A stretch of 64,000 nt of DNA from NCBI GenBank assembly GCA_900319225.1, contig ONNV01000006.1, forward strand, positions 109,274 to 173,273, written 5' to 3'. The notes under the pieces were generated by a model. The model made no database searches, was not told the DNA's origin, and saw only the letters and a list, made by a program, of their open reading frames with translations. How positions within the stretch are numbered: position 1 is the first letter of the stretch; each line of letters opens with the position of its first letter. The translations under genes and the position numbers were made by a program. The DNA is from an uncultured Prevotellaceae bacterium (GTDB taxonomy: Bacteria > Bacteroidota > Bacteroidia > Bacteroidales > Bacteroidaceae). Shown in pieces: positions 1 through 64,000 of this stretch.

Positions 1-2
1 CG

Positions 3-941
3 CTGGGCAGCAGGAACGACGAGTACATGCGCCGTTACAATGAGGGTAATTTCATAGTAGGTGCATCACTTGCAAAAGCACAGGGTGAGAACCTCACGTT
101 CGGAGCCGAATTTGAGACTGTATTGCTGGGTGAGAACCTGGGAGATTTCTCTATAGACGGTGAGATGGAGCTGAGCTACCCTGTAATGGGGCACGATGCC
201 AGCATAGGTGCATATGCCCATATATCGGCCTCTGAGACTCCGTTCTTCATGGCACTGCAGCACTCCACCTTTGCCTGGTGGGATAAGGAATTTGACAAGA
301 CATTCCGCACCCGGTTTGGAGGATCGCTTGAGATAGAGAAGACCGGCACCCGCTTGCAGCTGGATGTGGAGAACATAGCCAACTACGTGTACCTTAAGAA
401 TGAGGGCGGCACATATGTCACTCAGGACCAATATGCCATAACGCAGCCCACCTACTCCATCACTGCAGCTCAGCACAGCGGTTCAATCCAGATACTGAGC
501 GCCACGCTGCAGCAGAATTTCCAGGCCGGTCCGCTGCATTGGGACAACCATCTCACGTACCAGCTCTCGGGTAACAAGGATATCATTCCTCTGCCTACCC
601 TGAACCTGTTCACTGATCTCTATTTCAAGTTCATATACTACAAGAGACTGCACATGGAGGTGGGAGCCAACGCGCTCTTCTTTACCCGCTACAACGCACC
701 CGGCTACTGCCCTGCTGTGGGTATGTACCATCTGCAGAGTGACAGCTACAAACAGGAGGTAGGCGGTTATCCGCTGATGACTGCCTATGTAAACTGTTTC
801 CTGCGCGGAGTAAGGTTCTACATCATGTACTACCATGCCAATAACGGCCAGATGGGCAACCGTGACTCATTCATAGTTCCCGGTTATCCTGCCAATCCGA
901 GCATGGTCAAGTTCGGTCTTAGCTGGACGTTCTACGATTAA
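3..941 (+). CDS. Putative porin (Porin_10-like), 3' part
   Basis: The frame is open from the left edge, so the gene begins outside the window; about 312 C-terminal residues are visible. They consist of alternating amphipathic strands rich in Tyr, Phe and Gly and end in an aromatic terminal strand (LSWTFYD), as expected for an outer-membrane beta-barrel. Overall style fits the Bacteroidetes 'putative porin' family (Porin_10); the family assignment is from recognition, not a search. The first in-frame ATG at 27 is internal and should not be taken as the start. The oxidoreductase gene follows 26 bp downstream on the same strand, so the two may be co-transcribed. The substrate is unknown. Confidence 0.7.
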   Translation: MGSRNDEYMRRYNEGNFIVGASLAKAQGENLTFGAEFETVLLGENLGDFSIDGEMELSYPVMGHDASIGAYAHISASETPFFMALQHSTFAWWDKEFDKTFRTRFGGSLEIEKTGTRLQLDVENIANYVYLKNEGGTYVTQDQYAITQPTYSITAAQHSGSIQILSATLQQNFQAGPLHWDNHLTYQLSGNKDIIPLPTLNLFTDLYFKFIYYKRLHMEVGANALFFTRYNAPGYCPAVGMYHLQSDSYKQEVGGYPLMTAYVNCFLRGVRFYIMYYHANNGQMGNRDSFIVPGYPANPSMVKFGLSWTFYD

Positions 942-967
942 GTCAATCTATCCTTTTTCAATATACT

Positions 968-1936
968 ATGATCAGATGGGGTTTTATAGGATGTGGCGCA
1001 GTCACTGAAAAGAAAAGCGGCCCCGCATTCGCCAAGGCTGAGGGCTCTGCAATAGAGGCCGTAATGAGCCGTGACAAGGCCAAAGCCCGCTCATACGCCG
1101 AGCGGCACAACATTAAGAAATGGTACACCGATCCCATGGACATAATCGATGATCCCAAGGTCGATGCCATATATATCGCCACCCCGCCTTCATCACACGC
1201 CACCTACGCCGTCATGGCCATGAAAGCCGGCAAGCCCGTCTACATAGAGAAGCCCATGGCGCACAGCTATGATGAGTGCATGCGTATTAACCGCGTATCA
1301 CGTGAGACCGGAGTGCCCTGCTTTGTAGCCTATTACCGCCGATACCTTCCCTATTTCCTCAAGGTCAAGGAGCTCATACCCCAGATAGGCAAACTCATCA
1401 ACGTGCAGATTCGTTTTGCACAGCCTCCCAAGGAGCTGGACTACAACAGCACCAACCTGCCCTGGCGCGTCATCCCGGACATATCGGGCGGCGGTTATTT
1501 CTATGACCTGGCCCCGCATCAGATTGATATGGTACAGGAGCTGTGCGGCTGCATCATTGACGCATACGGACTGTGCAGCAACCGCGGCGGGCTCTATCAG
1601 GCCGAGGACACGGTAAGCGCCTGTTTCAAGTTTGAGAACGGGCTGGTAGGTTCCGGCTCCTGGTGTTTTGTGGCCGATGAATCCGCCAAGGAGGACCGTA
1701 TAGAGCTGATAGGTGACCAGGGAATGATCTGCTTCTCGATATTCACATTCCAGCCCATTGCACTGCATGACAAGGACGGACGCCATGAGTTTGACATTCC
1801 CAATCCTGAGCATGTGCAGTTCCCGCTCGTACAGGCTGTGGTAGACCATCTGAACGGCAAGTCCACATGCACCTGTGACGGCATAAGCGCCACCCCCACC
1901 AACTGGGTGATGGACCGCATACTGGGCAAATTCTAA
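968..1936 (+). CDS. Gfo/Idh/MocA family NAD(P)-dependent oxidoreductase
   Basis: This 322-residue protein opens with a Rossmann dinucleotide-binding motif (GFIGCGAVTEKKSG, residues 5-18) and carries the family signature EKPMAHS near residue 95, where the Lys takes part in catalysis. The C-terminal half, with GGGYFYDLAPHQIDM near residue 175, matches the GFO_IDH_MocA C-terminal alpha/beta domain. Family members oxidise or reduce sugars, inositols and related polyols; the substrate cannot be read from sequence. No signal peptide is visible, so it is cytoplasmic. It lies 26 bp after the porin gene and ends just before a hairpin shared with the convergent FadL-like gene. Confidence 0.9.
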   Translation: MIRWGFIGCGAVTEKKSGPAFAKAEGSAIEAVMSRDKAKARSYAERHNIKKWYTDPMDIIDDPKVDAIYIATPPSSHATYAVMAMKAGKPVYIEKPMAHSYDECMRINRVSRETGVPCFVAYYRRYLPYFLKVKELIPQIGKLINVQIRFAQPPKELDYNSTNLPWRVIPDISGGGYFYDLAPHQIDMVQELCGCIIDAYGLCSNRGGLYQAEDTVSACFKFENGLVGSGSWCFVADESAKEDRIELIGDQGMICFSIFTFQPIALHDKDGRHEFDIPNPEHVQFPLVQAVVDHLNGKSTCTCDGISATPTNWVMDRILGKF

Positions 1937-1951
1937 AGTATCAGACTGATT

Positions 1952-1987
1952 AAAAAGACTCCGGCCGGTCACCAAGACCAGCCGGAG
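1952..1987 (-). terminator. Hairpin between convergent genes
   Basis: A 12-bp stem with one mismatch (CTCCGGCCGGTC / GACCAGCCGGAG, 5-nt loop) spans 1959-1987. On the minus strand it is followed by CTTTTTAA, so it should terminate the FadL-like gene and may also stop plus-strand reading after the oxidoreductase. Confidence 0.7.
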
Positions 1988-2007
1988 CCAACCTAATTAT
2001 CTCAAAG

Positions 2008-3474
2008 TCAGAAGTTCCATCCTACTGTAAACAGAACCTTATCTGTATTGTAATTGTAATTGACATCAATATTTGTAGCTCCCGGCTCATTGGTATTGAA
2101 TACGCTGCTTCTTACGCCGTGAACATAAGCCAGGTCAAAGTAGAACTGGGTGCCGTCACGGTCGGGCTCTGAGCAGTAACCCAGACCGCAGGTATAGTAC
2201 TTGGTCTTGCCAGGACGGTCATTCTGCCAGTCCATACGGTACTTATTGTTGAACTCAGAGTCTGAAAGGTTCACGTATGCGTTATCCTTGAACATTGACT
2301 CGCTCAGGCTGTAGCCGCCGCGCAGTGCCAGGTTACCTATATTCTGCTCAATACCGATCCTGAATGTTGAGAAATCCTTGTAGTCATTTGCACCCTGATA
2401 CAGCATCTTGGTGTTGTTTACTGACAGTGATGAACGCTGTGTGAAGTTCTTCTCATACTCAGCACCTATGGCGGTATGACCGAATGTAAGACCTGCGCTC
2501 AGGTTCAGTTTCCAGGGTGAGGTGAACTTGTAGTCGGTGTTGGGTGTGGGTGAGTAAGGCTCTCCGCTCTGTGCAGTTCCCTCATAGGCATACAGATAAT
2601 CCTGATACTCAATGTTCTGTTTGAAATATGTGGGGGTCTTGATAGATGCGCCAAGTCTCAATCCCGGTACCGGACGGATGATTACACCGAATGCCATGTT
2701 CAGGCCGGATCCCTTTGCCGAGTTCATCTTGTCAACCATGGTGTACTCAAATCTGTCACCGCCATAACCTTCCCACAGATAGCCGGCATCCTCATTGGCT
2801 ACCTCATCCTCTGACGGATAATAATTATAGAAACTGCTCTCTGACCATGTATCGGTAGACAGTATACCCAGAGTCCATCCCAGGTAGAGCATATCGGACA
2901 GGTTGCATGAAAGGTTGAAATCAAATGCGTTTATCTTGTTGCGCTGGCTCTCAGTGTACTGACGGTATACCACATACTCACGGGTAGGATCCGTACCGTC
3001 AGGGTCAAAGAACTTGTCCAGATAATCAAAAGTGCGGTCCATATTCTGCAGTCTGTGATATGAGAACCCGAAGTTCATATATCTGTCACCGCCATCATAA
3101 CCTGAGAACACTACCGATACATTATCCAGGGACATGTTGATATCGGACTTAAGGTTTCCGGAGTAGTAATAGATACCGTTTGACAAACCCTGGTTGGCTG
3201 CGGTGTACTGCGGGTCCGTATTGGTGGATGTTCCAAAGAATGAAATTGACGCGTTAAGGTCACTGGTGCGGTAAGTACCGATACCTGCCGGGTTATGTCC
3301 GATAACCGACGGGTCACTGCCCAGGGCGCTCATTGCGCCGGCCATACCCATGTAACGTGCGGTACCGTTAAGTTCCTCCTCATATAGTTTCGCTGCATCG
3401 AATGAGGTCTGTGCTCCTACTGACAAGCTTGCCGTCAAGGCTGCTACACTCATCAACAACTTACTGGTTTTCAT
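2008..3474 (-). CDS. FadL/OmpP1-like outer membrane transport protein
   Basis: This 488-residue protein has a cleavable signal peptide (MKTSKLLMSVAALTASLSVGAQ). It is followed by the segment typical of Bacteroidetes FadL/OmpP1/TodX relatives, in which ARYMGMAGAMSALGSDPSV is followed by HNPAG. In FadL this N-terminal region forms the hatch inside the barrel. The rest is strand-rich and ends with VLFTVGWNF, a terminal beta-strand with C-terminal Phe. Related proteins take up hydrophobic compounds across the outer membrane; in Bacteroidetes they are often labelled 'hemin receptor' without proof. It stands alone, convergent with the oxidoreductase. Confidence 0.8.
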   Translation of the reverse strand: MKTSKLLMSVAALTASLSVGAQTSFDAAKLYEEELNGTARYMGMAGAMSALGSDPSVIGHNPAGIGTYRTSDLNASISFFGTSTNTDPQYTAANQGLSNGIYYYSGNLKSDINMSLDNVSVVFSGYDGGDRYMNFGFSYHRLQNMDRTFDYLDKFFDPDGTDPTREYVVYRQYTESQRNKINAFDFNLSCNLSDMLYLGWTLGILSTDTWSESSFYNYYPSEDEVANEDAGYLWEGYGGDRFEYTMVDKMNSAKGSGLNMAFGVIIRPVPGLRLGASIKTPTYFKQNIEYQDYLYAYEGTAQSGEPYSPTPNTDYKFTSPWKLNLSAGLTFGHTAIGAEYEKNFTQRSSLSVNNTKMLYQGANDYKDFSTFRIGIEQNIGNLALRGGYSLSESMFKDNAYVNLSDSEFNNKYRMDWQNDRPGKTKYYTCGLGYCSEPDRDGTQFYFDLAYVHGVRSSVFNTNEPGATNIDVNYNYNTDKVLFTVGWNF

Positions 3475-3532
3475 ATGCTTAAATATTTAATTATTCAATA
3501 ATAGGATATACTGTTCACTAACTGTCAATCTG

Positions 3533-5158
3533 TTACCTTCTGCTTGAAGGGCTGGCTGACCTTGAAGGGCCTGAGCTGCTGCCACCTGAGCTGCGGCTGG
3601 ATCCGGAGCTGCTGCCACTGCTTACGCTGCGGCTGGGACCGGAGCTTACGCTGCTGCGTGATGAACTGCTGGAACTGCTGCTTGACGAGCGTGCAGAACT
3701 GCTTGAGCTGCTGCTTACGCTACGTGATGTGCTGCTGGAGCTGCTGCTTACGCTACGTGATGTGCTGCTGTTTGAGCTGCTTACGCTGCGTGATGAGTTG
3801 CTGCTTGAACTGCTCACGGTGCGTGACGGGCCACTGGTAGAGCTGCTTACGCTGCGTTGAGTTGAGCTGTTGGTGCTACTGTTGCTTACGCTACGCTGTG
3901 TTCCGGTTGTGCTGCGCTGTGTGCTGGCAGAACTGCTTGACTGGGCAGAGCCTGTATTGCTTCTGGATACCACACGTGTACCGTTGCTTGTTGCAGTACG
4001 GCTGGGGCCGCTGGTGCTGCTGGGACGGTCATATGTAGAACCTGATGACTGGGTGCTCCTGGATGTAGCGGAACTGCTGCTTACGCTGCGAGATGCGCTT
4101 GAACGGCTCTCAGTTGCAGGTGTAACGGTTCTTACTGCGGTGTTGTTGGTTGACCTTGATGCTACGCGTGCAGGTCCGCTTGCAGTTGAGCTGTTACGTG
4201 TCTGTACCCTGTCTCCCTCACGACCGGGATTGTCAGTTGATGCTCTGGCAATTGTCCTGGCTGCAGAGCTGCCGCTGCCTCCTGCGCTTCCGCTACGGTT
4301 AACCACACGGCTGGGGCCTGATGTACTTGATGCAAAACTGTCCGATGAGCGGCTCAGGTTCCTGTCCCATCCACCGCCGTTGATCCTGCGGTTGGGTACA
4401 TAGGATGATGACCTGTTATCTACTATATAGGTAGGTCCTGAGTAATAGTATACCGGTCTGTGATAGTATGATGCCCTGTAATGGAAGGGATCATAATACC
4501 ATGAGTCATAATACCAGGGATCATAGTACCAGGTATCATAGAACCAGGGATCATAATAATAGGTGTGTGAGTAGTACCAGTAACTGTCATCAAAATAATT
4601 GTCCCAGAATACTATATCCCAAAGGATATCGTCAACAATACTGTAATAGGGACGTGCGTGATGACGGAAACGGTACAGGCGGCGGGTCAGGTAGAAATCA
4701 TCAACGGCGTCGCTGTAACCCTCGGCGTATGATGAACGGTCCTCCTTCTCATACTCATCAGATACATAAATGGTGTCATGTATGTAAACTGTGGGTACAT
4801 CATCCAGTATCGATCCGTCCTCATACTGTATCTGACTTGTTCCGTATGTATATCGGCGGTTATACTCATCGGGATCACGGTCTACTATTATCTTAGGTGT
4901 AGTGGTGATGACGGGAGCAGCCTGAGCCGGTACGGTCTGGGCCTGTACAGTCTGGGACTGGATGGTCTGGGACTGGATGGTCTGGGCCGGTACAGTCTGA
5001 GCGGGTACCGTGCTGGAGGGTGTCCTTGTTATGACCGATGTTTCAGTTCCGGAAGACTGGTTTGACTTGTTCCTACCGGTTGAGTACAGGTCATTTCTCT
5101 GTGCACCGGCTGTCATTGTGACTGCCATGAGTGCTATAAATAATACTGACTTTTTCAT
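3533..5158 (-). CDS. Exported Ser-rich low-complexity protein with Tyr/Trp-Asp repeats
   Basis: The start at 5158 (MKKSVLFIALMAVTMTAGAQ) gives a signal peptide and a 541-residue product; an upstream in-frame ATG at 5221 would add an unlikely non-signal extension. Three low-complexity zones are visible: a Gln/Thr/Val repeat (QTVPAQTIQSQT...) near residues 50-80, an aromatic zone of WYYDPWYYDSWYYDP units near residues 180-230, and a C-terminal half made almost entirely of Ser with regular Arg (SSSTSRSVSSS units). Two copies of a 33-bp unit are perfect at DNA level. No catalytic domain is recognised. The composition suggests a surface or periplasmic structural protein, but the function is unknown. 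A TAnnTTTG promoter lies at 5190-5197. Confidence 0.75.
   Translation of the reverse strand: MKKSVLFIALMAVTMTAGAQRNDLYSTGRNKSNQSSGTETSVITRTPSSTVPAQTVPAQTIQSQTIQSQTVQAQTVPAQAAPVITTTPKIIVDRDPDEYNRRYTYGTSQIQYEDGSILDDVPTVYIHDTIYVSDEYEKEDRSSYAEGYSDAVDDFYLTRRLYRFRHHARPYYSIVDDILWDIVFWDNYFDDSYWYYSHTYYYDPWFYDTWYYDPWYYDSWYYDPFHYRASYYHRPVYYYSGPTYIVDNRSSSYVPNRRINGGGWDRNLSRSSDSFASSTSGPSRVVNRSGSAGGSGSSAARTIARASTDNPGREGDRVQTRNSSTASGPARVASRSTNNTAVRTVTPATESRSSASRSVSSSSATSRSTQSSGSTYDRPSSTSGPSRTATSNGTRVVSRSNTGSAQSSSSASTQRSTTGTQRSVSNSSTNSSTQRSVSSSTSGPSRTVSSSSSNSSRSVSSSNSSTSRSVSSSSSSTSRSVSSSSSSSARSSSSSSSSSSRSSVSSGPSRSVSSGSSSGSSRSSGGSSSGPSRSASPSSRR
3705..3770. repeat. 33-bp perfect tandem repeat, two copies, in the Ser-rich gene
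   Basis: Positions 3705-3737 and 3738-3770 are identical. They encode the 11-residue unit SSSTSRSVSSS and sit in a longer degenerate array. Confidence 0.9.
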
Positions 5159-5189
5159 AACCGTTCCGTTTTTGGGTTTGTTTCCAATG

Positions 5190-5197
5190 CAAAAATA
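5190..5197 (-). promoter_or_regulatory. Bacteroidales -7 element
   Basis: TATTTTTG on the minus strand fits TAnnTTTG and lies 31 bp upstream of the Ser-rich gene start at 5158. Confidence 0.5.
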
Positions 5198-5253
5198 ATC
5201 AGGTAATAGTACCCGCATCACGGAAAATCCCTAAAAGGGAAGGGGGAATTTCC

Positions 5254-5345
5254 TATAATTGAGAATTGAGAATTAATACGCTGTACCTGCGTGGATACGC
5301 ACCGGATGGCCAATTCTCAATTTTCAATTTTCAATTCTCAATTCA
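5254..5345. repeat. AATTGAGAATT / AATTCTCAATT inverted repeat cluster
   Basis: Short units of AATTGAGAATT occur at about 5258-5275 and recur in inverted orientation as AATTCTCAATTTTCAATT at about 5312-5345, so the two sides can pair across a roughly 40-nt loop. The stop codon and last codons of the GH25 gene lie within the right-hand arm. Confidence 0.7.
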
Positions 5346-6277
5346 TTAAACTCCTTCTCCGTGCCACGGAATACATTGAAATCCGTGTATTCCCTGATGC
5401 CCTCCACACTGGCATGGTCAGTAAACTGCCAGAAAGCCCACGGTTTATCAGTCTCGGGGCGTACCACATAGTAATGTGCCACCCAGAAAGGATAGTTATC
5501 AAGGGCCGGATTATTAAGGTGTCTTTTACGGAACTTGGTTGAGGCATAGATTATGGGCTTGACTCCGTAATGGGTCTCAAGCGCCTTGAGGAACTCCAGC
5601 AACTCACGTTGCAGGTCTCCCGAAGAACGGCCGGAACGCTCCACGTCAACCACCGGAGCCAGGTCACCCTTCTGCAGCTTTACGGTGTTTATAAAGTGTT
5701 CAGCCTGTTTCTGCGGCGATACGCCGGGATCATAGAAATGGTAGACTCCGCATACAAAACCCACGGTCCGGGCCTCGCGGATATTATAGGTATACTCAGG
5801 ATCGGTAAACGTGCTGCCCTCGGTCGCCTTCATTATCACGAACCTTATAGGGAACTCATTTACGGCCGATGAGAGCGCCGCATCACGCCAGTTTATCTGC
5901 CCCTGATGGTGGGATACGTCTATTCCGTAACAGAGGAATCCCGATGGCAGACATACTCCGTACTCCCTGGTTCCACGGCATGGGCGCAGACGATAAAAAT
6001 ATGGACGCAGGAACATGTAATAGGCACCTACAGAGACAAGACCTATCATAAGGATTGTCAGTACCCAGTGCATCCAATCGGGTATGTAATAGTCCTTTAC
6101 GGGCTGGACTTTCTGGCGTCCGGTGGTGCTTTTGGTTCTGGACGCAGCTGCGGTTTTGTGTCTTACTGTGTTTTTACGTGGTTTCTTTTTGCCGCCGAAT
6201 AAAAACAGAAAGAAGGATTTCCGTTCTTTCTTATGAACGGAAGCCCTTCTTTTCCTGTTACCTTTATTTGTTGGCAT
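5324..6277 (-). CDS. Membrane-anchored GH25 muramidase
   Basis: The N-terminal ~65 residues are very basic. They are followed by one membrane segment (WVLTILMIGLVSVGAYYMFL) and a GH25 lysozyme domain outside the membrane. GH25 landmarks are visible: GIDVSHHQG, KATEGSTF, GVYHFYDPG, PVVDVE (acidic catalytic pair region) and WQFTDH. The enzyme should cleave the MurNAc-GlcNAc bond of peptidoglycan. I prefer the ATG at 6277; the ATG at 6286 lies only 2 bp from the repeat cluster at 6288. The last residues (ELRIEN) come from the AATTGAGAATT repeat. The gene lies on the same strand as the PPi-phosphofructokinase gene, about 180 bp downstream of it. Confidence 0.85.
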   Translation of the reverse strand: MPTNKGNRKRRASVHKKERKSFFLFLFGGKKKPRKNTVRHKTAAASRTKSTTGRQKVQPVKDYYIPDWMHWVLTILMIGLVSVGAYYMFLRPYFYRLRPCRGTREYGVCLPSGFLCYGIDVSHHQGQINWRDAALSSAVNEFPIRFVIMKATEGSTFTDPEYTYNIREARTVGFVCGVYHFYDPGVSPQKQAEHFINTVKLQKGDLAPVVDVERSGRSSGDLQRELLEFLKALETHYGVKPIIYASTKFRKRHLNNPALDNYPFWVAHYYVVRPETDKPWAFWQFTDHASVEGIREYTDFNVFRGTEKEFNELRIEN

Positions 6278-6287
6278 ATCGATCATC

Positions 6288-6400
6288 TGGGGACTGTTCC
6301 ATCTGTGTCATTGGGGACTGTTCCATCTGTGTCATTTGGAACAAATGTCACAGTGGGACTGTCACCGTTGTGACAGGGGGACTGTCCCCAATGGGTCACT
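6288..6400. repeat. REP-like palindromic cluster, GACAGTCCCC type
   Basis: Two perfect tandem 24-bp copies (6288-6311 and 6312-6335, each opening TGGGGACTGTTCC) are followed by related inverted material ending in GGGGGACTGTCCCC near 6376-6389. Same family as the palindromes at 10081, 28585 and 58841. Confidence 0.8.
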
Positions 6401-6421
6401 TCTTTGAACTTCGTTCGGGAT

Positions 6422-6446
6422 TTGCTCGCCACGACAGAGCGAGCAA
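6422..6446 (-). terminator. Hairpin after PPi-phosphofructokinase
   Basis: TTGCTCGC (6422-6429) pairs with GCGAGCAA (6439-6446), about 20 nt beyond the pfp stop on the minus strand. There is no long U-run, so termination is uncertain. Confidence 0.4.
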
Positions 6447-6466
6447 GCTCCCTCTGTTCGTTTGGC

Positions 6467-8116
6467 TTAACGCAAATGCTCCAGCTGCAAAGTCTTGGTA
6501 GGCTGGTCGCAAACCTCGGTGGGACCAAAGTACTGGATAGGACCGGGGTATACGAAGCAGGTCTCACGAGCCCACTCTGCGCGATGCTTAACGAACTCCT
6601 TGAAGGGAGCGCCGTCCAGCTCAACCAGAGCCTTGCGGATAACGGGCTTCATCTCACCGTTACGCTTCTCCATGTTCATCATCATGGTGATAGGTATACC
6701 ACCTGCGATCCACTGGTCGGCAGGAGCAACGGTGTTCTTGATTGATGACATGTAACCGGTCTTGCCGGCAGCGATCAGCATTGATGCGTTGTAACCAAGG
6801 CTGTAGCAGTAGTCAGCATCAAAGTTTGACGGAGCTGCGCAACGGCCCTCGTAACCGCAGAAGTGATGCTGTGTGGAATACTTGCCAAGATACTTGCCAT
6901 CCTTCTTCCACTCAGCCAGTTTAACGCCAACCATATCGGCCAGCAGCTGCTCGGTCTCAATCAGAGATACCTGTACGTTTCCGTGCGGGTCACGCTCCAG
7001 GGCAAGCTGACGGCTTACGCTCTCGGGCAGGCTCTGGAATATTGCAGCGTTCTCCTTAGAGAGCTTGCTAACGATGTACTGGATCTTCTTATCGGCCTGG
7101 ATCATGTCAAACTCAGCCTGGTTTGCAGCCAGAACGTCATTCAGCTCGGCGATAAGCTTCTTGATGGCGGGGATGAACTCGATCAGGCCCTCGGGAACCA
7201 GGACTGTACCAAAGTTGAGGCCGCGTGCAGCACGGTCAGCAACAACCTGAGCGATATATGTTACTATGTCATCGAGAGTCTGGTTCTTAGCCTCAACCTC
7301 CTCACCTATAAGGGTTACGTTAGGCTGGGTCTGCAGAGCGCACTCCAGAGTTACGTGGCTGGCTGAACGACCCATCAGCTTGATGAAATGCCAGTACTTA
7401 CGTGCAGAGTTGCAGTCACGCTCAATGTTACCGATGATCTCTGAGTAAACCTTGGTAGCGGTATCAAAACCGAATGAGGTCTCAATCTCGGTGTTCTTAA
7501 GGTCACCGTCAATGGTCTTGGGGCAGCCTATTACCTGAACGCCGGCGCCGATAGCCTTGTAGTACTCGGCCAGAACGCATGCGTTGGTGTTTGAGTCATC
7601 ACCACCGATGATAACCAGAGCCTTGATGTCAAGAGCCTTGAGGATCTCCAGACCCTTGTCAAACTGGTCCTTCTTCTCCAGCTTGGTACGGCCTGAACCG
7701 ATGATATCAAAGCCACCGGTGTTGCGGTACTCGTCAATGATATCGGCTGTGAGCTCCATGTAGTTGTGGTCAACCAGACCGCCGGGGCCCAGGATGAAAC
7801 CGTACAGCTTGTTGGCAGGGTTGAGCTTCTTGAGACCGTCAAACAGACCGGCAATGACGTTGTGTCCGCCGGGAGCCTGACCACCAGACAGGATAACACC
7901 TGCGTTCAGGGTCTTCTTGGCAACTGAACCCTCTGTAGGCTCAAACTTAAGGTAGGGCATGCCGTAGGTGTTGGGGAAGAGCTTCTTAACCTCGTCCTGA
8001 TCGGCAACTGACTGTGTGGGAGCACCCTCAACAGCCTTCAAAGCACCGCGGAGAGCCTGGGGAAGCTTGGGCTGGTAAGCGGCGCGTGCAATCTGTAATG
8101 CGCTTTTTGTACTCAT
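6467..8116 (-). CDS. pfp: Diphosphate-fructose-6-phosphate 1-phosphotransferase
   Basis: This 549-residue protein is a long-form PPi-dependent phosphofructokinase. Visible motifs are GGQAPGGHNVIAGLF (phosphate loop), GGDDSNTNA (the second Asp of GGDD marks PPi preference), KTIDGDLKN, and MGRSASHVTLECALQ. It interconverts fructose 6-phosphate and fructose 1,6-bisphosphate with pyrophosphate, reversibly, in the cytoplasm. The start at MSTKSALQIARAAYQ (8116) is chosen over an upstream in-frame extension to 8275, which would overlap the neighbouring gene and has no family resemblance. An ATP-type enzyme is encoded at 24020, so the organism has both forms. Confidence 0.95.
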   Translation of the reverse strand: MSTKSALQIARAAYQPKLPQALRGALKAVEGAPTQSVADQDEVKKLFPNTYGMPYLKFEPTEGSVAKKTLNAGVILSGGQAPGGHNVIAGLFDGLKKLNPANKLYGFILGPGGLVDHNYMELTADIIDEYRNTGGFDIIGSGRTKLEKKDQFDKGLEILKALDIKALVIIGGDDSNTNACVLAEYYKAIGAGVQVIGCPKTIDGDLKNTEIETSFGFDTATKVYSEIIGNIERDCNSARKYWHFIKLMGRSASHVTLECALQTQPNVTLIGEEVEAKNQTLDDIVTYIAQVVADRAARGLNFGTVLVPEGLIEFIPAIKKLIAELNDVLAANQAEFDMIQADKKIQYIVSKLSKENAAIFQSLPESVSRQLALERDPHGNVQVSLIETEQLLADMVGVKLAEWKKDGKYLGKYSTQHHFCGYEGRCAAPSNFDADYCYSLGYNASMLIAAGKTGYMSSIKNTVAPADQWIAGGIPITMMMNMEKRNGEMKPVIRKALVELDGAPFKEFVKHRAEWARETCFVYPGPIQYFGPTEVCDQPTKTLQLEHLR

Positions 8117-8154
8117 TTGAATAGTATATTTGTTTAAATACCTCTTTAAATAGT

Positions 8155-8190
8155 AAGGGTGCGCAAATTTCGTCAAAATTGCGCACCCTT
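8155..8190. terminator. Strong hairpin between 8209 gene and pfp
   Basis: AAGGGTGCGCAA (8155-8166) pairs with TTGCGCACCCTT (8179-8190), a 12-bp stem. It lies just downstream of the minus-strand gene ending at 8209; the U-run is weak. Confidence 0.5.
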
Positions 8191-8208
8191 GCAAATAAAA
8201 GTTCGTTT

Positions 8209-9024
8209 TTAGAAGCGGTATATGATGGATGTATTTATATCGGCCGGCAGACCTACACCCCAGAACCACTCCCATACATTGTCGTCCTCCGAGAACTTCC
8301 AGTCAGACTTGCCGAAAACGTTCACATCAAATCCCCAGTGAGAGTTTTTCCCGAACCATCCCTGGTAACCCAGACCAAAGCCGCAGCCTATGGCCATAAA
8401 CATCTCGCCCTCTCTTACACCGGCTTTGCGCCACTTGTCATCAAGGTATTCCAGGTACCTGGCATCGGTTTTCTTTTCATCGGATGTAAGGCCGTTTATG
8501 TACTCCTTGTCAAGGGTGGTTACAAAGATGTCAAACATCTCACGGAACAGGCCCAAGTCAACTCTTGCCACGCCGTAGAAACCGCGGCCGGGCTTGCGTC
8601 CGAAATAGTATCGGCCCTCGGGGCAAAGCATCACGCCCACATATTTGCGGTCCCACTCCACATCATAGGTCTTGCCGTCTATGCCGACCTCAGCATACCA
8701 ATCCAGCGGATGGTCCTTTGACTTCCAGTTCACGTCCCTGGTTTTTCCGTCAATTCTGGCCGTGGCGGGCTGGTCCTCCTCGTCAAATACCGCCAGAATG
8801 CTGGAGCGGTTCACAAAATGAACCTGTGCCGATACACCGTATGAGAAACGGGTGTTTGTATAATGTTCCCAGACTATCTGGGGAGACATATAAGCAACTG
8901 ATACAAGATCAACCTTTAAGCTATTGTTGTATTTGTCATAACCTTCTGTAAGAAGCGGCTTTATAGCCATCATAGACTGGCTCATGCAGAGCAGTGCAGC
9001 TATGGATAAAAGTGTCTTTTTCAT
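8209..9024 (-). CDS. Exported protein of unknown function, probable outer-membrane barrel
   Basis: The 271-residue product begins with a signal peptide (MKKTLLSIAALLCMSQSMMA). The mature part has alternating aromatic and polar segments, a Gly-rich stretch (GCGFGLGYQGWFGKNSHWGF) and ends in SIIYRF, a typical C-terminal barrel strand. I do not recognise a specific family; a small outer-membrane beta-barrel (DUF3575-like style) is the best guess. It reads toward pfp on the same strand with a strong hairpin between them, so it is probably a separate unit. A promoter-like TATCTTCG lies at 9047-9054. Confidence 0.6.
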   Translation of the reverse strand: MKKTLLSIAALLCMSQSMMAIKPLLTEGYDKYNNSLKVDLVSVAYMSPQIVWEHYTNTRFSYGVSAQVHFVNRSSILAVFDEEDQPATARIDGKTRDVNWKSKDHPLDWYAEVGIDGKTYDVEWDRKYVGVMLCPEGRYYFGRKPGRGFYGVARVDLGLFREMFDIFVTTLDKEYINGLTSDEKKTDARYLEYLDDKWRKAGVREGEMFMAIGCGFGLGYQGWFGKNSHWGFDVNVFGKSDWKFSEDDNVWEWFWGVGLPADINTSIIYRF

Positions 9025-9046
9025 ATCGGATTTATTATTGTTGCCA

Positions 9047-9054
9047 CGAAGATA
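9047..9054 (-). promoter_or_regulatory. Bacteroidales -7 element variant
   Basis: TATCTTCG on the minus strand, 22 bp upstream of the start at 9024. The TTCG ending recurs at 10192, 57983 and 60819. Confidence 0.4.
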
Positions 9055-9143
9055 TGTAAAAAAATGTTATATTTAGCCTTCGGCTGAATAAAACTGCGCC
9101 TCGGAATAAAAAAGGTTTCCTTTTTTTTTCTCTCGGCTTGTAT

Positions 9144-9151
9144 TATATTTG
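9144..9151 (+). promoter_or_regulatory. Bacteroidales -7 element
   Basis: TATATTTG, 35 bp upstream of the lipid kinase ATG at 9187. Confidence 0.55.
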
Positions 9152-9186
9152 CACGTTTTTACAAACTAACTGACCTTTTCAGGACT

Positions 9187-10083
9187 ATGCATTATTGTTT
9201 TATCATCAACAACGAACCCGGTAAAGCAGGCAACGCAGATATCATCCGTGCCGATATAGAGAAGCTTCCGGAAAAGATTGATTTTGAAATTTATCTTACA
9301 ACCGCCCAGAAAACGGCCATTGACCATGTCCGCGAATACTGCCAGGCAAACCCTGAGAAGGAGACCTGTTTTGTTGCATGCGGCGGTGACGGTACCATAA
9401 ATGAGGTTGCCACCGGAATGGTTGGAGCCAAGAACAAGCATCTGGCCGTGCTGGCTTACGGCAGCGGCAACGATTTCATAAAGTATTATGAGGGCAAGGA
9501 TTTCCGCAGCGTGGAAAATCTTGTAAACGGCACCGCCCACAAGATCGATATACTTAAGGTCGGTAAGGACCATTATTCAATAAATGTCTGCAATTTTGGA
9601 TTTGACTCCGTTGTGGCATCGACCGCAAACAAGCTGAGCCGCAAGGGCAACAAGAATCCCTACCGCTGGGGTATCGTCAAGGCCATTTTCTGCGGCCGAT
9701 TCAACCCCATCAAGGTCAGCGCCGACGGTGAGGAGCTCAATCCCGGCAAGCGTATGCTGCTGTGCACCCTGGGCAACAACAACCACGTGGGCGGCGAGTT
9801 CTTCTGCTCACCCCGCGCCAAGAATGACGACGGCCTGATTGAGGTATGCTACTGCAAGACCACCACTCTGATGGGATTCCTTGGTATGCTCAAGGTCTAT
9901 ACCCTTGGCAACCACCTGGATGACCCCAAGGTAAGCAAGCACTTCATCTACCGTCAGTCCAAGACAGTAGATGTTCACTCCGACAAGCAGATAGAACTCT
10001 GCCTGGACGGTGAAATGCTGGCCGGCACCGATTTCCACATAGAAATCCTACCCCAAGCCATCAGCTTCATCATCCCCGCATGA
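9187..10083 (+). CDS. Diacylglycerol kinase family lipid kinase (YegS/BmrU/DagK-like)
   Basis: This 298-residue protein has the DAGK catalytic core motif GGDGTINEVATGM near residues 66-78 and the downstream YGSGNDFIKYY motif, both typical of bacterial lipid kinases of the YegS/DgkB group. Such enzymes phosphorylate diacylglycerol or related lipids with ATP at the inner face of the membrane; the exact lipid here is unknown. Length matches the family. It has its own promoter-like TATATTTG. Its stop codon TGA is the first triplet of a 66-bp palindrome (10081-10146), which may serve as its terminator. Confidence 0.85.
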   Translation: MHYCFIINNEPGKAGNADIIRADIEKLPEKIDFEIYLTTAQKTAIDHVREYCQANPEKETCFVACGGDGTINEVATGMVGAKNKHLAVLAYGSGNDFIKYYEGKDFRSVENLVNGTAHKIDILKVGKDHYSINVCNFGFDSVVASTANKLSRKGNKNPYRWGIVKAIFCGRFNPIKVSADGEELNPGKRMLLCTLGNNNHVGGEFFCSPRAKNDDGLIEVCYCKTTTLMGFLGMLKVYTLGNHLDDPKVSKHFIYRQSKTVDVHSDKQIELCLDGEMLAGTDFHIEILPQAISFIIPA

Positions 10084-10146
10084 CCCAAAAGGGACAGTCC
10101 CCCTGTGCCATCGCGATGGCACAGGGGGACTGTCCCTTTCGGGTCA
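10081..10146. repeat. REP-like 66-bp palindrome, GACAGTCCCC type
   Basis: The segment from TGACCC to GGGTCA is a palindrome with one mismatch; the inner word is CTGTGCCATCG/CGATGGCACAG. It starts exactly on the lipid kinase stop codon. Confidence 0.9.
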
Positions 10147-10191
10147 TCGAAAATAAAAAGGATTCCCATTGCCCAAAATAAACCTTTTCAC

Positions 10192-10199
10192 TATCTTCG
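10192..10199 (+). promoter_or_regulatory. Bacteroidales -7 element variant
   Basis: TATCTTCG, 23 bp upstream of the ATG at 10223 and probably the promoter of the four-gene unit 10223-15558. Confidence 0.4.
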
Positions 10200-10222
10200 C
10201 ATAAACATTAACCACTACTACT

Positions 10223-10522
10223 ATGGCAAGTCGCAGACAACTAAAGAAAGACATCAGTTATGTAATAGGTGACCTCTTCACCGAATGTCTCGTATCAAAA
10301 GAGCTGATCCCCGGTACAAACAAGGATGAGGCCGATAAGATAATCGTTGAACTGCTCCGTATAGACAACGAGTTCATAACCCGCATCAGCCATACTGAGC
10401 CGGGCAATGCCAAGCAGTACTACAAAGCTCTCATCAAGGACTTCCAGTCCGGTATCACAAGTGTAGTTGACCGGATTGTCAAGCTCAAAGAGACCAAGGA
10501 GACCAAGAAGAAAAAGAGCTGA
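10223..10522 (+). CDS. Small conserved-looking protein of unknown function
   Basis: The 99-residue product is cytoplasmic and highly charged, mostly helical by composition, with a Lys-rich tail (KETKETKKKKS). No motif is recognised. It is the first gene of a tight unit: 21 bp separate it from the golvesin/amidase-like gene, which is followed by another small gene and YgiQ. Coding character is supported by its promoter-like element, position and lack of a better reading frame. Confidence 0.65.
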   Translation: MASRRQLKKDISYVIGDLFTECLVSKELIPGTNKDEADKIIVELLRIDNEFITRISHTEPGNAKQYYKALIKDFQSGITSVVDRIVKLKETKETKKKKS

Positions 10523-10543
10523 TCCCCTCTATTTCCTTTTGAC

Positions 10544-13423
10544 ATGTTCCGGCGCGCTAGAGTCATCATGGCGGCGCTGTCCGTCATATTGTCCGTCAGT
10601 CTTAATGCACAGACGGACAATGCTGCTATACGCGCACGCGTAAAGGACCATTTTGAACAGTACCAGTGCGACATAGACCTTAAGACCCTTAAGGTTGAGC
10701 GCACTGACATAAGCCGTAACGGCCGCCGTCTGGATATTTTCCTGAACCAGAATTTCAGTTACCAGCTGTTCCGTCATGAGCTGGTTGACTCCATCTACGC
10801 GGGCCTGCGCCGTGACCTGCCGTCCGACATCAGGCGTTACAGCATAGGCATCCATACCGGCGGCAAGACCATAGAGAAGCTCATACCCAACTGGGCCCGA
10901 CGTACCATGAGTCAGGACAATCTGTGGAACCAGACATTCTATGACGGCAAGCCCTGGGTAAGCAACGAGAGCAGCATCTACACCCCCAAGAAGGGCCTTA
11001 CCAACATACATATGGCCGTCACTCCCAGCCACGGTCTCTACTATGACAATGAGGACGGCATGTGGGAGTGGCAGCGCCCGCCGCTGTACTGCACCCGTGA
11101 GGACCTGCTCACACAGTCATTCGTATACCCCTACCTCATTCCCATGCTTGAGAACGCAGGTGCCGTGGTATACACCGCCCGTGAGCGTGACTGGCAGGTA
11201 AACAGCGTTACGGTAAAGAGCGGATCCGCCGGTTACAGGGAGGACGGCAAATGGTCCCGATACACAGCCGGAGGTTATTCGGCCGATTCACTCCGCATAC
11301 TCCCCGACAGCCTGCAGGTAGATACCCGCACAGCGGAGTCCGGCAACGGCCCCGGCATACAGATGTCAACTGCATTCTGGATTCCCAACATACCGGAGGA
11401 TGGTGATTATGCAGTTTACGTAACCTATCAGTCAGACTCTACCAGCATCGACGATGCCCGTTACATAGTGTTCCACACGGGTGGTTCAACCACGTTCCGC
11501 GTAAACCAGCAGATGGGCGGCGGCACATGGGTCTATCTGGGCACGTTCCATTTCAAGCAGGGACAGAACCCGCAGGGAATGGTCAGTCTGGACAACAGCA
11601 GTGAGATGCACGGTACAGTCAATGCCGATGCCGTAAGGTTTGGCGGCGGAATGGCTACCGAGGTCCGTAACAACCTCAAGCTCACCGCCCCGCGTTACAA
11701 CATGGGTGCCCGCTACTACACCAGGTATGCCGGTGCCCCCGACAGCGTCTACTGCAAATATGACGGTGAGGATGATTACCGTGAGGATATCTGGACACGC
11801 CCGTATATGGCCAACTGGTTATCGGGAGGTTCCATTTTCAATAAGGCCAATCCGGGACTGGGCGTTCCGTTGGAGCTCTATTTTGCACTCCATACCGATG
11901 CCGGCTACACATACGGTGACACCCTGTACGGATCATTGGGTATCTGCACCACTGATTTCAATGACGGTCTGCTGGGCGAAGGCCACACCCGTGACATAAG
12001 CCGTGACCTTACCGACATGGTCCTGACAGGTCTTATCCGTGACCTGGAGCCTGCCATCGGACGCGAATGGATATACCGCGGCATCTGGGACAAGAGCTAC
12101 TGTGAGAGCCGTGAGCCGCAGATACTGTCCATGCTGCTGGAACTTCTGTCACACCAGAATTTCCGTGACGTGGCTCTGGCGCTCAACCCCAACTTCCGGT
12201 TTACCGCATCCAGATCCATCTACAAGTCACTGCTCAGATACGTGAGTTTCATGCATGACCGCAGTTACGTGGTACAGCCACTGCCGGTTGACCATTTCTG
12301 CGTACGCCATACCGGCGGCCGTCTGGTTCTCTCATGGAAAGCCGTGGCCGATACGCTTGAGCCCACAGCCGTTCCCGGCGGTTACATAGTCTACACGGCC
12401 ATTGATGACAACGGATTTGACGGCGGCACGTTTACCCGCAACACCACCTACAGCATAATCCCGGAGCCTGACCACATGTACCGTTTCCGCGTGACTGCGG
12501 TAAATGAGGGCGGACAGAGCATGCCGTCCGAGACTCTTGCCGCCTACATTGCATCAGAGAGCAAGGGTACGGTCCTGGTGGTGAACGGATTCCAGCGTCT
12601 GAGCGGTCCGGAGGCAGTCATAACCGACAGCACCCAGGGATTTGACCTGACACAGGACCCCGGCGTGCAGTATATGCGCTCTCCCATATTGAGCGGAGCA
12701 CAGCAGATATTCAGTCTGGACTCGATAGACTCGGAGGAGGAGGTATCACTGGGTATGGGTGACGAGTCACTTAACGGCAGCCTGCTGGCCGGCAACACAT
12801 TTGACTATCCCGTCATTCACGGACGCTCCATCGCGGCCGCAGGATGGTCATTCGTATCATGCAGCCGCGAGGCGGTCCAGGACAGCATCATCAGTTTCAA
12901 TGATTACAAGGTGGTTGACTTGGTAATGGGATTGCAGAAGCGTTCCCTGCAGGACACCATCTGCAATAAGGATTACGCAACATTCACCCCCGCCCTGATG
13001 CGTGCCGTCAGGAACTATCTGAACCGCGGCGGCAAACTGCTGTGCAGCGGATCATATGTGGGGGCCGACATGATATCGAAACTCAAGGATGAGTCATTTA
13101 CAGCACAGGTACTGCACTACCGTTGGGAGGGTCCTCTGCCGTCACATACTGACAGCCAGATAAAGGGCATGCGCAGCAAGGCCAACATACGCCGCACAGC
13201 CAACAATGACGGTTACGGCGTAACCAAACCCGATGTATTGAGTCCTGTGGGCATAGGACAACGCATGTTCACCTACACGGACAGCGGTCTATCGGCCGGT
13301 GTAGGATTCAAGGACCGCACCTGCGCCACACTCACCCTGGGATTCCCGTTTGAGAGCGTGATCCAGACCAAGGAGCGTGACCGCATCATGAAAGCAGCAC
13401 TCAATTATTTGACTGACAAATAA
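10544..13423 (+). CDS. Secreted golvesin-domain/amidase-like protein ('xanthan lyase' type)
   Basis: This 959-residue protein has a signal peptide (ending SVSLNAQ, residue ~23). Parts of an N-acetylmuramoyl-L-alanine amidase (Amidase_3) fold can be picked out: PSHG with His163 in place of DPGHGG, MLENAGAVVYTARERD resembling the LxxxGAxVxLTRxxD strand, LHTDAG with His450, and LLELLSHQNF with Glu533. A golvesin/Xly carbohydrate-binding-like domain (about 200-370, ending NADAVRFGGG) is inserted between them. A fibronectin III domain follows (about 590-670), then a C-terminal domain of unknown type. Bacteroidetes proteins of this build are often named 'xanthan lyase', a label I do not trust. Peptidoglycan amidase activity is an inference. 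Confidence 0.7.
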   Translation: MFRRARVIMAALSVILSVSLNAQTDNAAIRARVKDHFEQYQCDIDLKTLKVERTDISRNGRRLDIFLNQNFSYQLFRHELVDSIYAGLRRDLPSDIRRYSIGIHTGGKTIEKLIPNWARRTMSQDNLWNQTFYDGKPWVSNESSIYTPKKGLTNIHMAVTPSHGLYYDNEDGMWEWQRPPLYCTREDLLTQSFVYPYLIPMLENAGAVVYTARERDWQVNSVTVKSGSAGYREDGKWSRYTAGGYSADSLRILPDSLQVDTRTAESGNGPGIQMSTAFWIPNIPEDGDYAVYVTYQSDSTSIDDARYIVFHTGGSTTFRVNQQMGGGTWVYLGTFHFKQGQNPQGMVSLDNSSEMHGTVNADAVRFGGGMATEVRNNLKLTAPRYNMGARYYTRYAGAPDSVYCKYDGEDDYREDIWTRPYMANWLSGGSIFNKANPGLGVPLELYFALHTDAGYTYGDTLYGSLGICTTDFNDGLLGEGHTRDISRDLTDMVLTGLIRDLEPAIGREWIYRGIWDKSYCESREPQILSMLLELLSHQNFRDVALALNPNFRFTASRSIYKSLLRYVSFMHDRSYVVQPLPVDHFCVRHTGGRLVLSWKAVADTLEPTAVPGGYIVYTAIDDNGFDGGTFTRNTTYSIIPEPDHMYRFRVTAVNEGGQSMPSETLAAYIASESKGTVLVVNGFQRLSGPEAVITDSTQGFDLTQDPGVQYMRSPILSGAQQIFSLDSIDSEEEVSLGMGDESLNGSLLAGNTFDYPVIHGRSIAAAGWSFVSCSREAVQDSIISFNDYKVVDLVMGLQKRSLQDTICNKDYATFTPALMRAVRNYLNRGGKLLCSGSYVGADMISKLKDESFTAQVLHYRWEGPLPSHTDSQIKGMRSKANIRRTANNDGYGVTKPDVLSPVGIGQRMFTYTDSGLSAGVGFKDRTCATLTLGFPFESVIQTKERDRIMKAALNYLTDK

Positions 13424-13435
13424 AACGCTTAAGCT

Positions 13436-13759
13436 ATGTACAACATTCAGGCAAATGAATCCGGAACACGCAGCATAAACGTGTCCGACGAGAATCTTGG
13501 AACTCTGCGCCGTTTTTCACTGCTCCAGTTCCTGGTTGACAGCAACGGCATCATCACAGAGCAGTCACTTGACAAGCTCAAGCTGACAGTACGTTCACTG
13601 CTCACCACCCCGCAGGGATCGGACAAAGCACTGCTTGACCTCTGCATTGACGTGATTTACCACCGTGACATGAAGGCTTTCGGTCTGAGGAACCTGATTG
13701 CCCTCTATGAGAAGTGGAACAAGGAGAACCCTGAAACAGAAGCTCAGCCCGCAGAGTAA
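13436..13759 (+). CDS. Small protein of unknown function
   Basis: This 107-residue cytoplasmic protein is predicted mainly helical, with an acidic tail (NPETEAQPAE). No motif is recognised. It lies 12 bp after the amidase-like gene and 2 bp before ygiQ, so it is almost certainly co-transcribed and possibly translationally coupled with YgiQ. Confidence 0.65.
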   Translation: MYNIQANESGTRSINVSDENLGTLRRFSLLQFLVDSNGIITEQSLDKLKLTVRSLLTTPQGSDKALLDLCIDVIYHRDMKAFGLRNLIALYEKWNKENPETEAQPAE

Positions 13760-13761
13760 TC

Positions 13762-15558
13762 ATGGCGCAGTGGCTGCCAACAACCAAAAAAGAGTGTGAG
13801 CGTCTGGGCTGGGACCAGTTGGACGTGATACTCTTTAGCGGCGACGCCTATGTGGACCATCCATCGTTCGGCAGCGCCGTGATAGGCCGTGTGCTTGAGT
13901 CACACGGCTACAAGGTTGCCATAATACCGCAGCCCAACTGGCAGGATGACCTGCGCGATTTCAGGAAACTGGGGGCTCCGCGCCTGTTTTTCGGCGTATC
14001 GGCCGGAGCCATGGACTCCATGGTAAACCGATACACGGCCGGCAAGCGCCTGCGTTCCGAGGATGCCTACACCCCCGACGGCCGCCACACCGGACGCCCA
14101 GAGTACCCGTCTATTGTATATACCAAGGCGCTCAAAAAGCTGTTTCCCGATGTACCTGTGGTACTGGGAGGCATCGAGGCTTCGCTGCGCCGTTTCACCC
14201 ATTATGACTATTGGCAGGACAAGCTTCTGCCCAATATCCTGGAACTTAGCGGTGCCGATTACCTGACCTACGGCATGGGCGAGAAGGTGACCATTGCCCT
14301 GGCCGATGCATTCAGCGAGGGCCGCATAGAGGATATCAAGTCCATACCTCAGGTGGCGTTCCTGAGCAAGGAAGTTCCAGGTGGCATAACTGACCAGGAC
14401 AAGGTGCTGGCATCACATGAGCAGTGCCTTGCCGATAAGCGTAGCCAGGCGGCCAATTTCCGCATCATTGAGGAGGAGTCAAACATGATCTATGCCCACC
14501 GTATCATACAGCCCACAGGCAACCGGTACGTTGTGGTCAACCCGCCCTATCCGCCGCTTACCACACAGGAGCTGGATGCCGTATATGACCTGCCCTACAC
14601 CCGTCTGCCCCATCCGCGTTACAACGGCAAACGCATCCCTGCATATGAGATGATACGCCACTCGGTGACCATACACCGCGGCTGTTACGGTGGCTGCTCG
14701 TTCTGCACCATATCGGCCCATCAGGGCAAGCAGATTGTAAGCCGCAGCAAGGAGAGTATACTCAAGGAGCTGCGCAAGATTACTGAGATGGAGGATTTCA
14801 AGGGGTACATATCGGACCTGGGAGGTCCGTCGGCCAATATGTACGGCACAGGCGGACGCAACAAGGAGCTCTGCGCCAAATGCAAACGCCCCACATGCCT
14901 CACGCCCAAGGTCTGCCCCAACCTGTGCACTGACCTGACCGCCCTTACCGCACTGTACAAGGCTGCCGATAAGGTCCCCGGCATAAAGAAGACCTGCATA
15001 GGCAGCGGTATCCGTTATGACATCCTGCAGTACCGTGACCCTGACGTAAAGGCCGACAAGTCTCATCTGGAGTATGCCCGTGAACTTATAAGCCGACATG
15101 TGAGCGGACGCCTCAAGGTGGCACCCGAGCACACATCGGACTCAGTTCTGGCACTCATGCGCAAGCCGTCATTCATGCAGTTTGAGCAGTTCAAGAAAAC
15201 ATTTGACAAAGTAAACCAGGAGTGCGGACTGCGCCAGCAGCTTATCCCCTATTTTATAAGCAGCCATCCCGGTTGCACTGAGGAGGATATGGCACAACTG
15301 GCCATATTGACCAAACGGCTCAACTTCAAGCTGGAGCAGATACAGGATTTCACGCCCACTCCCATGACCTTGAGCACCGAGATATTCTATACGGGCATCA
15401 ATCCCTACACTATGCAGCCGGTATATACCGCCCGCACCGAGCGTGACAAGCAGGCACAGCGTCAGTTCTTTTTCTGGTATGACCCTGCACAGCGTCACCG
15501 GCTCATCTCCGAGCTGCGCCGCATAGGACGTCCAGACCTTATATCAAAACTTTTCTGA
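13762..15558 (+). CDS. YgiQ family radical SAM protein
   Basis: The 598-residue product begins MAQWLPTTKKECERLGW, the typical opening of YgiQ proteins. An N-terminal cobalamin-binding-like region is followed by the radical SAM cysteine motif HRGCYGGCSFC (C-x3-C-x2-C, about residues 310-320) and later Cys pairs (CAKCKRPTC near 373). Length and motif order match the UPF0313/YgiQ family. The reaction is unknown; the 4Fe-4S cluster should cleave S-adenosylmethionine. Last gene of the unit starting at 10223. Confidence 0.92.
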   Translation: MAQWLPTTKKECERLGWDQLDVILFSGDAYVDHPSFGSAVIGRVLESHGYKVAIIPQPNWQDDLRDFRKLGAPRLFFGVSAGAMDSMVNRYTAGKRLRSEDAYTPDGRHTGRPEYPSIVYTKALKKLFPDVPVVLGGIEASLRRFTHYDYWQDKLLPNILELSGADYLTYGMGEKVTIALADAFSEGRIEDIKSIPQVAFLSKEVPGGITDQDKVLASHEQCLADKRSQAANFRIIEEESNMIYAHRIIQPTGNRYVVVNPPYPPLTTQELDAVYDLPYTRLPHPRYNGKRIPAYEMIRHSVTIHRGCYGGCSFCTISAHQGKQIVSRSKESILKELRKITEMEDFKGYISDLGGPSANMYGTGGRNKELCAKCKRPTCLTPKVCPNLCTDLTALTALYKAADKVPGIKKTCIGSGIRYDILQYRDPDVKADKSHLEYARELISRHVSGRLKVAPEHTSDSVLALMRKPSFMQFEQFKKTFDKVNQECGLRQQLIPYFISSHPGCTEEDMAQLAILTKRLNFKLEQIQDFTPTPMTLSTEIFYTGINPYTMQPVYTARTERDKQAQRQFFFWYDPAQRHRLISELRRIGRPDLISKLF

Positions 15559-15650
15559 CAACTCTTGCCCACTGTCCTTTTAACTTTTGGGATTGCCTGT
15601 TATATTCTTTACGACAACCCCGAATATTGACACAAAACAAAATAAGGACA

Positions 15651-16511
15651 ATGAAAAAGTATTTGATGGCTGCCGCTCTGATTGCAGCAGTATGCGTTTC
15701 AGTAAACGCCAAGAAAAAGGAGGTAAAAGAGGTTCTGTTCGGTGTAAAATCCGGAATCATCACCATATCATCCGATATGGGTGACATGCCCGATTTCTCA
15801 ACAATGACCGCACTGGGTGGCGGAAACATATCATTCGGTGACAGCACATTCCAGAATCTGATGAACAGTTTCAACCCCAATGATATGTCTGAGCAGATCT
15901 ATTTTGATGACTACGGCCGCAAGACCGCCAGAATAACTGTTTACGGCGACAATATCACCCGCGTAATATCTGTAGGTGACACAACCTATACCATCAACGA
16001 GAAGGAGAATACAGCTACTGCAATGCCTATATTCGGCGGCGGACGTAACGGCCGTGGCGGCGGATTCGGCGGCGGATTCGGCATGGGTGGCGTTCAGATA
16101 GGTCAGATCGGAGACATTGACTGGATGAACCTGGACAAGAAAACCATTCGCCGTAACAAGATCAAGGAGCTGGGCGAGGAGCAGGTTGCAGGCGTTACCT
16201 GCAAGAAGTACTCAATGAGCCCCAGCAACCAGATGGGATTCACACAGAACATTACAGTATGCGTATATAAAGGCATTCCTCTGTCAACCGTAACAGAGAG
16301 CGACTGGTCTACCACAAGCCAGACAGCCGTAAGCTTTATGGGCAATGCCAACTTCTCACAGTCATTCTTTACCCTGCCCGAGGGCTGCAAGGTCAGCCAG
16401 ATGAACATGGGTGGTGGATTCGGCGGTGACTTCATGATGATGGGCGGCGACTTTGGCGGATTCGGCGGCGGATTCGGTGGCGGCTTTGGCGGCGGATTCG
16501 GCGGATTCTGA
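15651..16511 (+). CDS. Exported Gly/Phe-rich protein, GLPGLI-like
   Basis: The ATG at 15651 gives a signal peptide (MKKYLMAAALIAAVCVSVNA); an ATG at 15627 in the same frame would spoil it. The 286-residue product has a central conserved-looking region (EEQVAGVTCKKYSM, resembling GLPGLI or DUF4412-type periplasmic proteins that contain a 'Gxx(C/A)xK' element). It has two Gly-rich zones, one internal (GGGFGGGFGMGG) and one C-terminal (repeated GGFGGGF). The Gly/Phe repeats suggest a flexible or surface-exposed tail. Function unknown. A clear terminator follows. Confidence 0.7.
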   Translation: MKKYLMAAALIAAVCVSVNAKKKEVKEVLFGVKSGIITISSDMGDMPDFSTMTALGGGNISFGDSTFQNLMNSFNPNDMSEQIYFDDYGRKTARITVYGDNITRVISVGDTTYTINEKENTATAMPIFGGGRNGRGGGFGGGFGMGGVQIGQIGDIDWMNLDKKTIRRNKIKELGEEQVAGVTCKKYSMSPSNQMGFTQNITVCVYKGIPLSTVTESDWSTTSQTAVSFMGNANFSQSFFTLPEGCKVSQMNMGGGFGGDFMMMGGDFGGFGGGFGGGFGGGFGGF

Positions 16512-16532
16512 TCCACACACATACTTTAGAAT

Positions 16533-16572
16533 AATAGGGCGGCTTTTATCCATAAGTCGCCCTATTGTTTTA
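16533..16572 (+). terminator. Intrinsic terminator
   Basis: AATAGGGCGGCTT (16533-16545) pairs with AAGTCGCCCTATT (16554-16566) and is followed by GTTTTAT. It ends the Gly-rich gene. Confidence 0.8.
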
Positions 16573-16578
16573 TGGGGG

Positions 16579-16742
16579 TAAAAAAAATAAATGGCAGCCA
16601 ACCTTACAAGACTGCCATTTATCCGGGGTCCATGCATCATGAGTTATGAAAAGGAAAGAACTCAGGATACATTTGCGGACACCTTTTCATTCCAACATTG
16701 CCTTTACAACCAGAAATGTCGTCACGACAGCTCATGATTGCA
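16579..16742 (-). ncRNA. Candidate small RNA with three-way junction and intrinsic terminator
   Basis: No gene fits this stretch, but the minus strand has the parts of a small RNA gene. A GATATTTG element at 16746-16753 resembles the Bacteroidales -7 box. A 12-bp closing stem follows (CTCATGAT..GCAT 16731-16744 with ATGCATCATGAG 16632-16643, one bulge). It encloses a short hairpin (TGTCG/CGACA, 16717-16729) and a 9-bp hairpin (ATGAAAAGG 16646-16654 with CCTTTTCAT 16682-16690). The 3' end is a textbook terminator: a 9-bp stem (16589-16597/16612-16620) followed on the minus strand by ATTTTTTTT. Length would be about 160 nt. I cannot assign it to a known RNA family. Confidence 0.55.
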
Positions 16743-16745
16743 TTG

Positions 16746-16753
16746 CAAATATC
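16746..16753 (-). promoter_or_regulatory. -7-like element for the candidate small RNA
   Basis: GATATTTG on the minus strand, one base off TAnnTTTG, placed a few bases before the closing stem of the RNA. Confidence 0.35.
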
Positions 16754-16793
16754 GGGATAAGGCTTGGAACATATATATCCAAAAAACAAATAA

Positions 16794-16850
16794 AGTTGTC
16801 AAAATTGAAACAACTGTGGTAAGAAAGTCTTAACTTAGTTGTCAATTTTG
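16794..16850. promoter_or_regulatory. Candidate operator upstream of the AraC-type gene
   Basis: A 22-bp dyad (AGTTGT-N10-ACAACT, 16794-16815) and a second AGTTGTCAA at 16837-16845, 43 bp apart, share the core AGTTGTCAA(A/T)(A/T)TTGAAA. This could be an autoregulatory site. Confidence 0.4.
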
Positions 16851-16860
16851 AAATGAATAT

Positions 16861-17772
16861 ATGAAGAGATACAGTATCAAGGAATTGACCGGAATGCCTC
16901 AGGACAGAAACCAGCTGTACAATTACAAGGATCAGGTCGCAGTGATCAGTCCGCAGTTCTATGGTCTTGAAGCCGCCGGCGAGCTGTTTGCAATTGACGC
17001 ATTTGCAGTAGGATACATCATTAAGGGATACAGTATCACGGATTTCAACACAGACACATACCATCTTGTACCGGGCAACCTTTTCATACTGGCGCCCACC
17101 CACTCCTGCCGTATAATTGAGTGCAGCCGGGATTATACGGTACGTATCCTGCTTCTGGACTCAAACGGTCATAATCTGTCCGTACACCTTAACTATCTTG
17201 TCAAATCTGAAAGATGGACCCAGACATATTTCCATCCGGTACTAAAACTCTCTGCAGATGAAGCAATAACTATGAGAAACTGCCTGGAACGTATAGTTGA
17301 GCAGATAGCCCGTGAGGATTGTCCCAACCGCATTCCGTTCATAAGGCTTGCTACCGTTTGGCATCATGTTGAGTTGGACAACATCATGCAAATCCACATG
17401 AAAGAGATTACCGATAACGGAAAGCCGCTTACCCGCCAGCAGGCATTGGGCAGAGAACTGTACATACTTATCGTTAACAACTACCGCAAGGAGCATCAGG
17501 TCCGGTTCTACTCTGAGAAGATGTGCCTCACCCCGCAGTATCTCAATCAGATAGCCACACAGATATTCGGCAAGACACTGAGCGCCATCATAACAGACCT
17601 GCTGTTCTCAACTGCACGTTCCATGCTGTTGTCATCGGACATAACCATTCAGGAGGTATCTGATGAACTGAATTTTGCTGACCAGTCTGCGTTCAGCAAG
17701 TTCATAAAGAAGATTAGCGGAGTAAGCCCAAGCAAACTCCGCAAATCAAATCCACACCAGGAGATTATCTGA
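16861..17772 (+). CDS. AraC family transcriptional regulator
   Basis: This 303-residue protein has an N-terminal sensing domain with cupin-like content (YHLVPGNLFILAPTHSCRI, about residues 60-80). The C-terminal double helix-turn-helix of AraC/XylS type (about 200-300) shows FYSEKMCLTPQYLNQI for the first helix-turn-helix and ITIQEVSDELNFADQSAFSKFIKKISG for the second. A repeated dyad upstream may be its operator. Its 3' end overlaps the convergent barrel gene by 8 bp. The effector is unknown. Confidence 0.9.
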   Translation: MKRYSIKELTGMPQDRNQLYNYKDQVAVISPQFYGLEAAGELFAIDAFAVGYIIKGYSITDFNTDTYHLVPGNLFILAPTHSCRIIECSRDYTVRILLLDSNGHNLSVHLNYLVKSERWTQTYFHPVLKLSADEAITMRNCLERIVEQIAREDCPNRIPFIRLATVWHHVELDNIMQIHMKEITDNGKPLTRQQALGRELYILIVNNYRKEHQVRFYSEKMCLTPQYLNQIATQIFGKTLSAIITDLLFSTARSMLLSSDITIQEVSDELNFADQSAFSKFIKKISGVSPSKLRKSNPHQEII

Positions 17773-20500
17773 AATCGTTAAACCTGTAGCTGAACGATAT
17801 CACAAACATTGACGTATCACCGAACGTACGGCTCTCACTCCAGTTGGTACCCGACGAGTTGGCTGAGAAACCGCTGTATGACTTAAGTATGTCACGCCAT
17901 GTAAAGCTCAGTGTTGCCTGGCGTTCCTTGAGGAAACTGTAATCGGCCGATATGCTCCACAGGCACTCCGGACGGTTGGCAGATTCCATCTCATACCCGA
18001 ACGGACGGTTATAGTTTATATTGGTAGATGCGCCAAGTCCTATTGATGACTGGTAAGATACCTGCGCTCCGGCACTGAGGCGCTTACCTCCGTTTGATGT
18101 GGTCAGGTAGTCACTCTTACTCTTATCCATTGTGTACCCCACATTGGCGCTCAGCATCCAGAAACGGTCCGAGTAGGCGCTCTCCAATGAGAGACTCACC
18201 TGGTTGTAATCCGTGGCGCTCTTGTTGGGGGCCGCATCGGTAAAGCTCTGTACGAATGCCACGTTATGGTTCAGAGAGTGGCTGGCTGTAAAATTCAGCG
18301 ACAGGTCACGGAACGGATAGGTCAGGAACAGATACTCACGGATGTTCCAGCTGCCGTTTATATTCTCTGGTGATGTTATGCGGGCACCGGTCTGACGGTT
18401 AAGACGTGTCAGGGTGGTAATCTGGTTCAAGGTTGTTCCGTAACTGAAACTGGTACGCATATATGACTGGAGTTGGAACTCAAGGGTCGCGTTATGTGTG
18501 AATGAGTTCTTAAGGGAGCTGTTACCTTCACGGATATTCATGGGGTCGCTATAATCCGTCACCGATGAAAGTTGGCTGGCACCGGGCAATCCGTTTGAAC
18601 CGTTGTATGTAATGCCAATCTGACTCTTCTTGAACACCTTGACACGTAATGAGCCATTCACATTATATCTGACTCCGGTATAACGGATATGCTCATCATC
18701 CTTATCCGGTTGGCGGTTATAGTTGTCTATTGTCTGCAGAATGGGCGATACACGGCCGTTAAGATTGATCCTGAACACTGAATCGCTGTAAAAGTAATCC
18801 AGGTTGAATTCATTGTCAAGATTTCCGTTACGTTTGTCATAATAAAGTGAATCTATCTCAGTCAGCGTCCCGTCATCGGCCAGGTCCTCATAACTCTGAA
18901 TGCTCTTGCTGTCATTATATGAGAACGTGTAGCCCACTCCCAGGTAACCGATATCGCCTATACGGCGCTGCAGGTTGGCATACAGGTTGTAATTGTTAGA
19001 CACATCGGGGGTGTAGATCCTGTGGTCAACCTTACGTACGCTGTCACCCAACTGCCAGAAATGGCTTTCTGACTTGTTTATGCTGGCACCGTCACTCTCG
19101 TTACGGCCAATACTCATATTCATGTGGAAATTGTACTTGCTGTCCTCACCAAAATTGTATGACATGTTTCCCCTTACGGTATAGGACTTGCCTGTATTGT
19201 CACTTGTGTTTGTCTGACGGGTAGAACTTATGGCTCCCTCGCCCTCATTAGATATGGTGTCACTGCTCTCGCTGCTGCTGTTGCTCCAGTTCCTGTTCAT
19301 ATCCAGGTCCACTCCATACCACATCTTGCCAGCCTCGTTCCTGCCATTCAGGCCCACGCTTCCGTTCCAGCTATGGCTACCGTTTGTACTTAAGTTCTCA
19401 CTCTCTGTGTTCTGGGTAAACTCCGGCATGAACATCTTGTTGTAATTGGCCGATTTGTTCTCCATGTAATTGCCGTTATATCCGGCCGAAGCGTTCAGCG
19501 ACAGTAGTTTGAACTCCCTGCTGTAATAGAGATTACCGTACGTGTTCTCATTCTTGAGTTGGCGGGAGTATTCATACGGTATGGTGTTATGTGAGAAAGA
19601 GCCGTAAATCTCTGACCCGTGCTGTTTCCAGGTGGATCCGTCTACAGACACGCGGTACTTGTCAAGATTCTCAGTGGTACCCAGTTCCACGCTTGCAAAT
19701 ATGGTACGGTCCATGGGCTCCTTGGTCTCCATATCCATGATAAGGTGGTTGTCACTCATCACGTTCAGGGTATCATCGGGCACCTCATATACCTTTAGGC
19801 TCTTAAGCTTGTCCGTGGGCATGTTGTTCAGGGCTATGCTCATGTCGCGCTTAAAGAACGAGTCTCCGTTAAGACGTATCTCCTCAATGTCACGCCCCAG
19901 ATATGTCATCTTTCCGTCATTATATTTGAGTCCGGGCAGACGGCGCACCAGATCCAGCAGCACGCTACCGGTGGGCATCTCATATGCATCGGCATTGAAT
20001 ATCACAGTATCGCCGCGCTGGTACATACGCTGCAGCTCGGCCACGATCTCCACCTCCTCTGTAGTTAGCGGATTGCTTCTAAGGACAATGGAATCAAGTT
20101 CAACCGTATAGACATGGACACCGCTCTGTTTTTTCATGGGCGGATCCAGGATGGTGTCCAGAGTCTGCATTCCCAGGTATGATATGGTAACGCGCAGGCG
20201 GGTATCCTTAAGACGGTCACGACGCGACATATATGTCCAGAACCTGCCGTCGGGTCCTGCCGCACCACCGTCAAACTCAGTAGTATCGCCCATACATACG
20301 ACCTTGATGTTTGCGCTCTGTAGCGGATAGGGGTCAGGCTCATACTCATCCACGCCATACACCTTTCCGTTTACCTCGAACACCTGCTTTACATACTGGC
20401 GCATCATAGATTCCATCTCCGGACTGCTCCAGTCCTGCGCCATAATTCCCAATGCAGTGAGCAGCATCAACGCTGCCAGGATACCTCTCTTCAAATTCAT
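17765..20500 (-). CDS. TonB-dependent-receptor-like outer-membrane barrel protein
   Basis: The 911-residue product has a signal peptide (MNLKRGILAALMLLTALGIMAQ). An N-terminal regulatory-like beta region and a plug-like segment follow (LLDLVRRLPGLKYNDGKMTY, about 180-200, and LNNMPTDKLKSLKVYEVPDD). A long Tyr/Asn/Ser-rich barrel ends SFSYRFNDFR. This is the Bacteroidetes 'outer membrane beta-barrel' group related to TonB-dependent receptors; no SusD partner is nearby. The substrate is unknown. It ends tail to tail with the AraC-type gene (8-bp overlap) and has a TATATTTG promoter element at 20532. Confidence 0.8.
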   Translation of the reverse strand: MNLKRGILAALMLLTALGIMAQDWSSPEMESMMRQYVKQVFEVNGKVYGVDEYEPDPYPLQSANIKVVCMGDTTEFDGGAAGPDGRFWTYMSRRDRLKDTRLRVTISYLGMQTLDTILDPPMKKQSGVHVYTVELDSIVLRSNPLTTEEVEIVAELQRMYQRGDTVIFNADAYEMPTGSVLLDLVRRLPGLKYNDGKMTYLGRDIEEIRLNGDSFFKRDMSIALNNMPTDKLKSLKVYEVPDDTLNVMSDNHLIMDMETKEPMDRTIFASVELGTTENLDKYRVSVDGSTWKQHGSEIYGSFSHNTIPYEYSRQLKNENTYGNLYYSREFKLLSLNASAGYNGNYMENKSANYNKMFMPEFTQNTESENLSTNGSHSWNGSVGLNGRNEAGKMWYGVDLDMNRNWSNSSSESSDTISNEGEGAISSTRQTNTSDNTGKSYTVRGNMSYNFGEDSKYNFHMNMSIGRNESDGASINKSESHFWQLGDSVRKVDHRIYTPDVSNNYNLYANLQRRIGDIGYLGVGYTFSYNDSKSIQSYEDLADDGTLTEIDSLYYDKRNGNLDNEFNLDYFYSDSVFRINLNGRVSPILQTIDNYNRQPDKDDEHIRYTGVRYNVNGSLRVKVFKKSQIGITYNGSNGLPGASQLSSVTDYSDPMNIREGNSSLKNSFTHNATLEFQLQSYMRTSFSYGTTLNQITTLTRLNRQTGARITSPENINGSWNIREYLFLTYPFRDLSLNFTASHSLNHNVAFVQSFTDAAPNKSATDYNQVSLSLESAYSDRFWMLSANVGYTMDKSKSDYLTTSNGGKRLSAGAQVSYQSSIGLGASTNINYNRPFGYEMESANRPECLWSISADYSFLKERQATLSFTWRDILKSYSGFSANSSGTNWSESRTFGDTSMFVISFSYRFNDFR

Positions 20501-20531
20501 TCCACAAATAAGTATTTCAACTATTGATACG

Positions 20532-20539
20532 CAAATATA
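20532..20539 (-). promoter_or_regulatory. Bacteroidales -7 element
   Basis: TATATTTG on the minus strand, 31 bp upstream of the barrel gene start at 20500. Confidence 0.5.
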
Positions 20540-20619
20540 ACGCCAATGTCAAAAAAGCACTTCCTGATAAAATATGAAAAATTATTAAATTGCCATTTCC
20601 CGGGGTATTTTGAGACATA

Positions 20620-20654
20620 ACCCCCGTGAGAGGATGGCATCCTCTCACGGGGGT
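20620..20654. terminator. 16-bp perfect hairpin
   Basis: ACCCCCGTGAGAGGAT and ATCCTCTCACGGGGGT surround a GGC loop, 27 bp after the M56 gene stop on the minus strand. There is no U-run, so it may be a 3'-end processing or bidirectional structure. Confidence 0.6.
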
Positions 20655-20680
20655 CAGTTATTTCTATAAATATCAAGGGG

Positions 20681-22633
20681 TTACTTTGCGGGTTCTATCT
20701 GCCAGCCGCGTGCTCTCATTTCATCGGCACTGAGAAATGTATCCCAGATTTCCTTTTCAGGATATTTGTCAAGGATTGCTCTGAGAGTCTTGTAGTTGGC
20801 ATCTGAATAGGCTATAAACACATGACCGGTCTTTCCGTCAAACAGGTCCTTGACGGCTGCCTCCATATTATCCACACTTGCCATTACACCGCCAATAGTC
20901 TGTATGGTCTGTTTTAAGATCTCCTCCCTGGCTGTCAAACGTATTACGGTATAGTGTCCCAACGAACTGGAATTGTTTCCTGTCAAACTCTGTTCACTTG
21001 CCTCGATATGGATCCAATCAGGCTGGGTTCTTTCCTCATTTGTACTGAGTCTGAAGTTTATGGGAACAGAGTATCTTACTCTTACAACCTCACCGTTCTG
21101 CTTTCCCGGTGTCCAGTCAGGCATCATGCTGATTACCCTCAGGGCCTCGGCATCAAGCAACGGATCTACGTTCTTTACTACCTCGGCATCTGTAATGCTT
21201 CCATCCTTCTCTATAGTGAATGAAACTATTACCCTACCCTGGATATCATTCTCCCTGCACTCTTTAGGATACTTGATATTGTCACGCAGATACATGAGCA
21301 GGCCCATTGTGCCACCCGGGAACTCCGGAACCTGATCAACGACCATAAATACATCATTCTCAGGTTCAACTTCTGAGAATTCAGTGTTGATTCTGTCGTT
21401 TACTTCCCAGGCAACATCCTGTTTCTGCTTCTTAAGGGAAATCACGGGTTCATCTGTCTGAATCTGACCCTTAAAGTCCTCATATCCGGCTTTTGCAATC
21501 CTTACCAGGCAGTCAGCATTATCAACCCTGAGTACAAAGCCGCCGTCTGCATCGGTCATGCAGCTGTAACTGGCCATTCCACTCATATTAATCAGGGATA
21601 CACGCGCATCGGCCACGGGGCCATCCTCATCAACCACCTTACCTACTATGAAACCGTCTTGGGTAAGCTTTGCAGTAGTTGCGGCATCATACGTGTCAAA
21701 TAATTCGCTGTCAAACATGTCGGCCTTGTTATCTGTACGGGCAAACAGGACAGATGTCATTCCCAGTAACGGGGCAAGCATAAGAAGCCATATAAGGCGT
21801 CTCTGCCGGGTTTTGTTCTTGTTCATCATAATGATTCTTTGTTTAATGTTAAGGTTAAAGGAACTGGCAAGCGCATAGGCCTCTGCACCTACAGTTCTCA
21901 TTATAAGGAGTCTCTGATAATCCCTACCGTCTATGCCCTGACGATTGATCACTTCATCATCGGCCTGGAACTCATGGACTATCTTGATTTCTTGCAATAC
22001 AAGCCAGCATACGGGATTGAGCACGGTGCATGCCAGCAGGAATATAAGGTCAACGGAGTGCATATGGCGGATATGCGCAAACTCATGCCTCAGGCTTGCC
22101 TTACGGGCAAAACCCTTTTCCGTATCGGATATTACTATAAAATTCATCCAGCTGAACGGTCCGAATGCCTCACCGTGCGTTACCAGCCATACCATACGGC
22201 TCACACGACGGCGGGGTTTGCCGCGCAGGAAACGGTGTGCTTTCCATATTCCGCGCGTCCAGCCGATGAGCAGGGTGATCACATATACGCAGTATGAGCA
22301 TATAAGTGTCACTGCCCAAAGGCTGAAACTGCGCTCCGGACGCTCAGACTCCACGGAGCCGTCAATTATAACCTCCGGAGCAAACAGGCCGTTTGCGGCC
22401 GACAGCTCACGGGCAAACTCCGTACCTGATATGGTCATGTCAAGTACAGGCGATGTCTGGTCCGTAATTGTCAGGTGCACAAGGGGGAGAAGAGCTGAGA
22501 GTACTGTGGCTCCCAGCAGGTAAATCCGGTTGAAACGATATAGTGTAGTACCGCTAAGTACCGCCTTGTACAATCCAAGCAGAACCAGCAGTGCAAACGC
22601 CCACTCAATTATATAAAGAACTATGCTACCCAT
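20681..22633 (-). CDS. M56 (BlaR1-like) membrane metallopeptidase with TonB C-terminal domain
   Basis: The 650-residue protein has three N-terminal membrane segments. The zinc site HEFAHIRHMHSVD (HExxH near residue 188) follows, then a fourth membrane segment (LIWLLMLAPLLGMTSVLFA, about 280). Outside the membrane lie a carboxypeptidase-regulatory-like domain (VVDEDGPVADARVSL), a TonB C-terminal domain (FPGGTMGLLMYLRDNIKYP ... VNFRL-type ending) and an extra C-terminal domain of unknown type. In BlaR1/MecR1 the M56 domain is activated by an extracellular signal and inactivates the BlaI repressor. Here the sensor is replaced by TonB-type modules. It starts 5 bp after the blaI-like gene. Confidence 0.88.
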   Translation of the reverse strand: MGSIVLYIIEWAFALLVLLGLYKAVLSGTTLYRFNRIYLLGATVLSALLPLVHLTITDQTSPVLDMTISGTEFARELSAANGLFAPEVIIDGSVESERPERSFSLWAVTLICSYCVYVITLLIGWTRGIWKAHRFLRGKPRRRVSRMVWLVTHGEAFGPFSWMNFIVISDTEKGFARKASLRHEFAHIRHMHSVDLIFLLACTVLNPVCWLVLQEIKIVHEFQADDEVINRQGIDGRDYQRLLIMRTVGAEAYALASSFNLNIKQRIIMMNKNKTRQRRLIWLLMLAPLLGMTSVLFARTDNKADMFDSELFDTYDAATTAKLTQDGFIVGKVVDEDGPVADARVSLINMSGMASYSCMTDADGGFVLRVDNADCLVRIAKAGYEDFKGQIQTDEPVISLKKQKQDVAWEVNDRINTEFSEVEPENDVFMVVDQVPEFPGGTMGLLMYLRDNIKYPKECRENDIQGRVIVSFTIEKDGSITDAEVVKNVDPLLDAEALRVISMMPDWTPGKQNGEVVRVRYSVPINFRLSTNEERTQPDWIHIEASEQSLTGNNSSSLGHYTVIRLTAREEILKQTIQTIGGVMASVDNMEAAVKDLFDGKTGHVFIAYSDANYKTLRAILDKYPEKEIWDTFLSADEMRARGWQIEPAK

Positions 22634-22638
22634 AATGA

Positions 22639-22998
22639 TTACTTCTTTTCTACCATATTGATCAGCTCCTTGAGCTCATCCACGCTAACCTCCTGCTGTT
22701 TTACCAGGCATGAGATGAAATCCATATATGATCCGCCAAAGAATCTGTTCACGCTCTCCTTGTTTATGAGCTCCGCATACTTGTCACGTGTTACGGCCGG
22801 CTCATAAAGAAAGAACTTGGCACCCAGTTCACGGTGAGCGATCATGCCACTGCGCTCCAGACGGTGTACGAACGTAGACACCGTATTAAAGTGCGGCTGG
22901 GGTTCCGGCAGATGCTCCACGATATCCCTCATGGATAGCGCCCCGCACTCCCAGAGCACGTTCATGATTGCCAGTTCCTTATCTGTTAGTTTCTTCAT
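22639..22998 (-). CDS. BlaI/MecI/CopY family repressor
   Basis: This 119-residue winged-helix protein (MKKLTDKELAIMNVLWECGALSMRDIVEHL) matches BlaI/MecI in length and pattern. HFNTVSTFVHRLERSGMIAH marks the recognition helix and wing, and its C-terminal helix is for dimerisation. It is paired 5 bp upstream of the M56 peptidase, the usual arrangement in which the peptidase relieves repression. Target genes beyond the pair are unknown. Confidence 0.93.
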   Translation of the reverse strand: MKKLTDKELAIMNVLWECGALSMRDIVEHLPEPQPHFNTVSTFVHRLERSGMIAHRELGAKFFLYEPAVTRDKYAELINKESVNRFFGGSYMDFISCLVKQQEVSVDELKELINMVEKK

Positions 22999-23100
22999 AT
23001 CGCGATGGTTTTAACTAATGTCCGATGCAAATAAACTACATATTGTAATTACTTCCAAACATTTTTACGTTTATTATCATTTTTGTTGTAGTCTTTAAGA

Positions 23101-23187
23101 CGCACCGGGGACGGTTCTGTTCGCGTAGGGGACGGTTCTGTTCGCGTTTAGAACCGTCCCCGGTGCGGAGAACCGTCCCCGGTGCGG
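23101..23187. repeat. REP-like cluster, GGGGACGGTTC type
   Basis: CGCACC-GGGGACGGTTCTGTTCGCGTA and a second GGGGACGGTTCTGTTCGCG are followed by two inverted AGAACCGTCCCCGGTGCG copies. It borders the AT-rich islet with the orphan lipoprotein gene. Confidence 0.88.
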
Positions 23188-23193
23188 ATTCAC

Positions 23194-23697
23194 TTATGGG
23201 TATGTGATGGTCCAGTTCATCTTATTCAAATCCGATATGGAGTAATAGAAATATTTAATAGTCGTTCGTTTATCATACATTATATCTAGTTCTTCTTGTT
23301 CCACATCATTCATTGGTTTTCTGTTGATTGTTGTATCATTATTCAACGCTCTAACTGAATCTGCATCTAAAATAAAAAAAGCTGCTCTCCCAGGATAATT
23401 AGAAATAACATCTTCCCAACTAAGACGAACAACATCGTTGACCTTCATTTCATAGTTGGAATGCGCAGGAACTAATTCTTGAGCAAAACAAGAGGGATAA
23501 CAACTAATGGTTCGTGGTTCGCAACCACTTTGAACAACAATTATATCTCTGTCGCTGTTATTGTAAAGATAGATAATCCTGTGTTTATCTGTGATTTTAT
23601 CAATCAAATCACAACCAACAGTCAGAGAAATGGAGGCAACAATGACAACTATAATGAATATGCTGTTCCATCTAAAGTTTTTCCTTTTCATCTTCAT
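23194..23697 (-). CDS. Orphan lipoprotein of unknown function
   Basis: This 167-residue product has a basic start, a hydrophobic segment and a lipobox (SLTVGC, Cys near residue 29). The mature part has no recognised motif. Codon use is AT-rich compared with the neighbours on both sides. The gene is bounded by REP-like sequence at 23101-23187 and an IS30 transposase remnant plus a REP fragment at 23727-23909, so it looks like acquired material. An alternative ATG lies two codons in, at 23691. Confidence 0.65.
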   Translation of the reverse strand: MKMKRKNFRWNSIFIIVVIVASISLTVGCDLIDKITDKHRIIYLYNNSDRDIIVVQSGCEPRTISCYPSCFAQELVPAHSNYEMKVNDVVRLSWEDVISNYPGRAAFFILDADSVRALNNDTTINRKPMNDVEQEELDIMYDKRTTIKYFYYSISDLNKMNWTITYP

Positions 23698-23726
23698 TTA
23701 TTATTGTGTAGTCTATTTCGTGAATT

Positions 23727-23867
23727 CTAATTTAAAGTGCAACTTTTTTCGAAATCAAAGTTAAACATAGTTTTGCAGTATTCCAACGGCGTCTTGTAAC
23801 CTAATGCTTTTCTTGGCCTGTTATTAAGCTTCCATTCAATCTCAGACAGCATTTCATCCGTTATTTG
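23727..23867 (-). pseudogene. IS30 family transposase, C-terminal remnant
   Basis: Translation of the minus strand gives QITDEMLSEIEWKLNNRP followed by RKALGYKTPLEYCKTM and a TAG stop at 23727. The string LNNRPRKALGYKTPLE is the hallmark C-terminus of IS30 transposases. An in-frame TAG precedes the Gln at 23868 and no upstream part of the gene is present, so only about 46 codons survive. It is the only transposase trace in the window. Confidence 0.85.
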
Positions 23868-23879
23868 CTAAAGTCTGTA

Positions 23880-23909
23880 CCCTACGCGAACAGAACCGTC
23901 CCCTTTGCG
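23880..23909. repeat. REP half-element flanked by 9-bp direct repeats
   Basis: The reverse complement reads CGCAAAGGGGACGGTTCTGT then TCGCGTAGG, one arm of the GGGGACGGTTC family. TAAAGTCTG occurs on both sides (23869-23877 and 23912-23920). Confidence 0.75.
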
Positions 23910-23989
23910 GATAAAGTCTGGAATAAGCACAAAAAATGTGACAATTCTAAAATAATAATAAGAACACGTATAGAACCATGGTGTTTGTG

Positions 23990-23997
23990 TACCTTTG
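23990..23997 (+). promoter_or_regulatory. Bacteroidales -7 element
   Basis: TACCTTTG, 22 bp upstream of the pfkA ATG at 24020. Confidence 0.6.
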
Positions 23998-24019
23998 CAG
24001 TGCAAAAACACATACCATT

Positions 24020-24994
24020 ATGGGAAAGATCAAGAGTATCGGCATTCTGACATCGGGAGGAGATTCTCCAGGCATGAACGCAGCCATCCGTGCGGTCACC
24101 CGCTCTGCCATTTTTGAGGGATGGAAAGTATTTGGAATATACCGTGGATATGACGGCCTTATAGAAGGTGATGTAAAGGAGTTTACCACTGAGAGCGTAT
24201 CGGGTATAATATTTGAGGGCGGAACCATCCTTAAAACTGCCCGCAGCAAGGATTTCATGACTCAGGATGGTCGTGCCAAGGCGTTTGAGACCATGAAGAA
24301 ATTCAAGATTGACGCACTTGTGGTGATAGGCGGCAACGGTTCCCTATCGGGAGCACAGGAGTTCTCAAGTGAATTTGACATACCTGTGATAGGTCTGCCC
24401 GGCACAATTGACAATGACCTTTACGGAACAGATAATACAATTGGATATGATACGGCACTGAACACCATTGTTGAGTGCGTGGACAAGATACATGACACCG
24501 CAAACTCCCATAACCGCATATTCTTTATCGAGGTTATGGGACGTGACGCCGGATTCCTGGCCATGAACAGTGCCATCGCTGCCGGTGCCGAGGCTGCCAT
24601 CATACCTGAGAGCAGCACTGATATTGACCAGCTTGCCGCCTACATTGAGCGCGGCATCCGCAAATCCAAACGCAGTTCCATAGTTATAGTATCTGAGGCC
24701 GATGGAGGAGCCATGCACTATGCCGAGCGCATGCACAACGAGTATCCGGAGTTTGATGTACGCGTATCAATCCTGGGTTACGTACAGCGCGGAGGCCGCC
24801 CCAGTGCAGTTGACCGCATACTGGCCAGTCGTATGGGCGTAGCCGCCATTGAGGCTCTCAAGGAGGGGCAACGCAACGTCATGATAGGCGTGATAAATGA
24901 CAAGATGGTAAACATACCTTTTGCGCAGGCCGTAAAAAAAGATAAGCCCATAGATGATGAGCTTATCAACGTACTGGGTATTCTGTCTACCTGA
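24020..24994 (+). CDS. pfkA: ATP-type 6-phosphofructokinase
   Basis: The ATG at 24020 ([20 protein letters not shown]) gives 324 residues, the normal PfkA length; upstream codons to 23978 lie in the promoter. Motifs seen are [35 protein letters not shown] (with the catalytic TIDND), [10 protein letters not shown] and YVQRGGRPS. The ATP-site loop reads GGNGSLSGA, with Asn where E. coli PfkA has the Mg-binding Asp103 (GGDGS). It commits fructose 6-phosphate to glycolysis. Its stop codon directly abuts that of the convergent ndk gene, with no space for a terminator. Confidence 0.93.
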
Positions 24995-25456
24995 TCAGAG
25001 TTCGTCCTGAGCGTACAGATAATCTAAAAGCGGAGACGGATAGTCGCAATAGTCATCCTGACTGAAAAAGCGCTCCAGCTCCGCTTTTGCTGTCTCCAAT
25101 GAATCCGATGCATGGATTATGTTCTCCTGATGGCTCACGCACAAATCACCGCGCACGGTACCGGGGGCAGCCTTGCGTCCGTTAGTGGTGCCGGCCATCT
25201 CGCGTACTACACTTACGGCATCAATACCCTCCCAGCAGCAGAGAACCACGGGAGCCGCCATCATTGACTTCTCTATAATAGGATAAAAAGGTTTCTCCAC
25301 CATGTGCGCATAATGCTTGCGCAGGATATCGGCATCAAGTTGCTGCATTTTCATTGCCACAAGCTTAAGACCTCGTTTTTCAAACCGTGATATAACCTCA
25401 CCTATAAGCCCACGCTGAATGGTGCAGGGCTTCAATATTACAAGTGTTCTTTCCAT
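24995..25456 (-). CDS. ndk: Nucleoside diphosphate kinase
   Basis: The 153-residue protein begins MERTLVILKPCTIQRGLIGE (KP motif) and has the active-site string NIIHASDS, in which the His is phosphorylated during transfer of phosphate between nucleotides. RKAAPGTVRGDL is also conserved. The middle is diverged from E. coli Ndk, with extra Cys residues (VVLCCWEG). A TAATTTTG element at 25461-25468 lies only 5 bp before the ATG, which would give an almost leaderless mRNA. It converges with pfkA at adjoining stop codons. Confidence 0.93.
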   Translation of the reverse strand: MERTLVILKPCTIQRGLIGEVISRFEKRGLKLVAMKMQQLDADILRKHYAHMVEKPFYPIIEKSMMAAPVVLCCWEGIDAVSVVREMAGTTNGRKAAPGTVRGDLCVSHQENIIHASDSLETAKAELERFFSQDDYCDYPSPLLDYLYAQDEL

Positions 25457-25624
25457 GCCGCAAAATTAAGCATGTATGTTTACATTTATATCAAAACACA
25501 GATATTTCAATAATACTTTTTAAAGAACAAATATAGTTGTACAATGAAGCATCATCCAATTATTGACTGATTATGAGAAATCATTTTGACGGCAATTTCA
25601 TTATTGTGCGCGTGTAATTCAATG

Positions 25625-26770
25625 TCATTTGTGTTTGAAATAATACAGGGCAACGACCGGATTTGAATCAATTGTACATTCCGGAGATATCTTGTTTCTG
25701 AGATCTTCAGGAAAATTCATAATGATATCAGCGGAGATAAAACCCAGCCCCACTCCATAATCAGTCCTACGCGGTTCAAGAGACAACTGGACCTTGTCAC
25801 CTGGCAGGAACGGATAATCGCCTTTGTTAACACTAGTGTATACCTTGCCTGTACTCTTGTCATATTTAACCAGCATGCTCTTTTTCATGTCAGTCAACAT
25901 GAAAGATACCAACTCTTCTGTTTCAGTATAACCTAACAAATTATATATCTGTTGGTCAAATATCGAGCCTTCAAACTCACCTTCAAGTACATTCCTGGCA
26001 ATTGATAAGTTGATTTTGATCTGATAAGCAACCTCTGATGTATCAGCCGATATATGATAAATGCTGTCAAAACCCATCGGCCCCATCACACCTACAACAT
26101 TTTTGTTTATGTGCATCAAATAATGGTTCTCTCCCACGTCCTGTCTTGCTGAACCTAACAGGACCAACGGTTGGTTGATATAATTACCCTCCGGGTCTGT
26201 TTGCCACACCCCTCGGAAATGGTTTTCTATATAATCAGGAGTGTAGAACAAGTAATTACCGTTGGGAAGCACACAAAAATCACGGGTAATATGCTCAAAG
26301 GTGAACTGTCTTAAGAAATCGCCCTCAACAGAGTATACAAGGATCCTATTGCTGGTCACATCATAGATACTGATCTCATTATTGGACGGATTGACATCAA
26401 ACCATGCCAACTTTCCATATTCACCATGCCCTCTGCCTTTTTTGGATACTTTTGAAATCAGATTTCCATTCAGGTCAAATACAAATACGCTTTTATAGTC
26501 TGCCGATACGAATAACCTGTCATTGACAATATGAAAATCCGATATGTTGCCGATGAGACAATCGTCAGATGTCTCCAACTGAACATATATGACCGTATCC
26601 AGATAATTTGAATAGTTGAACAGGTCATCCTCGCTATTTACTTCAATGGGGCTGCCGTTCTCAAAATCCACATAAATCTCATTACTGTCTTTCGTGGATT
26701 GTTTATTTGAGCATGAAACTGAAAGGAAAAGTAGGACTGAAAGGAATGAAAAACAGACAATTCTTCTCAT
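25625..26770 (-). CDS. 6-bladed beta-propeller lipoprotein
   Basis: The 381-residue product has a lipoprotein signal (FLSVSC, Cys20). Repeated blades follow, with the pattern DRLFVSADYKSVFVFDLNGNL and NEISIYDVTSNRILVYSVEG that marks the Bacteroidetes 6-bladed beta-propeller family (PF17170). These are surface or periplasmic lipoproteins of unknown ligand. The gene stands alone and is rather AT-rich. The 168 bp between it and ndk hold no recognised gene. Confidence 0.82.
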   Translation of the reverse strand: MRRIVCFSFLSVLLFLSVSCSNKQSTKDSNEIYVDFENGSPIEVNSEDDLFNYSNYLDTVIYVQLETSDDCLIGNISDFHIVNDRLFVSADYKSVFVFDLNGNLISKVSKKGRGHGEYGKLAWFDVNPSNNEISIYDVTSNRILVYSVEGDFLRQFTFEHITRDFCVLPNGNYLFYTPDYIENHFRGVWQTDPEGNYINQPLVLLGSARQDVGENHYLMHINKNVVGVMGPMGFDSIYHISADTSEVAYQIKINLSIARNVLEGEFEGSIFDQQIYNLLGYTETEELVSFMLTDMKKSMLVKYDKSTGKVYTSVNKGDYPFLPGDKVQLSLEPRRTDYGVGLGFISADIIMNFPEDLRNKISPECTIDSNPVVALYYFKHK

Positions 26771-26815
26771 AGCGACATTGGTTTATTATTTACAGTGAGG
26801 ATTTTCATATCTTTT

Positions 26816-26852
26816 TAAAACGACGCAAAGGGGTCGTTTCGTTTTGCGTCAC
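26816..26852 (-). terminator. Hairpin with REP-like end
   Basis: On the minus strand GACGCAAA pairs with TTTGCGTC and is followed by GTTTT. It starts at the stop codon of the phosphotransferase gene and its second arm reads like a degenerate REP edge (GACGCAAAGGGGTCG). Confidence 0.6.
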
Positions 26853-27688
26853 TTTAGCGGATCAAAGAGCCGATGGCACATTTCATCGGTCATGGGTTTA
26901 TGGTATGCCAGGTTGTACATGTAGCCCGATTTGATGGATGCGTACGGCATGATGTGTCTGATTACATCACCCATATCCTTGGGCTCCACGCCAAAATAGG
27001 CTGGGGCAAAGATATTCCAGTGCTGCTGCATCTGCTCGGGTTTAAGGTGGAACAGGTTGTCCGTCATCTCAGGATTCGGTATCTGACATACACGCCAGCA
27101 CATTCCCAAATCCCATTCGGGCGCACCGTATGCAGCCTGGCCTATGTCAATCCAGAGGTTGCGGCGGCCATCGGTTATTATATTACCTATCTGCATATCA
27201 CCGTGAAGGCAGGTGGGGGTATCGGGAATCCTATCCAGTATGGGCAGGACAATGTCGCGGGCAAAAGCCGGAACCACATCCTCTCTATTGTAGAACTCCT
27301 CAATACGTTTCTTCATGGAGGGCAGCCTGGAGGTATCGGCCTTGACGGCATGGAGTTCACGGGCCACGCGGGCAAAGGTAAGGCTCACCTCCTCCATCCG
27401 GTCGGGCTCCTGCGATATGATACGCGCAAACGAGCGCTTGCCTTCTATCAGCTCATACTCGGCACCTACCCTCTCACCATCGGTTACCAGCCTGTAGGGA
27501 CGTGGCGTGGGCACACCCAGCTCATACATCGCCTGCGCTGCCCCAAACTCATCCACGGCCACATCGGCTTCAAAACCGGGATTGTACAACTTGGCAAGGC
27601 GCTTATCTGTTTTGTGGGTATATGCCACTCCCTGACCGCCCTCACCGGTCTTAACGTAATCTTCAATATTAATCTTCTCGTAGTCCAT
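26849..27688 (-). CDS. TIGR02172-type aminoglycoside-phosphotransferase-fold protein
   Basis: The ATG at 27688 gives 279 residues; a GTG at 27712 would add eight. Kinase-like APH motifs are visible: KTGEGGQGVAYTH (nucleotide loop), AEYELIEGKRSF, CLHGDMQIGNII (catalytic HGDxxxxN) and WIDIGQAAYGAPEWDLG (metal-binding Asp). This matches the small-molecule phosphotransferase family TIGR02172; the substrate is unknown. The coding region is bracketed by an 11-bp direct repeat TTTTGCGTCAC (26842-26852 and 27703-27713). It is the last gene of the PARG cluster. Confidence 0.82.
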   Translation of the reverse strand: MDYEKINIEDYVKTGEGGQGVAYTHKTDKRLAKLYNPGFEADVAVDEFGAAQAMYELGVPTPRPYRLVTDGERVGAEYELIEGKRSFARIISQEPDRMEEVSLTFARVARELHAVKADTSRLPSMKKRIEEFYNREDVVPAFARDIVLPILDRIPDTPTCLHGDMQIGNIITDGRRNLWIDIGQAAYGAPEWDLGMCWRVCQIPNPEMTDNLFHLKPEQMQQHWNIFAPAYFGVEPKDMGDVIRHIMPYASIKSGYMYNLAYHKPMTDEMCHRLFDPLK

Positions 27689-27708
27689 AATTATAATTAT
27701 CTTTTGCG

Positions 27709-27894
27709 TCACATCAAATAACGGGTGCGCAAGATTTCGATATCGGCGTCGGTAAGGCCTAGGGGATCCCTAATATAGGCCGATGCCAGACCGGTGCGGC
27801 CATCGGCCGTTACATAACCGCCCAGGTCACGCGCATTGATTATTCCCTTTACCGGCAGGAACTGCAGAGTCTGAATTTCATTTTGAAACAACAT
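27709..27894 (-). pseudogene. Truncated tyrosine phosphatase (Y_phosphatase3-like) N-terminus
   Basis: The 61-codon frame reads GIINARDLGGYVTADGRTGL and then LTDADIEIL, the N-terminal signature of Y_phosphatase3-type enzymes, which normally have about 250 residues. It stops before any HCxxGxxR active site. The stop codon TGA lies in the GTGACGCAAAA repeat that also ends the next gene, suggesting a deletion or insertion joined here. It begins 6 bp after the PARG-like gene. Confidence 0.7.
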
Positions 27895-27900
27895 AGTCCT

Positions 27901-28887
27901 TTATTTACTGAATTCCTTGAGGAACGGCTTGAAATTGTTGCTCGATGGTGAGTCTATGATTGCAAATACAATCTTTCTGAAACGGTCCACGAACTCCTCC
28001 TCGTCCAGGACCTGATGGAACAGACGCGCCATCTGGGCAGGCGGAGTGCAGAACGCCCCGCAACCCAATGCGCCCAACACCAGACTATCATGCCCTTTAA
28101 GTATACCGATGCGCAGTATGGTGCGTATCTTTTCCTTCAGTATTGGCTTATCGGCCTCCGGGATATTGCCGTTTTCATCAAGAGAGTTGTGCCCGTGTTT
28201 GGGGTTGTAATTGAGTGATGCCACCGATATCACCGCTGCCCGGAAAGGATTGTCCAGCAGAGCATAGCCCTCATCCTTCGTGGCACGAAAGAACGTGATT
28301 CCCGGACTGTAGATACCGCCGTAAGTATTATCCATAGGGTATCGCTCTGCACGGCGTTTGACACCCACCATATCGGCCAGGTCGCCGTATCGGCCTCCCG
28401 GCAGTGAGAACTGGTAGAGCGATATTGCCAGCGTACTGCGACGGCAAAGGTCCTCCTCCTGGGCACTGGAGCCCTGCAGCACCCCGCCTCCGGGATGGTA
28501 CAGGCTGGCCATATTGAGCAGAGCCGGATTGTACCCCTGCTCCACCAGATCCCGCGTAGCCAGGATGCAATCCTGATTTATCACCTGAAAAATGTGAAAT
28601 TGGGGACAGTCCCCTTTTCCACATTTTGGCAAAACGTGGAAAAGGGGACTGTCCCCAATTTCACATTTTTCAGTAAACATCTGCGAATCCTCAACGAACT
28701 GCCCGCCAACCGGCAGACTAACCACCTTGTCAGTCTCCGTACGGTAGGCTCCGTCACGGAAAATATCAAGGTTATGGGTAAACACCTTGGTCAGCAACGC
28801 CCGCTTGGCATCACCGCCACGCGATACCGACGCTTTCCACCACCCGTTAAGCCAGATCTGGCTGTTCCACTGCTGAGCTCTAAGCAT
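27901..28887 (-). CDS. TIGR02452 family poly(ADP-ribose) glycohydrolase-like protein with internal REP
   Basis: The 328-residue protein has the microbial PARG catalytic motif HPGGGVLQGSSAQEEDLCRR (GGG-x7-QEE, residues 133-145), preceded by NPALLNMASLYHP and followed by a macrodomain-like core (NTYGGIYSPGITFFR, GALGCGAFCTPP). The family removes ADP-ribose from proteins or related molecules. Residues about 72-101 are encoded by an 89-bp palindrome of the GACAGTCCCC family, read through in frame. The insertion precedes the catalytic domain, so the product may still be active. Confidence 0.85.
   Translation of the reverse strand: MLRAQQWNSQIWLNGWWKASVSRGGDAKRALLTKVFTHNLDIFRDGAYRTETDKVVSLPVGGQFVEDSQMFTEKCEIGDSPLFHVLPKCGKGDCPQFHIFQVINQDCILATRDLVEQGYNPALLNMASLYHPGGGVLQGSSAQEEDLCRRSTLAISLYQFSLPGGRYGDLADMVGVKRRAERYPMDNTYGGIYSPGITFFRATKDEGYALLDNPFRAAVISVASLNYNPKHGHNSLDENGNIPEADKPILKEKIRTILRIGILKGHDSLVLGALGCGAFCTPPAQMARLFHQVLDEEEFVDRFRKIVFAIIDSPSSNNFKPFLKEFSK
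28585..28673. repeat. REP-like 89-bp palindrome inside the PARG-like gene
   Basis: The arms run from CTGAAAAATGTGAAATTGGG to its complement, with GGGGACAGTCCCC in each arm and near-perfect pairing to the centre near 28629. The frame is kept open. Confidence 0.92.
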
Positions 28888-28916
28888 TATTCCTGTTTTT
28901 TCTAAAAAAAATTGTA

Positions 28917-29813
28917 TTATAATCCTGCCTTTCTCTTTGACGAGTTGTTCTGCTGCAGCAACTCCACGAACTTCTGTGCCGATGTCTTATGGTACGAGCC
29001 CATCAGATAATGGTAACATCCGTCCATACGGCCGTCACGGTGGGCGATCGGAATTGCCTCAAGACCCTGAATGTCACGGATAGACTCCTCGGACAGCATG
29101 GTTACCAGCGAGCTGTTGGCAATCAGGTCCAGCAGGGAGCGGACGCTGTTTATCTCCAGGCGGATATCCAGGCTCACATTCTGGGCATACAGGATGGACT
29201 CCAGCGTATCCCTGGCCTGAAGGCCTTTTGACGGGAGGGCCAGCGGAAACCGTGTCAGGTCCTGTACCGATGCCTCCTTACCCACCCCCTTGAGCACGCC
29301 CTTACGGGCTATCAGACAGAGGCGGCTCTGGAACAGCAGATGTGACTCAATGCGGTCATCACCTATAGGTGACTTGTATGTCAGGGCCAGGTCAAGTTCA
29401 TGATCCAGCATTTTCTGCCTCAGCATCTCCTTAGATGTGATGATGATGCTCAGACGTATATGAGGGAACTGACGGTAAAAATCCAGCACCGTCTGTTTTA
29501 GCAGGGGGCCGAACGCATAGGTACAACCTACGCTGAGCGTACCCACATGCAGGTTCTTCACGTCACGGATTCGGTCCGTTCCCGCCTGAGCATACTCCAG
29601 CAGCTGCACGGCACACGGATAGAACTGCTCACCATAGTCACTCAGGCCCACATGACGGGTGTCACGCGTAAGCAGCTCCACGCCCAGTTCCTCCTCAAGT
29701 TTGCGTATCTGCTGCGATATGGTACTCTGCGTGATGAACAGTGATTTTGACGCCAGCGAGTAACTCTTAAGACGCGCCACCTCAACAAAATATTTAAGCT
29801 GTCTGAGTTCCAT
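28917..29813 (-). CDS. LysR family transcriptional regulator
   Basis: The 298-residue product has the LysR winged helix-turn-helix at its N-terminus (MELRQLKYFVEVARLKSYSLA; SKSLFITQSTISQQIRKLEEELG) and a type 2 periplasmic-binding-like effector domain (about 90-290). The sequence style is like OxyR/CynR-type members, but no pair of redox Cys is evident. It is 29 bp upstream of the PARG-like gene on the same strand, so it may be the first gene of that unit. Promoter-like TATATTTG at 29836. Confidence 0.93.
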   Translation of the reverse strand: MELRQLKYFVEVARLKSYSLASKSLFITQSTISQQIRKLEEELGVELLTRDTRHVGLSDYGEQFYPCAVQLLEYAQAGTDRIRDVKNLHVGTLSVGCTYAFGPLLKQTVLDFYRQFPHIRLSIIITSKEMLRQKMLDHELDLALTYKSPIGDDRIESHLLFQSRLCLIARKGVLKGVGKEASVQDLTRFPLALPSKGLQARDTLESILYAQNVSLDIRLEINSVRSLLDLIANSSLVTMLSEESIRDIQGLEAIPIAHRDGRMDGCYHYLMGSYHKTSAQKFVELLQQNNSSKRKAGL

Positions 29814-29835
29814 TTGCCATTGGTTTTAAGACATG

Positions 29836-29843
29836 CAAATATA
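29836..29843 (-). promoter_or_regulatory. Bacteroidales -7 element
   Basis: TATATTTG on the minus strand, 22 bp upstream of the LysR gene. Confidence 0.5.
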
Positions 29844-29922
29844 CCGTTTATTTATCGATTACACCGAACAATTCTATCGAAACAAACCATAATCGTTAAT
29901 AAAAATACTATATTGTAATATA

Positions 29923-29930
29923 TACCTTTG
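29923..29930 (+). promoter_or_regulatory. Bacteroidales -7 element
   Basis: TACCTTTG, 36 bp upstream of the ATG at 29967; divergent from the LysR promoter about 80 bp away. Confidence 0.6.
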
Positions 29931-29966
29931 CGTGCTTTTAATAAAACAGCTTGTTTTACAGCTAAA

Positions 29967-31562
29967 ATGAACAAATCCATAGCAATCATCGCCCTGGCAC
30001 TTCTTGCAACAGTATCATGCAACAGGGCACCCAAATCACCTTTCATCCGTAAGGTATCCGAATACGCAATCGTAAAGATTGAGCAGCCGGACCTGAGTGA
30101 CATCACAGACAACGGAAAAGAAGTCCTGAACCTCTATCGCTTTATTGCCGATGAGATTGACGCCATCTACTGGGAGCAGTATTACGGCTGCAAGGACTCA
30201 CTGCTCAATGAGATCACAGACCCGTTCCAGAAACTGTACGCCAAGATAAACTACGGCCCCTGGGACCGTTTTACCGGAAAGTCATTTGTCGATGGCTACG
30301 CAGACCGTCTGCCGGGAGCCGGATTCTACCCCGCAGACATGACACGTGAGGAGTTCGATGCATGGGACAACCCCGACAAGAACAGCCCTTACACCCTGAT
30401 CCGCCGCGCCGAGGACGGTTCACTCCAGGCCGTTTGGTATCACGATGCATTCCGTGAGCATCTGGACAGGATCCAGAGCTATCTGATTGCCGCATCCGGC
30501 ATCACCATCAAGCCCAGCGTAAGCAAGTACCTGCAGGCCAAGGCTCAGGCCCTCCTGACTGACAACTACTACGAGAGCGCACTTGCATGGCTTGACATGG
30601 ATGACAGCAAGATGGACCTGGTAATCGGTCCCAATGAGACTGCCGACGACCAGCTGCTGGGCATTAAGCGTTCATATGAAGCATTCGTACTGCTCAAGAA
30701 CATGGCCCGCACCGAAGAGCTGATGAAGTATGTATCACGCATTGAGGAGTTCCAGCAGGACCTTCCCGGTGACTCCGCATTCAAGACATTCCAGCCCGGC
30801 ACCGGTTCAAACATCTTCTCATGCAACGCCCTCTACTACGCAGGTAAGGCCAACGCAGGTGTAAAGGTAATAGCACTCAACCTGCCGTATGATGCCGATG
30901 TACAGCGCGACCGCGGCACACGCACCATCCTGCTTGAGAACATCATCAACGCCAAGTACAACCACATTATCAACCCCACAGGCCAGGTCCTGTTGGAGCC
31001 TGACTACATAGAGCACCTGTCACAGAACGCATTTTTCTGGAACATCGTGTTCCGCGAGGTTGCACACGGACTGGGTGTAAAGGAGACAGTCAACGGCAAG
31101 GGCAGTGTTGAGGACGCCCTGGGACGCACCGCACTCACATTTGAGGAGATCAAGGCAAACGCAGCAGGAATCCTGCTTGTATGCAAACTCCAGAACCACT
31201 ATGACATCCATGACCTGTTCACCAAGGAGGATGCCCTTACAACATTCTTTGCATCTCTGGTTCGCAGCGAGCGTTTCGGCGACGGCTCAGCACTGGGACG
31301 TGCCAACATAATCATCTACAACTACCTGCAGGAGGCCGGTGCTTTCCAGCGTAAGGAGTCCGGACGTTACATCCTGGATTTTGCCAGGATGGAGGCAGCC
31401 CTCTCAGACCTGACAGCCCTGGTTCTCAAGACACAGGCTACCGGCGACAAGGAATTCGCCCTGGATTTTGAGCAGCGCTACTCAAAACTCAATGACAACT
31501 ACAGCACAGACCTGATGAATCTGGGACTCGAGAAGATCCCTGCCGACATAAGATTTAAATGA
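29967..31562 (+). CDS. Lipoprotein of the M49 (dipeptidyl peptidase III-like) family with altered zinc motif
   Basis: The ATG at 29967 gives 531 residues with a lipobox (ATVSC, Cys18). The body resembles Bacteroidetes DPP III-like proteins: YYESALAWLDM, DLVIGPNETADDQLLGIKRSYEAF, and FFWNIVFREVAHGLGVKETVNGKG. In active relatives the last region reads HExxHGLG with a distal E..KAD. Here the first His is Arg (REVAH, residues 363-367) and the distal part reads EEIKAN. Zinc binding is therefore doubtful and the protein may be a non-catalytic binder. It leads an operon with an SLC13 carrier (10 bp) and a porin. Confidence 0.75.
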   Translation: MNKSIAIIALALLATVSCNRAPKSPFIRKVSEYAIVKIEQPDLSDITDNGKEVLNLYRFIADEIDAIYWEQYYGCKDSLLNEITDPFQKLYAKINYGPWDRFTGKSFVDGYADRLPGAGFYPADMTREEFDAWDNPDKNSPYTLIRRAEDGSLQAVWYHDAFREHLDRIQSYLIAASGITIKPSVSKYLQAKAQALLTDNYYESALAWLDMDDSKMDLVIGPNETADDQLLGIKRSYEAFVLLKNMARTEELMKYVSRIEEFQQDLPGDSAFKTFQPGTGSNIFSCNALYYAGKANAGVKVIALNLPYDADVQRDRGTRTILLENIINAKYNHIINPTGQVLLEPDYIEHLSQNAFFWNIVFREVAHGLGVKETVNGKGSVEDALGRTALTFEEIKANAAGILLVCKLQNHYDIHDLFTKEDALTTFFASLVRSERFGDGSALGRANIIIYNYLQEAGAFQRKESGRYILDFARMEAALSDLTALVLKTQATGDKEFALDFEQRYSKLNDNYSTDLMNLGLEKIPADIRFK

Positions 31563-31572
31563 ACCAATTAAT

Positions 31573-33033
31573 ATGAGCGACAAGAAATTCAATTTCAAAA
31601 TGTGCGTGCTCCTGCCTGTTGTGCTGGCTGTGACGCTCTTCTTATGGGTAGTACCCGTTGATTTTTACGGCATTGAGGCCCTCACTGTAGTACAGCAGCG
31701 TGTAATTGCACTGTTCGTATTCGCAGCCCTCATGTGGATGTTTGAGATCATCCCCAACTGGACCACATCGCTGTTACTTATAGTACTTACATTGCTCACC
31801 ATATCCGATAAGGGTATCAGCCTGTTCTGCGACCCCAAATATGGAACTCTGGTAAGCTACAAGAGCCTTATGGCATCATTCGCCGATCCGGTTGTGATGC
31901 TGTTCATGGGTGGATTCGTACTGGCCATCATGGCCGAGAAGTACGGTCTTGACGTAACCCTGGCACGTATCCTCCTCAAGCCTTTCGGCACCAAGCCGAG
32001 CATGGTTCTGCTTGGATTCCTTGTAGTCATAGCAATATTCTCAATGTTCATGTCAAACACCGCCACCGCAGCCATGATGCTTGCATTCCTGGCTCCCGTG
32101 CTCCAGGTTCTCCCGGCCGATGACAAGGGCCGCATAGGTCTGTCACTCGCCATCCCGGTTGCAGCCAACATCGGTGGTATCGGCACACCTATCGGCACGC
32201 CTCCTAACGCAACAGCCGTACGTTTCCTCACTGAGGCCGGTTATGAGGTTACATTCTCCGAGTGGTCAATGAGAATGATTCCGTTCGTGCTCATCATGAT
32301 TCTCGTAGCATGGGTTCTGCTCCAGTTCATATTCCCCTTCAAGACCAAGAAGCTGGAACTCAACATCCCTGAGAACAAGCGTCCCGTTGACTGGAAGACC
32401 TACGTTGTATGGATCACATTCATCGGTACCATCCTGCTCTGGGCAACCGAGAGCCTTACCGGTATCAACTCAAACGTAGTTGCACTCATACCTCTGGGCG
32501 TTCTCACCATGACAGGCATATTCACCAAGGATGATATCAAGGAGATCAACTGGACAGTTCTCTGGTTAGTAGCCGGAGGTTTTGCACTGGGTACTTCACT
32601 GCAGGGCACAGGTCTGGCCAAGACACTCATCAACGCCATCCCGTTCGGTTCAATGAGCGTGCTGAGCGTTCTGCTCATCGCAGGTTTCGTTTGCTACTTC
32701 CTGTCAAACTTCATCAGCAACTCTGCCACCGCTGCACTGCTCATTCCTATCCTGATTGTAGTTGCACAGGGTATGGCCGATCCCGCAGCCGCCAACAACG
32801 CATCATTCATGGCACTTGGTGGCACACACGCTATGATTTCATTCATTGCAGTCTGCGCATCAATAGCCATGCTGTTCCCCATATCCACACCGCCTAATGC
32901 CATCGCATCAAGCACCGGTCTGGTTCAGACCAAGGATATGGCCAAGGTGGGCATCATAGTAGGCGCCATAGGTTTCACTCTGGGTTTCTTCTGGCTCACC
33001 AAGATATTCCCGTTTCAAGTAATTGCTCAATAA
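31573..33033 (+). CDS. SLC13/DASS family anion:sodium symporter
   Basis: The 486-residue protein is very hydrophobic with about 11 membrane segments. It has both DASS clamshell motifs: SNTATAAMM in the first half and SNSATAALLIP in the second, each followed by a TPPN loop (GTPIGTPPNATAV; FPISTPPNAIASS). These bind Na+ and a carboxylate or sulfate group in VcINDY-type carriers. Likely substrates are C4-dicarboxylates or other small anions. It lies between the M49-like lipoprotein and a porin, an apparent outer-to-inner uptake route. Confidence 0.92.
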   Translation: MSDKKFNFKMCVLLPVVLAVTLFLWVVPVDFYGIEALTVVQQRVIALFVFAALMWMFEIIPNWTTSLLLIVLTLLTISDKGISLFCDPKYGTLVSYKSLMASFADPVVMLFMGGFVLAIMAEKYGLDVTLARILLKPFGTKPSMVLLGFLVVIAIFSMFMSNTATAAMMLAFLAPVLQVLPADDKGRIGLSLAIPVAANIGGIGTPIGTPPNATAVRFLTEAGYEVTFSEWSMRMIPFVLIMILVAWVLLQFIFPFKTKKLELNIPENKRPVDWKTYVVWITFIGTILLWATESLTGINSNVVALIPLGVLTMTGIFTKDDIKEINWTVLWLVAGGFALGTSLQGTGLAKTLINAIPFGSMSVLSVLLIAGFVCYFLSNFISNSATAALLIPILIVVAQGMADPAAANNASFMALGGTHAMISFIAVCASIAMLFPISTPPNAIASSTGLVQTKDMAKVGIIVGAIGFTLGFFWLTKIFPFQVIAQ

Positions 33034-33046
33034 TGAATTATCCAAT

Positions 33047-34105
33047 ATGAAAAAACTTATTCTTACAGCTTTTGCAGCATGCCTTTCCGTTCTGCCCGCC
33101 ATGTCACAGGACGCAGAATGGAGCCGCGACCTCAAGGATTTTGCATCAACCCCCAAGGTTGGAGGTTACGCTATAGGCAAATACGCATACACAAGCAAGG
33201 ACGGCGAGAAATCTGACAACAGTTTCAGCCAGCGTCTGGTACGTCTCTATGTTGACGGATCTATACTGACCGATTTCAAGTACCGCGTTCAGGTCCAGAT
33301 CAACAACGCCTCTTTCCACATGAAAGACTACTATGTTGAGTGGGCACACTGGAAAGAGTTCTCAGTAAAGGTTGGTCAGTACAAGCGCGCATTCCTGTTT
33401 GAGAACCCCTATAACCCTTGGAACGTAGGTTTCGGTGACTATTCACAGATCACCAAGATGTTCTCCGGTATGGGTGACTACTGCGGAGAGCCCAGTTCAA
33501 CCGGTGGCCGCGACCAGGGTATCCAGTTCCAGGGTGACCTGTTCCCCATCGGCGACGGTTTCCGTCTGGTACACTACCAGCTCCAGCTCATGAACGGTCA
33601 GGGTATCAACGTGGCCGATGAGAACTCCCGCAAGGACCTTATCGGAACAATCCAGTTCCAGCCCATCAAGGACCTCTACATAGGAGCATTCGGATGGAAA
33701 GGCAACTACACATCAAACGGTGTTACAGTTGACCGTAACCGTTGGGCTCTCTCTGCCAAGTATGAGCACAATGACTGGAGCGCACGTGCCGAGTTCGTAA
33801 AATCAAAGGGCCACAAGATCAGCGATTACAATGCTCTGGACGGTTCATTCACAGGTGCAGGCAAGGCCGATGGCTGGTATGCAGCTGTAGGTGTTCCCGT
33901 AAATGACTGGATCAAGATTTACGGTAAGTATGACGTTTACCGCGAAGAGGCCAGCAAGGATACACAGAAGACCATGTACTGCATTGCTCCCAACCTGCAG
34001 ATTCACAAGAACCTGATGCTGCAGCTTCAGTACAACTACGTTGACAATCAGCTCTCATCATCACATTGGAATGAGTTCTGGGCAGAGTTCTATGTAAGAT
34101 TCTAA
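33047..34105 (+). CDS. Porin of the OprO/OprP-like type
   Basis: The ATG at 33047 gives a signal peptide (MKKLILTAFAACLSVLPAMSQ); 352 residues. Strand patterns with short turns (YRVQVQINNASFHMKDYYVEW, VKVGQYKRAFLFENPYNPW) match the phosphate-selective porin O/P group common in Bacteroidetes, and it ends EFWAEFYVRF. It follows the carrier gene by 13 bp and probably delivers its substrate through the outer membrane. Confidence 0.85.
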   Translation: MKKLILTAFAACLSVLPAMSQDAEWSRDLKDFASTPKVGGYAIGKYAYTSKDGEKSDNSFSQRLVRLYVDGSILTDFKYRVQVQINNASFHMKDYYVEWAHWKEFSVKVGQYKRAFLFENPYNPWNVGFGDYSQITKMFSGMGDYCGEPSSTGGRDQGIQFQGDLFPIGDGFRLVHYQLQLMNGQGINVADENSRKDLIGTIQFQPIKDLYIGAFGWKGNYTSNGVTVDRNRWALSAKYEHNDWSARAEFVKSKGHKISDYNALDGSFTGAGKADGWYAAVGVPVNDWIKIYGKYDVYREEASKDTQKTMYCIAPNLQIHKNLMLQLQYNYVDNQLSSSHWNEFWAEFYVRF

Positions 34106-34129
34106 TATCTAATAGTTGTTTATATTGAA

Positions 34130-34164
34130 AGAGGGCCATTGCGGGTGATCCGCAGTGGCCCTCT
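34130..34164. terminator. Bidirectional hairpin between porin and metE
   Basis: AGAGGGCCATTGCGG (34130-34144) pairs over 15 bp, with one G-T, with CCGCAGTGGCCCTCT (34150-34164). It sits between two convergent stop codons. Confidence 0.75.
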
Positions 34165-34185
34165 GCCTTATGTATGGTTCAGTTC

Positions 34186-36477
34186 TTATCCGCGCAGTAT
34201 CTTTGCAGCCTCAACCATATTACGCAGTGATGACTCCGTCTCGGCCCAGCCGCGGGTCTTGAGTCCGCAGTCAGGGTTTACCCACAGCTGCTCCGGGCTG
34301 ATTACCTGAGCGGCCTTACGCAGCAGCAGCACCATCTCATCTACTGACGGTACACGGGGCGAATGGATATCATATACGCCCGGGCCTATCTCATTGGGAT
34401 ACTTGAACTCTGCGAATGCTCCCAGCAGGTTCATCTGGCTGCGTGCGCACTCTATGGTTATGACATCGGCATCCATAGCGGCTATATGCTGTATGATGTC
34501 ATTGAACTGGCTGTAGCACATGTGCGTATGTATCTGGGTGCTGTCCTTTACTCCCGATGCCGATATACGGAATGCCTCTACCGCCTTGTCCAGATACTCA
34601 TCACGGTCAGCCTTTCGCAGCGGAAGTCCTTCACGTATGGCAGGCTCATCTATCTGGATGACCTTTATTCCGGCCTTCTCCAGGTCAACCACCTCATCAC
34701 GAATGGCAAGGGCAATCTGCTTCATGGTTACGGCACGGGGCTGGTCATTACGTACAAAACTCCACTGCAGAATGGTAACAGGGCCGGTAAGCATACCCTT
34801 TACAGGTTTGTCGGTAAGGCTCTGGGCATATGTGATCCAGTCAACGGTCATAGGTTTGGGGCGTGATACGTCTCCGTATATAACCGGCGGCTTTACGCAA
34901 CGGCTGCCGTAACTCTGTACCCATCCGTTCTGGGTGAATGCAAAACCGCTCAGCTGCTCGCCAAAATACTCCACCATGTCATTACGCTCGGCCTCACCGT
35001 GTACCAGAACGTCAAGTCCTATCTCCTCCTGCTTGCGTATGGTTCTCTCAATCTCGCCCTTAAGGAGATCGGTGTACTGATCCTTTGTCAGCTCACCCTT
35101 CTTGTACTTACTGCGCCATGAACGGACCTCAGTTGTCTGGGGGAATGAACCGATCGTGGTTGTGGGGAACAGAGGCAGATAGAGCTCACGGTGCTGCTCC
35201 ACGATACGCTCACGGAACGGCCTGTTACGCTTGGCAAAATCTGGTGTAACCTCTGCCACACGCCTCTTTACATCCTCATTGTTGGTAAGTTCAGAGTTGC
35301 GGCGGTCATCGATATCGGCCACATTACTCTGCAGGGCAGCCTTGGCAAAATAATCAGGCTTGCCACCGGCCAGATTGGCCAGATTGGCCACCTCGGTCAC
35401 TTTCTGGCGTGCAAAAGCAAGCCAGCGCTTTACCTGGGCGGGCAGGCTCTGCTCATTATGCTCATTCTCCAGGTCAAACGGAGAGTGCAACAGCGAGCAG
35501 CTTGTGGAAATCAGGATTCGGTCATCGCCTAAGACGTCCTTGACCTTATTGATAATATCAAGTGACTGGCGGAAATCATTCTTCCATATGTTACGGCCAT
35601 CTACCACACCCAGGCTCAGTGATGCGGTCCTGGGCAGGAACCTTACCACATCCTTCCAGCTCTGCGGCGCGCGTACCAGGTCTATGTGCAGTATGGCCGG
35701 GTTCAGTTCGGCAGCCAGGCTTGCGTTATCGGCCAGACCGTCAAAATAGGTGGTGAGCACAACCTTAAGCTTTACGCTCTCATTGATACGGGCAAATGCC
35801 TTGCGGTATGCATCCTTGATATCGTCAGTAATATCAGTATTGAGGAAAGGCTCATCAATCTGCACGTACTCGGCACCCAGCTGCTCAAGCTGCTTGAGGA
35901 TATCGATATATGCAGGCAACAGTCTGTCTAGCAGTTCTATTCTATTAAAGCCGCTCTCCTTCTCCTTACCCAGAAGCAGATAGGTGACAGGGCCAATCAG
36001 CACCGGCTTTGTCTTTATGCCCAGCGCAAGAGCCTCACTGAAATCGGCAGCAGCCTTGTTGTATGTGAGCGTGAACTGCTGGTCATGGGTAAATTCAGGT
36101 ACGATATAGTGGTAATTGGTGTCAAACCATTTGGTCATCTCCATTGCCGTCACGTCAATGCCATCCTTCTGATAGCCGTGAGCCATGGCAAAATAGAGTT
36201 CAAGCCTGTCATCCTTAAGCGTATTGTAACGTTCAGGGATTGCACCAAGAGAGAGAGTAAGATCCAGTGTCTGGTCATAGAGTGAGAAGTCATTGCTGGG
36301 AATGAGGTCAATACCTGCCTCTTTCTGCAATTGCCAGTTGCTCTTACGTATCTGAGCCGCTACCGCGAGCAGCTCATCTTTTGTAGTCTTACCGGCCCAG
36401 TAAGCCTCCTCGGCTTTCTTGAGTTCACGGCCGGCACCCACGCGGGGGTATCCTAATATGTTTGTTCTGATTGACAT
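34186..36477 (-). CDS. metE: Cobalamin-independent methionine synthase
   Basis: The start MSIRTNILGYPRVGAGRELK at 36477 gives 763 residues, the usual MetE length; upstream codons to 36660 are non-homologous and overlap the divergent lrp gene. Zinc and substrate residues are visible: IHTHMCYSQF (His and Cys ligands) and NPDCGLKTRGW (Cys ligand), with VLVHGEAERNDMVEYFGE in the C-terminal barrel. It transfers a methyl group from 5-methyltetrahydropteroyl-glutamate to homocysteine. The -7 box at 36531 implies a leader of about 50 nt, too short for a SAM or B12 riboswitch. The divergent Lrp-type gene is a likely regulator. Confidence 0.97.
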   Translation of the reverse strand: MSIRTNILGYPRVGAGRELKKAEEAYWAGKTTKDELLAVAAQIRKSNWQLQKEAGIDLIPSNDFSLYDQTLDLTLSLGAIPERYNTLKDDRLELYFAMAHGYQKDGIDVTAMEMTKWFDTNYHYIVPEFTHDQQFTLTYNKAAADFSEALALGIKTKPVLIGPVTYLLLGKEKESGFNRIELLDRLLPAYIDILKQLEQLGAEYVQIDEPFLNTDITDDIKDAYRKAFARINESVKLKVVLTTYFDGLADNASLAAELNPAILHIDLVRAPQSWKDVVRFLPRTASLSLGVVDGRNIWKNDFRQSLDIINKVKDVLGDDRILISTSCSLLHSPFDLENEHNEQSLPAQVKRWLAFARQKVTEVANLANLAGGKPDYFAKAALQSNVADIDDRRNSELTNNEDVKRRVAEVTPDFAKRNRPFRERIVEQHRELYLPLFPTTTIGSFPQTTEVRSWRSKYKKGELTKDQYTDLLKGEIERTIRKQEEIGLDVLVHGEAERNDMVEYFGEQLSGFAFTQNGWVQSYGSRCVKPPVIYGDVSRPKPMTVDWITYAQSLTDKPVKGMLTGPVTILQWSFVRNDQPRAVTMKQIALAIRDEVVDLEKAGIKVIQIDEPAIREGLPLRKADRDEYLDKAVEAFRISASGVKDSTQIHTHMCYSQFNDIIQHIAAMDADVITIECARSQMNLLGAFAEFKYPNEIGPGVYDIHSPRVPSVDEMVLLLRKAAQVISPEQLWVNPDCGLKTRGWAETESSLRNMVEAAKILRG

Positions 36478-36530
36478 AATCCAAGTCTTTAAATCCGTAA
36501 TCAGTTTGTTTTCTTTTTGCAATTGCGGCG

Positions 36531-36538
36531 CAAAGATA
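36531..36538 (-). promoter_or_regulatory. Bacteroidales -7 element for metE
   Basis: TATCTTTG on the minus strand, 53 bp upstream of the metE start. Confidence 0.55.
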
Positions 36539-36653
36539 TGCCACAGAATAATATCATAAAAATATTTTGGAGAATTCGGGAAAATATACTTGTTTTGCAG
36601 CTGATAGCCACAAAATATAGGAATAATATTCTGCAATTTACAATAACACAGAA

Positions 36654-37127
36654 ATGGCAAACGGTGGTAAACTGGACACTACAGACATACGCATACTGCG
36701 TGAGCTGCAAAAGAACTCCCAACTCACGGTCAAGGAGCTGGCCGAGAAGGTACATCTTTCACCCTCTCCCACATTTGAGCGTCAGAAACGTCTGGAACGT
36801 GAGGGTTACATAACCCGATATATGGCTGTGGTCGATGCACAGAAAGCCGGTAACGGCATCATGGTGCTCTGCAACATACGTCTTAAGCAGCACTCGGAGG
36901 AGATGATTCAGCAGTTCATTGATGCCGTTCAGGATATAGATGAGATAACCGAGTGTTTCAACACCAGCGGCGACTATGATTTCATGATAAAGGTATACGC
37001 GCGCGACATGCAGGCATACCAGCAGTTCATGCAGCATACCTTGGGTTCAATAAGCTGTCTGGGTAGTCTGCACAGCGTTTTCGTTATGGCCGAGACCAAG
37101 AACACTCACGGCGTAGCCATTCCGTAA
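36654..37127 (+). CDS. Lrp/AsnC family transcriptional regulator
   Basis: The 157-residue protein has an N-terminal helix-turn-helix (DIRILRELQKNSQLTVKELAEKVHLSPSPTFERQKRLE) and a C-terminal RAM/AsnC ligand domain (ITECFNTSGDYDFMIKVYARDMQAY), both typical of Lrp. It is divergent from metE with 176 bp between the start codons, which suggests it controls metE in response to an amino acid such as methionine; this is inference. Its TAA stop lies inside the left edge of a 54-bp perfect palindrome. Confidence 0.93.
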   Translation: MANGGKLDTTDIRILRELQKNSQLTVKELAEKVHLSPSPTFERQKRLEREGYITRYMAVVDAQKAGNGIMVLCNIRLKQHSEEMIQQFIDAVQDIDEITECFNTSGDYDFMIKVYARDMQAYQQFMQHTLGSISCLGSLHSVFVMAETKNTHGVAIP

Positions 37128-37177
37128 CGCAAAGGGGACGGTTCTGTTCGCGAACAGAACCGTCCCCTTTGCGTTAC
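37124..37177. repeat. REP-like 54-bp perfect palindrome, GGGGACGGTTC type
   Basis: GTAACGCAAAGGGGACGG then TTCTGTTCG, followed by the exact complement. It includes the lrp stop codon TAA and is followed by a second short CCTTTGCGTTACC copy. Confidence 0.93.
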
Positions 37178-37191
37178 CCTTTGCGTTACCT

Positions 37192-38373
37192 TTAATTTGC
37201 AAGCTTGTAAATAGCTTCCATATCATCAGGGCCAAGTACCTTGAACTGTCCCTGTGATACCTTATAATCCTGACTGCACTTACGCACCATCTCCTTTATT
37301 TCATCATCGGTAGCCTTGCGTCCTATCAGTTCAGGAATGTTTATGGGCATACCTATTGAATGGTAGAAGCGCTCCATGGCCTCGATACCGCGCATAGCTG
37401 TTCCCTCAGGATCAGTAAAGTCATTCTCCACGCCCATCACGTTCACTGCAAAACGCACAAAACGGCTTACGTCACATTTGTATACGTAACGCGCCCAACT
37501 GGGCCATACCGCAGCCAGACCTGCACCGTGGGTAACGTCAAACATACCGCTCAGCTCATGCTCCAGCTGGTGTGTAGCCCAGTCACCTATACGGCCGCAA
37601 CCGGTCAGGTCATTATGGGCAATACTGCCGCCCCACATAATCTGTGCGCGGTAACGGTAGTTCTCAGGATCCTTTAGGACCTCAGGCACACACTCCATCA
37701 TGGTACGCAGCAGAGCCTCGGCCACTGCATCGGTCAGGTTCATGTCACAGTCATGTGAGAAATAGCGCTCCATGGTGTGCATCATTATATCGGTCACACC
37801 TGCGGCCGTCTGATACGGGGGCAGCGTGTAGGTGCGTTCCGGGTTCATGATGGCAAATTTGGGGCGGCTTATGTTGTTGGAGTAGCCAATCTTTACGTCA
37901 CCGTCCTCATTGGTGATGACGCTAGACTCACTCATCTCACTGCCCGCAGCGGGAATGGTCAAGACCGATGCCACCGGGAGGCAGGTCTTGGGGGTATACT
38001 TGCGCATATAGACATCCCACACCTCACCGTCATAGGGTACGCCGTATGCGATTGCCTTTGATGAGTCAATCACACTGCCGCCGCCCACAGCAAGGATAAA
38101 GTCAACCTTCTCCTTACGGCACAGCTCTATACCCTCATGTACCTTGGAGAGCCTGGGGTTGGGCACTACGCCACCCAGCATTACATACTCAATCCCGCCT
38201 TCACGGAGCAGACGCTCCACCTTTTCCAGAAGGCCGGACTTGATGGCACTCTTGCCACCATAATGAACCAGCACCTTGCTGCCGCCGTACTTGCGTACCA
38301 GCTCAGCCAGCTGCTCCTCGGAATCCTTTCCGAACACCACCTCAGTCGGTGCGTAATAATTAAAATCTACCAT
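37192..38373 (-). CDS. Iron-containing alcohol dehydrogenase (YqhD/BDH-like)
   Basis: The 393-residue protein has the group III ADH motifs AVGGGSVIDSSKAIAYG (nucleotide-binding) and, for the metal, GVTDIMMHTMERYFSHDC and HQLEHELSGMFDVTHGAGLA (Asp and three His). It resembles NAD(P)H-dependent butanol dehydrogenase and YqhD. It probably reduces aldehydes to alcohols; the true substrate is unknown. It is a single gene, convergent with lrp across the REP palindrome; the type I restriction gene cluster starts (reading from its end) 47 bp upstream. Confidence 0.92.
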   Translation of the reverse strand: MVDFNYYAPTEVVFGKDSEEQLAELVRKYGGSKVLVHYGGKSAIKSGLLEKVERLLREGGIEYVMLGGVVPNPRLSKVHEGIELCRKEKVDFILAVGGGSVIDSSKAIAYGVPYDGEVWDVYMRKYTPKTCLPVASVLTIPAAGSEMSESSVITNEDGDVKIGYSNNISRPKFAIMNPERTYTLPPYQTAAGVTDIMMHTMERYFSHDCDMNLTDAVAEALLRTMMECVPEVLKDPENYRYRAQIMWGGSIAHNDLTGCGRIGDWATHQLEHELSGMFDVTHGAGLAAVWPSWARYVYKCDVSRFVRFAVNVMGVENDFTDPEGTAMRGIEAMERFYHSIGMPINIPELIGRKATDDEIKEMVRKCSQDYKVSQGQFKVLGPDDMEAIYKLAN

Positions 38374-38420
38374 AGTCTTAAATGTATTTAGTTAGCAATC
38401 GTTGGCTATCGACAAACGAA

Positions 38421-41400
38421 TTACAGTTGTCCACCTACACCTTTGAACTTCTCCACAAAACTAGCAATCAATTGGAAAACTCTATGCTTCTTTGTCAGAT
38501 AAAGAGGATTCAACGGACTCATCTTGGGCAAAATATTATTGAAGTCCGTTCCATTCTCACTTACATATTCACGCTTAAGAGAACTAGCGATAAAACGCTT
38601 AGCATTTTCTTCATTAAGTTTCTCCTCCGATATTAACTCTGCAGCTTCTTTCTTTTGCTTTGCTTGAGCATATTCAAAGAAAGATTCAATAATGCTCACT
38701 TTATCTTTAATAGTATCTAAATCCGTTTCATTGATGAAATCCACTATAAGACTCTCTTTCGCTCTATTACCCACACTGGCGCGAATCACCCTGCGAATAT
38801 CCTCTACCAAAGCCATCTTATCCGTTGATTTCTTGTTGTGTTCAAATATCAATTCAAGGATATAATCCAGATTTATTTCCTGTGATTTAAGCAAATCCAC
38901 CTCAAAAACGATATCATCCCAATCAATTGCAGACTTCTCAACATCCTTGCCCTCTCTTTCATGCCTCAACCAGTCACGGATATCGTTATAAGTCGATTTA
39001 TAATCCTGAATCTTACGATCATCCAACAAATCAACCTTTTTCAAATCTTGGATATCTGTATCAGTAAGGAAGAATTTATTCTTAAACTCTTCAACACTCT
39101 TTTCATCATTACAATCAATCTGCTTGAAGGCTCTCAGATGAGTGAATTCATCATAATTCTGCAAGACGTTTTCAACACGAAGGTATTCACCGAATAACCT
39201 TACAAATTCTTTTTTATCCTTTTCCGTTTCTATCTCATCTGGATTTGGGAATTTTTCATTCAATTCTTTAACGACATCGACATAACCCCTACAAGCCTCA
39301 CCCGTTGCAGTATCTTTGAAACCTTCCAGATAATCTTTGTAACTACGCTCAAGAACCACATTTCTGGTATTACTGTCACCGAACAATGTAATTGCTTCAA
39401 TAGTATCTTTCTCAAGATCTCTGAAAGTCACAATATTACCAAAAGTCTTTGTGGCGTCATATATTCTATTTGTACGAGAGAATGCCTGTATCAAACCATG
39501 ATAACGCAAGTTCTTGTCAACAAACAAAGTGTTTAGAGTTGGTGCATCAAAGCCAGTAAGAAACATGCCCACTACTATGATAAGATCAACCTCTTTGTTC
39601 TTGACCCTTTTTGCCAAATCACGATAATAGTTTTGAAAGCCCTTACTGTCAACGCCAAAACTAGTCTTGAACAGTTCATTATAGTCATTAATGGCTTTTG
39701 TCAGAAACTCTTTGGCACTACTATCCATTGCAGTGGGTTCAAAACTCTCATCTATGATTTCACCTATTGCAGTTTGTTCCTCATTCGCCGCAAAAGAGAA
39801 AATGGTAGCTATCCTTAAAGGTTTCTCAGTATCTTTCTGAAGACGATTCAATTCCTCATAATAGCATTTGGCTGCATCAACACTATTTACAGCAAACATT
39901 GCATTAAAACCCCTATTAAAGCCAATGCCTCTATGAGTCTTAACATTGTAGTTATCTAGAATATATTGAGATATCTCACTAATTCTAGCCGGATGGAGCA
40001 ATGCTTTCTTATTTTCTGATGCGCTCAGTTTCTTTTCATCCCGCTCCGACTCCATTTTACGGAACTTAGGTCTTACATCATTATAATCAACCTTAAACTT
40101 TAGGACCTTCTCATCACGAATAGCATCAGTGATTACGTATGAATGTAACTCTCTTCCAAATACGCTGCCTGTTGTCTCAGCACCCAACGCATTTTCCGGG
40201 AAAATAGGTGTTCCTGTGAAACCAAATTGATAATATTTCTTGAACTTTTTCTTCAAGTTCATCTGTGCCTCACCAAACTGAGATCTATGAGCCTCATCAA
40301 AAATAAAAACCACATGCTTCTGATAAATAGGAAGATCGTTCTCACTTTTCATCAGATTATTCAATTTTTGAATCGTAGTGACAATAATCTTATTGTCATC
40401 TTTCTCAATATTTCGCTTCAAGCCTGCGGTACTCTCAGAACCATTTACGCTATCAGGTGAAAAACGTTGATATTCCTTCATAGTCTGGTAATCCAGATCT
40501 TTGCGATCCACCACAAAGAATACCTTGTCAATAAAGTCCAAACCTGTTGCAAGGCGAGCCGTTTTAAAACTGGTTAAAGTCTTACCTGATCCCGTCGTGT
40601 GCCATATATACCCTCCACCATCTGGCGTTGACCACTGCTTTGATAGATAAGAACTCTTTATCTTCCATAGTATGCGTTCTGTAGCAGCTATTTGATACGG
40701 TCTCATTATCAGCAAAGTATTGCTTGTATCAAACACAGAATATGTAAGGATGATATTGAGTAAAGTATTCTTCTGGAAGAAAGTTGCGGTAAAATCCTTC
40801 AGGTCTTTGATAAGGCTATTATCAGCTTTGGCCCAATTCATTGTGAAGTCAAAACTGTTCTTATTCCTTTCTACTGTGTTTGCAAAATAACGGCTATCCG
40901 TTCCGTTAGAAATGACAAACAGTTGAATGTATTTGTATAAGGAGCCGGCAGAATTAAAACTTTCTTTACTATACCGATGAACCTGATTAAAAGCCTCACG
41001 TATGGCGACACCTCGTTTTTTCAATTCAACCTGCACCATCGGTAAACCATTGACCAGTATGGTGACATCATAACGGTTTAACTGTTCCCCTTCTTGGGTT
41101 ATTTGCCGGACTACTTGAACCTTATTCCTGGCAAGATCCTTCTTGTCTACCAGATATATATTCTTTATATGACCATCATCAAAAACAAAGTCATAAATAT
41201 AGTCATCCTGTATTTTCCTTGTTTTCTCAACAAGAGTATCACCTGGCTTATCCAAATATTCATCCTGATAACGATGCCATTCATCGTCCGTAAAAACAAC
41301 ATCATTAAGAGTTTGCAACTGAATTCTTACATTAGCCAGTAGCTCATCAGACGTAGAAAGATCTGGCAGATATTCATATCCCTGATTACACAAATCCTCA

Positions 41401-41528
41401 ATAAACTCACGTTCCAATGATGCTTCTGTCTGATAAGCAACAGGAGATTCATTAATGGTATAGTACTTGTCATATTTATCAAGTACTATAAAGTTGTTGG
41501 ATTCCGCTATCGTGTTATACTGAGCCAT
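38421..41528 (-). CDS. hsdR: Type I restriction enzyme R subunit (type IC, EcoR124I-like)
   Basis: The 1035-residue protein opens [15 protein letters not shown], as in the type IC subunit of EcoR124I, and has nearly the same length. The nuclease site is D154...E168-x-K170 (DVTILVNG / VQVELKK), with the spacing of EcoR124I Asp151/Glu165/Lys167. The translocase motor has [15 protein letters not shown] (Walker A), [12 protein letters not shown] (DEAH box) and later helicase motifs ([27 protein letters not shown]). It moves DNA and cuts it at a distance from unmethylated sites. The gene overlaps the end of prrC by 14 bp. Composition is AT-rich. Confidence 0.97.
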
Positions 41529-42717
41529 TATCGTTCACTTCGTTAGTTGGTTCTTCCTTGAAATGATATTTTTCTTTGATTTCTTTTACAAGAAAACTTA
41601 ATACCCTTTTGTCATTATCATCAATAAATGAAATCTCTTCGCCCGAATGCTTTCCGTGACTACATAAATTTATAATTCGGTTATAATATGCCTCTTGTGA
41701 GTCATTCGGCAACAAATCCTTCCATTTTGAATACCCCAAAAAGGTTGATGCTTTCTCTAATATTTGACGTAAGAAATTATAATGATATTTCTTTATCTCA
41801 CCATCTTGTATTGCTTTTTCTAATTCCGTCAAAAGATAAAGATGATATGAAAAAGGAGAATCTTCTGTTTGTACTAACAAATTATATGTACCGTCGTCCA
41901 ATTTTTCTAAACGATTCTTTACAGAGTGCTTAGGTTTATATCCATATCTTTTATCTGGATTATTAAACTCGTTGTATAAAACATTATAAAATAATGGATT
42001 ATGTGTAGTAATTATGTATTTCAAATCTGATTGACTTGATTTAATCAGTTCTGCAATATTAACAGCCAATTCAATCAAATGATTCTCATCCAATGAACTA
42101 ACAGGGTCATCAATAAAAACATACTTCAATTCATCAAACTGATTAGTTCCTCTCTCTTCTGTTTCCGGTATATTCAATGTTTCGACTACTTGTTCAAGCA
42201 GACTATAAAACACACACCATATCAAACAACTCTCTTCTCCTTTTGAAATCTTAATATTTGTCTCTATTGTTTCATTTCCTCCACTAATGAAAAACAATAT
42301 CTCGGAATAGGCTGGAACAACTATATCACGACCATTTTCATCCTTAGCAGTGTACTCTTGATTAAAAACGGGAGTTAGCTTATCACTTGTATAATGCTGA
42401 AAATGAGTTACTATATTTCTCTCTTGCCCTTGTTCCTTAAGAACCCAATCTGTAAAACTATTGGGACGTATTATTAATTTTCTGTTCGTATCCTCATCCA
42501 AGTCATTATCCCAATAAAACAAATCTTCAGTATATGCATTGTAATACAGAACTTTTGTCTTTTCTTCAGCATCTTCACCTCCATTCTTAGGTGCAATAAG
42601 TTCCTTAAACTCACGCGAAAGACGAGTTTTCCCAACACCATTAAAGGCATAAATCAACTGAACCTTTTTATCGGTATTCTTAAGCGTTTGAGCAATTTCT
42701 TTTAATGATAGTCCCAT
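41515..42717 (-). CDS. prrC: PrrC anticodon nuclease (restriction-linked tRNA ribonuclease)
   Basis: The ATG at 42717 gives 400 residues (E. coli PrrC about 396); a GTG at 42726 is less likely. The N-terminal ATPase has [14 protein letters not shown] (Walker A, 24-37), [16 protein letters not shown] (58-73), the SKGEES signature (158-163), [10 protein letters not shown] (Walker B, 201-210) and TTHNP. The C-terminal part has Arg317-x3-Glu321 in [15 protein letters not shown] and His354 in NLCSHGKH. This matches in order and spacing the Arg320/Glu324/His356 triad known for PrrC, which cuts tRNA-Lys at the wobble base. Its place between hsdS and hsdR is that of the E. coli prr locus. It should be held silent by the intact restriction complex. 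The tRNA target here is not known. Confidence 0.85.
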
Positions 42718-42718
42718 A

Positions 42719-43852
42719 TCATGCACTTAATTTATATTCTGAGAATGAAAGGAGTTTATTCCTATAATACTCATACAGTTCCTTAATCGCCATGATTTCT
42801 GCAGGTAAACCTTCAACCATATCAAATACCAACGAATCAAATTTGTCCAATAGAGTGACAATACGGTGTTGCTCAGCAAGATCAGGAACTGGGATTATTA
42901 GGTTCTCTATGGCAGTTCTTGCCAAACGTGGAACACTTGATTTTCTTACCTGAGATAATAAGTATTTTTGTTTGGTCATAATATAGTGATATATGTATCT
43001 GTTGATTACTAATTCTTTAGCATCAATAGTAACACAATCATCAGCAGCCCAAAAATCCGAGCCAGAAAAACCAATACTACCAGCAGCTCCACCAACAATA
43101 ATAAAAGTCATTCCACCCTTTCGATTGCTCGTCTCTTTATAGCCAAGAGGTGTTAAGCAATTCTGAAAGACAGGATACAATCCATGTTCTGCCAAGTTGC
43201 TCTTTACCACACGGACACCTCTTTTTATTTCCGTTATTTCACTCATTTTCATCCACGTTACGCTTCGCCTGCCCCCCCCTATTTTATTGAATGTCAATAA
43301 TTTATTTCTATAAAACTCGTATTGCTCGCGCCTCGCTTGCAGCTCCGCTTGCAGCTCCGCTGCAAGATTCTTAAAATTATCAAGTATGCAAGCAATTTCT
43401 TCCTGTACTTCTGGGTGTGGTACAGGTATTTCTATCTGAGAATATTTTGAGATCCAATGACGTGTATGATCTACAGCCTCAAACGGAATACACTCCATCG
43501 CATAATAAATATACCTAAAACAACCATTGAAACTCTTTTTTGGTCTCAACATTTTCATTGCTGAACTTTTAACTTTAAAATCAAAATCAACCCAATGAAA
43601 GGAGGTCGTAAAATCATCGAATATGATAGTCGGATTATCTTTATTAGCCTTATAAATACCTTTATTTTCATTAGTGAAGCCTAATATAAATGTTTGTCCT
43701 GCAGTAAGAACTGGTATTTTGTACCTATCATCATACTCTGTACTATTAACTATATATCGATTTGGTTGTTCATAATCCAACAAATCACCCAGCCTTTTAT
43801 ACTCCACCCCATCAGGACAGTATTTCTTTATCAATTCTTCCAGTCTACTCAT
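42719..43852 (-). CDS. hsdS: Type I restriction specificity subunit with two possible switches
   Basis: The 377-residue protein has two target-recognition domains, about 15-150 and 200-340, each followed by a conserved helix: [20 protein letters not shown] and [16 protein letters not shown]. The first helix is encoded by two perfect 12-bp repeats (AELQ units), as in EcoR124I where such a repeat sets the spacer length of the DNA site. Between the domains a G8 tract encodes GGG near residue 193. Gain or loss of one G would leave a one-domain protein; an ATG just downstream (WMKMSE) could restart the second half. It overlaps the DUF1016 gene by 4 bp and is separated from the prrC ATG by one base. 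Confidence 0.95.
43272..43279 (-). repeat. G8 homopolymer tract in hsdS
   Basis: Eight C on the plus strand (G in coding sense) in an AT-rich gene, at the junction between the first spacer helix and the second target-recognition domain. Confidence 0.95.
43337..43360 (-). repeat. 12-bp tandem repeat in the hsdS spacer helix
   Basis: Two perfect copies of GCGGAGCTGCAA (coding sense), each encoding AELQ, with a third partial GCG. GC-rich against an AT-rich background. Confidence 0.95.
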
Positions 43853-44976
43853 AATTCACCTATCTTATCTGATTGTAGATTAAGTAATGATCTCTGCCTT
43901 TCTATTTCCTCTTCAAGTTCTTTTTCTGTAGGAAGATATGCCATGTATTTTGAGGCAAAGAGCTGTTTATTTTCATTTAAAACAGAATAATGTGCTATAG
44001 TTTTATCCGTCTCAGTACAAAGCAATATGCCAATTGTAGGATTATCATCACTGCGTTTCTTCAAATCATCATACATACGCACATACATATCAAGTTGTCC
44101 AATGTCCTGATGGGTTATTGCATGTGTTTTAAGTTCAACAATTACAAAGCATTTGAGGATGTAATTGTAAAAAACAAGATCAACAAAAAAATCCTGTGTT
44201 TCAGTTCGGATTAATTGCTGGCGGGCAACGAAAGAAAAGCCCTTGCCAAGTTCAAGCAGAAAATCCTGCATTTGGTCTATTATAGCCTGTTCTAACACCG
44301 TTTCTGTATATCCCTTGTTGCCAGGCAAGCCCAAGAACTCAAGTACTGACGGATTTTTAATAAACTCCATCTTGTCATTTTGTAAGGCTCCAGTTTTTTC
44401 TTGCATCTCCCTTTTTACGGGTTCTTCTATTTGAGAAGAAAGCAATCTACGGTAATATAGTGTAGAAATATTACGGTCAAGAGTACGGTAAGACCACATC
44501 TGTTCAGACGCCTCTTTTAGATACCAATTACGTTCTTCATCATTTGTTACGCGCATAAGCCTCTCGTAATGGCTCCAACTTAAAATTGATTTTTCAAATT
44601 CTGCCGACACCGCCGGCAGTTTTTGCAAAACAGATTCTGCCGACACTGTCGGCATAATTGGCAACTCCCTGAACATCAAATAGAACTGTCTGAATTTCCA
44701 GAGATTTCGCTCCGAATAGCCTTTCCCAAATTCTGCAGTCAAGGATTCAGAAGCCAATTTGATTACTTGTTTTCCATACTCGGCGCGCGCTTTTCCCTTT
44801 TGTTCCTGCGTAACAATTCTCTGACCCATTAGCCAATTTTGCCTGATATTTGCAAGATTAACCGCCGAATACGCCATCTTTCTGGAAGAGATAACAATAT
44901 CTCTCAGTTCAGAGAGAAACTGTGTATCTAACTCCAAAAGAGTTTGTTTTTCAATTTTGTCAGTTTCGTTTTTCAT
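43849..44976 (-). CDS. DUF1016 (YhcG-like) PD-(D/E)XK nuclease-domain protein
   Basis: The 375-residue product has the DUF1016 N-terminal helical domain (residues 15-180: YSAVNLANIRQNWLMGQRIV, YSERNLWKFRQFYLMF, LSWSHYERLMRV). The C-terminal PD-(D/E)XK domain shows FLGLPG, FVARQQLIRTETQDFFVDLVFYN and CFVIVELKTHAITHQDIGQLDMYVRMYD (Asp then ELK). Such proteins are common partners inside type I loci, but their role is not settled; DNA end processing or extra restriction is inferred. It is 4 bp after hsdM and overlaps hsdS by 4 bp. Two short palindromes in the linker (44601-44654) encode the P(T/A)VSAE repeat. Confidence 0.9.
   Translation of the reverse strand: MKNETDKIEKQTLLELDTQFLSELRDIVISSRKMAYSAVNLANIRQNWLMGQRIVTQEQKGKARAEYGKQVIKLASESLTAEFGKGYSERNLWKFRQFYLMFRELPIMPTVSAESVLQKLPAVSAEFEKSILSWSHYERLMRVTNDEERNWYLKEASEQMWSYRTLDRNISTLYYRRLLSSQIEEPVKREMQEKTGALQNDKMEFIKNPSVLEFLGLPGNKGYTETVLEQAIIDQMQDFLLELGKGFSFVARQQLIRTETQDFFVDLVFYNYILKCFVIVELKTHAITHQDIGQLDMYVRMYDDLKKRSDDNPTIGILLCTETDKTIAHYSVLNENKQLFASKYMAYLPTEKELEEEIERQRSLLNLQSDKIGEL
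44601..44654. repeat. Paired palindromes in the DUF1016 linker
   Basis: CTGCCG...CGGCAG (44601-44619) and the perfect TGCCGACA-C-TGTCGGCA (44638-44654) are near copies 18 bp apart, GC-rich in an AT-rich gene. Confidence 0.75.
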
Positions 44977-44980
44977 TGCA

Positions 44981-46531
44981 TCAATTTTCTAATTCCATAA
45001 TAATCTTATCTATCTCAGCCCTCAGTTGATTCTCTTTGGCCACTATTCTCTTGATTCGTTCATTGAGTTCCTTAATATCAACCTCTTTACGAGTCTCTTT
45101 GGCTTCAACGTAACTGCTGACTGAAAGATTGTAATCATTCTCTGCAATCTGTTTATTATCTACTGATTTAGCTACGCCCTCTATATCCTCTTTTTTGTCA
45201 AACAAATCAACTATTCTACTTATGTGAGTATCAGATTCGAGAATATTGTTGTTAGTTTCTTTTTTATAGAAATCCGTTCCCGATGCATCTATGAACTGGG
45301 TTCTTGTATCAGTTTTATGTTTAGACAGCACCAATATATTAACGGCTATTGATGTTCCATAAAATAGATTGGGAGCTAAAGCAATTACAGATTCCACAAA
45401 ATTATTATCAACCAGATATTTCCTGATTTTCTGTTCAGCACCACCACGATAAAAAATGCCAGGAAAGCATACTATGGCCGCCCGTCCCTTGCCAGAGAGA
45501 TAACTCAACGCATGCAAAACAAATGCAAAATCAGCTTTAGACTTGGGAGCCAATACACCTGCCGGTGCAAAGCGTTCATCATTAATCAGAGTAGGATCAT
45601 CGGAACCTATCCAATTAACTGAATAAGGAGGATTTGATACTATTGCATCAAACGGTTTATCATCCTTAAACTGAGGATTCAACAAAGTATTCCCCAAAGC
45701 TATATTAAACTTGTCGTAGTTTATGTTATGCAAGAACATATTCATACGGGCAAGATTATATGTAGTATGATTTATTTCCTGTCCCCAAAAACCATCTTCA
45801 ATAATATGGTCATCAAATTGCTTTTTTGCCTGCAACAACAAAGAGCCGGAACCAGCAGCAGGATCATATATCTTGTTTATAGTTGTCTGGCCATGTATTG
45901 CTAACTTAGCAATGAGTTCTGATACACACTGAGGTGTAAAAAATTCACCACCAGATTTGCCAGCATTAGCAGCATAATTATGAATTAAAAATTCGTATGC
46001 ATCACCGAACAAATCTATTTTATTATCCTCAAAACTACCAAAGGTCAAGCCTTCAACACCTTTAATAACTGCAGCCAATCTACTGTTCTTGTTTTCTACC
46101 GTATTACCTAAGCGGGTACTGGTAGTATCAAAATCAGCAAATAAGCCCTTTATATCATTCTCAGAATCATAGCCAACTGCAGAACTTTCTATAGAATCAA
46201 ATATCTTTCTTAACTCCGTATTAAGATTGGGATTAGTATTAGCTGTCTTAGCTATATTTGAAAACAACTGACTGGGATAAATAAAATACCCTTTAGTCTT
46301 TATTGCATCATCCCTTATTTCTGGAGTTATCACGCTATCTGGCAATTTAGCATAATCTATGTTTTCATCCCCACCTTCAATGTAGTTGGTAAAATTTTCA
46401 CTGATAAAACGATAAAACAGAGTACCAAGGACAAACTGTTTAAAGTCCCAACCATCTACAGCACCACGAACCTCGTTTGCTATTTTCCATATTTGAGCCT
46501 GCAATTGGACTCTTTGTTCTATACTCGTCAT
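44981..46531 (-). CDS. hsdM: Type I restriction-modification methyltransferase subunit
   Basis: The 516-residue protein has the N-terminal helical domain of HsdM ([19 protein letters not shown]), the SAM-binding motif [12 protein letters not shown] and the catalytic NPPYS of N6-adenine methyltransferases, with [10 protein letters not shown] before them. Length matches EcoR124I HsdM (520). It methylates adenine in the target chosen by HsdS and forms the M2S core. It follows the small HTH gene by 30 bp and is followed by the DUF1016 gene 4 bp on. Confidence 0.97.
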
Positions 46532-46561
46532 TAAACTATACTAACAAATGAAGTGATACCA

Positions 46562-46768
46562 TTATTTGATTGACGATGATACTATAAGATTCTGAACATC
46601 TACTTCCAACAAAGTTGAGATCTTTACCAATGTAGCCAAATCAGGTTGTGCCACATTAGAGCACCATTTAGATACTGTTGACGGATTCTTGCCTAATTGT
46701 TCAGCCAACCATTTACCTGTTCTTTTCTTCTCAACAAGAACAATTTTGAGTCGATTAATATCCTCCAT
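46562..46768 (-). CDS. Small XRE-type HTH regulator of the hsd locus
   Basis: The ATG at 46768 gives 68 residues; a TTG at 46777 is also in frame. The helix-turn-helix reads KWLAEQLGKNPSTVSKWCSN, with the XRE/Cro pattern continuing into PDLATLVKISTLLEVDVQNLI. It is the promoter-proximal gene of the hsd operon (TATCTTTG at 46794) and probably controls it, as controller proteins do in other restriction loci. Confidence 0.85.
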   Translation of the reverse strand: MEDINRLKIVLVEKKRTGKWLAEQLGKNPSTVSKWCSNVAQPDLATLVKISTLLEVDVQNLIVSSSIK

Positions 46769-46793
46769 TGCAATCAATAAATTGAACTAAAAG

Positions 46794-46801
46794 CAAAGAT
46801 A
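46794..46801 (-). promoter_or_regulatory. Bacteroidales -7 element of the hsd operon
   Basis: TATCTTTG on the minus strand, 25 bp upstream of the HTH gene. Confidence 0.55.
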
Positions 46802-46845
46802 TTGAAATGACTGAAAAAAGACATATAATCACATCAATATTTTCA

Positions 46846-46884
46846 GAAAAAAAATGAGATGGTCACAGATGCAACCATCTCATT
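46846..46884 (-). terminator. Intrinsic terminator of the flotillin unit
   Basis: An 11-bp stem (AATGAGATGGT / ACCATCTCATT) is followed on the minus strand by eight T residues. It separates the flotillin genes from the hsd operon. Confidence 0.88.
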
Positions 46885-46905
46885 AAAGGCCAAAAGAATG
46901 TTTAG

Positions 46906-48297
46906 TTACTTCTTCTTTTTCTCGTCTTTGATTTCCTCTGCAGCAGGAGCCTCTGCAGCCTCCTTCTTCTTACCCAGGTACTCGGGCAGGTTCAGACCGG
47001 CCATATTAAAGAGGTCTGACATAGGAGGTACGGACTTCATCAGGCCGCTAAGGAAATTGGCGGTTGATCCCTTTCCGTCGGCACTGTTGCCTGAGTCCCA
47101 AACGGTAACGTTGTCGAACTTGATACCCTTGATAGCCTCTACCTGAGTCTTTACAAGTTCCGGCATCTTCTCTGACATGAGCAGCATGAATGCCTTTGCG
47201 GCATCACCGCCGGCAGCCTGTACCATCTTGTCATAACCGGCAGCCTGCTTGGTAAGGATCTCGTAGTAACCCTTAGCCTCGGCCTCCATGCGGGCGAATA
47301 TGGCATCGGCCTCACCCTTGGCGCTTACGCGGAGCTTCTCGGCCTCAGCCTCGGCAGCTATGATGATACGGTCTTTCTCAACCTGCTGGGCAACCAGGAT
47401 GTTGGCCTGCTGGGTTGAACGCTCACGCTCGGCACGGGCGTTCTCGGCGTCACGCTCAGCGATGTAGGCATCCTGCAGGGCCTTAGCCTGCTGAACCTTC
47501 TCAGCAGTTACAGCCAGACGGTTGGCCTCAGCCTCTTTCTCACGGCGGAACGCATCAGAATTGGCAATCTCAACCTTGGCGTTGTTCTCACCCTGTACGG
47601 CTACTGCGTTGGCCTGTGATGTACGGATACGGGTCTCCTTAACGGCCTCGGCCTTACCTATCTCACCGTTACGGTCCTGCTCGGCAACGCTTACCTTAGC
47701 CTCGTTGATGGCCTTGGCGGCAGCCTCCTTACCAAGAGCCTGGATATAACCTGACTCATCCTTGATATCGGTTACGTTTACGTTGATCAAGCGGAGGCCG
47801 ATTTTCTTGAGCTCAACCTCAACGTTCTTGGCAATCTTCTCCAGGAATGTGTCACGGTCACTGTTGATCTCCTCAATTGACATGGTTGCGATAACCAGAC
47901 GCAACTGACCGAACAGGATATCGCGGGCCAGCTCCTGGATCTCATCGGCCGAAAGGCCCAGCAGACGCTCGGCAGCGTTGTTCATGCTGTCAGGCTCTGT
48001 CGATATACCTACGGTGAAACGGCAGGGTACATCCACACGGATGTTCTGACGGCTCAGGGCGTTGGTCAGGTTTGCATCGATAGAGATAGGTGTCAGGCTC
48101 AGGTAAGCATAGTCCTGAATTACAGGCCATACGAACTTACCGCCGCCATGTATACACTTGGCGCTACCGCCTCCGGTCTTTCCGTAAACTACCAGGATCT
48201 TGTCCGACGGGCAACGTCTGTACCTGCGGATAATTGTTGCAAACAGAATGAAAAGGAGTGCTACTCCAATCACTACAAGTAACGTAATATTCTCCAT
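46906..48297 (-). CDS. Flotillin-like SPFH/band 7 protein
   Basis: The 463-residue protein has one N-terminal membrane segment (ITLLVVIGVALLFILFATII). An SPFH domain follows (about 30-200), then a long Ala/Glu-rich coiled coil (200-340: AVKETRIRTSQANAVAVQGE, EKEAEANRLAVTAEKVQQ), as in FloT/YuaG. The tail is Lys/Glu-rich. Flotillins organise membrane microdomains. The preceding gene encodes the NfeD-like partner commonly found beside flotillins. A clear terminator follows. Confidence 0.92.
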   Translation of the reverse strand: MENITLLVVIGVALLFILFATIIRRYRRCPSDKILVVYGKTGGGSAKCIHGGGKFVWPVIQDYAYLSLTPISIDANLTNALSRQNIRVDVPCRFTVGISTEPDSMNNAAERLLGLSADEIQELARDILFGQLRLVIATMSIEEINSDRDTFLEKIAKNVEVELKKIGLRLINVNVTDIKDESGYIQALGKEAAAKAINEAKVSVAEQDRNGEIGKAEAVKETRIRTSQANAVAVQGENNAKVEIANSDAFRREKEAEANRLAVTAEKVQQAKALQDAYIAERDAENARAERERSTQQANILVAQQVEKDRIIIAAEAEAEKLRVSAKGEADAIFARMEAEAKGYYEILTKQAAGYDKMVQAAGGDAAKAFMLLMSEKMPELVKTQVEAIKGIKFDNVTVWDSGNSADGKGSTANFLSGLMKSVPPMSDLFNMAGLNLPEYLGKKKEAAEAPAAEEIKDEKKKK

Positions 48298-48335
48298 TTT
48301 TTTAAAAACAGTATTTAGTTATTAATTTCCAAAAT

Positions 48336-48911
48336 TCATTCAACAAGCAGAAGGTCATTACCCAGAGCATCCACGATCTTAACCTGGCCGCCGGTGGGAA
48401 TCTCCTCCTTACTGTCTGTCACGGCATCTATCTCATGGATTGAGCCCTTTACGCTCACCTGCACCTTGCCGCGTCCTGAGCGGGCAGCCGGGATACGCAG
48501 GTACACATCGGCCTTGAGTCCTACAGCCTCCTTCATCTGGAAACTGCCGTCATGTGACAGTTTCATGACCTGACGGAACATGAACACGAATGCCAGTACG
48601 AACAGCAGACCCACTCCGATGGCGATTATCTGGAGCAGCCAGCGCTTATCAATCGATCCAAAGAGCAAGGCACCGGCCCAACCGTAACCCAACAGGAAAT
48701 TGATCAGGTTGCGGAATGAGAAAACACCGCTCAGTTCACCGTCTTCAACAGAATCTACGGCACCGTCCATCGGACCTGCATCTACATCGGCATCAGTACC
48801 CAACCCGACGAATGTCATTATGGTCTGGATAATGAAAATCAGTGATGCGCAGCATGCGATGATCCAGAAATACTTCTGTAACGGCTCAAGTGAATTAAAT
48901 AATTCCATCAT
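48336..48911 (-). CDS. NfeD-like membrane protein, flotillin partner
   Basis: The 191-residue protein has membrane segments near 15-35, 70-85 and 92-112 and a C-terminal OB-fold-like domain (SRGKVQVSVKGSIHEIDAVTD ... IPTGGQVKIVDALGNDLLLVE), as in YuaF/NfeD1b proteins. It is 38 bp upstream of the flotillin gene in the same unit, promoter element TATTTTTG at 48972. ATGs at 48911 and 48908 are equally possible starts. Confidence 0.8.
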   Translation of the reverse strand: MMELFNSLEPLQKYFWIIACCASLIFIIQTIMTFVGLGTDADVDAGPMDGAVDSVEDGELSGVFSFRNLINFLLGYGWAGALLFGSIDKRWLLQIIAIGVGLLFVLAFVFMFRQVMKLSHDGSFQMKEAVGLKADVYLRIPAARSGRGKVQVSVKGSIHEIDAVTDSKEEIPTGGQVKIVDALGNDLLLVE

Positions 48912-48971
48912 AGCAAAACAAGTATTGGTTTAGTTAAACAATGCATGGTCTTAGAAGGGACCACTTTTCTA

Positions 48972-48979
48972 CAAAAATA
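48972..48979 (-). promoter_or_regulatory. Bacteroidales -7 element
   Basis: TATTTTTG on the minus strand, 60 bp upstream of the NfeD-like gene; divergent from the Crp-type gene promoter at 49022. Confidence 0.45.
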
Positions 48980-49021
48980 GTGATTCCTTTGGATTATTGG
49001 CATTGGGCAAAGAAAAAAAAG

Positions 49022-49029
49022 TAACTTTG
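49022..49029 (+). promoter_or_regulatory. Bacteroidales -7 element
   Basis: TAACTTTG, 17 bp upstream of the Crp/Fnr-type gene. Confidence 0.5.
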
Positions 49030-49046
49030 CCCAAATTAATTTTGCG

Positions 49047-49715
49047 ATGGAGCTACCTATGTATGACACTCTGCTCAGCCTACCCCTGTTCCAGGGTATG
49101 AGCCAGACTGATTTCAACAGCCTGCTTCAGAAAATCCGTCTGGATTTTATAAGGTATGAGGATGGTGATGTCATAATTGAGAAGGGAAACCGCTGCGGCA
49201 GTCTGGCTTTCCTCATCAACGGTACGGTAGAGAGTTCACGTTCAGGAATGGACGGAAACTTTACATTCTCCGAGCTTATAGAAGCACCTTTTCTTATTGA
49301 GCCCTACTCCATGTTTGGACGCGCCGGATCATACCAGCGCACCTATACCGCCATAGGTTCATGCAGTTTTCTCATGGTCGACAAGCAGTACATCTACACA
49401 GAGTTAGGCAAATACAACATCTGCCGCATGAACCTGCTCAACATCCTGAGCGGGCGTGTCCAACAGCTGGACTGCCATATCTGGAGTCTGGACGGGATGT
49501 CACTCAGGGAGCGTATCATCCGCTTCATCAAGGGTCTGTCGGACATACAGAGCGGCCAGAAACGCCTGGCCATCAAGATGAATGACCTGGCCATGCTGAT
49601 GGATGCCACAAGACTGAATGTATCGCGTGAACTGAACGCTCTTGAGAAGGACGGCATCATAAGCCTGCGCCGCAAAGAGATATTCATTCCCGCACTGGAG
49701 AATTTGATAAGCTGA
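49047..49715 (+). CDS. Crp/Fnr family transcriptional regulator
   Basis: The 222-residue protein has an N-terminal cyclic-nucleotide-like beta roll (YEDGDVIIEKGNRCGSLAFLINGTVE) and a C-terminal winged helix (AIKMNDLAMLMDATRLNVSRELNALEKDGIISLRRKEI). There is no N-terminal Cys cluster, so it is not an iron-sulfur FNR. Ligand and targets are unknown. The dCMP deaminase gene follows 27 bp later. Confidence 0.9.
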   Translation: MELPMYDTLLSLPLFQGMSQTDFNSLLQKIRLDFIRYEDGDVIIEKGNRCGSLAFLINGTVESSRSGMDGNFTFSELIEAPFLIEPYSMFGRAGSYQRTYTAIGSCSFLMVDKQYIYTELGKYNICRMNLLNILSGRVQQLDCHIWSLDGMSLRERIIRFIKGLSDIQSGQKRLAIKMNDLAMLMDATRLNVSRELNALEKDGIISLRRKEIFIPALENLIS

Positions 49716-49742
49716 CCCATAGAGCCAGCACCGTTTTATAAT

Positions 49743-50177
49743 ATGGACGAAAACAAGAAAGCGGCACTTGACCGCCGATACGCACGAATGGCCCTTATCT
49801 GGGCGGAGAACTCATACTGTGTTCGCCGCAAGGTAGGTGCGCTCGTGGTAAAGAACAATATGATTATATCCGACGGGTACAACGGCACTCCCACCGGATT
49901 TGAGAATATATGTGAGGATGAGAACAACGTATCCAAGCCATACGTACTCCACGCCGAGGCAAACGCCATAACCAAACTGGCCCGCTCATCAAACAGCAGT
50001 GACGGAGCTACCCTCTATGTCACCGCATCACCCTGCATTGAGTGCGCCAAGCTTATCATACAATCGGGAATTAAACGTGTAATATATACTGAGCAATACC
50101 GCCTTACTGACGGCGTTGACCTGCTTAAACGCGCAGGCATTGAAGTTATTTATCTGGATTTGAACGCACAGGAATGA
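49743..50177 (+). CDS. dCMP deaminase family protein
   Basis: The 144-residue protein has the zinc deaminase motifs HAEANAI (His ligand and catalytic Glu) and SPCIECAKL (two Cys ligands), plus YNGTPTGF, all typical of ComEB/dCMP deaminase. It converts dCMP to dUMP for thymidylate synthesis. Its stop codon overlaps the start of the S41 protease gene by 4 bp (ATGA). Confidence 0.92.
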   Translation: MDENKKAALDRRYARMALIWAENSYCVRRKVGALVVKNNMIISDGYNGTPTGFENICEDENNVSKPYVLHAEANAITKLARSSNSSDGATLYVTASPCIECAKLIIQSGIKRVIYTEQYRLTDGVDLLKRAGIEVIYLDLNAQE

Positions 50178-51781
50178 AAACACTTAAGAGAATCATACAG
50201 GTACTGTTTGTCCTGACCATGGGATTTTTCCTTGGAATCGAGGCTATGATAGCCATTTACAACCGTAATCACCTCTCTTTCAGCGCCGGCCCATCCAATA
50301 CCGGTTCACAGAAGATTGAGACAATCATCAAGGCCATAGACCGCAAGTATGTGGATAATGTGGATATGGACTCCATAATAGACAGCGTGCTGCCCACCCT
50401 GCTTGAAAAGCTGGACCCCCACTCAGCCTACTACCCCGCTCAGGAGACAAAGGAGAGCAATGATGAGCTGCACGGCAGTTTCTCGGGCATAGGCGTCCAG
50501 TTCTCAATCCAGGATGACACCATTCGCGTAAACAGCGTCATACACGGAGGGCCGTCCGAGAAGGTGGGTGTGCTGGCCGGTGACCGCATAGTCCTTATCA
50601 ATGACTCCCTGTTTGCCGGAAAGAAGATTCCCAGCAGCGAGGTGGTAAAGAACCTCAAGGGCCCCAAGGGCACCACAGTAAAGATTAGCGTAAAGCGCAA
50701 TGATGAGCCCAACCTGGTTGATTTCACCATTGAGCGCGGCGACATACCCGTAAAGAGCGTTGATGCGGCCTACATAATATCCCAGGAGGATGGAATCGGT
50801 TACATCATGATAAACAAGTTTGGCGAGACCACCTTTGCCGAGATGATGGTAAGCCTGGCAGAGCTCTCAAGCAAAGGCATGAAGAAGCTTATCATTGACC
50901 TGCGCAGCAACAGCGGAGGTTATCTGGGTGCCGCCATCCAGATGGCCAATGAGTTCCTGCCCAAGAATGACCTTATAGTATATACACAGGGTGCGCACAA
51001 TCCCATGGCCAAGCAGTTTGCCGACGGACGTGGCCACTACAAGAACATCCCGCTCGTGGTTATGATTGACGAGTCATCGGCATCAGCCGCCGAGATATTC
51101 ACAGGCGCCATCCAGGATAATGACCGCGGTACAATTGTAGGACGCCGCTCATTCGGAAAGGGTCTGGTACAGGAGCCAATTGATTTCTCCGACGGCTCCA
51201 GTATCCGCATAACCATAGCCCGCTACTACACCCCGTCTGGCCGATGCATCCAGAAACCCTACGGTGAGTCCGATGAGGATTACGCCATGGATATAGTAAA
51301 GCGTTATGAACACGGCGAGTTTTTCAGTGCCGACAGCATAAAGCAGAATGAGGATGAGGTCTACAAGACCAAGGGAGGCCGCACCGTGTACGGAGGCGGA
51401 GGCATCATGCCCGATGTTTTCGTAGCACAGGATACCACCGGCTACTCCACCTACTACTCAAACGTGGTTCGCAAGAGCCTCATCAACAAATACTCATTCA
51501 AGTATGTTGACAGCAACCGCTCACAGCTGTCCAAGCTCAAGGACTACTCCGAGGTTGAGGATTATCTGGATGCGGACAACGCTCTGAACAAGTTCTACGA
51601 GTATGCCTCCAAGAACGGCGTAAAGCGTGACCGCAACCTCACCGCACCCGCCCGCAAGCAGATGCGCAACGCCCTGTACGGCAACATCATCTACGATGCC
51701 CTTGACATGCAGGACTACATCACCTTCATCAACCTCACTGACCCCACCGTCATCAAGGCCATCGAGACTCTGAAAGACTAA
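50174..51781 (+). CDS. S41 family C-terminal processing protease
   Basis: The 535-residue protein has an N-terminal membrane anchor or signal (VLFVLTMGFFLGIEAMIAI) and a PDZ domain (GIGVQFSIQDDTIRVNSVIHGG, about 98-180). The S41 catalytic site has DESSASAAEIF (Ser nucleophile) and GRRSFGKGLVQ (Lys base). It cleaves periplasmic proteins near their C-termini. A C-terminal extension of about 140 residues follows the protease domain. It is translationally coupled to the dCMP deaminase gene. The stop is 3 bp before a REP-like array. Confidence 0.93.
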   Translation: MKTLKRIIQVLFVLTMGFFLGIEAMIAIYNRNHLSFSAGPSNTGSQKIETIIKAIDRKYVDNVDMDSIIDSVLPTLLEKLDPHSAYYPAQETKESNDELHGSFSGIGVQFSIQDDTIRVNSVIHGGPSEKVGVLAGDRIVLINDSLFAGKKIPSSEVVKNLKGPKGTTVKISVKRNDEPNLVDFTIERGDIPVKSVDAAYIISQEDGIGYIMINKFGETTFAEMMVSLAELSSKGMKKLIIDLRSNSGGYLGAAIQMANEFLPKNDLIVYTQGAHNPMAKQFADGRGHYKNIPLVVMIDESSASAAEIFTGAIQDNDRGTIVGRRSFGKGLVQEPIDFSDGSSIRITIARYYTPSGRCIQKPYGESDEDYAMDIVKRYEHGEFFSADSIKQNEDEVYKTKGGRTVYGGGGIMPDVFVAQDTTGYSTYYSNVVRKSLINKYSFKYVDSNRSQLSKLKDYSEVEDYLDADNALNKFYEYASKNGVKRDRNLTAPARKQMRNALYGNIIYDALDMQDYITFINLTDPTVIKAIETLKD

Positions 51782-51783
51782 CG

Positions 51784-51917
51784 AACGCAAAGGGGACGGT
51801 TCTGTTCGCGTAGGGGACGGTTCTGTTCGCATTGGGGACGGTTCTGTTCGCGTAGGGGACGGTTCTGTTCGCGAACAGAACCGTCCCCTTTGCGTTACCG
51901 TCCCCTTTGCGTTAACG
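51784..51917. repeat. REP-like array filling a convergent intergenic space
   Basis: Four direct units of GGGGACGGTTCTGTTCGC, 21 bp apart, are followed by one inverted arm (AACAGAACCGTCCCCTTTGC) and a further CCGTCCCCTTTGCGTTAACGC. The right end contains the DUF721 stop codon (TAA, 51912-51914 on the minus strand). Confidence 0.93.
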
Positions 51918-52202
51918 CAGGACTATTTGGGTGATTACCTGGGCGCCGGCCTCGGCATTGAGGCGGGATACCAGTTCTGTGCGGCGCATCATGAGTTCAT
52001 TACGGAGTGCGGCCGATGTGATGGTCACGAACAGGACCTGATTGTAGATTCGCAGTTCTTTCGTGTATCGGGAGACGGCGGGACCAAGCACCTTATCCCA
52101 TGCCTGCAACAGACGATGCTCGTTGAGCGGAGTCTCCAGCCCGAACTCTCGCAGATACTGCAGTATCACGCCCCCTACCTGTTCTGAGTCAGTACGTCTC
52201 AT
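51912..52202 (-). CDS. DUF721 (DciA-like) protein
   Basis: The 96-residue protein shows the DUF721 pattern LLQAWDKVLGPAVSRYTKELRIYNQVLFV followed by LRNELMMRRTELVSRLN. In other bacteria DUF721/DciA assists the replicative helicase. It overlaps recF by 4 bp (ATGA), the common recF-DUF721 arrangement of Bacteroidetes. Its stop codon lies inside the REP array. Confidence 0.85.
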   Translation of the reverse strand: MRRTDSEQVGGVILQYLREFGLETPLNEHRLLQAWDKVLGPAVSRYTKELRIYNQVLFVTITSAALRNELMMRRTELVSRLNAEAGAQVITQIVLR

Positions 52203-53293
52203 AGCACATCACCGTCCTGAACTGTAAATACTTTGTAATCCTGACCGCTACCCTCCAGGATTCCGTCAATATGGTTGCGGTCAACATCAGTTATGAATAC
52301 CTGCCCGAATTTGCTGTCATCGGCCACAAGAGATATGATACGGCCCACGCGAACGGCATCCAGACGGTCAAAGATATCATCCAGCAGCAGGATGGGACGC
52401 TTGCCGCATGACTCTGCCAGAAGTCTGTACTGTGCCAGTTTGAGGGCCACGAGATAACTCTTGTTCTGCCCCTGGGATCCCTCACGGCGTATGGGATAAC
52501 CGTCCAGATCCATCTCAAGTTCATCCTTGTGGATTCCGTGCAGCGAATAGCCCACCGCGCGCTCACGGCTGCGCCACTCTTCAAACTGAGCCATTAAATC
52601 TCCGCGCTCAGCATGTGACGTAAATTTAAGTGATACCTGCTCATTTGAATCACCTATCAGTGAGTACATCTCACGGAAATAGGGCACCAGAAGGTCCGTA
52701 AGCGCCTTACGTTTCTCATATATGCGCGTGCCCGTATCGGCCATGGTCTGCTCCCACATAAGGAACAGCTCACGGTCCGGCTCCACCTCCATCTTAAGCA
52801 GGGCGTTACGCTGCTGCACGGCCTTGTTATATGAAATGAGCAGTTTGAGATACTCCCGGTCATACTGGGAGATAATGATATCCATGAAACGGCGGCGCTC
52901 GTCACTTCCGCCCAGAATCAGCTCCACATCCTGCGGCGACACCATTACCAGCGGTATATAACCTATATGGTCCGAAAACCTCTGATACTCCTTGCCGTCA
53001 CGTTTCATCTGCTTGTGTCCCTTGGGGCGCGATACGCATCCTATCACGGTCTTGTCGCCAGTAGGCAGGCGGTATGTACCCTGCAACTGGTAGCATTCCG
53101 CACCGTGGCGGACGGTAAGCTGGTCGGTCAGGCTTATGGAACTGTGGCAGAATGAGAGGCAGTAGACCGCATCCAGAAGGTTGGTCTTGCCCATGCCGTT
53201 CTTGCCCACAAAACAGTTCAGCTTGGGCGAGAACTCAAGGTCTGCCTGAACTATATTGCGGTAGTCCTGCACAAACAGATGATCCAGTTGCAT
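52199..53293 (-). CDS. recF: DNA replication and repair protein RecF
   Basis: The ATG at 53293 (MQLDHLFVQDYRNIVQADLE) gives the normal RecF length of 364; an ATG at 53335 adds 14 unrelated residues. Motifs are GKNGMGKTNLLDAVY (Walker A), GSQGQNKSYLVALKLAQ (signature) and PILLLDDIFDRLDAVR (Walker B). RecF loads recombination proteins at gapped DNA. It is coupled to the DUF721 gene and divergent from the TPR gene. Confidence 0.95.
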   Translation of the reverse strand: MQLDHLFVQDYRNIVQADLEFSPKLNCFVGKNGMGKTNLLDAVYCLSFCHSSISLTDQLTVRHGAECYQLQGTYRLPTGDKTVIGCVSRPKGHKQMKRDGKEYQRFSDHIGYIPLVMVSPQDVELILGGSDERRRFMDIIISQYDREYLKLLISYNKAVQQRNALLKMEVEPDRELFLMWEQTMADTGTRIYEKRKALTDLLVPYFREMYSLIGDSNEQVSLKFTSHAERGDLMAQFEEWRSRERAVGYSLHGIHKDELEMDLDGYPIRREGSQGQNKSYLVALKLAQYRLLAESCGKRPILLLDDIFDRLDAVRVGRIISLVADDSKFGQVFITDVDRNHIDGILEGSGQDYKVFTVQDGDVL

Positions 53294-53413
53294 ATAGGGA
53301 TTTAATGGGGTTGATTCCTGTACAAAAGTAGTCAATTATATCCTTAGCAACACAATAACAGAGATATTCTTGTTTTTCTTTTGCCAAAATGTTTACGTAT
53401 AGTAAAAAATGAC

Positions 53414-53421
53414 TATTTTTG
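53414..53421 (+). promoter_or_regulatory. Bacteroidales -7 element
   Basis: TATTTTTG, 22 bp upstream of the TPR gene. Confidence 0.55.
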
Positions 53422-53443
53422 CACCCGCTAACAAAAAGACGAA

Positions 53444-54133
53444 ATGGCAAAGAAAGCAGCAAAACCTGTGGAAGCACAGGATCAGAAGGGCCTCGAAGAG
53501 GCATTGAGCAAGTCAGAGCAGTTTTTTGAGAACAACAAGAAGACCATCTTCAGTTGCCTCATAGCAATTATAGTAATCATTGCCGGTGGCATGCTTTACA
53601 ATGCCAAGGTTGCCCAGCCCCGCCAGATCAAGGCTGCCGAGGCAATATTCCCCGGTGAGACATATTTTGCAAACGGTGACTACTCAACCGCTCTGAACGG
53701 TGACGCTTACGGTTTTGATGGCTTTGAGGCACTCGCCAAGCAGTACAAGAGCACCAAGGCAGGTAAGCTGGCCGGTCTCTATGCAGGTCTCTGCTACGCT
53801 CAGCTTGACAGCATGGACATAGCTCAGAAGTATCTGGAGAAGTTCAGCGGCGATGACCAGATGGTTGCTCCCTCTGCAATGGGTGCATTGGCAAACTGCT
53901 ACGCCACTAACGGTCAGGTAAGCAAGGCTGCCAGCACATTTGAGAAGGCTGCCAAGAAGGCTGACAACAATCTGCTTTCACCTTACTTCTACCTTCAGGC
54001 CGGCATCCTGTACGAGTCACTTAACAAGCCTGCTCAGGCCCTCAAGCTCTACAAGATGATCAAGGTCAAGTATCCTGAGTCAAACGAGAGCCAGGAGATT
54101 GACAAGTACATTGCTCGTCTTACAAGCAAGTAA
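53444..54133 (+). CDS. Membrane-anchored tetratricopeptide repeat protein
   Basis: The 229-residue protein has a Lys-rich start, one membrane segment (IFSCLIAIIVIIAGGMLY, about 36-53) and then TPR-like helix pairs (LAGLYAGLCYAQLDSMDIAQKYL; MGALANCYATNGQVSKAASTF; YLQAGILYESLNKPAQALKLY). The build resembles YfgM-type proteins, which attend the Sec translocon, but that is only a similarity of layout. tRNA-Tyr lies 19 bp downstream on the same strand. Confidence 0.82.
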   Translation: MAKKAAKPVEAQDQKGLEEALSKSEQFFENNKKTIFSCLIAIIVIIAGGMLYNAKVAQPRQIKAAEAIFPGETYFANGDYSTALNGDAYGFDGFEALAKQYKSTKAGKLAGLYAGLCYAQLDSMDIAQKYLEKFSGDDQMVAPSAMGALANCYATNGQVSKAASTFEKAAKKADNNLLSPYFYLQAGILYESLNKPAQALKLYKMIKVKYPESNESQEIDKYIARLTSK

Positions 54134-54152
54134 AAGACAAGACATATAGGCT

Positions 54153-54235
54153 GGGTGAATTCCAGAGTGGCCAAATGGGGCAGACTGTAAATCTGCTGTC
54201 TCTCGACTTCGGTGGTTCGAATCCATCTTCACCCA
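54153..54235 (+). tRNA. tRNA-Tyr (GTA)
   Basis: The 83-nt sequence has acceptor arms GGGTGAA / TTCACCC with discriminator A, an anticodon loop CTGTAAA with GTA at 54187-54189, a long variable arm as in class II tRNAs, and GGTTCGAATCC in the T arm. CCA is not encoded. It is followed directly by a terminator hairpin. Confidence 0.95.
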
Positions 54236-54287
54236 CAAAGAAAGCGTCCTTCGGGGCGCTTTTTTTGTGGGCGGAGATGGATTCGAA
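54216..54287. repeat. Long inverted repeat covering the tRNA-Tyr 3' end and terminator
   Basis: The T-arm and 3' acceptor strand (54216-54249) are mirrored at 54254-54287 (TTTGTGGGCGGAGATGGATT...). Besides two G-T pairs and one A-C mismatch there is a one-base bulge near the loop. The inner part, AAAGCGTCC-TTCG-GGCGCTTTTTTT, is an intrinsic terminator. Confidence 0.88.
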
Positions 54288-54425
54288 GATGTACCTCTTT
54301 TTATTTCGCTACGCGAAAGCGCTCCATTACATTCCGCTTGGCGGCCCTCCGGGTCCGCGTTCTCGCTCCAAGCATTCGCTCGCCCCGATACGTTTGCACC
54401 TGCGTAAGATCAGTGTGCTGCGGGA

Positions 54426-54510
54426 GCCAATGGGGACGGTTCTTTTTGGCCCTCAGTGTAGAAAAAAAGCTCAGTGAAAATCAGGGCCAAAAAGAACCGT
54501 CCCTAATGGC
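54426..54510. repeat. REP-like element with spacer, GGGGACGGTTC type
   Basis: GCCAATGGGGACGGTTCTTT with TTGGCCCT is inverted at 54483-54510; a 30-nt A-rich middle separates the arms. The 54236-54550 stretch otherwise holds only the tRNA-linked hairpin and the proC promoter. Confidence 0.88.
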
Positions 54511-54520
54511 GGAAAAATTG

Positions 54521-54528
54521 TACCTTTG
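54521..54528 (+). promoter_or_regulatory. Bacteroidales -7 element for proC
   Basis: TACCTTTG, 22 bp upstream of the proC ATG. Confidence 0.6.
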
Positions 54529-54550
54529 CGCAACTAAACAATTCATTCTT

Positions 54551-55339
54551 ATGAAAATCACTATTATCGGCGCCGGAAACATGGGAGGCGCAATTGCAAG
54601 AGGATTTGCTGCAAAGAATGTTTTTGCAGCCAAGGATATTACCTGCTGCGACCGCAGTGATGCCACGCTTGATGCACTCAAGAAGGATGTCCCGGGTATC
54701 GGCACATCAAAGGATAACGCCCAGGCTGTAAAGGACGCAGACATTGTTCTGTTTGCCGTTAAGCCTTGGATCCTGCCGGCAGCCGTAGAGGAGGTTAAGG
54801 CCGCGTTGGACTACAAAAAACAGCTCATCATATCAATCGCAGCAGGCGTAGGCCTGGACCGTCTGGCCGAGCTTTTTGACAAGGGTGCCGATAAGCCCCA
54901 GGTAGTTTACCTCATCCCCAACATAGCAGTTGAGGTAGGTGCCGGTGTATTTTTCTACTGCTCAAACACTGCCAGCAAAGATAATCTGAACCTTATCCAG
55001 AAACTGTTTGGTCAGGTTGGATTCGCCAAGCAGGTTGAGGAGAAGCAGATGACCGCAGGTACAGCACTTGCATCTTGCGGAATTGCATATGTATTCCGAT
55101 ATATCCGCGCCAACGTTGAGGGCGGCGTAGAGATGGGATTCTACCCCAAGGATGCCCAAGAGATTGTTCTTGGCACCATCAAGGGCGCAGTTGAGTTGCT
55201 GCTTGCACACGGTTCACATCCCGAGCAGGAGGTTGATAAGGTAACCACCCCCGGCGGTATCACCATCAAGGGTCTGAACGCCATGGAGGAGGCCGGATTC
55301 ACCAACGCCGTAATCAAGGGTCTTAAGGCCGGCAAGTAA
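54551..55339 (+). CDS. proC: Pyrroline-5-carboxylate reductase
   Basis: The ATG at 54551 (MKITIIGAGNMGGAIARGFA) gives 262 residues; an open frame reaching back to 54212 covers the REP element and promoter and is not real. The Rossmann motif GAGNMGGAI, ISIAAGVGLDRL and the C-terminal TTPGGITIKGLNAMEEAGF signature identify ProC, which makes proline from pyrroline-5-carboxylate. Stop and start of the next gene overlap (TAATG). Confidence 0.95.
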   Translation: MKITIIGAGNMGGAIARGFAAKNVFAAKDITCCDRSDATLDALKKDVPGIGTSKDNAQAVKDADIVLFAVKPWILPAAVEEVKAALDYKKQLIISIAAGVGLDRLAELFDKGADKPQVVYLIPNIAVEVGAGVFFYCSNTASKDNLNLIQKLFGQVGFAKQVEEKQMTAGTALASCGIAYVFRYIRANVEGGVEMGFYPKDAQEIVLGTIKGAVELLLAHGSHPEQEVDKVTTPGGITIKGLNAMEEAGFTNAVIKGLKAGK

Positions 55340-55917
55340 TGAAACTGGTATATTTCCACGGATTCATGTCATCGGGAGCAAGCGGGACAGTAGAGAGCCT
55401 GCGCCACATGCTCCCCGAGCTTGAGGTATGCGCTCCCGATATCCCCGTCGACCCGGCCGAGGCACTGCCCTACCTTAAGCAGTACGTGGCCGATGAGCAG
55501 CCCGACATCATTGTTGGCACATCCATGGGTGCCATGTACGCCCAGCAGATGTTCGGATTCAAGAAGATTTGCGTGAACCCGTCATTCAATATGTCCACCA
55601 TGTCAAAGGTGATGAAGGCTAACACCACCTACCCTTTCCAGAACGGACGCAAGGACGGAGCCAAGACATTCAAGATTACCGGACAGATTGTAAAGAACTT
55701 CAATATGATGGAGCGCCAACAGTTCAAGGGTATCACCGATTTTGACCGCGAGAACACCTACGGTCTCTTTGGCAACCACGACACCACGGTCAACTGCTAC
55801 GACCTATTCAAGAAGTACTACACCAACGCCCAGCGCTTTGAAGGAGAGCACCGCCTCAACGACAAATCATTACGCACCGCCGTAGTACCACTGATCAAAC
55901 AGATTCTCAGTCTCTAG
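55339..55917 (+). CDS. YqiA/YcfP-type alpha/beta hydrolase
   Basis: The 192-residue protein starts MKLVYFHGFMSSGASGTVES and has the nucleophile elbow GTSMGAMYAQ (Ser near 62), as in YqiA esterases. A C-terminal H (EHRL) could be the catalytic His. The substrate is unknown. It is coupled to proC by a one-base stop/start overlap. Confidence 0.82.
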   Translation: MKLVYFHGFMSSGASGTVESLRHMLPELEVCAPDIPVDPAEALPYLKQYVADEQPDIIVGTSMGAMYAQQMFGFKKICVNPSFNMSTMSKVMKANTTYPFQNGRKDGAKTFKITGQIVKNFNMMERQQFKGITDFDRENTYGLFGNHDTTVNCYDLFKKYYTNAQRFEGEHRLNDKSLRTAVVPLIKQILSL

Positions 55918-55925
55918 CCCCCCGC

Positions 55926-56055
55926 ACCTTAGGGAGCCAGAAGATCCACAACGAGCTTTCCGTCCCTAAGGTCACGCTCGCACCTGCGTTTTCCCCGCGC
56001 AACCCCCTACCTTAGGGAGAGAATCCGCGCTACACGAGCTACACTTCCCTAACGT
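55926..56055. repeat. Two ACCTTAGGGA hairpin units
   Basis: Unit 1 has arms ACCTTAGGGA (55926-55935) and TCCCTAAGGT (55963-55972). Unit 2 has ACCTTAGGGA (56009-56018) and TCCCTAACGT (56046-56055). The loops share CGAGCT. This family is different from the GGGGAC elements. Confidence 0.75.
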
Positions 56056-56073
56056 CCACTGAAAAAATAAAGA

Positions 56074-56106
56074 AGAACGTCCGGACAATCCCGAACGTTC
56101 TTCATA
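56074..56106 (-). terminator. Terminator of the acyl-CoA ligase gene
   Basis: GAAGAACG...CGTTCTTC with a partly paired interior; on the minus strand TTTATTTTTTC follows. It lies 20 bp beyond the ligase stop. Confidence 0.65.
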
Positions 56107-56127
56107 TTTATGTGTTTTTCTGTGTGT

Positions 56128-57813
56128 TTACTTGTACAGGCCGCGGCGGATGCTGCGCTTGGGGGTCTTCTCAAACTCCTCAGTGCGGATCTCAAGCTTG
56201 GCAACCTGGGAGTAGCCGGGAAGCATCTCGTTGATCTTCTTACGGTCCTCCTCAAGATGAGCCAGAACCTGCTGCTGGTTGAGACCGGCTGTCTTTCCGG
56301 CTTCATAATCGGGGAATACCAAAGCTACGAGTTTGCGGTCGCGCTCAACTACCAGAACCTCAGATACAAGCTGCAGGTTCATGTACATATCCTCAATCTC
56401 CTCGGGATAGATATTCTGACCTGAGGGACCCAGTATCATGTTCTTGCTACGGCCCTTGATATAGATGTAACCCTGCTTGTCAATTGTACCAAGGTCACCG
56501 GTGTGGAACCAGCCCTCAGGGTCGATGACATCACGTGTGGCGTTGGGGTTCTTGTAGTAACCAAGCATCACGTTGTCACCACGTACAAGCAGCTCGCCTA
56601 TGTTTCCGGGAGCATCGCTGAATACCTCGACAGGACAGCCGGGGATGGCGATACCGCATGAACCGGCTCTGTACTTCTCCCAGTCAACATATGAGATAAG
56701 CGGAGCGCACTCGGTGCTGCCGTAACCTACGGTGTAGGGGAAGTGGAGCTTGCGCAGGATCTTCTCTACATCGGCATTCAGGGCGGCGCCACCTACAATC
56801 AGGCTGTCCATCTTACCACCGAATGCATCGATTATCTTGGTGCGGATCTTTCCGCCGATGATACGGTTGATGCCGGGGATAGCCATCAGTATCTTCATCA
56901 TGGGCTTCTCCATTACCGGCTGTATCTTCTGCTTGATTACCTTCTCAATTACCAGAGGAACGGTGATTACCAGAGTAGGCTTCTCCTCGGCGAATGCATC
57001 GAACAGGATCTTGGGTGAAGGCATCTTGCCCAGGTAGCAGATACTGGCGCCCAGCAGCAACTCAAACATGAGCTGGAATGCCAGACCGAACATATGAGCC
57101 ATAGGCAGGATTGAAACCACGGTCTCACCCTTGGTAAGAGGCAGAACGCCGCAAGCGAACTTGAGGTTTACCAGCATTGCGCGGTAAGGAACCATAACGC
57201 CCTTGGGATCACCTGTTGTGCCCGATGTGTAGTTCAGTACAGCCAGGTCATTAGTATCCTTCTCGGCCTCATACTTTACGTCATCCTTGCTGAAGCCCTT
57301 GGGATACTTTTTGTCAAAGGTCTCATCAAGGGTCTCCATAGCCTTGGTCAGCTCCTCGGAGCGGCTGAACTGGAGTGACATATCGTTCATAAGGATCATA
57401 CCCAGGATATTAGGCATCTCAGAGGGAACCATTCCGGCCATTACCACATCACCAACCATAAGGATCTTGGCCTCGGAGTGGTTTACCAGAGTATGTACGT
57501 TACCGGGTTTGAAATCATTCAGGATAGGTACGGGAATTGCACCGTATGTGTATACGCCAAAGAATGACACGCCCCATGCAAGACAGTTCTTACCGCAAAG
57601 GGCAACCTTATCACCACGTTTAACACCTGCGTTCTCAAGTATGATATGTACGCGTGCTACGCGCTTGGCAAGCTCGGCATATGTAATTCTCTCTCCGCGG
57701 AAATCGGCCAATGCGATATTGTCCCAATGACGGCGGAAACTGTCCTCAAACATCTTGATCACACTTGTGGCAGTCATGTCACAATTTGGAGTTCTGTTAA
57801 TAATTCTAGCCAT
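56128..57813 (-). CDS. AMP-dependent long-chain fatty acid CoA ligase-like enzyme
   Basis: The 561-residue protein carries the adenylate-forming motifs LNYTSGTTGDPKGVM (A3), VGYGSTECAPL (A5), GWFHTGDLGTID (A7) and KGRSKNMILGPSGQNIYPEEIED (A8). A C-terminal Lys is expected in KRSIRRGLYK. It activates a carboxylic acid, most likely a fatty acid, with ATP and CoA (or ACP). It is a single gene with a TACCTTTG promoter element at 57841. Confidence 0.92.
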   Translation of the reverse strand: MARIINRTPNCDMTATSVIKMFEDSFRRHWDNIALADFRGERITYAELAKRVARVHIILENAGVKRGDKVALCGKNCLAWGVSFFGVYTYGAIPVPILNDFKPGNVHTLVNHSEAKILMVGDVVMAGMVPSEMPNILGMILMNDMSLQFSRSEELTKAMETLDETFDKKYPKGFSKDDVKYEAEKDTNDLAVLNYTSGTTGDPKGVMVPYRAMLVNLKFACGVLPLTKGETVVSILPMAHMFGLAFQLMFELLLGASICYLGKMPSPKILFDAFAEEKPTLVITVPLVIEKVIKQKIQPVMEKPMMKILMAIPGINRIIGGKIRTKIIDAFGGKMDSLIVGGAALNADVEKILRKLHFPYTVGYGSTECAPLISYVDWEKYRAGSCGIAIPGCPVEVFSDAPGNIGELLVRGDNVMLGYYKNPNATRDVIDPEGWFHTGDLGTIDKQGYIYIKGRSKNMILGPSGQNIYPEEIEDMYMNLQLVSEVLVVERDRKLVALVFPDYEAGKTAGLNQQQVLAHLEEDRKKINEMLPGYSQVAKLEIRTEEFEKTPKRSIRRGLYK

Positions 57814-57840
57814 TTTGTCTTAATGTCAATAATTTTGCCG

Positions 57841-57848
57841 CAAAGGTA
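57841..57848 (-). promoter_or_regulatory. Bacteroidales -7 element
   Basis: TACCTTTG on the minus strand, 27 bp upstream of the ligase gene. Confidence 0.55.
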
Positions 57849-57982
57849 CTCCAAACACCTCGCCAAACGGAAAAAGCTCCGATTTTAGGGCCTTGCGGCA
57901 CCCCCGATGTGGCGAACTGCCGCTAATCGGCCCCCGGCAATTCACCCCACGCCCCTGATTTGGGCAGAAAGAAAAGATTTTC

Positions 57983-57990
57983 TATATTCG
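57983..57990 (+). promoter_or_regulatory. Bacteroidales -7 element variant
   Basis: TATATTCG, 25 bp upstream of the LytTR gene. Confidence 0.4.
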
Positions 57991-58015
57991 CATGTTCTAA
58001 AAAAATCGAGACAAT

Positions 58016-58828
58016 ATGAACAAGCTGCCTGATTACATGTTCACAAGGAGATTCCTTTTCCTTACGGTCTTGTTCATTGTGGTCTTTTCAATTCTGTTTC
58101 TGCAGCTCTACTCGCCGTTTTCATCGACCTACTGGTTATCATTGAGGGATTGTCATGAGATGCTTGGAACCGTAATAATGTATGCATTCTCGGTCCTGTT
58201 CCTGCTCTCAAGCAAGGTTCTGCTCATGGACCTTAACCGCCGATACGGTGTGAGTGGCTGGGGGCTGCTTGCTTTCTCAGTTGGCGAGGCCGTGATTGTA
58301 TCGGTCATATATGTAGCCATAACGATGCTTGTAAGGCAGGACGTAAAACTGAGCGACCTGTTCCCCAGGGCGCTGTTCTGCATACTGCTAATTCTGGTGA
58401 TACCTTATATAATAGCTTATCTGTATGGTTATGCGCACGGGCTCAAGATCCAGCCCGGAAGCAGTCCGTCAAAGCCCCAGGGAACGCTGATAGTATCAAT
58501 CCATGACAACAAGGGTAACATAAAGCTCTCTCTCAGGATCATGGATATACTCTATGCGGTATCTGAGGACAACTACGTGAAGATTTTCTATGAGCAGGAC
58601 GGGGTTGTGCGCAACTCAATGATACGCACCACCGCCAAGAATATAGAGGATGACCTGGAGGGTCTAATAACCCGATGCCATCGCTCATACCTTATCAATA
58701 TCGCCAAGGTCCGTTTCTTTAACAACGACCGCGACAATCTGTACGTAATTCTGGATCAGGAGGGTATCAACCCGATACCCGTTTCCCGCTCTTACCGCGA
58801 CGCAATAGCTTCGCTGCTTTCAAAGTGA
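58016..58828 (+). CDS. Membrane-embedded LytTR transcriptional regulator
   Basis: The 270-residue protein has four membrane segments in its first 145 residues (FLFLTVLFIVVFSILFL; GTVIMYAFSVLFLL; AVIVSVIYVAITMLV; LFCILLILVIPYIIAYLYG). A LytTR DNA-binding domain follows (about 165-268: DILYAVSEDNYVKIFYEQD, RCHRSYLINIAKV, PIPVSRSYRDAI). It is a one-component regulator with no receiver domain and should sense a membrane signal. It is monocistronic and followed by about 720 bp of non-coding DNA. Confidence 0.88.
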   Translation: MNKLPDYMFTRRFLFLTVLFIVVFSILFLQLYSPFSSTYWLSLRDCHEMLGTVIMYAFSVLFLLSSKVLLMDLNRRYGVSGWGLLAFSVGEAVIVSVIYVAITMLVRQDVKLSDLFPRALFCILLILVIPYIIAYLYGYAHGLKIQPGSSPSKPQGTLIVSIHDNKGNIKLSLRIMDILYAVSEDNYVKIFYEQDGVVRNSMIRTTAKNIEDDLEGLITRCHRSYLINIAKVRFFNNDRDNLYVILDQEGINPIPVSRSYRDAIASLLSK

Positions 58829-58840
58829 AAAGGCCAGCGA

Positions 58841-58910
58841 GTCCCACCGGGGACAGTCCCCTCTGTGCCATTTCACCGAAATGGCACAGGGGGACTGTCC
58901 CCAATGGGAC
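58841..58910. repeat. REP-like 70-bp palindrome, GACAGTCCCC type
   Basis: GTCCCACCGGGGACAGTCCC continuing CTCTGTGCCATTT is inverted after a 5-nt loop and ends GGGAC. Inner word as at 10081. Confidence 0.9.
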
Positions 58911-59521
58911 AAAAAAAAATGAATTCACTCGCGTGAACTCAATTTTTTCAATTTCCTCCGCAGGGACCTTTTCCCCTTGGAGTGAGCCTTGCAATTTTCA
59001 CAAATTCTCGGGCCCGAACCTAATTACTAACCTAATTACTAACCAATTAATGCTTATGAGAATTATCCTTTGTTTTCGACCGCAAAGGTCGGTACTTTTT
59101 CGATACGTTGTTACTTAAAAGATTTAAATCTGAATAAAACAACGTTAAAGAAATGATATCTTAAAAATCAGCACTAATTGCTTAATAATCAGTCAGTAAC
59201 AAACATTGTCGCGAATTTGCACCCCAAATCTCGCAGCCAAATGGTGCTCTAAACGCGCTCGGCATGCACCAAACTCCGCGCTGACAGGAGTGAAAATCAC
59301 GTCGCAAAGATAAGGTTTTACCGCCAAATCCGGTTCATTATCGGCAACATATCTGATGATAACCTGATCTGGATTGGGACCAACCCTATAGCCGGAGCCT
59401 TTCCGCCCTTGATAAAAGCTATAGCATAAAAAAAATGAATATATATACGTTTACAAGTTATCATATGAGCATTTTTAAGACCAATTTTGCCATTCATGCA
59501 TAATTGTTTGCCAAAAATTTA
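58911..59521. other. Long non-coding stretch
   Basis: No credible gene is seen. It holds two copies of AACCTAATTACT plus AACC (59017-59044) and otherwise AT-rich sequence. It could be a regulatory region for the GH43 gene or decayed DNA. Confidence 0.5.
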
Positions 59522-59529
59522 TATGTTTG
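59522..59529 (+). promoter_or_regulatory. Bacteroidales -7 element
   Basis: TATGTTTG, 22 bp upstream of the GH43 gene. Confidence 0.55.
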
Positions 59530-59551
59530 CACGTCCTAATTACAAAAAGTT

Positions 59552-60760
59552 ATGAAAGCAATAAAAGCCATCATTGCGACGGCCATTATTCCGATGGCCA
59601 TGTCGTGCACAAATTATTCCGGCAAACAGGTAGAGGTAACCGCAGTACGCGACAACAACGTGATCGTAAATGTTCCGCGCGGAGAGCAGGCCCCGCCCGC
59701 AAATCCCGGCCAGCGCAACTTTGGAGGCATGATGCCTATGGGAGGCACCAACCGTCCACGTGCCCAGCGTCCACAGGGACAGGGTCAGGCAGCTCAGCGT
59801 CCGCCTCAGATGCCCACCATGCAGCGTCCCACTCCGCAGGTACGCACAGTATCACTTAAGGAGCTCTCCATGAGTGACCCGTTCATATATCCGGATCCCG
59901 AGACCAAGACCTACTGGCTCACCGGCACCGGCGGTTCACTTTACAAGAGCACTGACTTGGAGATGTGGACAGGCCCATATAACGTAATCGATATCTCAGG
60001 CACTTGGATGCAGGGACAGTTCGTTGCTGCAGCCGAGATACATAAGTTCGGCGACAAGTTCTACTATGCCGGCACATGGAACAACCACGGTGTCTGCATC
60101 GAGCAGGTTCCTCGCCGTTACAACGTTCCGCTCAACCAGACACAGCTGCTTGTATCAGACAAGGTTGACGGCCCGTATCTGCCTCTGGTGAAGGACTCAC
60201 TGTTCTGTCTTGGCCCCACAGACTGGGATATCATAGACGGAACACTTTATGAGGAGAATGACACCGTTTACATGGTATTCGTTCACGAGTGGACTCAGAT
60301 CATTGACGGAACCATGGCTTACATGCCTCTGTCAAAGGACCTGACACACCGCCTGGCAGATCCCACCACCATATTCCGCGCATCGGAAGCAGCATGGTCC
60401 AAGGAGATGAACTCAATCGGCGAAGCTACGTTCGGAATGAGAATGCCGGGATGGGTAACCGATGGTCCTCAGATGTTCCGCACCGAGACCGGCCGACTGG
60501 GAATGCTCTGGTCCAGCTGGGGTGATAACCGTTACGCTAACGGAATCGCATGGTCTGAGAGTGGCAGCATTAAGGGCCCGTGGATCCAGGAGGAGGTATC
60601 ATTCAAGGGTGACAACTCAGGTCACGGAATGATATTCAAGACCTTTGAGGGTCAGCTTCTTTACTCAGTTCACCATGACGGCGGTACTGGCCGCAAGCCT
60701 GAAATCTGGACCGTTGACGCATCGGGCGACAACCTGATTCTTGGTAAGAGGATACATTAA
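59552..60760 (+). CDS. GH43-like glycoside hydrolase lipoprotein
   Basis: The 402-residue product has a lipobox (PMAMSC, Cys19), a Pro/Gln/Arg-rich linker (about 45-95) and a five-bladed GH43-type domain. Family landmarks are SDPFIYPDPETKTYWLTGTG (Asp as general base), DWDIIDGTLYEENDTVYMVF (Glu acid region) and GHGMIFKTFEGQLLYSVHHD. Related enzymes cleave arabinose or xylose residues; the exact sugar is unknown. It stands alone, with a hairpin terminator at 60787. Confidence 0.85.
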   Translation: MKAIKAIIATAIIPMAMSCTNYSGKQVEVTAVRDNNVIVNVPRGEQAPPANPGQRNFGGMMPMGGTNRPRAQRPQGQGQAAQRPPQMPTMQRPTPQVRTVSLKELSMSDPFIYPDPETKTYWLTGTGGSLYKSTDLEMWTGPYNVIDISGTWMQGQFVAAAEIHKFGDKFYYAGTWNNHGVCIEQVPRRYNVPLNQTQLLVSDKVDGPYLPLVKDSLFCLGPTDWDIIDGTLYEENDTVYMVFVHEWTQIIDGTMAYMPLSKDLTHRLADPTTIFRASEAAWSKEMNSIGEATFGMRMPGWVTDGPQMFRTETGRLGMLWSSWGDNRYANGIAWSESGSIKGPWIQEEVSFKGDNSGHGMIFKTFEGQLLYSVHHDGGTGRKPEIWTVDASGDNLILGKRIH

Positions 60761-60786
60761 TACACCTCTTATAATAAAATAATATG

Positions 60787-60815
60787 CAAACCGTGGGTGT
60801 TAAGCCCGCGGTTTG
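60787..60815 (+). terminator. Hairpin after GH43 gene
   Basis: CAAACCGTGGG pairs with CCCGCGGTTTG; a promoter-like TATCTTCG for the next gene follows at 60819-60826. Confidence 0.6.
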
Positions 60816-60818
60816 TTG

Positions 60819-60826
60819 TATCTTCG
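60819..60826 (+). promoter_or_regulatory. Bacteroidales -7 element variant
   Basis: TATCTTCG, 26 bp upstream of the aminotransferase gene. Confidence 0.4.
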
Positions 60827-60852
60827 CGTCTTAAACAGCAAACAGACAAAAA

Positions 60853-62052
60853 ATGAAAATCTCAAACCGCGCTGAAATCATGCCCAGTTCGCCTATCCGC
60901 AAACTGTCAGGCATAGCTCAGAAAATCAAAGCCGAAGGAGTAAAGGTTTATCACCTGAACATTGGTCAGCCTGACCTTCCGTCACCGCAGATAGGACTTG
61001 ACGCGCTCAAGACAATTGACCGCAAGGTGCTGGAGTACACTCTTTCACAGGGATTCCTGAGCCTGAGAAAGAAACTGTGCGACTATTACGAGCAGTATCA
61101 GATCAAGTTTGAACCCGATGACATCATCGTTACCAGCGGCGGAAGTGAGGCGGTTCTGTTTGCGTTTATGACCTGTCTTAATCCTGGTGATGAGATCATA
61201 GTTCCGGAACCTGCATATGCCAACTACATGGCATTCGCAGTATCGGCCGGCGCTGTAATCAAGCCCATCGTTTCAACCATCGAGGACGGTTTTGCACTGC
61301 CCCCCATCGAGAAGTTTGAGGAGCTCATCACAGAGCGCACTAAGGGCATACTTATCTGTAACCCCAACAACCCCACCGGATATCTGTACTCACGCAAGGA
61401 GATGCTCCAGCTGCGTGACCTGGTCAAGAAATATGACCTGTACCTGTTCTCAGATGAGGTTTACCGCGAGTTCATATACACCGGATCGCCTTACATATCA
61501 GCCTGCCACCTGGAGGGTATCGAGGACCATGTAATCCTGATTGACTCAGTATCCAAGCGTTACTCAGAGTGCGGTATCCGCATTGGCGCCATTGCCACCA
61601 AGAACCAGCAGGTACGCGATGCCGTGATGAAATTCTGCCAGGCACGTCTATGCCCGCCACTTATAGGTCAGATAGTAGCCGAGGCTTCAATCTCCGCCCC
61701 GCGTGAGTATATGACCGCCACATATGAGGAGTTCATAGCCCGTCGTAAATACCTTATTGACGGACTGAACAAAATACCCGGAGTATACTCCCCCATCCCC
61801 ATGGGTGCATTCTACACGACAGCCAAGCTGCCCATTGACGATTGCGAGAAATTCTGCAAATGGTGTCTTACAGATTTCCGCCGTGACGGCAAGACCATCA
61901 TGATGGCACCCGGTACCGGATTCTACTCCGATCCCAAGTACGGCCGTGACCAGGTTCGTCTGGCATACGTGCTCAATATTGAAGACCTTAAGGATGCCCT
62001 TAAGCTTCTGGCCGAGGCGCTTGAGGAATACAACAGCCTGCCCAAGAAATAA
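60853..62052 (+). CDS. PLP-dependent class I aminotransferase
   Basis: The 399-residue protein has the fold type I markers LNIGQPDLPSPQ, ICNPNNPTGYLYSRKE (Asn), YLFSDEVYREF (Asp and Tyr), LIDSVSKRYSECGIRIG (PLP Lys in SVSK) and QVRLAYVLN (carboxylate-binding Arg). It is close in layout to bacterial aspartate aminotransferases. It transfers an amino group between an amino acid and a 2-oxo acid; specificity is uncertain. Stop and start of the GHL10 gene overlap by one base. Confidence 0.93.
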   Translation: MKISNRAEIMPSSPIRKLSGIAQKIKAEGVKVYHLNIGQPDLPSPQIGLDALKTIDRKVLEYTLSQGFLSLRKKLCDYYEQYQIKFEPDDIIVTSGGSEAVLFAFMTCLNPGDEIIVPEPAYANYMAFAVSAGAVIKPIVSTIEDGFALPPIEKFEELITERTKGILICNPNNPTGYLYSRKEMLQLRDLVKKYDLYLFSDEVYREFIYTGSPYISACHLEGIEDHVILIDSVSKRYSECGIRIGAIATKNQQVRDAVMKFCQARLCPPLIGQIVAEASISAPREYMTATYEEFIARRKYLIDGLNKIPGVYSPIPMGAFYTTAKLPIDDCEKFCKWCLTDFRRDGKTIMMAPGTGFYSDPKYGRDQVRLAYVLNIEDLKDALKLLAEALEEYNSLPKK

Positions 62053-63542
62053 TGAAACGTCTGACATCCCTGCTCCTAGCCCTGACAGTGGCACTCACCT
62101 GCAGTGCCGCCGCACCCAAACGCGAGTTCCGCGGAGCATGGATACAGGCTGTGAACCATCAGTTTGAGGGTATACCCACCGCCCAACTCAAGACCGAGCT
62201 GAGCCGCCAGCTGGACTCTCTTGAATCATGCGGCATTAACGCCATCCTGTTCCAAGTGCGGGTTGAGGCCGATGCCCTATACAAATCAGAACTGGAGCCA
62301 TGGAGCGCATTCCTTACCGGATTCCAGGGCGAGGCTCCCGATGAGGACTGGGATCCCCTGCAGTTCATGATTGACGAGTGCCATTCCCGTTGCATGGAGC
62401 TGCACGCATGGATCAACCCGTTCAGGGCCAAGACCGCACCCACCACGGAGTTCGCAGACAATCACCAGATGAAAGTGCATCCCGAGCGCATAATACGCTA
62501 TGGAGACCTGGCCCTGTTTGACCCCGCCCTTAAGGAGAACCGTGATTATATCTGTCAGGTAGCTGCAGATATCGTAACCAGATACGACATAGACGGATTC
62601 CACATAGACGACTACTTCTACCCCTACCCCGACGGAGACCGCAAGTTTGCCGATGACGCATCATTCCGCAAGGACCCCCGCGGATTCAAGAACAAGGATG
62701 ACTGGCGCCGCGATAACGTGAACCTGTTTATAGAGCAGCTCTACCACACGGTAAAGGATATAAAGCCATGGGTAAAATTCGGAATATCGCCGTTTGGAAT
62801 ATACCGCAACAAATCCGCCGCATATCCTGAAGGCAGCGAGACCACAGGTTTTGAGAATTGGAGCGGACTCTATGCCGACGTGCTTTACTGGATTAAGAAA
62901 GGCTGGATGGACTATTGCATACCCCAGACCTACTGGAACACAGGCACAAAAGCCGCAGACTACGCGATACTGGCAAAATGGTGGTCAGACCATGCAGGCG
63001 GATGCCTCATGTATCTGGGACAGGATGTGGAGCGTACCGTTACCGGTACCGATCCCAGCCACCCGGAAAGCAACCAGCAGCGTCACAAGCTCAATCTGGA
63101 GCGCATCCTGAGCGGCCTGCAGGGCAACTGCTTCTGGCCCGCCAAATCCGTAGTTGATAACCCGCGCGATTACCGCACCGTTCTGGCCAATGAGTATTAC
63201 AACACGCCGGCTCTGCAGCCTATTGCAGATTATCTGCCCAAGAACACTCCCGGCAAGGTACGCAAACTGATGCCGGTAGAGACTAAGGACGGCCCGGTAT
63301 TGTTCTGGACCGCGCCCAAGGCACGTAAAGAGATGGACAAGGCAATCCAGTATGTAGTATACCGCTTTGAAAAGGGGCAGGACATAAATCTGGAAGATCC
63401 CCATAACATAGTAGCCATTACCCGCCGTTCATTCATCAACCTCCCATACAGGGACGGCAGCACCCAGTACATATACGTGGTAACGGCTCTCAACCGCATA
63501 CAGCGCGAATCGGCCCCGGCCAAGTGCAAGGTAAACCTCTAA
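62052..63542 (+). CDS. GHL10 (family 10-like) glycoside hydrolase, exported
   Basis: The 496-residue product has a signal peptide (MKRLTSLLLALTVALTCSAAA). The GHL10/DUF187 barrel shows EFRGAWIQAVNHQ, INAILFQVRVEADALYKSEL, CMELHAWINPFRAKT, DIDGFHIDDYFYPYP and KFGISPFGIYRN. A C-terminal fibronectin-like domain follows (about 400-495). The family includes YngK-type proteins and probably acts on a cell-wall or environmental glycan. It is coupled to the aminotransferase gene. The frame stays open for 51 codons after its TAA. Confidence 0.88.
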   Translation: MKRLTSLLLALTVALTCSAAAPKREFRGAWIQAVNHQFEGIPTAQLKTELSRQLDSLESCGINAILFQVRVEADALYKSELEPWSAFLTGFQGEAPDEDWDPLQFMIDECHSRCMELHAWINPFRAKTAPTTEFADNHQMKVHPERIIRYGDLALFDPALKENRDYICQVAADIVTRYDIDGFHIDDYFYPYPDGDRKFADDASFRKDPRGFKNKDDWRRDNVNLFIEQLYHTVKDIKPWVKFGISPFGIYRNKSAAYPEGSETTGFENWSGLYADVLYWIKKGWMDYCIPQTYWNTGTKAADYAILAKWWSDHAGGCLMYLGQDVERTVTGTDPSHPESNQQRHKLNLERILSGLQGNCFWPAKSVVDNPRDYRTVLANEYYNTPALQPIADYLPKNTPGKVRKLMPVETKDGPVLFWTAPKARKEMDKAIQYVVYRFEKGQDINLEDPHNIVAITRRSFINLPYRDGSTQYIYVVTALNRIQRESAPAKCKVNL

Positions 63543-63698
63543 GCCGATGCAGGCATTGCGTCAGATATTGACGTATCAGATTTAACTTCAGACTATTATT
63601 ATACTATTACTTATGAAACGACGGATGAAAAACTGATATCCGTTAGACCTGAGCGCTTAACAAGGCCAGGTGATGGAGTTTCTAAAACAACAACTTAA
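63543..63698 (+). other. Open frame without a start after GHL10
   Basis: In the same frame as the GHL10 gene, after its TAA, 51 codons run open to a TAA at 63696. The translation (ITYETTDEKLISVRPERL within it) looks protein-like but has no usable start. It may be a 3' remnant of another gene, or chance. Confidence 0.25.
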
Positions 63699-63711
63699 AG
63701 TTAAAAGTGGG

Positions 63712-63742
63712 AATCAGCGATAAATTATGTTTATCGCTGATT
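63712..63742 (+). terminator. 13-bp hairpin
   Basis: AATCAGCGATAAA pairs perfectly with TTTATCGCTGATT and is followed by TTCTCT. The rest of 63743-63923 is AT-rich with no recognised feature. Confidence 0.7.
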
Positions 63743-63923
63743 TTCTCTATGTTAGTCAACTGTTAAAATACGACGTTTTGTTAAGTGTTATGTTAACGAA
63801 GGATAAATATTTAACTTTCGACTTAACATCGGGGCACTTTTTGCATCTTATATGTGCAAGCCGGTTGAAACGGTGAGCAAAACAAACAAAACAGTAAAAA
63901 CAAAAACAAAAAAAATAAGAATT

Positions 63924-64000
63924 ATGAAAAAGACTATCATCGCTGCCGTTGCAGCACTGTTCATCGGATTTGGAGCAAACGCTCAGAGTGTTAATGACAA
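63924..64000 (+). CDS. Start of an exported protein, cut by the window edge
   Basis: ATG at 63924 begins MKKTIIAAVAALFIGFGANA followed by QSVND, a clear signal peptide with cleavage after NA. The rest lies outside the window, so the product cannot be named. Confidence 0.65.
   Translation, partial: MKKTIIAAVAALFIGFGANAQSVND

Follow-up and report, generated by a model that had tools for sequence, protein, structure and literature searches.

The window, that is, the whole 64,000-nucleotide stretch analysed here, carries a restriction-modification locus in which five genes lie head to tail on one strand in the order hsdM-[DUF1016]-hsdS-prrC-hsdR (Table 1). The prrC ATG stands 1 base past the hsdS stop, and hsdR begins within the 3' end of prrC, the two genes sharing 14 bases. 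Because the five genes are packed in this way on a single strand, they probably form one operon. Promoter-like and terminator-like sites at the operon showed no excess over shuffled sequences, and the small gene just upstream of hsdM, encoding a Cro/CI-type HTH protein, is a possible regulator. HsdM and HsdR matched the corresponding subunits of EcoR124 with 880 bits (PDB 7bst) and 1670 bits (PDB 2w00), respectively, and by these sequence matches we class the operon around prrC as type IC. Coordinates and subunit matches thus agree with the initial annotation, which had placed prrC between hsdS and hsdR of a type IC locus.

Table 1. Genes and catalytic codons of the prrC locus, in window coordinates.
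Feature	Position	Strand	Evidence or remark
hsdR, type IC restriction subunit	38421..41528	-	ELK168, GSGKT and DEAH present
prrC	41515..42717	-	ABC-ATPase domain and C-terminal anticodon-nuclease domain; ATG start, GTG alternative at 42726
R-x3-E...H triad codons, R320 to H357 (GTG numbering), also R350	41656..41769	-	sequence, alignments
hsdS, type I specificity subunit	42719..43852	-	two Methylase_S stretches
DUF1016/YhcG_C PDDEXK nuclease gene, hsdM/hsdS gap	43849..44976	-	Pfam, PADLOC, motif
hsdM, type IC methyltransferase subunit	44981..46531	-	DPAAGSG and NPPY present
Small Cro/CI-type HTH gene, 71 aa from TTG	46562..46777	-	just upstream of hsdM

The prrC frame is open on the minus strand over 41515..42726, which gives 403 residues from the GTG or, with the ATG at 42717 as start, 400. 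Of the two codons the ATG is the more likely start, because its Met, residue 4 when counted from the GTG, falls in a column at least 90% conserved across a 41-sequence alignment that includes the window protein. The ATG start, and with it the numbering R317/E321/H354 of the initial annotation, is probably correct; counted from the GTG, the same residues are R320, E324 and H357.

The operon region (38374-46905) is flanked by a dehydrogenase gene and a flotillin gene. Since the flotillin gene directly adjoins a dehydrogenase homologue (63-95% identity) in 7 of 17 relatives from the genus, the operon was probably inserted at this position. In the sister genome G422 (L237), 88 bases separate the dehydrogenase gene (95% identical) from the flotillin gene (98%), where the window has about 8.5 kb with the operon, and this empty site suggests that the operon was acquired. 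The flotillin gene was not seen in longer stretches from seven other relatives (L230-L236); the last two of the 17 (L212 and L216) were examined over a shorter stretch than these seven. We also considered the dehydrogenase/flotillin site as a defence hotspot, an idea that was dropped because the three genes scanned in the 7.2-kb stretch between the two genes in L229 encode a glycosyl hydrolase, a DUF5128 beta-propeller protein and a DUF4956 protein.

Sequence and predicted structure of the prrC product

All the ABC-ATPase motifs claimed earlier for this gene are intact in the translated frame: AFNGVGKT (27), SKGEES (161) and the Walker B motif (204) were found, and the set is complete (Walker A, ABC signature, Walker B/D-loop and linchpin His). 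The protein matched the PADLOC PrrC model (PDLC02360) with 478 bits (3.5e-144) over residues 3-398, and scored 62.7 bits for Pfam AAA_13, whose cut-off is 36, so its identity as PrrC goes beyond chance. NCBIfam models gave no match at E<=0.001 and PDB sequences gave zero matches at E<=1. The PADLOC score, together with 49% identity to an E. coli 'anticodon nuclease', upholds the earlier naming of the gene as prrC.

The reference that we used for E. coli PrrC/EcoprrI, the E. coli B1 locus (L114), encodes a protein of similar length (396 aa) that is annotated 'anticodon nuclease', sits between hsdS and hsdR and is 48.6% identical to the window PrrC. The two loci share the order hsdM-hsdS-prrC-hsdR and type IC-like partners, and their PrrC proteins share the ABC motifs, whereas the window has an added DUF1016 gene in the hsdM/hsdS gap, and its host is a member of the Bacteroidota that has two or more lysine tRNAs. 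Aligned residue by residue, D289, R320, E324, R350 and H357 of the window protein correspond to D287, R320, E324, R349 and H356 of E. coli PrrC. The proposed equivalence of Arg317/Glu321/His354 with E. coli Arg320/Glu324/His356, whose catalytic-triad roles are described in PMC3014915, was therefore borne out.

We then looked for a C-terminal domain that would not align with PrrC and for loss of the triad in homologues, and found neither: R320, E324 and H357 were unchanged in 105 of 105 aligned proteins, the window protein counted. Also identical in all 105 were the linchpin His242, the lysine of Walker A and the aspartates of Walker B, and in the 41-row alignment the block Y61-D75 hardly varied. 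The count of 105 excludes the window's own two records and the loci L090, L099 and L102, whose reading frames are over-long, and eight weaker loci (L025-L031, L033), which gave no match at 1e-10, lie outside this alignment.

The full-length model (mean pLDDT 79.6, pTM 0.68) matched the ABC heads of Rad50, SMC and PtuA among solved structures and contained no long coiled-coil insert. Modelled alone, the C-terminal 118 residues formed a helical bundle (pLDDT 81). A Foldseek search with this nuclease domain had no match that reached E<=0.001; 4nqf, a HEPN entry, ranked fourth with an E of 2.0, its probability of 0.44 being the top among the 50 rows listed. The window PrrC contains R350-x6-H357, a spacing found in HEPN RNases, for which an R-x4-6-H rule is given in PMC3710099. 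A tentative assignment of the C-terminal domain to HEPN would come only from the literature (PMC3710099) and the R-x6-H spacing.

Loci of PrrC relatives

A search of genome contigs confirmed 450 relatives, and loci were counted for the best 80 of the 450, all from named genomes; taken from the top of that list, these counts describe close relatives. Among the 80, an HsdR homologue was present at every locus, though a few have just a fragment of it where the contig ends, and an HsdM homologue was present at 74. The longest frame ending near the prrC start was hsdS in 76 of the 80; three loci had a 704-737-aa HsdM-like frame upstream of prrC, probably an hsdM-hsdS fusion, and one had no flank. 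Downstream of prrC, HsdR came first in 75 of these 80 loci and another gene in 3, while no frame was assigned in 2.

In a phylum sample of 395 genomes, 34 matched PrrC at E<=0.001, and 23 of the 34 did so at E<=1e-30. HsdR of at least 75% identity was found in 13 of the 395 (a partial 67% hit in G131 was not counted among them), with a close PrrC in 8 and none in the other 5. No close PrrC was seen in this sample outside the 13. The genus sample gave three matching genomes out of 37, namely the host, G423 (33% identity) and G408 (very weak, E=6.8e-4). PrrC matched 113 of 72,556 plasmid records and none of 50,697 phage records, and a DNA-level search with prrC gave matches in 20 of 5,426 E. coli genomes, none of which covered as much as half of the gene. 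The divergent PrrC of G423 lies near a contig start, next to an HsdM that is itself very divergent, with 24% identity (L190 1-3132).

A second group of 16 loci (L010-L024, L032) encodes PrrC proteins 30-37% identical to that of the window, beside a different hsdM; the eight of these proteins that were scanned all matched the PADLOC PrrC model (282-443 bits). Regions were covered for 15 of the 16 loci, and the order hsdR-hsdS-prrC-hsdM was found in 12 (L178-L189), with small extra frames in some; in L190-L192, two of which start at the contig beginning, the complete order was not visible. Pfam identified four of the five upstream frames scanned as HsdS and gave no match for the fifth, which is 133 aa long and lies where a contig begins; in the remaining distant loci hsdS was assigned mostly from position and length. 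A quick tree, to be read with a long-branch warning, split the proteins of hsdM-hsdS-prrC-hsdR loci, including those of the window and E. coli, from the 16 (SH-aLRT 97). In the residue alignment with E. coli PrrC, 12 of the 16 lacked the equivalent of Asp287 and 10 that of R349; the wobble-base contact may therefore differ in the distant proteins without the Asp287 equivalent.

Could these distant loci be a new branch of PrrC? We make no such claim, because PMC11555353 already describes Klebsiella PrrC170, which is 35% identical to EcoPrrC, is encoded in the order HsdR, HsdS, PrrC, HsdM, targets tRNA-Lys and is active against at least T1 and T7. By its gene order, PrrC170 probably belongs with the L178-L189 loci. 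PrrC170 and these loci have in common with the window that PrrC follows hsdS, but differ from it in operon order and in an hsdR and hsdM that are only distantly similar to those of the window. With the published result on PrrC170 (PMC11555353), a tRNA-Lys target is known both for a distant relative and for the E. coli type. The 19 PrrC orthologues known at the time of PMC3014915 are given there as all linked to type Ic genes.

Predicted latency, release and target of the putative nuclease

Very probably, the prrC product is the PrrC anticodon nuclease of a type IC restriction-modification operon and is most likely kept inactive on HsdMSR; a latent tRNA-Lys anticodon nuclease silenced by the restriction complex is the best interpretation of the locus. 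As carried over from E. coli PrrC and Klebsiella PrrC170, the protein would stay inactive on the HsdMSR complex, would be released when the restriction system is attacked, and would then cut tRNA-Lys. The phage peptide to which the initial annotation ascribed this release is T4 Stp.

E. coli PrrC is kept silent by its restriction-modification enzyme; EcoR124I antibodies pull down PrrC and PrrC antiserum pulls down HsdR, and its activators are Stp, GTP and DNA with cleavable sites, while dTTP acts on PrrC itself (PMC3014915). The reviews PMC3874165 and PMC12707154 give the same account. Functional support by descent comes from E. coli PrrC (PMC3014915), with which the window protein groups in the tree, and from PrrC170 (PMC11555353), both of which act on tRNA-Lys. 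Comparative support comes from the invariance of the catalytic residues in the aligned proteins and from the position of prrC after hsdS in both operon orders; given this position, the contact that would silence PrrC is reasonably sought on the HsdS side. The window prrC is an ordinary copy of a widespread back-up defence that has already been described; with it, this well-studied guard system is recorded from one further Bacteroidota genome, and the accepted picture stays as it was.

The Foldseek result on the isolated nuclease domain, with 4nqf at E=2.0, counts against the PrrC reading, and the best solved-structure matches of the model, Rad50 and other ABC heads, would also suit another kind of ABC protein, RloC-like or otherwise of the Rad50 type, whose signal is DNA ends and not the restriction complex. 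RloC does share with the window protein an ABC ATPase and an R-x3-E...H nuclease, but it is double in size, bears a zinc-hook coiled coil and is seldom linked to type I loci (PMC2610378). At 400-403 aa the window protein falls within the 341-416 aa given for PrrC proteins and not within the 658-897 aa of RloC (PMC2610378), its model has no long coiled-coil insert, and HsdR adjoins at all of the best 80 loci out of 450, so that we regard an RloC-like protein as extremely improbable. It is also very unlikely that prrC is decayed or silent and its protein no longer acting. The gene does look acquired, and in the genus sample only 3 genomes of 37 matched, but its frame is open with all motifs and the triad, the hsdR, hsdS and hsdM frames are open too, hsdR and hsdM keep their motifs, and prrC remains tightly packed between its neighbours, 1 base after the hsdS stop and overlapping the hsdR start.

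For the PrrC nuclease itself, the choice of tRNA has to be weighed. The host genome (84.7% complete) gave 40 tRNA matches, with 30 loci scanned, and its lysine tRNAs include one tRNA-Lys(UUU) and one tRNA-Lys(CUU). The two genes, at L129 1501-1576 and L120 1500-1573, differ in anticodon-stem strength.

Read by eye, the anticodon loop of the host tRNA-Lys(UUU), CTTTTAA, is the same as in E. coli, whereas its anticodon stem (CATCC/GGATG) has a higher G-C content than the E. coli stem (GTTGA/TCAAT). This counts against the main reading, since a stable anticodon stem inhibits E. coli PrrC, for which the anticodon and the modifications of U34 also matter (PMC3014915). A nuclease with the same guard role could have another main target, either tRNA-Lys(CUU), whose stem (ATTGA/TCAAT, by the same reading) is weak and near that of E. 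coli tRNA-Lys, or another tRNA; substrates may indeed vary between PrrC proteins according to PMC3014915. Such a shift is nevertheless unlikely: Asp287 probably contacts the modified wobble base (PMC3014915), and D289, which aligns with it, points to U34, while the more distant PrrC170 still acts on tRNA-Lys (PMC11555353). Because the Asp287 equivalent is kept, we favour tRNA-Lys(UUU) as the predicted target of the window PrrC.

The gene between hsdM and hsdS

The product of the gene in the hsdM/hsdS gap, which the initial annotation does not mention, matched DUF1016_N and YhcG_C in Pfam and the PADLOC candidate PDC-S02, and contains a D...E-x-K pattern. Among the best 80 of the 450 relatives, 9 of the 74 loci with both hsdM and hsdR carry an extra gene of at least 120 aa in this gap, the passengers being DUF1016 in L035, RhuM-like in five loci (L041, L053, L054, L087, L094), Bro-N in L064 and Fic-like in two (L098, L109). 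The prrC/hsdR gap is occupied by DUF1016 in L087, Fic in L090, a Bro-N relative in L094 and an unassigned frame in L113. These calls were made by Pfam for L035, L041, L053, L064, L090 and L098, and by similarity for the others.

PrrC-like genes accompanied by RhuM-like or Fic/Doc-like toxin genes have already been described in PMC3710099, so that modular sites like the hsdM/hsdS slot are already known, and DUF1016 is one more passenger. Our literature search for PrrC together with DUF1016 found no paper naming both, and the presence of the DUF1016 gene in this slot is mildly unusual. A guard unit of three effectors, namely restriction, tRNA cutting by PrrC and a DUF1016/YhcG PDDEXK nuclease co-produced from the hsdM/hsdS slot and likewise controlled by the restriction complex, with the tRNA target moved towards tRNA-Lys(CUU), is conceivable but unlikely. 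In the phylum sample, DUF1016-like frames were found ahead of hsdS in L005, where the locus end truncates the frame, in the hsdR/hsdS gap of L185 and downstream of hsdR in L195. The host genome itself has two further YhcG_C matches (C10:79218-79646 and C5:350613-351059).
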